From IMG/VR virus record IMGVR_UViG_3300022200_002849, positions 1 to 25,756 of that record: a stretch of 25,756 bases of DNA, one strand, 5' to 3'. The stretch is from a virus. Positions 1 through 25,756 of the stretch are shown here, in pieces. Made by a program: the position numbers and the translations under genes. Every line of letters starts with the position of its first letter. Position 1 is the stretch's first letter. Under the pieces are notes generated by a model, which searched no databases, was not told the origin of the DNA, and saw nothing but the letters and a program-made list of their open reading frames with translations.

Positions 1-192
1 AATGTCCAAGTCAATACCTGTACCATCTACACTTGCCGCAGTTGTAGTGCCAGCGTCGCCGCTAACTTCGTTGCTTGAACCAGTTTGTGTAATATCAATA
101 GTTGTACTTGAACCTGCTTGATCAATGTACACATCGCTGGCAAATACTGTTGAACTCCAAAGTCCTAATAGGACATATAATATTTTGCGCAT
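1..192 (-). CDS. Secreted curlin-repeat-like protein, 3' part beyond window
   Basis: Partial gene: the ATG is at 192-190 and 64 codons are visible before the window edge. Residues 1-18 form a signal peptide (basic MRK, hydrophobic core, probable cleavage after VFA). The mature start reads VYIDQAGSS, then IDITQTGSSN, so Gln25/Gly27 and Gln36/Gly38/Asn41 are spaced as in curlin repeats (I-x-Q-x-G-x-x-N) of CsgA and CsgB. After about residue 42 it becomes Gly/Thr/Ala/Asp-rich. The ATG overlaps the csgG stop by one base (TAATG), so it is probably translationally coupled. Inference: this is the amyloid-like or adhesive substrate of the CsgG/CsgF pore encoded just upstream. Only one to two repeats are seen, so another beta-rich secreted protein is possible. 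Confidence 0.6.
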   Translation of the reverse strand, partial: MRKILYVLLGLWSSTVFASDVYIDQAGSSTTIDITQTGSSNEVSGDAGTTTAASVDGTGIDLDI

Positions 193-1034
193 TATTTTTC
201 TCCACGCACGGAGTTTTCGTCCGTCTTTACTTCTTCTTTAGTATCATTGGCTCCTTCTTCGTGAGTCTTATATGACCAAATACCTATGCGTTCGCCATCT
301 TTAACCAGTTCAACCACACATTGTTCAATTGCTACACGAACAGCATAGTTTACTGGCTCGTTTTCGGTGGTGCCTGATTCTAACTCAAGTGCCTTTGTTC
401 CCATATCAATAAAACGGAACAAACTTACGTGATCGCCAAAACTAACAATAGTTTTAGTAACACTTGTGTTAAGTAAGACTTCGCCACTTTGAACGCTTAC
501 TAACCGCATACTCACAGTTACCACATCCTGGCGGTATTCTGTGCTTGGACCAATACCTAAGTATCTGGCTCCTGCTCCGCCGGTTAACGTGTTAGAGTCG
601 TAACCAGTAATGGCTCCTTCTACTAACACACCAGCAAACAGCATTGGTTTAAGAGGTGTTTCGTCATTGACTTGTTGACGTGCTTGTCGGATAATTTGAC
701 GTTCTTTTGTTAAGTTGTCTAATCCAACACGCTCTACAACCCTAAACCATTCACCTCCGCCCACTTCCTTGAGGGCTTTAATAACCCATACTTCAGCACC
801 TTGCGTTACTGCGTAACTAATATTCGCAAGTTTGTCTGAGGGTTTACGCTGTCCAGTTTTATCTTGAAAACCATATACAGCCGCAACAAGTTTACCGCCA
901 CTAGGAGGCGGGATATCCATAAATCCTTCAACGTGAGTTACAATTCGAGATGGGGGTTCGTACTGTTTAGGCGGGTTTGCTACGCACCCTCCAAGTATAC
1001 CAGCAGCGAGTAGTAGTAGAATTAAGCGTGTCAA
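192..1034 (-). CDS. csgG: CsgG-family outer-membrane curli secretion channel lipoprotein
   Basis: 280 residues, close to E. coli CsgG (277), with similarity along most of the length. There is a lipoprotein signal peptide with lipobox L14-G-G-C17. Shared blocks include AAVYGFQDKTGQ (51-62), ERQIIRQAR (111-119), the VEGAITGYDSN strand (138-148), GGAGARYLGIG (152-162), FRFID (206-210) and NEPVNYAV (225-232). In bacteria nine CsgG subunits form an outer-membrane channel that exports unfolded curli subunits. The start is TTG (1034-1032) and overlaps the csgF stop as TTGA; no in-frame ATG lies before the lipobox. In the constriction-loop region, E. coli Tyr51 and Phe56 appear replaced, while the Asn is kept (N71, followed by I72). 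The acidic C-terminal tail after about 258 is unlike E. coli. Family assignment is firm; role in infection is inference. Confidence 0.93.
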   Translation of the reverse strand: MTRLILLLLAAGILGGCVANPPKQYEPPSRIVTHVEGFMDIPPPSGGKLVAAVYGFQDKTGQRKPSDKLANISYAVTQGAEVWVIKALKEVGGGEWFRVVERVGLDNLTKERQIIRQARQQVNDETPLKPMLFAGVLVEGAITGYDSNTLTGGAGARYLGIGPSTEYRQDVVTVSMRLVSVQSGEVLLNTSVTKTIVSFGDHVSLFRFIDMGTKALELESGTTENEPVNYAVRVAIEQCVVELVKDGERIGIWSYKTHEEGANDTKEEVKTDENSVRGEK

Positions 1035-1522
1035 AATGCGAAATCCCCAACCGGTGTCTGGAACTCAGAGGCTAAATCGCCATTGCTATCGTATATTTCA
1101 ACATATACAATATCGTTCTCACGTTTCCATTTAATGGTATCACCGAATGGGGTTTCTACTTCCGACCAACTTGTGTCTGCCAAGTTACTGCTTTCACCAA
1201 AAAGAGCGTCCGCAATTTGCTTAGATAGTTGTGCATACACACGACTTTCTAAGTTGTTCTTAAACTTGTAAAGATTAGTTGATTTAGCGTCTCGTTCTGC
1301 TTTATCAATAGCGGCTTGTTCGTCGTCTTTTATTTTCTGCTTACGTTGTTGTTCTAACTGATCTATAGTTAGGACGTGGGTACTATACCCATTACCGCTA
1401 AACGCAGGACTATGAAACTGGTGAGTTAACTCACCTGCCTCTGCTTTAAATGTAAACAGTACAAAGATTACTGTTAGAATAATTGCTACAATAGCCGCAA
1501 GGCCACCGTCGTTGCTTTTCAA
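1031..1522 (-). CDS. csgF: CsgF-like curli pore accessory protein
   Basis: 163 residues. An N-terminal hydrophobic segment (about 8-24) ends in AEA, giving predicted mature residue Gly30. The mature start GELTHQFHSPAFSGNG follows E. coli CsgF, which begins GTMTFQFRNPNFGGN: xQFxxPxFxGN is conserved and is the part of CsgF that inserts into the CsgG barrel. An extra charged helix (about 55-85) precedes the LESRVYAQLSKQI segment. The C-terminal half (DTIKWKRENDIVYVEIYDSNGDLASEFQ) matches the CsgF beta region. The start is TTG at 1522-1520; upstream in frame there is no ATG or GTG before a stop, and GGGGG lies six bases upstream as a ribosome-binding region. A late promoter and a sequestering inverted repeat precede it. 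It was recognised from residue pattern and position next to csgG. Confidence 0.83.
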   Translation of the reverse strand: MKSNDGGLAAIVAIILTVIFVLFTFKAEAGELTHQFHSPAFSGNGYSTHVLTIDQLEQQRKQKIKDDEQAAIDKAERDAKSTNLYKFKNNLESRVYAQLSKQIADALFGESSNLADTSWSEVETPFGDTIKWKRENDIVYVEIYDSNGDLASEFQTPVGDFAF

Positions 1523-1526
1523 GTTG

Positions 1527-1565
1527 AACCCCCATTCTACTTGTCCTAGTATTTATATGGGGGTT
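1527..1565 (-). promoter_or_regulatory. Inverted repeat masking csgF ribosome-binding region
   Basis: On the minus strand AACCCCCAT (1565-1557) is perfectly complementary to ATGGGGGTT (1535-1527), with a 21-base loop. The right arm contains the GGGGG (1533-1529) just before the TTG start of csgF, so read-through mRNA would bury it in a GC-rich 9-bp stem. The late promoter lies in the loop, so RNA started there lacks the left arm. The same arrangement controls T4 gene e. Fold and function are inferred. Confidence 0.6.
1550..1557 (-). promoter_or_regulatory. T4-type late promoter TATAAATA upstream of csgF
   Basis: The minus strand reads TATAAATA from 1557 to 1550, the exact T4 late-promoter motif, 28 bases before the TTG of csgF. 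The same motif stands 27 bases before the tail-spike gene. Transcription would start around 1543-1545, giving a leader of about 20 bases. It lies in the loop of the inverted repeat at 1527-1565. Confidence 0.72.
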
Positions 1566-1596
1566 TTATAATGATAAACAGCGTATATAATTGATT

Positions 1597-1962
1597 TTAT
1601 TTGGTTTTGTCGTAGACGCCGTTCCAGTCTTCTGGAGGTTCAAATTGTTGGAATACAGAACATCGTTTTTCTAAATCATCGTAAAATGTGTCCAGTTCGC
1701 CTCGGAATTTGCCACGCAAATGTTCAATAGCATCTAAACAAAACTTCCAATTACGCTTGTGATAATTTTCAATTAGTTTGGCGTGTAGTTTTTTATATTG
1801 CTCCATTGCTGCAATGTCTTGCAATGGGATATGTTCATTGTCAACTACACAATAACTTTTAACAGGTGCTTCATCTTTATTATAAAGAATAGTGTCTAAT
1901 TCAAAGACAAGATATTTATTGTCCACTTGTGCAGCGGCTTCTTCACCAACAATAATATACAT
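1597..1962 (-). CDS. Conserved hypothetical protein with acidic helical C-terminus
   Basis: 121 residues, ATG at 1962, four bases after the clpS stop, with a purine-rich AGAAGAG upstream, so it is co-transcribed with clpS. The N-terminus (MYIIVGEEAA, then KYLVFELDTI) looks like a short beta meander. Residues 55-105 are helical and charged (YHKRNWKFCLDAIEHLRGKF, GELDTFYDDLEKRC). The segment W-x-x-C-x-x-A-x-x-x-L resembles a single tetratricopeptide-like helix pair seen at the C-termini of some adenylate cyclases, but this similarity is weak. No catalytic motif, signal peptide or membrane segment is visible. I do not recognise a function; the position between clpS and the csgF late promoter gives no clear clue. 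Confidence 0.7.
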   Translation of the reverse strand: MYIIVGEEAAAQVDNKYLVFELDTILYNKDEAPVKSYCVVDNEHIPLQDIAAMEQYKKLHAKLIENYHKRNWKFCLDAIEHLRGKFRGELDTFYDDLEKRCSVFQQFEPPEDWNGVYDKTK

Positions 1963-1965
1963 CGA

Positions 1966-2274
1966 TTACTCTTCTGGTTCTAGTTTAACTTGTAGCGGGT
2001 AGCCATTGCTACGGGCACTTACAGTTACTTCAATGCCTTTTTGTTCTGCCATTTCGTATGGCAAAATCGCTACCACTGCCGATCCTTGTACGTGAATGTC
2101 TTCAGTAATCTTTTCAGCACTAATAGGTGCGTAATCAAAAAAATCTACAAGACTATCAATAACAAATTGCATACTGGTTTGTTCATCGTTCAAGTAAATG
2201 ACCTTAAACATAGGTGGTTCTTGTAATGCAATGTTCGGCTTAATTCTAGTTCTGGTATCAACTTGTGTGGACAA
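1966..2274 (-). CDS. clpS: ClpS-like N-degron adaptor
   Basis: 102 residues, the usual ClpS size. PPMFKVIYLNDEQTSMQFVID (20-40) matches ClpS [21 protein letters not shown], and DIHVQGSA (59-66) matches the AVHYQGKA segment. The residues that contact the N-terminal amino group and the hydrophobic side chain are kept: Asn29, Asp30, Thr33, Met35 and His61. In bacteria ClpS delivers proteins with N-terminal Phe, Leu, Trp or Tyr to ClpAP. No ClpA or ClpP is in this window and ClpS does not dock on ClpX, so it probably works with host ClpA. The start is TTG (2274-2272), well supported by AGGAGA eight bases upstream. It follows the hsp20 terminator, so its transcription depends on read-through or an unseen promoter. 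Confidence 0.9.
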   Translation of the reverse strand: MSTQVDTRTRIKPNIALQEPPMFKVIYLNDEQTSMQFVIDSLVDFFDYAPISAEKITEDIHVQGSAVVAILPYEMAEQKGIEVTVSARSNGYPLQVKLEPEE

Positions 2275-2300
2275 ATCTGTTCTCCTGTTATAATAATATT

Positions 2301-2329
2301 TAACAAAATAGGGAGGAAACCCTCCCTAT
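2301..2329 (-). terminator. Rho-independent terminator after hsp20
   Basis: On the minus strand the 9-bp stem ATAGGGAGG/CCTCCCTAT (2329-2321 and 2316-2308) with a four-base GTTT loop is followed by TTTTGTTA. It lies 18 bases after the hsp20 stop and before clpS, so it would separate hsp20 from the clpS-csg genes, at least partly. Confidence 0.8.
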
Positions 2330-2346
2330 CCTGTTACTGCATTATA

Positions 2347-2778
2347 CTACCCTTTGTAGTCAATAGCAATGGTTTTTGGCTTCATTGCTTCTGGAACGAT
2401 TCGTTCTAGTTTAATAGAAAGAATGCCGTCTTCTTGAGAAGCACCTGTTACTTCAACATATTCACCTAAGGTAAATGTACGAGTAAACTTACGTGTAGCA
2501 ATTTTGTTCCAGGTATACTTACGGGTATCTTCTGCCTGCTTTTCGCCTGTAACAGTTAATTGGCCATCTTGAGAAGTGATGGAAACATCACCTTTCTTAA
2601 AACCAGCAACAGCAATTTCAAGTGTAAATTCATTTTCGCTATCTTCTACAATATTATACGGAGGATAGTTGTCCTGCTGTGTGGATTCAAAGTTACGAAG
2701 CATGTGACTCATTAGACGATCAACGCCAATGGCTGTACGGTTAAGAGGTGAGAAGTCGAATGTAGATAGATTTGTCAT
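2347..2778 (-). CDS. Small heat-shock protein, Hsp20/IbpA family
   Basis: 143 residues with the alpha-crystallin domain at about 38-128: YPPYNIVEDSENEFTLEIAVAGFKKGDVSI, then LTVTGEK, and the closing GILSIKLERIVPE, the IbpA-type signature. The C-terminal I-x-I anchor is present as TIAI. These ATP-independent chaperones hold unfolding proteins in oligomers for DnaK/ClpB. ATG at 2778 has AAGGAG seven bases upstream. A near-perfect sigma70 promoter (2857-2885) and a terminator (2301-2329) bracket the gene, so it can be a single-gene transcription unit, probably expressed early. Hsp20 genes are common in T4-like marine phages. The family call is sure; which proteins it protects is unknown. Confidence 0.95.
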   Translation of the reverse strand: MTNLSTFDFSPLNRTAIGVDRLMSHMLRNFESTQQDNYPPYNIVEDSENEFTLEIAVAGFKKGDVSITSQDGQLTVTGEKQAEDTRKYTWNKIATRKFTRTFTLGEYVEVTGASQEDGILSIKLERIVPEAMKPKTIAIDYKG

Positions 2779-2814
2779 GTTAGTCTCCTTATATTAAGCA
2801 AGTCTATTTTTGTA

Positions 2815-2839
2815 TGTAGACCCGACCCCGGCGTCTACA
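2815..2839 (-). repeat. Hairpin in hsp20 mRNA leader
   Basis: TGTAGAC (minus strand 2839-2833) pairs with GTCTACA (2821-2815); the loop can form three more pairs (CCG/CGG) around GGGT. It sits near the predicted 5' end of the hsp20 message and lacks a T-run, so it is more likely a leader structure than a terminator. A second, weak pairing CTTA/TAAG touches the Shine-Dalgarno. Confidence 0.45.
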
Positions 2840-2856
2840 ATAGTATTTATCATTGT

Positions 2857-2885
2857 ATTATAATAAACTAGAAATAGTTTGTCAA
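2857..2885 (-). promoter_or_regulatory. Consensus sigma70 promoter of hsp20
   Basis: TTGACA at 2885-2880, a 17-base spacer and TATAAT at 2862-2857 on the minus strand: full consensus for both boxes. The start point would be near 2850, giving a leader of about 70 bases. Directly downstream, GATAAATA (2851-2844) resembles a late-promoter motif, so the region may serve both phases. Confidence 0.85.
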
Positions 2886-2892
2886 GAAATTT

Positions 2893-3126
2893 TTACCATT
2901 TACCACGTGGTTTTACTGGTAATTCTTGCGAACGAACGTGTTTTGCCCAGCGCCGCTTTGCTGCTTCTTTAGCTGTTTTGCGTTTTTGTGATGGTTGTAC
3001 ATAATTCTGACGTTCTTTAACTTCTTGAAGTACGTTACCACGTTGTACCTTCTTTTTGAGTTTACGCAATGCCTTTTCAACATTGCCATCTTTTACGTAT
3101 ACTTTTGTGCCTTTTGGATTAATCAT
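2893..3126 (-). CDS. rpsU: Ribosomal protein bS21
   Basis: 77 residues, highly basic. VKDGNVEKALRKLKKKVQRG followed by LQEVKERQNYVQPSQKRK matches the bS21 pattern (valine-rich start, A-L-R-x-[FL]-K, E-V-x-x-R-x-x-Y, P-[ST]-x-[KR]-[KR]), and the basic tail AKEAAKRRWAKHVRS is typical of the family. bS21 binds the 30S subunit next to the anti-Shine-Dalgarno end of 16S rRNA and helps initiation. Viral bS21 genes are known in marine phages, including those of SAR11. Inference: it replaces or supplements host bS21 to favour phage mRNA. ATG at 3126 lies 12 bases after the clpX stop and has no visible Shine-Dalgarno. Confidence 0.93.
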   Translation of the reverse strand: MINPKGTKVYVKDGNVEKALRKLKKKVQRGNVLQEVKERQNYVQPSQKRKTAKEAAKRRWAKHVRSQELPVKPRGKW

Positions 3127-3138
3127 AGTTAAATCAGT

Positions 3139-4338
3139 TTATAATAATGCTTCTGGATTATTTATCAAAAGTTCACTAATAACAACACGTCCTATATTGT
3201 TGTTATGGTAGCGGACCAAATTAAACATATGCGGCATCAAAACTTTCTCAAGTTCAGCACGCAATCCACGAGCACCTGTTTTTTGTTCAATAGTACGATC
3301 TACAATTTGCAATAATGCTTCTGGTTCAAATTCTAATTCAACTTCATTACATTTAAACAAATATTCAAATTGACGCAGTAGACTATTTTCAACACTAGTT
3401 AAAATATACACCATGTCTTCACGAGAAAGTTCTTGCACAAACGCGAAACTAGCAAAACGTCCGACAAATTCTGGGATAAGTCCAAATTTAATTAGATCTG
3501 AAGGTAGTAAATCAATGCCAGTAGTATCGATTTTATTAACATCTGCGCCGAAACCAATGCCAGATCCTTGAACCCGCTTTTTAAGAATATCATCTAAACC
3601 AACAAACGCACCAGCAGCGATAAACAAAATATTTTTAGTGTTAACCTCAGTCATCTCACCACCGGGATGTTTGCGGTTGCCTTGGTTAGGCACACGCACG
3701 ACCGTGCCTTCTACCATTTTAAGCAATGCTTGTTGAACACCTTCTCCTGACACGTCACGTGTCACACTTGTTGATTCAGACTTACGTGAAATTTTATCTA
3801 TTTCATCAACAAACACAATGCCACGCTCTGCACGTTCTATATCACCATTGGCGTTTTGTAATAATCTGGAAATCAATACTTCAACATCATCACCAACATA
3901 TCCTGCTTCTGTTAAACTTGTGGCATCGGCAATAGCAAATGGAACATCCAAATAGTCGGCAATTGATTTAGCAAGCAATGTTTTGCCTGACCCAGTAGGT
4001 CCAAGTAGTAATACATTGCTTTTGTCTACTTTGACATCAGTCTTTTTGTTAATTCGTTTGTAATGATTGGCTACTGCCACACTTAGAACCATTTTTGCTT
4101 GATTTTGTCCGATTACATATTGATCTAAATGAGCTTTGAGCTCTACAGGATCAATATTTTTAGACTCGTGTTTCTTCTTACTAGCAGGCTTTTCTTCTTC
4201 CAGCAATTCAACACAAAAATCAACACAGTTATTGCAGATGCTCACTCCTTCACCAACGATGAGTTTTACAACCTGATCTTTGTGTTTACCACAAAAACTA
4301 CATTCATTGATACTTAATTCTGTGTTTGGTTCTGGCAT
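3139..4338 (-). CDS. clpX: ClpX, AAA+ unfoldase of the ClpXP protease
   Basis: 399 residues against about 424 in E. coli. The N-terminal zinc domain has C13-x2-C16 and C35-x2-C38. The AAA+ core has Walker A GPTGSGKT (113-120), pore-1 loop GYVG (146-149), Walker B VFVDEID (175-181), RKH loop (222-224) and sensor-2 TGARGLR. The ClpP-docking loop IGF is intact (261-263). It therefore looks like a full ATP-driven unfoldase able to dock on host ClpP. No ClpP is in the window. Inference: it redirects host proteolysis or remodels phage complexes. It starts with ATG one base after the preceding gene's stop, without a clear Shine-Dalgarno, so it is probably coupled to it. Confidence 0.97.
3141..3168 (-). 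promoter_or_regulatory. Possible sigma70 promoter before rpsU
   Basis: TTGATA (3168-3163), a 16-base spacer and TATTAT (3146-3141) overlap the 3' end of clpX. One mismatch in each box. A transcript would begin near 3134, only about eight bases before the rpsU ATG. GATAAATA (3166-3159) overlaps it, so the function is ambiguous. Confidence 0.4.
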
Positions 4339-4339
4339 T

Positions 4340-6091
4340 TTATATATCGTTAGTTATTTTTTCTTGTATCTTTTGTTTTTCAATTACATTTAGTAATTCT
4401 GGATCATAATCCCCATTTGCAATTTTATCAATTAACATGTCAATATATTCTGCTGAATATGCTGTGCTTGATAATATATTTTTGTCTTGAAGATCCCATG
4501 AACTTCCGTTGCTTCTATATAATTTAGTTGGTTCTAAGTCAGAACGTAAAAATAATCTACCTTCATTTGATTTTTTAGGAAATCTGGAACCAAATGGAAC
4601 TTCGTGTTGTAAATCTAAATGCAATTCTGGGTGTGATTTTATTAATGCATGATCGCGATACATCTTACCATCATAAGAAATATAATCATCGCCCACACGT
4701 GTTAGTCTGACTTTTACTTCTTCGTCCGTAGAAATGCGGCCAGTGCTTTCTTCTGTAGTCTGTTCCGTGTCTTGTGCGGGCTCTTTGTTTGTGTCCACTT
4801 GCTCATTGGTTACTTCCTTTGTTGTTGTTTTTTTCTTTGTTACTGCTTTCTTCTTTACTGTCTTCTTTTTTTTTGGAGCAGCAGGGATAGGTTCTTCTTT
4901 TGCTTCTTCAATTACAGGAACATCATTCCAAACGTCATCAATGTCAGTGTTTTCTGTAACAGTTATCTCTAGCTCGCTTTCTGTACCAATTGACGGTTCT
5001 ATGCGTTGCTCTATGTTCTTTTCTTTATGTTTAGATTGTGCCATCTCAAACGAGTATTGACTTGCTATTAATAATAACACAGCAAGTGGGTCAAATACAA
5101 ATATAATGGTAACAATAACCCAACGTACAGCTTCTTCCAGCAAGTTACGATCTGCTTCCGAGCTGTAAATAAATTCAGCAATATACTTAACAGGGCCAAC
5201 TTCTGCTTCTAACTTGCGGAATTGACTTTCTAATACTGCTTTGTTCTCACGAGCGTCATCAACTTCCTTTTGTACTACGGTTAACTGAGTTTCAATAGCA
5301 GCAATGCGTGATTCGATTGTTCCTGTTTTTTCTTCTGATTGTTCTTTTAATTTTGATAAGCGATCATTGACTTCTGTAAATTGTGGAGCGTATTTTGTAT
5401 CTACTTTGGCTAGATTATCTTCTAAGTTTCTGCGAATACCTTGAATCTCTGTATTGTATTCTGCTTGTGTATCATCAAACTTTTTACGTACTGCATCCTT
5501 ACCAAAGAATGTATTGGATAATTCTGCTTCCATTGCAGCGCGAGCGGTGTCAATCTTTCCATTAATACCAGAAATACTCTTTTCTGCTGCTTCGCGCAAT
5601 ACTGCTTTTTCGGCATTGACTACATCAGTTAAACGTTCTAATTCTTTTTGTTCACGTTCAATTAATGTATCAACACGTGTATCTGCTGTACCAGAGTTTA
5701 ACTTGTCAATTTCACCTTGTAATCTAGCAACTTTCGCTTCGCCGCGAGTAATTGTACCAGTAATCGATTCAATTTTAGCTGTTTGCTCGTCAGATGCTGC
5801 TGTTTGTTCAATATGCGATTTTGAAAGGAACCCAAAAATACCCATGCTTGTAATAAACATGAGTACAACAACAGCAATGGATAGATATGATTTTAGCCAC
5901 CAGATAGCGTTGCGCCAGTGTTTATGTAGCCAAACTGCCGTAACAAGTTTAGCCACTTCTAGCGCAGTACCCATAATTGCCACCGGAATCACACTGGCAG
6001 CAAAAATAGTGGTTAACCCAACTACACTATAATAGATAGCAATAGCCGAAACGCTTAATGCTGTTAGTAGTGTTAGTACATTCAAGAACAT
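4340..6091 (-). CDS. Membrane-anchored coiled-coil protein, function unknown
   Basis: 583 residues. Three hydrophobic segments at about 4-25, 28-54 and 66-89 are followed by a long charged coiled coil (about 100-298, full of E/K/Q/L heptad-like sequence), a further membrane segment (about 322-345), an acidic linker, a Lys-rich stretch (407-425), a Thr/Glu-rich low-complexity linker, and a C-terminal domain (460-583) with [19 protein letters not shown] probable inner-membrane protein with a large soluble coil between membrane segments. The C-terminal GxRFP...G-x-L-F-L-R-x-D pattern recalls a small module found in other marine phage proteins. I do not recognise the whole protein. The next gene, clpX, starts directly after its stop. 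Roles in membrane attachment of replication or in infection control are possible but unsupported. Confidence 0.85.
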
Positions 6092-6109
6092 TGTATATTT
6101 ATTAGGTTT

Positions 6110-7438
6110 TTAGAGCTTTTCTCCTTTGTCAAACCCTCTGAACCTCACAAACCGCGGAAACCGCAAACTGTACGTCCCATCCTGGTTTTGTGTAACCGCA
6201 TCCGCACGGACTTCGGCAACAGCACCAATAATATCATTGCGGGAATCCCAAAAGGAATCACGATCAGTGTCAGTAAGACCGCTGCCCACGTTGACTTTGA
6301 TGGATTTACCATCATCAACTCCTTCACACACAAGAGCGCCTAATCGACCTTCGTTACGCCCTGTGCCTTCTTCCACCGCAACTACTTCCAGGTCAACGGT
6401 AATGTTTGGCTTCCATTTAAGCCAATGTGTTGTGCGCTTACACTCATATGGAGCATTAGCGTCTTTGATCATAATCCCTTCGTATCCTTGTTCTACGCAT
6501 TCGTTAGCATAACGATGCATAACATCCATGCCTTGCCCTGTGCTTAAATTAACACGCATGTCAGGTTCTACTCGAAGATTAGGTTGTTCTTCAATACGTC
6601 CTTTTAATGCTCGTAATGTGTCTGTACGCACACTTTGCTTTACACGACTTACACCTTGAATAAACCCGCCATAGTTGAGAATATCAAAAATATGGAAACG
6701 ACTGTCTGAAGCATCAGCATTGTATTTGCGATGTGCTTGCTTCATAAGTGTTTGAAAATCATCGCTCATCATTTCGCCGTCGAGCACAAAATTAGGTGTG
6801 CTCATAACGTTTTGAATAACTGGCATTACTTTTTGTATTTGCGGTATAATGTGATTAAAGTTTTCAAATACTTTTCCATTGCGGCTGTGGATACGTACAG
6901 TGCCGTGAATGCATAAAACAATTACACGCACGCCGTCAAGTTTGCGTTGTAAAATTTTATCACCAGTCATCTTGCTTTCATGTTTAGCACTATCAGTAGC
7001 AAGCTGACATTCAAACACAGGAATTTCTAAATCTGTGCCTTTTAAATATTTGTTGAATGTTTTTAATGTGGCGCCTACACGCAAATCTTTTTGAATAACA
7101 GGGGCACAAAAATCATTCCATTGTTCTGAATCAAAACGTTCGGACATACGTTCTATTTCAAAATGTGCTTCGTTTCCAGTGACGTTGCGATCGCTTAAAC
7201 TTGCTAACAACTTTCGGAAATCAACCCACGGGTTTTCTCTGTTGACCAAACCTTCTGTAGCGGGTACTTTTTTAACGTTATAGGTTAGAAACGGACTATA
7301 CGCGGCAAACGCACCAAACAAAAACCATTCTGCTGTTTGATCACCTAGCTTACGTGCTGCTACTGCTTGTTCAATAACCTTTTCTTTGTGGATACGGCTA
7401 TTGCTCTCGTTGAGCTTATGAATCCAGGAGGCTGGCAT
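6110..7438 (-). CDS. ATP-dependent DNA ligase
   Basis: 442 residues, similar in size to T4 gp30 (487). Nucleotidyltransferase motifs appear in order: motif I KLDGVR (166-171, Lys166 is the AMP-linked lysine), motif Ia/Ib SRNGK (185-189), motif III VLDGEM (218-223), IIIa FDIL (251-254), motif IV EGIMIK (320-325) and motif V WLKWKP (339-344), followed by an OB-fold domain to 442. The N-terminal 130 residues are a helical DNA-binding domain. It seals nicks, chiefly joining Okazaki fragments in phage replication. ATG at 7438 with an AAGGTAGG-type site upstream, one base after the preceding stop. As a replication gene it should be needed early, although it lies downstream of structural genes. Confidence 0.96.
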   Translation of the reverse strand: MPASWIHKLNESNSRIHKEKVIEQAVAARKLGDQTAEWFLFGAFAAYSPFLTYNVKKVPATEGLVNRENPWVDFRKLLASLSDRNVTGNEAHFEIERMSERFDSEQWNDFCAPVIQKDLRVGATLKTFNKYLKGTDLEIPVFECQLATDSAKHESKMTGDKILQRKLDGVRVIVLCIHGTVRIHSRNGKVFENFNHIIPQIQKVMPVIQNVMSTPNFVLDGEMMSDDFQTLMKQAHRKYNADASDSRFHIFDILNYGGFIQGVSRVKQSVRTDTLRALKGRIEEQPNLRVEPDMRVNLSTGQGMDVMHRYANECVEQGYEGIMIKDANAPYECKRTTHWLKWKPNITVDLEVVAVEEGTGRNEGRLGALVCEGVDDGKSIKVNVGSGLTDTDRDSFWDSRNDIIGAVAEVRADAVTQNQDGTYSLRFPRFVRFRGFDKGEKL

Positions 7439-7439
7439 A

Positions 7440-7748
7440 TTAACCTACCTTGATATCTTGCACTGCTTCGCGAAATGAATCAGATGTTATTTGTTGATCG
7501 AGATATTTTATAGTCCATAAACCTTTCTTAGGATCATGAACTGCACTCATCCCATATTTGGCCATTAAACGAACCGCTTCTTTGTGAGTGATGCGTGCTT
7601 TGCTATAACGAACATCACTAGTATCACAACAAACTTCGTGCGGGTCACATTCAATACAAACGCCCGGAATCTGATTTGCAAACAACTTAAAAATGTTCTT
7701 TACAAATCTGATGACAATGGTAAAAAGTTTTTTAAAGAAATTAATCAT
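7440..7748 (-). CDS. Small protein with amphipathic N-terminus and Cys cluster
   Basis: 102 residues. The first 27 are rich in Phe, Ile and Lys (FFKKLFTIVIRFVKNIFKLF), an amphipathic or membrane-associated helix. A cysteine cluster follows, C31-x2-C34-x5-C40-C41, which could hold a metal or form disulfides. The remainder (YSKARITHKEAVRLMAKYGM, LWTIKYLDQQI) looks like a small alpha/beta domain. ATG at 7748 has GAGGAA close upstream. It lies between a structural gene and the ligase. I do not recognise a family. Confidence 0.7.
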   Translation of the reverse strand: MINFFKKLFTIVIRFVKNIFKLFANQIPGVCIECDPHEVCCDTSDVRYSKARITHKEAVRLMAKYGMSAVHDPKKGLWTIKYLDQQITSDSFREAVQDIKVG

Positions 7749-7755
7749 ACATTCC

Positions 7756-9687
7756 TCAGTTCGTTGAAATATTCGAAATTGCCTCGTTCACAGAATATTG
7801 TGCTGTTTCAAATTCTCCAGTACCGTCTGCTGGATCAGCTGATATGGTAGGAACATTATCTATACCTACACCAACTGTGTTAAGAGATGAAATATTGCGT
7901 CCTTCACGTAACGCACCGATGAGTGCTTGGCCTGCCTGAGTGGTTGTGTCTGCCATTTTTTCTAACAACTCTGCTGGACCTCTGTATTCGTTTTGAATAG
8001 CATATGTGTGTAAATTACTGACCATGCTCATTATACTTTGTTTGCTGCTTGGTGTATCTGCAAATACCACGCCTGCGTCTGCCAATGTGTCAAGTTCTTT
8101 CTCAATCTGTTCTACACTATACCCAAACTGTGTGTTCAAATTAGCATATTCTGTTGGATATCCACTTGCAATACCAGAAATTTCTGTTGCAGCCGCGGCC
8201 AAACAATCATCAACGCCATCTTCATAGGTCAAATAAGGCCCACCAATACCTGGTATCGTGTATGTTGTTGATCCATCAGGAACAAATGTCGTTAAAAATG
8301 TCTCTAATTTTCCAAAAATCTCAATCAGGTCATCCAACGCACCAGCATCTTCAAGAACATCCAATGAGGCATTTAATGACGCAAATGCCTCATTGTGCGT
8401 GATACCTGCTGGAGTTCCAATCCCATCACTCAAATAATATCTTCCGTTAGAACCAGATCCTCCTCCAAAACTTGATGTATAATAAGAGTATACACTAGAC
8501 GGAAGTGGCGTGTCAATAGAATTTATTAAATTTAACCCGTAATTTGTTTGAATTTGTTGCACAGATGCACCTAACCGATCGGTGCTTGTGTTTTGTACAT
8601 TTTTAACTTGTTGCAGAGCGCGGCGCATTGCGACGTTGGCATCTGCCAAACCAGTTGACAGAATACCATAATAATCTTTGCCTAAATTTTTAAACAAACC
8701 ATTCACTGCACCGTTATTGTCTAAGTAAATGGCCTTAAATCCAGTCTTATATGGACTAGTCAGTGTTCTAAAAGAAGTTGGAAACAGTTTACGAGTGTCT
8801 ATCAGATCTGCCAGAGTAACCATGGCAGTTGTGCTTGCATCATAATTTGCTTTTGATTCATAAACCATTGGCAAATTAACACGCAATGCTTGCATTAACG
8901 TTTTTAATTTATCTTCTTTTACAGTTTTAAATGCTTCATAACATTTCTTTTGAATAATGAGAGGCAATAATTCATTGGTGCCCAAACCACTAATCTTGGT
9001 TAACAAAGAAGTTGGATTAATTCCTGCTCGAATTAACTCTTCTCCGATATATGGTAGTAAACCGCGTGTTGCTAATTTAATAATTAGTGCGTGTGGAGTA
9101 CCGTATATTGTGAGTTTGTCTAAATCAATCAATAGTCCAGTATTAATCAGGTCTGTACCGAATTCAACGGTAGCAAGGCTAATACTTGTGATGCTACCGC
9201 TAATAAGATCATCCATATTAGTGAATGTTGGCCCCAGATACTCATTGGATGTAACAGCCGCATCAATAAAACTTCCTGACATAACAGTATATGCCATTAC
9301 TGTATACATCTGTACCACAAATTTACTCAGATCACCATTTCCCAGAATGTTATTTGCGTGTGTTGTGAGTTGAGCAGTAAATCTATTTGTTGAACTACCA
9401 ATACTTGCAGAACCTGGAATAGCATTCACTAAAGCCGGACATGTATTATTTGCAAATGTATAGATATCATTTAGACTGGGTGATGTAATGGTGGCCGGTG
9501 GTGGGCTTGGATTTGCTGTAATGAGCGCAGATTCAGCTGCTGAAATAACACTTGCATATGCAGTTATTATATTACGTGCAGTATATGTGTTAATTCTAGA
9601 CGAAAGAGTATTATTAATGCCTAGTCCTGTATTTTGAATTAGGCCCTCGCCGGCGATTAACATCAAAGGACTTAGTGTATTATACAT
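7756..9687 (-). CDS. Putative virion structural protein near baseplate genes
   Basis: 643 residues, rich in Ser, Thr, Asn, Ala, Leu and Ile, with no signal peptide and no catalytic motif that I can see. Long helical segments (for example 195-290 and 430-480) alternate with Gly/Ser loops such as FGGGSGSNG near 412. ATG at 9687 overlaps the stop of the PAAR gene and has TAGGAT upstream, so the two are probably coupled. Because it directly follows the PAAR spike-tip gene, a baseplate or tail component is the best guess, resting on context only. A promoter-like element lies inside it at 8487-8516. Confidence 0.6.
   Translation of the reverse strand: MYNTLSPLMLIAGEGLIQNTGLGINNTLSSRINTYTARNIITAYASVISAAESALITANPSPPPATITSPSLNDIYTFANNTCPALVNAIPGSASIGSSTNRFTAQLTTHANNILGNGDLSKFVVQMYTVMAYTVMSGSFIDAAVTSNEYLGPTFTNMDDLISGSITSISLATVEFGTDLINTGLLIDLDKLTIYGTPHALIIKLATRGLLPYIGEELIRAGINPTSLLTKISGLGTNELLPLIIQKKCYEAFKTVKEDKLKTLMQALRVNLPMVYESKANYDASTTAMVTLADLIDTRKLFPTSFRTLTSPYKTGFKAIYLDNNGAVNGLFKNLGKDYYGILSTGLADANVAMRRALQQVKNVQNTSTDRLGASVQQIQTNYGLNLINSIDTPLPSSVYSYYTSSFGGGSGSNGRYYLSDGIGTPAGITHNEAFASLNASLDVLEDAGALDDLIEIFGKLETFLTTFVPDGSTTYTIPGIGGPYLTYEDGVDDCLAAAATEISGIASGYPTEYANLNTQFGYSVEQIEKELDTLADAGVVFADTPSSKQSIMSMVSNLHTYAIQNEYRGPAELLEKMADTTTQAGQALIGALREGRNISSLNTVGVGIDNVPTISADPADGTGEFETAQYSVNEAISNISTN
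8487..8516 (-). promoter_or_regulatory. Possible internal sigma70 promoter
   Basis: TTGACA (8516-8511), an 18-base spacer and TATACT (8492-8487) lie within the 643-residue gene. It could supply early transcription to the downstream Cys-cluster gene and DNA ligase, starting about 740 bases ahead. It may be chance in coding sequence. Confidence 0.35.
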
Positions 9688-9977
9688 TATAATCCTACAA
9701 TAACATCAAAACTACCAGTCGCTCTAGGATGTCCACATGAATCAGGGCTGCCAACAAACACGATGGGTCTGCCGCCTGCCAGAACAGTAGGAGATCCCAA
9801 TGTTGTTCTTGCAGAACAGTGAGCACCGCATCCAGGAGCGCCACAACAAGGATGCGCAGTGACGCTCACTCCTGGACCAACCACAGGTCTTCCGTTAGCC
9901 AGAACAGTAAACACGCCAGAGGTTGCAACACCTCCTGCTGAATTTACGTCTCCCATTCTGACAACCATTGATGGCAT
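9687..9977 (-). CDS. PAAR-domain spike-tip protein
   Basis: 96 residues. The sequence has the PAAR layout: MVVRMGD start, two repeats TVLANGRPVV (24-33) and TVLAGGRPIV (64-73), Gly-rich turns, and a metal-binding set of His42, Cys44, Cys45, Cys50, His53, Cys54, Cys81 and His83. PAAR proteins form the sharp metal-bound cone on the tail spike of contractile phages (T4 gp5.4) and type VI secretion systems. No effector extension is present; the protein is the cone alone. It is packed between the LSm-like gene and the 643-residue putative structural gene. Confidence 0.93.
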   Translation of the reverse strand: MPSMVVRMGDVNSAGGVATSGVFTVLANGRPVVGPGVSVTAHPCCGAPGCGAHCSARTTLGSPTVLAGGRPIVFVGSPDSCGHPRATGSFDVIVGL

Positions 9978-9980
9978 AAT

Positions 9981-10283
9981 TTACCCTGTGATAATTTTTT
10001 TACTTGGTGTACTAATGCCAGTTACTGCTTGTGTATACATTGCAACTACATCTGAAGCAGTTTCTGATACCATTGTACAATTAGTAATATTTATCGTAGT
10101 TTTTCCTGCTGGATTCGCAGTAAACATGCTCGGGATCATTTGCGGTCCTTGTGGGGTCATCGCTACGCTAACCGGATGGTCCATTACAACTTCATTAGCA
10201 CCTAGTGCAACAATTTTTCCAACTACTTCTTCGCCTGAATTTAGTTTAAAACTATAAATTTCATTTGTCTTTAAATCAAACAT
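9981..10283 (-). CDS. LSm/Sm-like small beta protein
   Basis: 100 residues. YSFKLNSGEEVVGKIVALGANEVVMDHPVSV (10-40) fits an Sm1-type strand pattern: hydrophobic-L-x-S-G-E-x-[VI]-x-G-[KR]-[IV], then a strand and a D-H-P turn. The rest is uncharged, with MTPQGPQMIPSMF and a C-terminal MYTQAVTGI helix. Sm-like folds make rings that bind RNA or serve as structural plugs. It is squeezed between glutaredoxin and PAAR genes (gaps of 1 and 3 bases). RNA binding is not shown: no Hfq-type Y-K-H motif is present. A structural role is equally possible. Confidence 0.65.
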   Translation of the reverse strand: MFDLKTNEIYSFKLNSGEEVVGKIVALGANEVVMDHPVSVAMTPQGPQMIPSMFTANPAGKTTINITNCTMVSETASDVVAMYTQAVTGISTPSKKIITG

Positions 10284-10284
10284 G

Positions 10285-10530
10285 TTAACCTTCTAGTAAT
10301 GCTTGCACGCCTTCGCGTCCCGCTTTTTGTAATCCTGAGAAACCGCCTTCGAGCAATTTATCATTCACATAAATTTGTGGCACAGAGCGGTGTCCTTCAC
10401 TCAGTACAAATTCACGTGCTTCTGGATCTGATTCAATATTAATCGCCTCATATTCAAACCCATAGGTTTCAAGCAACTGTTTTGCTTGGTCACAATATGG
10501 GCAAGTTGTTTTGCTATAAATTTTAATCAT
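10285..10530 (-). CDS. Glutaredoxin, dithiol C-P-Y-C type
   Basis: 81 residues, full-length for a small glutaredoxin. Active site T9-C10-P-Y-C13, cis-Pro in RSVPQIYVN (TVP-type motif), and the glutathione-binding GG near the C-terminus (LLEGGFSGLQ). It reduces the ribonucleotide reductase C-terminal disulfide using glutathione. The ATG overlaps the nrdB stop as ATGA, so nrdA, nrdB and this gene form one operon, and it is the likely electron donor for the phage reductase. Confidence 0.95.
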   Translation of the reverse strand: MIKIYSKTTCPYCDQAKQLLETYGFEYEAINIESDPEAREFVLSEGHRSVPQIYVNDKLLEGGFSGLQKAGREGVQALLEG

Positions 10531-11657
10531 AAACTAAATCCTTTAAATGTATCTTCTGTTACGTCTTGTTTAGTGCCACCAACCACATAAGAAGAAATTT
10601 CCGTTTCCTGTGGTGCCACTTGTACCTCACCGCCCGCAATCCATTTCTGTGTCCAAGGAAGAGGATTAGAGCCGCCCTTGTACGATGTTTCTAATCCCAA
10701 TGAGGTCATGCGCTTGTTAGCAATCCACTCCACATATTCCACAAGCAACTGTGCGTTAAGACCAATCATTGATCCATCTTTGAACAAATAATCTGCCCAA
10801 CGCTTTTCTTGCTCAACTACATCAATAAACATTTGTTGTACTTCTTCTTTGCATTCTTCAGCAATCTTAGCAAAATCTGGATCGTCTTTTGGCAGGATCT
10901 TGATCATTGTTTGTGTACTTGCTAAATGTAAGTTCTCGTCACGGCAAATTAATTTAATAATCTTAGCATTACCTTCCATCTTTTTCAATTCAGCAAACGC
11001 CCACGAGCAAGCAAACGAAACGTAGAAGCGAATACCTTCTAGAGCATTTACAGAGTTAATAGCGAGCCATAGTTTTTTCTTAATGTCGTACAAATCAATA
11101 TTAATAATTTCGTTGTTAATTCTATGACATCCTTCGCCTAACATTTGATACCATGTCGACGCTTCAATTAAATCATCATAATATTGCGAAATACTTTGCG
11201 ATGTTTCATAAATCTCTTTAACGTCTAATAGCTCGTCAAATACTTTGCTTGGATCAGCGTAAATGTTACGAATAATATGTGTGTAACTGCGACTATGAAT
11301 AGTTTCGTTAAATGCCCACGTTTCAATCCATGTCTCTAGTTCTGGAATTGAAACAATAGGTAGCAACGCTAAGTTAGGCGAACGTCCTTGTACTGAATCT
11401 AGTAGAATCTGTCGCTTTAAGTTTGAAGTGAAAATGTGCTGTTCGTGCTCGTTAAGATCTTTGAAGTCCTTTGAGTCACGAAGCACGTCTACCTCTTCTG
11501 GTCTCCAGAAGAAACCTAACTGCTTATCAGTAAACTTATCAAATTGCTTATATTTTACTGATTCATAACGTTGTAACCCAACGCCACCGTTCTTATCTAA
11601 AAACGCTAAAGAAGTCAAATGATTCTTGTTGCGTGTTGGAAATACACTCTTACTCAT
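10527..11657 (-). CDS. nrdB: Class Ia ribonucleotide reductase, beta subunit
   Basis: 376 residues from the chosen start. All di-iron ligands are present with a constant offset of three from E. coli: Asp87, Glu118, His121, Glu207, Glu241 and His244, with the radical tyrosine Tyr125 in ETIHSRSYTH. The C-terminal tail ending in KGFSL should dock on NrdA. It generates the tyrosyl radical used by NrdA to make dNTPs for phage replication. The start at 11657 is preferred over the in-frame ATG at 11687 because GAGG stands eight bases upstream and the extra ten residues have no counterpart in the family; the longer form would also overlap nrdA. Similarity to the enterobacterial protein is high across the whole length. 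Confidence 0.97.
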   Translation of the reverse strand: MSKSVFPTRNKNHLTSLAFLDKNGGVGLQRYESVKYKQFDKFTDKQLGFFWRPEEVDVLRDSKDFKDLNEHEQHIFTSNLKRQILLDSVQGRSPNLALLPIVSIPELETWIETWAFNETIHSRSYTHIIRNIYADPSKVFDELLDVKEIYETSQSISQYYDDLIEASTWYQMLGEGCHRINNEIINIDLYDIKKKLWLAINSVNALEGIRFYVSFACSWAFAELKKMEGNAKIIKLICRDENLHLASTQTMIKILPKDDPDFAKIAEECKEEVQQMFIDVVEQEKRWADYLFKDGSMIGLNAQLLVEYVEWIANKRMTSLGLETSYKGGSNPLPWTQKWIAGGEVQVAPQETEISSYVVGGTKQDVTEDTFKGFSL

Positions 11658-11667
11658 TTTATTTGCC

Positions 11668-13932
11668 TCAAATCTTACAGCTCTCACAATCTTCTTCAGT
11701 TAACTTATTAACGTCAATTTCTCCTTGACCATCATAAGTGTTAAAGTAGTATAATTGTTTACCACCGTACTTGTAGAACATCAAAATATGTTGTAGCATT
11801 TCTGACATTGGAATCTTTTCATCTTCATAAAACTGTGGGTTATATGAAGTATTTACAGAGATGCCCTGGTCAATATACTTTTGTAGAACTGCCATAATCT
11901 TCAAATAACCCATCGGGGACTTCTGGTCCCAAAGCAATTCGTACTTGTTCTTTAAATGACGGAATTCTGGAACCACTTGCTTGAGAACACCGTCTTTGGA
12001 TTGTTTAACTGATACATAGCTGCGTGGTGGTTCCACACCATTTGTAGCATTTGAAATCTGTGCTGAAGTTTCAGCTGGCATCAGTGCCATTAGTGTACTG
12101 TTGCGAATTCCTGTTTCTTTTAATTGCGTTCTAAGTCCAGCCCAGTCAACCACATCTTCGTGTGCTACTAGCTCATCAACATCCTGTTTATAAGTGTCAA
12201 CAGGAAGAATACCATGATGATATTTGGTTTGATCTGACCAAGGGCAAGCACCCTTTTCGACTGCTAGATCAGCACTTGCTTTAATCAAATAATATGACCA
12301 ATGTTGTGCCCAGGTATCAATTAATTTTAAGTCTGGATCACTATAGTTTGTCCCATGTTTAGCTAGCCAAAACGCCAAGTTAATAATACCAACACCTAAT
12401 GGACGGCGGCCTTCAGTAGCAATACGAGCAGCAATGATAGGATAATTTTGATAACTCAGCAGATTGTCGAGTCCACGCACTGCAAGTTCACATGCACGTT
12501 GCATATCCTCTGGCTGTTTAAATGCACCCCAATTGATTGCTGAGAGCGTACACAGCGCAATCTCACCGTTCTCATCGTGGATATCATTTAGAGGTTTGGT
12601 TGGCAAATCAATTTCGCAACATAGGTTAGACTGCTTAACAGGTGCTACAGTAGGATCAAACGCACCATGTGTATTAGCATGGTCTACATTCATTAAATAA
12701 ATGCGTCCTGTGTCTTTGCGCTCTTGTACAAACTGCGAGAACAAGTCCATTGCTTTTACACGCTTACGACGAACGTGTGTGTTGCGTTCTGCACGTTCGT
12801 AAAGTTCACGGAATAAATCTACATCTGAAAAGAATGCATCATAAACTTCAGGAACGTCATTAGGACTGAATAGTGTGATGTAATCGTTGTTTAACAAACG
12901 TTCGTACATAACTTTGTTAAACTGCACACCATAATCCATATGACGTACCCGATTATCGTCTGTGCCTTTGTTGTTCTTAAGTACCAGCAGATCTTCAACT
13001 TCTAAATGCCAAATTGGATAATACAATGTAGCAGCACCATTACGCACGCCACCTTGCGAGCAAGAGCGTGTTGCTGCTTGGAACAATTTGTAGAATGGGA
13101 TAACGCCTGTGTGGTATGCATCGCCCTTGCGAATAGGACTCTTAATAGCACGAATGCGTCCTGCACCTACACCAATGCCTGCTTTTTGTGAAACATACTT
13201 AACAATTGAGCTTGTGGTTGCGTTAATTGAATCGAGCGAATCGTCCGTTTCAATAAGAACACAACTAGAAAATTGTCGCTGGCTTGTGCGTACACCAGCC
13301 ATCACAGGAGTAGGCAAACTTACCTGATGAGTAGAAATAGCATCATAATAGTCACGTACCCAGCGCATACGAGTGTCGCGTGGATGATCTGCAAATAGTG
13401 TAGCGGCAATAAGTGCGTATGCTACTTGCGGTGTTTCATAAATTTGTTTGGTAACGCGATTTTGCACGAGATACTTTCCACGCATTTGTTCCATAGCAGC
13501 ATATGTCAAATGCTCATCGCGATCATGCTTAATGAATGAATTAATATAATCCCATTCTGCATTATCATATAGATCTGGTAATTCAGGATCATAGAGTCCG
13601 GATTTTACATTTTGCTCAACTAACTTACGGATGTGCCAGGGTTTAAAATCACCATAAACTTCTTTGCGCAAATGATAGCAAATAAGTCTACCAGCGACAT
13701 ACTGATAGTTAGGAGTTTCTTCAGAAATTAAATCTGCTGCTGCTTTAATTAACGTTTCTTGGATATCCGGCGTTGATATACCTTGATAAAATTGTAGGTG
13801 ACTTTTTATTTCTACTTCTGATGCACTAACACCAGTGATGTTTTCTGTTGCCCAAAATACAACCTTGTGCATTTTTTCAAGGTCAAGAAGTTCCTTGCGA
13901 CCGTCTCGCTTGGTTACCGTAATATCGCTCAT
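11668..13932 (-). CDS. nrdA: Class Ia ribonucleotide reductase, alpha subunit
   Basis: 754 residues (E. coli 761). The N-terminal ATP cone (ITVTKRDGRKELLDLEKMHK) marks an allosterically regulated class Ia enzyme. Catalytic residues: Cys224 and Cys461 (redox pair), Asn436, thiyl Cys438 and Glu440 in SNLCCE, Tyr728-Tyr729 of the radical path, and C-terminal Cys749/Cys752. The C-terminal pair is C-x2-C rather than C-x4-C as in E. coli. It reduces ribonucleoside diphosphates with NrdB. ATG at 13932 has AAGAGG upstream. A weak promoter candidate, TTATCA-16-TAGAAT (13974-13947), overlaps the end of the preceding gene. The stop overlaps the nrdB Shine-Dalgarno. Confidence 0.97.
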   Translation of the reverse strand: MSDITVTKRDGRKELLDLEKMHKVVFWATENITGVSASEVEIKSHLQFYQGISTPDIQETLIKAAADLISEETPNYQYVAGRLICYHLRKEVYGDFKPWHIRKLVEQNVKSGLYDPELPDLYDNAEWDYINSFIKHDRDEHLTYAAMEQMRGKYLVQNRVTKQIYETPQVAYALIAATLFADHPRDTRMRWVRDYYDAISTHQVSLPTPVMAGVRTSQRQFSSCVLIETDDSLDSINATTSSIVKYVSQKAGIGVGAGRIRAIKSPIRKGDAYHTGVIPFYKLFQAATRSCSQGGVRNGAATLYYPIWHLEVEDLLVLKNNKGTDDNRVRHMDYGVQFNKVMYERLLNNDYITLFSPNDVPEVYDAFFSDVDLFRELYERAERNTHVRRKRVKAMDLFSQFVQERKDTGRIYLMNVDHANTHGAFDPTVAPVKQSNLCCEIDLPTKPLNDIHDENGEIALCTLSAINWGAFKQPEDMQRACELAVRGLDNLLSYQNYPIIAARIATEGRRPLGVGIINLAFWLAKHGTNYSDPDLKLIDTWAQHWSYYLIKASADLAVEKGACPWSDQTKYHHGILPVDTYKQDVDELVAHEDVVDWAGLRTQLKETGIRNSTLMALMPAETSAQISNATNGVEPPRSYVSVKQSKDGVLKQVVPEFRHLKNKYELLWDQKSPMGYLKIMAVLQKYIDQGISVNTSYNPQFYEDEKIPMSEMLQHILMFYKYGGKQLYYFNTYDGQGEIDVNKLTEEDCESCKI

Positions 13933-13944
13933 TTTTGCCTCTTG

Positions 13945-14364
13945 TTATTCTATTGTTAAATTGTCGCTTGATAACGATCTTTTGATTTTTAAATCTGGAA
14001 GTGTGTTTGTATTTACTATCTCGTTAGGAATATAGTTTAGTATGTAGCTAGAATTTACCTCAACCGCATAGAAATCTTCCAGTTGTAAAATACGTATAGT
14101 TTGTATGTCTTGATGTTTTATTAGGATCAGAGTATAACATATCCCTAAACATTTTGCAAGATCATCATACAAATTATCTGCCAAAAGATCCCAAGGAAGT
14201 GGCCATTTTTCATATTCATCTATATGAAGATAATGATTAACAAGAGGGGCACGTTGCCACCATTTATCGACAGTCACAAGTGCTTCTTCTAAGTTAAGAT
14301 GCTTTGAGATTTTTCTTAACTTCCGCCATTCTAATAAGCGGTCGTCAAATGTTGATTGCCACAT
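13945..14364 (-). CDS. Conserved hypothetical protein after tail spike
   Basis: 139 residues. The N-terminal part is Trp-rich: MWQSTFDDRLLEWRKLR, then LEEALVTVDKWWQRAPLVNHYLH and WPLPWDLLADNLYDDLAKCLGICY (50-97), a pattern I associate with an uncharacterised family in marine T4-like phages. The C-terminus (99-139) is a beta-rich tail ending in hydrophilic sequence. No signal peptide or catalytic motif is seen. The ATG overlaps the spike stop by one base (TAATG), so it is translated together with the spike; a role in spike or tail assembly is inference. Confidence 0.75.
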   Translation of the reverse strand: MWQSTFDDRLLEWRKLRKISKHLNLEEALVTVDKWWQRAPLVNHYLHIDEYEKWPLPWDLLADNLYDDLAKCLGICYTLILIKHQDIQTIRILQLEDFYAVEVNSSYILNYIPNEIVNTNTLPDLKIKRSLSSDNLTIE

Positions 14365-15959
14365 TAGACTTTGTACTTAACAATACTATAAGTAATGTCA
14401 GCATCATCTCCGGTTGAAGTTGTCGTGTACTTAAAGGACACAGTGCCACTTGCGTCAGTTGCGCTAAATGTAATACCAGTTGCTGCGGTTTCGACATAGT
14501 CTTCATTATATGTAGGTACATTTCCTCCGTATGGCATCCCACATATAAATTTACCAGCGCGGGTAGCATCGCCACGTTTTGCTGTATAATGCACTTCAAA
14601 TCCTGCATATTTTGTGTTATCAATTGCAAAGATCGCAGTAGCAGTACTAGTATTATCAACTAAACTAGTATTATATCCGATAGATTTTTCATAGTTACCA
14701 AGTTTTAGATTTGAATTGCCATCAAAACCGATGCTTTGTGCATTATTCAAATCAATACGCTCAACAGTCGCAGCATCAATGTCTGGACGTTCAAACAAAT
14801 CGCCAATACTGATATTATTTCCGTTATTAATATCAACAATAACTGTTGTTGGATTACCAACACCCAAAAAGTCATTACCAACATCTAAGAAAATATTAAA
14901 TCCTGATACATTTCCTGCTACTGCGCCAATTTCAATACCTTGTGCTGCAACGCTATCAAACAAGTTGTGCATCATTCGAACGCCACGTGGACCACCATTG
15001 ATTGGTGCCGCACCTAACACAATTCCTTTATAGTGATTTTCAAACCATCCGTTAGAAATGGTAACACCGGTTGTGTTGTAATTTGTATATACAGCATACG
15101 TAGTACCAAGCGTGTGAATAGCATCAAGTGTTACTGCTTTAGTAACTAATGATGTTGTGCTTTGAATTTTAATGGCTGAAGTGTTTTCCAATGCATCGCC
15201 AAGTTCAGATTCTGTTAATGGACCATAAAAGTCCATATCTCGAACTACAATATCTGATGCACGATCAATTAGAAAAATGTCATTTAATTCCGTTGTTTCG
15301 AATGAAAAATCTCTTAGTGTAATATTTTCAGGGCGTGTTGCGCCGTTGTTGCCAATATTGGCACCGGTTTGATGCAAACTATCTGCGGTTCTAGCAACGT
15401 AATCATCAATTGTACTTCCATCGGCACTGGTGTAACGAATAATAGAGCTATCGCTTCCTTCGCCGTAAATTAATGCAAAAGGTGGAATTTTAATTGTACA
15501 GCAAACTTTATAAACACCGGCTGGAATAAACAAACTACGGCGAATTTCTTCATTATTTTCTCTACAAAAAATTTCGTACAATGCTCTATTAATAGCATCG
15601 CCATCGTCAGTTACACCATCACCTACTGCGCCAAAATCTTTAACGCTTACACCGTGACCTTCATCTAGTTTATCTTGTAAACTTCTGACCACATCACCGG
15701 TTGGATTAGCACCGGTTTGAACTGTGTAACCGCCATCATCTCCTTTATAGGTATATGACGACGCTAATCCCAAAATATCGCTATATTCGGTTAAAATTTC
15801 TGTATTGCCTACAACAGGAGCGCCTTCAGCAAGTGTACCATTACCAATAAACAATCTACGGTCGTCCACCGCCCAGCCAAATTCGCCGCCAGCAAGTTGT
15901 GGTAGATTTTCAATGAGACCTTTGCGGTGTGTGATTCTTGAGATTTGAACAATAGCCAT
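14364..15959 (-). CDS. Tail spike with pectate-lyase-type beta-helix
   Basis: 531 residues. The N-terminus (12-62: RKGLIENLPQLAGGEFGWAVDD, then RLFIGNG) is the small beta module often found at the start of marine phage fibre and spike proteins. SVKDFGAVGDGVTDDGDAINRAL (105-127) is the start signature of pectate_lyase_3 folds, with IPAGVY (145-150) on the next coil. Residues 150-420 are repetitive short beta coils (N-rich turns, ITLRDFSF, GVTISNGWF), followed by a C-terminal beta domain (450-531). Expected to recognise or cut surface polysaccharide. An exact late promoter lies 27 bases ahead. Catalytic residues cannot be assigned from sequence alone. Confidence 0.88.
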   Translation of the reverse strand: MAIVQISRITHRKGLIENLPQLAGGEFGWAVDDRRLFIGNGTLAEGAPVVGNTEILTEYSDILGLASSYTYKGDDGGYTVQTGANPTGDVVRSLQDKLDEGHGVSVKDFGAVGDGVTDDGDAINRALYEIFCRENNEEIRRSLFIPAGVYKVCCTIKIPPFALIYGEGSDSSIIRYTSADGSTIDDYVARTADSLHQTGANIGNNGATRPENITLRDFSFETTELNDIFLIDRASDIVVRDMDFYGPLTESELGDALENTSAIKIQSTTSLVTKAVTLDAIHTLGTTYAVYTNYNTTGVTISNGWFENHYKGIVLGAAPINGGPRGVRMMHNLFDSVAAQGIEIGAVAGNVSGFNIFLDVGNDFLGVGNPTTVIVDINNGNNISIGDLFERPDIDAATVERIDLNNAQSIGFDGNSNLKLGNYEKSIGYNTSLVDNTSTATAIFAIDNTKYAGFEVHYTAKRGDATRAGKFICGMPYGGNVPTYNEDYVETAATGITFSATDASGTVSFKYTTTSTGDDADITYSIVKYKV

Positions 15960-15985
15960 GTGTTTTTATTCCGATAAGTTTATAC

Positions 15986-15993
15986 TATTTATA
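15986..15993 (-). promoter_or_regulatory. T4-type late promoter TATAAATA of tail spike
   Basis: The minus strand reads TATAAATA at 15993-15986, overlapping the nuclease stop and 27 bases before the spike ATG, almost the same spacing as at csgF. It supports late expression of the spike gene. Confidence 0.78.
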
Positions 15994-16714
15994 CGATTTG
16001 GCTTTCGTAGTATTGTTCCACCCTCTTCCACCATTTATTACGCCAATGTTCAAACTCGTCGCCTTCGATAATAAATTCCATGTACTCAGGTGGTTTTGTG
16101 TAAATTCCTGGTTGGGATTCAGTAGGTCGCACACACATTAAAATAACACCTTTGCGAATATCAGAACCATAAACTTCATTATGTGCTTCAGAGTATGCTG
16201 CGAGTTGTAAGAAATAATCTTCAATCCATTCGCGCTTTTTGGGCTTATTTGCTTGTTTGAAGTCAAGGATTGCTTCTGATCCTTTATGTACTCCAACGCA
16301 ATCTGTGGTGCCAGCATAGATGCCTGGAAAATACAATGGAACTTCTGTCCCCCAAAACTCATCTGCATTTACAAGACCATGTTTAATGACTTCCTGCGCC
16401 ATGTCATGACTTGCCCAGCCAAATGGATTAGTGCCTTTATCTTTGATTTCACCAGTAAGCACATAATTTTCCAGATAGGTATGCATTCGAGTACCGCGAT
16501 TAGCAGCTTCTGTTGTAATCTGTTGTGCCTTTTCTACCCCAACCCGTTTTTTCCATTCCATTAGAGCTTGTTTAGCTTCTGCAGGTTTGGTTTTATCTAG
16601 GATTGTTGTTACACTGGGAACACGATCACCGGTAGGAGTAGCGTATAATCTCTTACCATCTACTTGTTCACGTGTTAATGCTTTATAATCGTACTTTTTT
16701 ACTAATTTAGACAT
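15989..16714 (-). CDS. PD-(D/E)XK family exonuclease (RecB/Cas4-like)
   Basis: 241 residues. The RecB-type nuclease order is present: GTRMH with His78, Glu124 in GTEVPLYF, Asp138 in AGTTDCV, D151-F-K153 in AILDFKQA, and the trailing Q170-LAAYSEA motif. The N-terminal PSVTTILD segment (33-40) is typical of PD-(D/E)XK nucleases in phages. No helicase domain and no Fe-S cysteine set is seen, so it is a stand-alone nuclease, probably for recombination, DNA processing or host DNA breakdown. Its own sigma70 promoter sits so close that the mRNA would be leaderless or nearly so. Neighbours are late genes, so it is an early gene embedded in a late region. Confidence 0.88.
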   Translation of the reverse strand: MSKLVKKYDYKALTREQVDGKRLYATPTGDRVPSVTTILDKTKPAEAKQALMEWKKRVGVEKAQQITTEAANRGTRMHTYLENYVLTGEIKDKGTNPFGWASHDMAQEVIKHGLVNADEFWGTEVPLYFPGIYAGTTDCVGVHKGSEAILDFKQANKPKKREWIEDYFLQLAAYSEAHNEVYGSDIRKGVILMCVRPTESQPGIYTKPPEYMEFIIEGDEFEHWRNKWWKRVEQYYESQIV

Positions 16715-16721
16715 AGTGGTT

Positions 16722-16750
16722 AGTATAACACACTACGGAAGATTTGTCAA
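16722..16750 (-). promoter_or_regulatory. Near-consensus sigma70 promoter, leaderless-type, for nuclease
   Basis: TTGACA (16750-16745), 17 bases, TATACT (16727-16722). The ATG is at 16714, seven bases after the -10 box, about where RNA should start. No Shine-Dalgarno is visible. TAGTG/CACTA arms (16735-16731 and 16718-16714) flank the -10 box and could be an operator. Confidence 0.78.
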
Positions 16751-17089
16751 TTATTTTCTTTTATTTGCAGCACGTTTTGCTGCTTGCTTCATAGTCATTT
16801 TGGCATGATCCATACTCATATTTTGTGGATTTACTTCTGCCTGTTTTTTGCTTTTGAATGTGATTTTTTCATCGTTCATGTCGGCAATACCGCCAAGTTG
16901 TCCTGATTGTACTGCTGATTGTAGTGTGTCCTTGTCAATATTAATGCCCATCTTGCTAGCCATTTGCATGAAAGCATCTACACTGATTTCGCCTGCTGCG
17001 TTTTCATCATCGGCACGACCAACAAAGAACTGAGCTAATGCTGCTAGTTCTTCGCCGTCGGCTTCACGGATGATATCGCGGATGTTCAT
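16751..17089 (-). CDS. Small putative virion protein with CTS-like N-terminus
   Basis: 112 residues. The N-terminus MNIRDIIREADG resembles the T4 capsid-targeting sequence MKTYQEFIAEA: basic or polar start, then I-x-E followed by Ala, the cleavage pattern of prohead protease gp21. Residues 12-85 are acidic and helical (EELAALAQFFVGRADDE, AFMQMASKMGINID), and the tail is basic (MTMKQAAKRAANKRK). The ATG overlaps the stop of the previous gene (TAATG). Third gene of a three-gene cassette behind a late-promoter-like element. Best guess is an internal head or core protein; this is inference. Confidence 0.65.
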   Translation of the reverse strand: MNIRDIIREADGEELAALAQFFVGRADDENAAGEISVDAFMQMASKMGINIDKDTLQSAVQSGQLGGIADMNDEKITFKSKKQAEVNPQNMSMDHAKMTMKQAAKRAANKRK

Positions 17090-17448
17090 TATTTTAGAAG
17101 ATTTTGCGCTGTGCGTTCAATTGATTCCCAGGCTTCGTCTTCATCTTCGTCGCTGCTATATGCTACGTTTGTTAATGAATTTGCCATTGTGTGCATACTA
17201 CCGCCCAGGCGATCGCCGCCGTGATCTCCGCCAATAGCACCTAAAATATGTGCATGCCAATTTGATTCGGCTGCGCGGCGTTCTTCGTATGGTAGCATTT
17301 GTAAGGCTTGATCTGCAAGACCTCTGATCTCATCCATGATGTATTCAAATTCTTGTGGATCAAATTCAACTGCTTCTGTAACAGTTTCTTCTGCCACTGG
17401 TTTAGCAACGTTGTTAAAGTTTTGTAGGATGGTGTAGATTTCGTTCAT
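17089..17448 (-). CDS. Small acidic putative virion protein
   Basis: 119 residues, acidic. The start MNEIYTILQNFNNVAKPV is followed by VAEETVTEAVEFDPQEFEYIMDEIRGL, amphipathic helices (50-75), a Gly/His segment GAIGGDHGGDRLGG (71-84) and a SSDEDEDEAWESIERTAQNLL tail. TVTE-A at about 24-28 is near the gp21 cleavage pattern. It overlaps both neighbours by one base (TAATG at each end), so the three genes are translated together. I do not recognise the family; a prohead core or internal protein is plausible from context. Confidence 0.65.
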   Translation of the reverse strand: MNEIYTILQNFNNVAKPVAEETVTEAVEFDPQEFEYIMDEIRGLADQALQMLPYEERRAAESNWHAHILGAIGGDHGGDRLGGSMHTMANSLTNVAYSSDEDEDEAWESIERTAQNLLK

Positions 17449-18320
17449 TAGATGCGCTCACGTCCTAAGTTAGATAATTCATCACCTGGCTCTTCGGGCA
17501 TTTCTGGTTCCATATCCATTTCTGGTTCTGGTGGTAATTCAGCGTCCATATCCATGTCGCCCATGCCCATATCTTCTTCGCCTGGTACGCTCATTTCTTC
17601 GCCAGTGATAACACCAACTGCTGATTCTAGTTCACCTTTAGCACCACTTAGTGCGTCGATTAAGCCCTGTAATGCGCCATCAACTGTGCTTTGGAATTGG
17701 CTAGCAGCGTCAACACCTTGCTCGCCTTTGATACCATCAACTAGTGCTGGTAGTTCTTTAACTTTTAGATCAGTCATGTTTTCAATCATTTTCTGAACTT
17801 GATCAACCATGTCTTGTGCTGCTAGTACAACTTGCGCTTGATCTACTTCCGTACCTTCCATCATTTTCTTTTTCTTGCACTTGCTAGCTTCGACCATCTT
17901 GCTCATAAACTTAATAGCACTATCGCGGTTTTCTAGAACGCTTAATAGGTTCTTGCTAACACCTAGAGCTTTTAGTTCGCTTTCTGTTAACTTACCGCCG
18001 ACTGCTACAGTTTTAACGGCATTCATATATTTGGCTTTTGAATTCATAACTTTAACCTTTGATTCTGGTTGGGATTCTGCTACTTTAGCACTTAGAGCTT
18101 GTTCCATAAACATTAACTTTAAGTAATTTGTGTTTGTTTCTCTGTAATGTCCTTCACGGCTGCTTTTGAACTCAGCAATCTTTTTGCGAGTCTCACTTAG
18201 CATTTGAACAGCAGCGTCGTGACTGACACGAGATACATCAACTTTCTTTCCAAACTGAGAAGTATAATGCTCAGAAAGTTTTTTAGAATTGAGCTTTGGT
18301 GCTAGATCATTTAGATTCAT
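17448..18320 (-). CDS. Helical putative virion or prohead-core protein, acidic tail
   Basis: 290 residues. Mainly helical: SHDAAVQMLSETRKKIAEF (33-51), LTESELKALGVSKNLLSVLE (112-131), a basic patch CKKKKMM (about 148), a long helical section 158-240 with AAQDMVDQVQKMIENM, and an acidic Met/Pro/Glu/Asp tail (250-280, MGMGDMDMDAELPPEPEMDM). Such acidic helical proteins occur among scaffold or core proteins of T4-like phages, but no family is recognised with confidence. ATG at 18320 has AAGGGA upstream, and ACTAAATA lies 27 bases before it, the same distance as the exact late promoters of other genes here. It heads a three-gene cassette. Confidence 0.7.
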   Translation of the reverse strand: MNLNDLAPKLNSKKLSEHYTSQFGKKVDVSRVSHDAAVQMLSETRKKIAEFKSSREGHYRETNTNYLKLMFMEQALSAKVAESQPESKVKVMNSKAKYMNAVKTVAVGGKLTESELKALGVSKNLLSVLENRDSAIKFMSKMVEASKCKKKKMMEGTEVDQAQVVLAAQDMVDQVQKMIENMTDLKVKELPALVDGIKGEQGVDAASQFQSTVDGALQGLIDALSGAKGELESAVGVITGEEMSVPGEEDMGMGDMDMDAELPPEPEMDMEPEMPEEPGDELSNLGRERI

Positions 18321-18771
18321 CTTCGTTAAATCCCTTAATTTTAATGTATTTAGTCAATTTAACGGTTTTGTCAAGATTGCGTTTTGCTTCCCGCATACGT
18401 TCTATATCTTCATTGATTCTAATCATTAACCATTCTCGATCATTTAAATCTTTTGCAGTTTTTAATATGCGTTTTCTATTTTCGATTTGAAAACGATAGT
18501 CTTGTATGCGTTTATCATTAACAATAAGCGTATGAGAATTTTTCCAGTCGTTTTTGCTATCAAAGATACACCAACTCATTGCGACAGCACTGGACGTCAC
18601 TGTGTCTATATACTGATCATGCTTATATAAATCATATCTATGATTATCTGTTTGATTTATAACATATTTTCCAAACACATGGTACTGTGTCCCGTCTTGT
18701 ACAATAGCAGGAACAGATTCTCGTTCAAAAAAACGTTTAATTTTTTGTGTAACACGATCAATATCAATCAT
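18307..18771 (-). CDS. Hypothetical basic helical protein
   Basis: 154 residues from ATG 18771, which overlaps the previous stop as ATGA; an in-frame TTG at 18786 would add five residues but has no ribosome-binding site. Residues 1-20 (MIDIDRVTQKIKRFFERE) are helical, 25-75 form beta strands (TQYHVFGKYVINQ, YDLYKHDQYIDTV), and 90-145 are strongly charged helices (DKRIQDYRFQIENRKRIL, INEDIERMREAKRNLDK) that may coil. No catalytic motif. It overlaps the next gene by 14 bases. I do not recognise a function. Confidence 0.7.
   Translation of the reverse strand: MIDIDRVTQKIKRFFERESVPAIVQDGTQYHVFGKYVINQTDNHRYDLYKHDQYIDTVTSSAVAMSWCIFDSKNDWKNSHTLIVNDKRIQDYRFQIENRKRILKTAKDLNDREWLMIRINEDIERMREAKRNLDKTVKLTKYIKIKGFNEDESK
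18347..18354 (-). promoter_or_regulatory. Variant late promoter ACTAAATA
   Basis: ACTAAATA (18354-18347) differs from TATAAATA at two leading bases but keeps TAAATA and the 27-base distance to the start codon at 18320. The same octamer occurs 32 bases before the gene at 19756. Confidence 0.42.
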
Positions 18772-19175
18772 ATTTCTGTAATCCAAATGTTTTGATTTTT
18801 TCCCGAAGTGTGAATATATGGCAATACATTCTCTTTTTCGTCTAATCCAATAATAATAGGTGTACCTTCAAAATCTCTTTTAAGTGCACCAAGGGAGTCA
18901 CCATCTAATAAAAACACATCTTGTGTTTCATTAACAAATGTAAAGCACCATTTTTTATCATATGCAACATTGGATAACTTCATCGGCTGTGTCCTAAATA
19001 ATAGCACTTGTAGTACTGTTTCCCAGTTACTCTGTTGCCGACGAAATCGATTCCATTCATCTATAGTTTTAATATCTTTGCCATTTATTTTAGTTGGCAA
19101 TGTTTGCTGTTTATATGGTCTATTGATGCCTGTTGGAGTTATATCAAAAGTAGTACATATCTTTATTTGTTGCAT
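18768..19175 (-). CDS. Hypothetical protein, alpha/beta
   Basis: 135 residues. It begins with a beta strand MQQIKICTTFDITPTG, then a polar helix TIDEWNRFRRQQSNWETVLQVL (38-59), and strand-rich sequence with KWCFTFVNETQDVF and TPIIIGLDEKENVLPY. No signal peptide, membrane segment or known catalytic motif. ATG at 19175 overlaps the end of the preceding small gene by 13 bases. It looks like a gene of the conserved small-protein run in T4-like marine phages, function unknown. Confidence 0.7.
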   Translation of the reverse strand: MQQIKICTTFDITPTGINRPYKQQTLPTKINGKDIKTIDEWNRFRRQQSNWETVLQVLLFRTQPMKLSNVAYDKKWCFTFVNETQDVFLLDGDSLGALKRDFEGTPIIIGLDEKENVLPYIHTSGKNQNIWITEI

Positions 19176-19387
19176 AACTCCACCAATACTTTTAATCTTT
19201 CTAATTGTTCTAGTATTGCAGGATGGCGCTCTGCTAACCCATCCCAGTCATACCTTAATGCAAACCCATTCCACTGTTCGTAGGTATTTTGTTTGACAAG
19301 TCTGCGTTCAGTTGACCCTGCGTGTCTAGCAAATACGGTCTTGCCGCCATCTGGTGATTCGTACACAATAAAAGGACTTTTTTGCAT
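19163..19387 (-). CDS. Small hypothetical protein
   Basis: 74 residues. A beta start (SPFIVYESPDGGKTVFARH) is followed by EQWNGFALRYDWDGLAERHPAILEQLERLKVLVELCN, with a C-terminal helix. The gene begins 19 bases after the terminator that follows the 99-residue gene, so it is expressed by read-through or an unrecognised promoter. It overlaps the next gene by 13 bases. No recognisable family or motif. Confidence 0.65.
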   Translation of the reverse strand: MQKSPFIVYESPDGGKTVFARHAGSTERRLVKQNTYEQWNGFALRYDWDGLAERHPAILEQLERLKVLVELCNK

Positions 19388-19405
19388 AGCGTATTTAAGG
19401 TCAAT

Positions 19406-19435
19406 AAAAAAGCCCAGTATAAAACTGGGCTTTTT
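19406..19435 (-). terminator. Strong bidirectional-type terminator
   Basis: A 12-bp perfect stem AAAAAGCCCAGT/ACTGGGCTTTTT (19435-19424 and 19418-19407 on the minus strand) with a five-base loop and a T-run. It lies 21 bases after the 99-residue gene and would end its transcript. The A-run on the other side would let it work on the plus strand too. Confidence 0.9.
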
Positions 19436-19456
19436 AGGTTTATTAACAGTAATTAA

Positions 19457-19756
19457 TTACTGATCAAAACCAGTTACGTCTGCAATAGTGTATGCTTGGC
19501 CATCACCGGCTGTGTAAGCACCTGCTGCGAAATCGCTGCTTTCGCAACCGCTTAGAATAAAATAAGCAGTTTGTGTTGAAGCTGCTGTGAAAGTACCAAC
19601 AACTTCAATAGAAGCTAGTTGCTGAATGCTCTGTACTAGAGCGTCCATGTTAGCTTGAGTCATTGCTGAACCCTTAGCGAAGCTCTTTACTAGTAGGTTA
19701 CGACCTACGGTTTCAACTGCACCTGCATAACCGTGTGCGCGAGTTACTCCTGGCAT
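19457..19756 (-). CDS. Small putative abundant virion protein
   Basis: 99 residues, Ala/Gly/Thr/Ser-rich and weakly charged: GVTRAHGYAGAVETVGRNLLVKSF (3-26), helix MTQANMDALVQSIQQLAS (32-49), then a beta-rich half with VVGTFTAASTQTAYFILSG and AYTAGDGQAYTIADV. It has a strong AAGGAG site, a late-promoter-like ACTAAATA 32 bases upstream and its own strong terminator, so it is a single-gene unit. This arrangement suits an abundant structural protein, such as a head decoration or tail component. I do not recognise the family; the structural role is inferred from composition and expression signals. Confidence 0.68.
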   Translation of the reverse strand: MPGVTRAHGYAGAVETVGRNLLVKSFAKGSAMTQANMDALVQSIQQLASIEVVGTFTAASTQTAYFILSGCESSDFAAGAYTAGDGQAYTIADVTGFDQ

Positions 19757-19787
19757 AATAATTCTCCTTAATTGTATATGTTACTAT

Positions 19788-19795
19788 TATTTAGT
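19788..19795 (-). promoter_or_regulatory. Variant late promoter ACTAAATA
   Basis: ACTAAATA (19795-19788) stands 32 bases before the ATG at 19756. The 112-base gap 19757-19868 contains this motif, the Shine-Dalgarno and an A/T-rich tract; I see no small gene in it. Confidence 0.42.
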
Positions 19796-19868
19796 AAAAA
19801 AATAAAAAATTTAATATTTGATTAATTCTTTGAACTGTTGAATATTATCGATTTCACGATCACTATGA

Positions 19869-20780
19869 CTATTTCTCACGTCCTGTGCGTATTTTCCAAG
19901 CATCTTGCTCTTTAGGTGGTGGAATGCGTAATACCCGTGGGGTTGGTGTTATTTCTAATCCCAAGAACTGTACTATCCAATTCTCCGGTGGCTCGCCACC
20001 GGCCCATTTGACTTCAGCATAACGCTGTGCATTTTGTGCAGCAAATCTTAATTTTTTATCATTACTTTTTTGTGAAACATGTGAATTTGGCGGAATATAA
20101 ACCTGATTGCCTTTATCAGATAAATCCAGATACCATACGTTGTTATATTTAACAAATCTGGCTGGTGGGCTTCCATCAGATGGACTCCAGTCAACAATAA
20201 TACTCGGTCTTAACTCGTCTGGATCTTGACTCACAACAAGTTCGTTCTTTAACTTGGCACCATAATCCATGACATTTGGTGATTCTTTTTGTTTATTGTT
20301 TAGTTCGTCTTTATCTTCCTGACTGTCTGGTGAAATAGTCAACGGCATATTTCTGGCAACGCCACTTGTAATGATATGTGCCGCTGCATCTGTAATAGAT
20401 GAACTGTTCAACCTGTCACCTGCATTAAAGATCTCGTCTATTGCACTACCAACGAATTTATTCTTTGCACTAGATCCTACTTCTTGATAAGCCATTCTGG
20501 CCAAATAAGTTCTTAACACTTGATTGTGGCTTTGCGGATTTTTTCTATAGGATTCGCCATATTCCTTCATGTAGTTGGCTCTGAGATTCTTCCATTTTTC
20601 AATGAATGCACGTGCTGCTAATTGGATGGCACGGTCGCGCAAGGCTTGGCGTTTGATATCTTCCCAATCATAACCAGGTTTACCAATATTTGACATCACA
20701 GATTTAATAAAGGCGCTAAAATCCTTTAAATCAATGATTTCATTGATCTGTTGTTCTATAATAACATCATGAATCTTCAT
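19869..20780 (-). CDS. Putative virion protein with CTS-like N-terminus
   Basis: 303 residues from ATG 20780, which overlaps the preceding gene by 14 bases; an in-frame ATG at 20834 would add 18 residues but lies deep in that gene without a ribosome-binding site. The N-terminus MKIHDVIIEQQINE again fits a T4-type capsid-targeting sequence with I-x-E at 7-9. Residues 40-110 are basic and helical (AIQLAARAFIEKWKNLRANY), followed by a polar linker and a C-terminal beta/Pro-rich domain with PSIIVDWSPSDGSPPARFVKY and WAGGEPPENWIVQFLG. No enzymatic motif seen. Best guess is an internal head or other virion protein; the evidence is the N-terminus and context only. Confidence 0.62.
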   Translation of the reverse strand: MKIHDVIIEQQINEIIDLKDFSAFIKSVMSNIGKPGYDWEDIKRQALRDRAIQLAARAFIEKWKNLRANYMKEYGESYRKNPQSHNQVLRTYLARMAYQEVGSSAKNKFVGSAIDEIFNAGDRLNSSSITDAAAHIITSGVARNMPLTISPDSQEDKDELNNKQKESPNVMDYGAKLKNELVVSQDPDELRPSIIVDWSPSDGSPPARFVKYNNVWYLDLSDKGNQVYIPPNSHVSQKSNDKKLRFAAQNAQRYAEVKWAGGEPPENWIVQFLGLEITPTPRVLRIPPPKEQDAWKIRTGREK

Positions 20781-21015
20781 CGGTACGTTTGAGGCTCCGT
20801 TCAAATTTTCTCGGGTCCCGCGACCGAATAGCATTTAATAGTTTACGGTTTAATACTTCTGCATCTTCTTCAGAATAATTAGAATCAATGAATTCCATTA
20901 GTCTAATAGCACTAGAAATTACATTGTTAGCGCGACTCTCAACTAAATGAGAGCGATCGCGCTCAACATACATGCTTTCTAATTCTTCAAGAATGCTTCG
21001 TGTGCGTTTTTGCAT
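20767..21015 (-). CDS. Small helical hypothetical protein
   Basis: 82 residues, almost entirely charged helix: MQKRTRSILEELESMYVERDRSHLVESRANNVISSAIRLMEFI, then SEEDAEVLNRKLLNAIRSRDPRKFERSLKR. I-L-E at 8-10 followed by Glu is compatible with a gp21-type cleavage site, but chance is likely in such a helix. AATAAATA lies 22 bases before the ATG. The sequence has the look of a small protein conserved in marine T4-like phages. Function unknown; a virion role is suggested by its coupling to the next gene. Confidence 0.7.
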   Translation of the reverse strand: MQKRTRSILEELESMYVERDRSHLVESRANNVISSAIRLMEFIDSNYSEEDAEVLNRKLLNAIRSRDPRKFERSLKRTDEDS

Positions 21016-21036
21016 CGCGGTTCTCTTTCAATATTG

Positions 21037-21044
21037 TATTTATT
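21037..21044 (-). promoter_or_regulatory. Possible late promoter AATAAATA
   Basis: AATAAATA (21044-21037) fits the NATAAATA form reported for T4-like cyanophage late promoters and lies 22 bases before the ATG at 21015. It overlaps the stop codon of the preceding gene. Confidence 0.5.
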
Positions 21045-22083
21045 TTAGTTTTAAATTACGATGCATTGATTCCAATGCTGGTTGTTGGAGTTCTTCAGGC
21101 CAGGTGCTGATTATTTTTCTGTTATATTTCTTCAGATTGTCTGATGTTAGTCTATCACGGTTATTAACTAATCTATCCATGTGTTTAGATCTTAATTCTT
21201 TCGCTAGAGCAACATCAGTTAAAATGTCTTTGTTCAGATAGAACGCATAGAAGCACCGTTCCAGTAAGGTTGGCATTCGTTCATAACTGTGATCAATTAT
21301 GTCATCAAAAATGTCAAATCCTTTGTTTTTCCATTCGGTAGCCATGTTATAGCCGCCTATCCAAATCGGAAATGTTAATGCAAGTAATGAAAATGCTGTT
21401 TTTTCACTAAATGTTGCCGCAGTCTGTGTCCATACGCTCTCTGTTATCAACGAAACAGCAGTGGATGACATTATTTTGTTTAGTCCAGCATTCCAAACCT
21501 GATAATTTTTACCATAGTTTACCACCGAAGATGTAAAAATTTGTTTATCATTAACATCAATCCACTTTTTATCAAATTGATGTATGGGGGAAAGAATTTG
21601 ATTCCAGAATAAATCAATGTTATGATCATTTAATTTTTGCTTTTCGGCTATGATATAACTCAAATCAAACGTACTACCAATACCACTCCAGGTGTAATCC
21701 ACAACCACATCAAAAATTTCACACAGTTTTATTGTTAAAAATCTATTAATTTGTTTTTTGTTAATTTGGAAATTGGCAATATGCGTGGTTATAATGGGGC
21801 TAGTTTCAATTACTAATTTATTTTTTTCCCACATTAAAATTTCAGCTTCTAACCAAGCATCGACAAAATAAACATTATTAAATTTTGACTGATAACAACT
21901 CGCACTATCCATAAAGATATATTTGGGAGTTCCGTAATGATCTATAATAGTTGATAACATCTCATCATCAATTGTATCCCAAACATATAATATCTGTCCG
22001 TCGATCCGTCCGCAAAATGGTTCTTTGTTAGATGATTCAAATAATAAATTTCTTACTGTTGGAAAAGATACAAATACTTTCAT
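21040..22083 (-). CDS. Putative glycosyltransferase-like protein
   Basis: 347 residues. The C-terminal half has TFSEKTAFSLLALTFPIWIGGY (224-245) followed by GFDIFDDIIDHSYE (255-268) and ERCFYAF. The pattern S/T-E-K-T...P-I-x-x-G, then G-F-x-x-F-D-D-x-x-D-x-S-Y recurs in phage and bacterial proteins related to GT10-type fucosyltransferases, where it binds the sugar nucleotide. The N-terminal half lacks a recognisable signature; NKKQINRFLTIKLCE (108-122) is like the N-x-K-x-x-x-R motif of that group. The substrate might be a phage or host surface glycan. ATG overlaps the helicase stop (ATGA), which is unusual company for a sugar enzyme. Assignment is moderate at best. Confidence 0.55.
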   Translation of the reverse strand: MKVFVSFPTVRNLLFESSNKEPFCGRIDGQILYVWDTIDDEMLSTIIDHYGTPKYIFMDSASCYQSKFNNVYFVDAWLEAEILMWEKNKLVIETSPIITTHIANFQINKKQINRFLTIKLCEIFDVVVDYTWSGIGSTFDLSYIIAEKQKLNDHNIDLFWNQILSPIHQFDKKWIDVNDKQIFTSSVVNYGKNYQVWNAGLNKIMSSTAVSLITESVWTQTAATFSEKTAFSLLALTFPIWIGGYNMATEWKNKGFDIFDDIIDHSYERMPTLLERCFYAFYLNKDILTDVALAKELRSKHMDRLVNNRDRLTSDNLKKYNRKIISTWPEELQQPALESMHRNLKLK

Positions 22084-23465
22084 TGCCTGCCGCTCTTGAT
22101 AGAGTTCAACAAACTGTTAAGTTTAGTACTATCAACACTGCCTTGCACGTTAGGAGCGTTGTTTGTGCTACTCATTTTACTTACTGGCTTGATATTATTC
22201 ATGCTAAACCCACCGGCAGTTGGGCCAGCATCATCTGTTTGGTCACAATCTGAGATGCGTAATGTTTCTACATCGAACTCTAAATCTACCTTTGAGCCTA
22301 CACCTGAACTTGAACGTGTTTTCATTAACTGAATCTGATAACGTCCACGTTCACGCATTGCTCTCGATGTAAAGATACCAAACACGTTGTCTGCTGTGTT
22401 GATCTTTGAAATACCGCCTGAAATGTGCGAATGGTCAAATTCAATTTCTTCTACCGCTGAACGGTTTAACTGCGACGCAGTTACCATAATAACGTTTAAT
22501 TCTTTAGCCAAATTACGAATTTCTTCAGATACATACTTGTCCTTAACAAACAAATCGCTCGGACTAACTTTAGCACTTACAGGCATTAACAAGTCTAAGT
22601 AGTCAATACACAAAAAGTCTACAGTAACACCAGTTTGAATTTGTAGTTCTTTAATATAACTGCGAATATCATTTACTGTACTTTGTGCTGGCATGTACTT
22701 AATGCGGAACTTACCAGACTTCTTTTGCATCATTTTAACTTTCATTTCAACATTGTCAATATCTTTAAACACTTCTTTGCTTGATGTGTTTGTCATCATT
22801 GAGTCAATACGCATCGAACATAAATCTTCACTAAGTTCTAGCGAAATGTATACACCATTAAGTCCTGCTTGTACCCAGTTTACGCTTAGATTTTGCATAA
22901 ACAAACTTTTACCTGAACCTGAACCGCCAGCAAAAATCTGTAGTTCTCCTCTGTTGAATCCGCCATATAACGCACGATCTAAGTTAAGCCAGCCTGTACT
23001 AACTTGTCCGTTGTTGGACTTAATATTCATTAGACGTGTGCGAGGATCTTCAAAGTAATCCGTGCCCATGTCCTTGTGCAAACTAATTTGTACTGCGTCC
23101 TTGATTAGTTTTTCAACTGGATCAAAGTTGCCTTTTTCAAGCATATCCGCGGATTTAAGAATAGCACGTTCTAGTTCTTGACGCTTAGTAAACTTTTCAA
23201 ACTCATCCATAAACCAATCATAATGCCCATCCTTCATCTCAGGTGGAATTGGTTTTAGTTTTGCTCCTACCGCAGCATTAAGTTGTTCTAATTCAGGCAT
23301 AGTCTTGTATTTGTCACTATGCTCTTTAATGAATGTTGCTGCGTCGTGTAAACTTGGATCAAAGTTGTCTACATTATAAATGTTTTGCACACGCACATAA
23401 CTCTGTGCATCTGCTAACATCATTTCCAAAAATAATTTCTGAATTTCGACTGTGTATTCTTTCAT
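22080..23465 (-). CDS. Replicative DnaB-type helicase (T4 gp41-like)
   Basis: 461 residues (T4 gp41 is 475). Helical N-terminal domain 1-140, then the RecA-like core: STGWLNLDRALYGGFNRGEL lead-in, Walker A GGSGSGKS (180-187), catalytic Glu210 in YISLE, Walker B FLCIDYLDLL (284-293), the sensor motif TASQLNR (329-335), and KTRSSSGVGSKVDLEFD near the end with the likely arginine finger. It unwinds duplex DNA 5' to 3' at the fork as a hexamer with the primase encoded just before it; the start overlaps the primase stop as ATGA. The C-terminal 50 residues are polar and disordered-looking. Confidence 0.96.
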   Translation of the reverse strand: MKEYTVEIQKLFLEMMLADAQSYVRVQNIYNVDNFDPSLHDAATFIKEHSDKYKTMPELEQLNAAVGAKLKPIPPEMKDGHYDWFMDEFEKFTKRQELERAILKSADMLEKGNFDPVEKLIKDAVQISLHKDMGTDYFEDPRTRLMNIKSNNGQVSTGWLNLDRALYGGFNRGELQIFAGGSGSGKSLFMQNLSVNWVQAGLNGVYISLELSEDLCSMRIDSMMTNTSSKEVFKDIDNVEMKVKMMQKKSGKFRIKYMPAQSTVNDIRSYIKELQIQTGVTVDFLCIDYLDLLMPVSAKVSPSDLFVKDKYVSEEIRNLAKELNVIMVTASQLNRSAVEEIEFDHSHISGGISKINTADNVFGIFTSRAMRERGRYQIQLMKTRSSSGVGSKVDLEFDVETLRISDCDQTDDAGPTAGGFSMNNIKPVSKMSSTNNAPNVQGSVDSTKLNSLLNSIKSGRQ

Positions 23466-24427
23466 AATTTCCGTTCAAGAGCTTTTCGTGCCAGCTCAAT
23501 TTTAATTTTGCTTGAATTCTTGTTCTCGATAATACTTATTAGTGTAGCTAGTTTGCCATAACGCTTTACTGCGTCATTAACGTCTTTTATGTCTGCATCC
23601 CAATCTGGAATACTCACCGAAAAACCATATTTAATGGCGTCGTCGATTAATGATAACCCTGCGCTATCTTGATCCGGTACTACAACAATTTCTCTATTAA
23701 GCCTGCGTAATAATGCTGCTTGTGTATCACTAATTCTGTTTGTTGTTACAGAAACACCATCAATGCTCAATGCATCAAATTGTCCTTCGACCACAATTGC
23801 AAATTGCCAGTCATCATGTTGTAAATCTGTACCAAATACATACCCAGATGCTGAACAATTGTTCAGATACTTTGGCTTGCGATTGTCCAAAAAACGTGTG
23901 GTCCACCCAACAATTTTGTTGTTGTGTGTATATGGAATAAGAGCACCCAATCGTGTTTGACCAGTATCGATCATGTACGGATACGCCCACGGATCAATAC
24001 CCCTGTCGCGCAAATACGCTAATAGCTCCACATCAGTATCGTCAATCAATCGTGCAGTTTCTGGTAGTGCGACTTCTGGAAAACTGATTCGTATTTCTTC
24101 TTCTTGGCGTTCGCGAATTAACTGATTAATATTTTTGTGCTTTAAACTTTCCAGTGTTAAACGTTGTATCTCAATATCCGGAACACCCATCCAGGATAAT
24201 AGTCGTTGGGCTTTGTAACTTACCGGATACCCAAGAGTAAAACTAGCAGTATAGCCGCAGTTAAAACAATGATAACTCCAATCTGTATCCGTTGAGAACT
24301 TAAAACCACCACGTTGTTTGCGATCAGCAGTTTCTCCATTATGCACGCAACAAGGAGCATCAAAACTAGTCCAACCAGAACTATTAGTTTTGCGTTTTCC
24401 GTTGATGTAAGATAGTACATTTAACAC
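23462..24427 (-). CDS. DNA primase, Toprim type (T4 gp61-like)
   Basis: 321 residues (T4 gp61 is 342). The N-terminal zinc site is Cys26, Cys27 or His29 with Cys54-x2-Cys57 in YHCFNCGYT. The Toprim domain has the Glu motif IVVEGQFDAL (Glu214) and the D-x-D motif VVPDQDSAG (Asp252, Asp254). It makes RNA primers for the lagging strand with the helicase encoded next. The start is GTG at 24427, two bases after the preceding stop, with no Shine-Dalgarno; a TATAAT box at 24439-24434 lies six bases upstream of the GTG, so a leaderless transcript is possible, though its -35 (TTGTAT) is poor. Confidence 0.95.
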   Translation of the reverse strand: MLNVLSYINGKRKTNSSGWTSFDAPCCVHNGETADRKQRGGFKFSTDTDWSYHCFNCGYTASFTLGYPVSYKAQRLLSWMGVPDIEIQRLTLESLKHKNINQLIRERQEEEIRISFPEVALPETARLIDDTDVELLAYLRDRGIDPWAYPYMIDTGQTRLGALIPYTHNNKIVGWTTRFLDNRKPKYLNNCSASGYVFGTDLQHDDWQFAIVVEGQFDALSIDGVSVTTNRISDTQAALLRRLNREIVVVPDQDSAGLSLIDDAIKYGFSVSIPDWDADIKDVNDAVKRYGKLATLISIIENKNSSKIKIELARKALERKL

Positions 24428-24429
24428 CG

Positions 24430-25074
24430 TTATATTATAATATCTTTTGCGTAATTATACAAGTGATTTGCTAAATGTATTGCACCTTTTTCATTTGGGT
24501 GTTTTCCGGGCGTAAGCATATCTGGATACTCTGACAACTCATTACGCATATTCCATGTTGGATCATAAACCAACTCAGAAATATATGGCGGCGAAAAAAC
24601 GTTAACCTGCAATAACTTTATATTATATGTGTGGCAAAAGTTGTGAAAAAACTCAGTGGTTTGCCAATATGCAATTTCTTGTGCTTTTGGGTCATTATTG
24701 TATACTTGGTGCCACTTAACGTGATCATGCCATGATTCGTTGTAATTTACACTATGTTGCGGATTCCCATTGTTCCACCAGCTATTACGGCTACTTTCAG
24801 TTAATCCAACGACTACAAGCGTTTCTTCTGGGGCTGCATCAGTATGTCTATGGTCGTCATTTAACCAATGATAGAATTCCCAAACCGTGCCCTGCAGGCT
24901 ATTTCCCTTAATCCCATAATTCTCGACGGTCATTCCTAATAACTTACCCAATTGACCAACAATACAGTTTTCTTCTCTGTATATTCGGCGTTCTTTTTCT
25001 GTTTGGGGGTTAGGATGTTCAATCTCGTCGCCGTGAATCCACGAGCAACCAAATGCTGCAATATTGCGAATCAT
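24430..25074 (-). CDS. SGNH/GDSL hydrolase-like protein
   Basis: 214 residues. Blocks recall the SGNH fold: AAFGCSWIHGDE (6-17) with Ser11 as candidate nucleophile, GIKGNSLQG (54-62) with Gly57/Asn58, VVVGLTESSRNSW (87-99) as block III, and LTPGKHPNEKGAIHLANHLY (187-206) with His192 preceded by Asp185. No signal peptide, so it would be cytoplasmic or virion-bound. Similar proteins occur in marine phages, but the substrate (ester, glycan acyl group or other) cannot be read from sequence. It lies between two small beta proteins and primase. The catalytic assignment is tentative, because block I is GCSW rather than GDS. Confidence 0.6.
   Translation of the reverse strand: MIRNIAAFGCSWIHGDEIEHPNPQTEKERRIYREENCIVGQLGKLLGMTVENYGIKGNSLQGTVWEFYHWLNDDHRHTDAAPEETLVVVGLTESSRNSWWNNGNPQHSVNYNESWHDHVKWHQVYNNDPKAQEIAYWQTTEFFHNFCHTYNIKLLQVNVFSPPYISELVYDPTWNMRNELSEYPDMLTPGKHPNEKGAIHLANHLYNYAKDIII
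24434..24462 (-). promoter_or_regulatory. Weak promoter candidate before primase
   Basis: TATAAT (24439-24434) with TTGTAT (24462-24457) 17 bases further upstream. The -10 box is perfect but the -35 matches only three bases. Transcription would begin around the GTG start. Confidence 0.3.
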
Positions 25075-25087
25075 GTATGTAATTATT

Positions 25088-25438
25088 TTAGTAGTTAATG
25101 CGAACTGAATTTACTGTGCCGTCTGTATATTCAACTACAGCACGTAGCCATACAAAGTTACCGGTAAAGTTAACTGCTGTATTACCGGCTTCTTGTGTTG
25201 TGCCGTCTGAAAACACAGTAATGTCTGCCCAGTCTGTAGAACCAGGACTTGTAACTAAACTGCCTTGAATAGTAATGGTTCCAGTAAATCCTGTTACAGA
25301 AAATAGCGCAGTATGACGCCCGTCAGTCTGCCCGTAATAGCCGTTGCCTTTGACAGCAGAACCAGTCACAGTTTGAACAGAGCTATCGCCTGGATGCGTT
25401 TGTTGTGAAACTAAAAGTTGTGTAGTAATTTGCGCCAT
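25088..25438 (-). CDS. Small beta-rich putative virion protein, paralogue B
   Basis: 116 residues, rich in Thr, Gly, Val and Ser. FTGTITIQGSLVTSPGSTDWADITVF (about 51-76) and a closing strand FVWLRAVVEYTDGTVNSVRINY correspond to the same elements of the neighbouring upstream gene, so the two are tandem paralogues. All beta, with no charged helix, typical of fibre, decoration or Ig-like virion proteins. ATG at 25438 follows the previous stop by eight bases; no good Shine-Dalgarno is visible. Exact role unknown. Confidence 0.7.
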   Translation of the reverse strand: MAQITTQLLVSQQTHPGDSSVQTVTGSAVKGNGYYGQTDGRHTALFSVTGFTGTITIQGSLVTSPGSTDWADITVFSDGTTQEAGNTAVNFTGNFVWLRAVVEYTDGTVNSVRINY

Positions 25439-25446
25439 ATCAATAT

Positions 25447-25752
25447 TTATCTTACATATACGCTGCCAACAGTACCACTAGTACTGTTAACTTTCAACCG
25501 CATATAACTGTGTAAGCCTTCTACATTAATGTATTTTGTGTTTGAATCTGCACTGCCGAATGTAGCAGAAGTTAAATCATACCACTCTGTTCCAGTGGGC
25601 GATCCTTGTACAGTTACAGTACCTACAAATGAACTGTTTGTGTATTGTACTGTTTGTAAGTATTGTTCTGGTTGCCATTCTGAACTGTAGTTTGTTTGTC
25701 CTGCTGTAAAACTTGGTAGAGTTATTTCTGAACTTGCTACAAACTCTGGCAT
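25447..25752 (-). CDS. Small beta-rich putative virion protein, paralogue A
   Basis: 101 residues, complete, with the ATG at 25752 four bases from the window edge. FVGTVTVQGSPTGTEWYDLTSATFG (43-67) and YMRLKVNSTSGTVGSVYVR (83-101) align with the downstream paralogue. Composition and all-beta character suggest a structural protein of the virion. Its ribosome-binding site and promoter lie outside the window, so its operon context is unknown. Confidence 0.7.
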   Translation of the reverse strand: MPEFVASSEITLPSFTAGQTNYSSEWQPEQYLQTVQYTNSSFVGTVTVQGSPTGTEWYDLTSATFGSADSNTKYINVEGLHSYMRLKVNSTSGTVGSVYVR

Positions 25753-25756
25753 AGCA

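Follow-up and report, generated by a model that had tools for sequence, protein, structure and literature searches.

A putative late-only translation switch at the csgF gene of T4-like phages

Genes for CsgF and CsgG, which make a curli-type pore, are common in phages: they turn up in hundreds of viral contigs, with at least 599 matching stretches. In the curli operons of pelagimyophages and of the methylophage Melnitz, as set out in the available portions of the two reports, csgF-csgG is followed by a curlin-repeat gene (PMC7029224, PMC9004378). The locus analysed here shares these genes with them, and all are found in T4-like phages. Of the pelagimyophages it is said, in the available portion, that it was not possible to predict late promoters and that the function of the curli genes is unclear (PMC7029224); lysis control has been proposed for phage curli genes in the corresponding portion of the other report (PMC9004378). 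Within those same portions, csgF is described in neither paper as having a hairpin or promoter (PMC7029224, PMC9004378). The question that the locus raises is when in the course of infection the pore proteins are made, and what might keep them from being made earlier.

Hairpin arms, ribosome site and late promoter

The window (the whole stretch of DNA that was analysed, a 25.8-kb virus record) carries its longer genes on the minus strand, on which all of the window features discussed below are located. The order at the 3' end of that strand is S21-hsp20-clpS-121-aa ORF-csgF-csgG-curlin-repeat ORF. CsgF (1522-1031, 163 aa) is identified by Pfam PF10614 (E 6.4e-14) and by its relatives; its UUG start is supported by a signal peptide right behind it, and there is no other in-frame start. 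CsgG (1034-192, 280 aa, also with a UUG start) matches PF03783 (E 6.2e-51). The csgG start and the csgF stop share bases (TTGA), an overlap through which translation of csgG is probably coupled to that of csgF. The curlin-repeat ORF (192-1; PF07012, E 1.8e-4) is cut at the window edge.

Two arms lie between the stop of the 121-aa ORF (1597) and the csgF UUG (1522): AACCCCCAT on the left, or 5', side (1565-1557) and ATGGGGGTT on the right, or 3', side (1535-1527). They are 100% complementary over 9 bp and are separated by a spacer of 21 nt. The right arm contains GGGGG (1533-1529), the presumed Shine-Dalgarno sequence, which is placed 6 nt ahead of the start codon and is the sole Shine-Dalgarno-like sequence at a proper distance from it. 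A T4-type late promoter, TATAAATA, matches at 1557-1550. The preliminary description of this DNA had perfect 9-bp arms flanking a promoter, with the right arm lying over GGGGG, and both the complementarity and the coordinates bear this out. It had also put the promoter in the loop, which is right for seven of the eight bases; the first T (1557) also closes the left arm. In T4, late RNA starts about 6 nt past the promoter. By that spacing rule, late RNA is predicted to begin near A1544, 13 nt beyond the end of the left arm, and to lack that arm, which would be confined to read-through RNA.

An inverted repeat arising by chance, a terminator or a processing hairpin might look like this. The hairpin by itself has a predicted RNA fold of -16.7 kcal/mol with a z-score of -2.74 (one of 200 shuffles is equally good), the window has other GC-rich inverted repeats (six 9-mer pairs in all, two of them overlapping, against 0-1 per whole-window shuffle, n = 10), and a single csgF leader proves nothing. 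However, there is no U tract directly behind the minus-strand stem, where the strand runs on as CAACTTGAAAAGC, and the terminator scan lists none there. What is more, similar masks recur on csgF in unrelated sequences. The controls presented below already disfavour an accident, a terminator or a processing hairpin, all of which we regard as highly improbable. A longer-range pairing of 1647-1633 with 1534-1520 (15 nt) is missing from the predicted fold, is weaker in the close relatives L001 and L004, and is probably due to chance. When viral contigs were searched with the pattern CCCCCATATAAATA, 121 matches were found. The full hairpin is present in the window and in L004 (the same as L022); L041 and L118, with a complementary GGGG arm close behind the match, are candidates, and the other matches are unrelated sequence.

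The octamer TATAAATA occurs at two sites within the window, which is no more than chance. It is the enrichment of TAAATA upstream of genes that points to T4-type late promoters being in use. In G001, a 212.9-kb near-identical relative whose CsgF is 98% identical to that of the window, no other hexamer is as enriched as TAAATA within 60 nt upstream of ORFs (55 sites where 6.4 are expected), and it is likewise the most enriched in two more distant phages (71 against 4.2 in G003, 51 against 5.0 in G004). G001 also encodes a gp23-type major capsid protein (PF07068, E 6.6e-99); the same PF07068 search gave no match in G004, G010 and G011. A search for a late sigma factor by a sigma-70 region 2 match found none, and the search for gp33 gave no match, its control likewise giving none anywhere.

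Over six genomes (G001, G003, G004 and G010-G012), TAAATA peaks 10-13 nt before start codons (maximum at 11; 117 sites), and the predicted start at A1544 agrees with the sharpness of this peak at 11 nt. A Shine-Dalgarno core accompanies none of the 131 sites at 9-14 nt, as against 115 of the 203 sites at 20-50 nt. Short-spaced T4-type late promoters would make leaderless mRNAs; a literature search found no report of leaderless mRNAs from late promoters of T4-like phages. Examples of short-spaced TAAATA in the window are found upstream of 6091, 19387 and 25438. In L162, L249, L254 and L482, csgF seems to begin immediately downstream of what resembles the 3' end of a tRNA, its ATG following TAAATA by 12-14 nt.

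Predicted masking of the csgF start

We think it likely that the arms and promoter constitute a late-only translation switch of the T4 gene e type. RNA entering csgF from upstream genes would have both arms, and these would pair, burying the GGGGG ribosome site, so that CsgF would go unmade; CsgG would probably be silent too, given the overlap of its start with the stop of csgF. Once the DNA has replicated, the late promoter that the arms enclose would fire, and RNA starting at about 1544, being without the left arm, could be translated.

Masking was measured as the energy required to open the region from start-15 to start+3 in read-through and in late RNA. In the null model, the 40 nt upstream of TAAATA were shuffled, with the late promoter and the coding side kept fixed. 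For the window, opening is predicted to take 19.6 kcal/mol in read-through RNA and 7.4 kcal/mol in late RNA, the latter being easier to open by 12 kcal/mol. Shuffling the upstream segment yields 9.2 +- 2.1 kcal/mol for read-through, and 2 of 500 shuffles are as high as the window. The result is robust: with varied windows and flanks, 0 of 100 or 0 of 150 shuffles were as high; none of 81 upstream segments swapped in from other csgF leaders masks equally well; and with more or less upstream context the read-through value is 13-20 kcal/mol, still well above that of late RNA. T4 gene e, put through the same test, gives 16.4 against 1.2 kcal/mol, with 0 of 500 shuffles reaching the read-through value. 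The preliminary description had read-through RNA pairing the GGGGG ribosome site, on the logic of T4 gene e, and had proposed that both transcript forms be folded. Folding them predicts a start region that is masked in read-through RNA far beyond chance and much easier to open in late RNA, and the gene e logic, with gene e giving the same signal, is the best-supported reading.

Late RNA has a weaker hairpin of its own, predicted at 1543-1520 (CAAGU-A-GAAU / GGGG loop / GUUC-A-ACUUG; -7.4 kcal/mol, z -1.75), in which GGGG would be placed in the loop and the UUG start in the stem. Since UUG is paired in it, translation of csgF from late RNA may be below full strength.

Ribosome-site hairpins with internal late promoters are known for the T4 genes e, soc, 49 and I-TevI (PMC3014915); in gene e masking lowers translation approximately 100-fold. 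As proposed here, the long early RNA of gene e hides the ribosome site, the late promoter TATAAATA lies in the stretch of the 5' strand, and the late RNA is without that strand (in the window, by promoter spacing). In contrast with gene e, the window has unrelated arms, a UUG start and a GGGGG site, its late RNA may keep a weaker hairpin, and its switch is a predicted one. The T4 examples are lysozyme, capsid or nuclease genes, whereas csgF belongs to a curli-type pore. An RNA hairpin is also reported to sequester the ribosome site of a homing endonuclease gene, mobE of phage Aeh1 (cited in PMC3014915). The device is of a known kind, and the novelty lies in its being used again and again on phage csgF.

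Recurrence and rebuilding of the mask on csgF

To describe the sample: csgF leaders were gathered from viral contigs, the loci being those nearest to a few query proteins and no random sample, and they were reduced to distinct leaders by ungapped identity, with a few near-relatives possibly remaining. The masking test was applied to leaders whose TAAATA precedes the start by 18 nt or more, with p<=0.02 as the cut-off for a signal. Among the distinct phage csgF leaders that have a late promoter, 32 of 82 give a masking signal (26 of 69 in a first set and 6 of 13 in a second), and 50 of the 82 are without it; among csgF leaders without a late promoter, none of 39 has the signal. The genome-wide control, covering the late-promoter genes of six genomes, yields 19 of 254, four of the 19 being csgF, and the share of non-csgF late genes with a signal is 15 of about 248. 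The first set of 69, compared with 146 genome-wide promoters, gives a Fisher odds ratio of 9.2 (p 2e-8). csgF ranks first among the late genes of four of the six genomes (G004, n = 45; G010, n = 32; G011, n = 27; G012, n = 49), third of 57 in G003 and eighth of 44 in G001; since G010-G012 were chosen for strong-looking csgF hairpins, their ranks speak for specificity and not for frequency. Among cultured phages, csgF of HTVC008M has TAAATA 11 nt ahead of its ATG and is leaderless by prediction, and csgF of Melnitz has no TAAATA. The absence of the device from these two, together with the 50 signal-free leaders, makes it common, not universal.

Another 31 leader clusters have the same architecture built from other arms, and the masking arms are for the most part not homologous across lineages: ATCCCCGTG/CACGGGGAT in L252, AACCCTACGTAA/TTACGTAGGGTT in L386, GTCCTCGTA/TACGAGGAC in L307, TCTAGATTCTATTA/TAATAGGATCTAGA in L271 and GTCTAG..CCTTG/CAAGG..CTAGAC in L172. 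Nearer the window, the arms of L004 are identical, those of L001 differ by one C-to-U change that leaves a U-G pair, and the right arm is invariant among the closest phages. The U-G pair weakens masking in L001/G001, where 13 of 200 shuffles are as high, so that conservation among the closest phages is modest. Three leaders that can be aligned without gaps (L475, L510 and L386) have changes on both sides in 3 of 10 pairs, and every cell of the alignment pairs; slid versions pair at 63% or less, and 27 of 500 shuffles are as high, for three sequences only. The preliminary description had proposed to look for compensatory changes in related phages: the closest ones keep the arms, and elsewhere the architecture recurs with unrelated or doubly substituted arms. 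On the csgF protein tree, no fewer than 12 gains or losses of the mask are needed to account for the well-supported branches; the mask must therefore have been lost or rebuilt repeatedly.

Might the inverted repeat instead be a DNA element at the late promoter, an operator or a polymerase contact, whose overlap with the ribosome site is incidental? The arms often closely flank TAAATA, and those of L386 and L307 form near-perfect DNA palindromes. Yet G-U pairs account for 53 of the 471 pairs in the stems, and in 24 of 28 leaders, a set partly chosen for good mRNA-strand folding, the fold of the mRNA strand is better than that of the complementary strand; the two observations together favour an RNA element over a DNA palindrome. 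Moreover, in long leaders (the window, L147 and L005) the right arm is at the ribosome site, away from the promoter, and other late promoters of the same genomes are without such arms. We consider a DNA element very improbable.

A group of csgF loci (L148, L149, L150, L153, L154, L156 and L165-L168) has a stem between TAAATA and the ATG, within the late leader; its sequence is either GTAGAGA/TCTCTAC or GTAGGGA/TCCCTAC, both sides having changed, and no Shine-Dalgarno sequence is evident. The hairpins of the L148/L150 group were considered as a switch and rejected: lying mostly inside the late leader they do not fit and are a different device, uncounted unless the test reached them. A gene near 182214 of G004 (L234, 2214-2765) has a leader around TAAATA, CATAGTTCGATA..TATCGAACTATG, that is palindromic almost throughout and takes in the ATG; it is the second strongest mask in that genome.

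Possible read-through into csgF and the timing of the pore

A consensus sigma-70 (early) promoter, TTGACA-17-TATAAT, is located 5' of hsp20 (2885-2857), approximately 1.3 kb upstream of csgF. The three close phages have all kept it, G001 and L004 with the promoter intact, and it is a possible source of early read-through into csgF. A terminator-like hairpin, identified by the scan between hsp20 and clpS (2336-2301; 16 pairs at 2336-2297), would limit read-through from it; the end of that hairpin enters the TAAATA late promoter of clpS. S21, hsp20 and clpS each have a TAAATA late promoter, so part of the read-through into csgF would itself be late.

The terminator-like hairpin and the late promoters of these three genes keep another explanation in contention, one that concerns insulation and not timing: the hairpin would block csgF translation from the read-through of late neighbours, leaving the dose of CsgF and CsgG to be set by their own promoter. 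Much of the read-through may indeed be late, as the S21, hsp20 and clpS sites indicate, but the conserved sigma-70 promoter makes early read-through possible. Insulation would also be useful to many late genes, yet the signal is rare on those other than csgF, as the genome-wide count shows. We judge insulation to be unlikely.

For the late-only switch, the reason for the timing may be the cost, ahead of the final stage of infection, of a CsgFG pore in the outer membrane or of what such a pore lets out. Recurrence of the mask with differing sequences suggests a need to avoid making the pore prematurely. A stronger proposition is that selection in T4-like phages acts against premature translation of csgF-csgG no less strongly than against that of a lysis gene, and that the mask has been repeatedly rebuilt for that reason; we would put it at slightly less than an even chance. 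If it is true, the curli pore of phages does its work as infection ends, in lysis control or in late amyloid release, and part of the question regarding phage csgF-csgG function is answered. A mask against translation from read-through RNA that is commoner on csgF than elsewhere among late genes, and has been rebuilt across many lineages, is independent evidence that CsgF and CsgG belong to that final stage. The analysis supports a late role of CsgF/CsgG; lysis by itself does not follow.

A separate hairpin, GTAGAC-G-CCG-GGGT-CGG-GTCTAC, is found in the leader of hsp20 (2816-2838). Its inner pair is altered on both sides (CCA/TGG) in G001 and L004, and it is therefore probably a real RNA structure.
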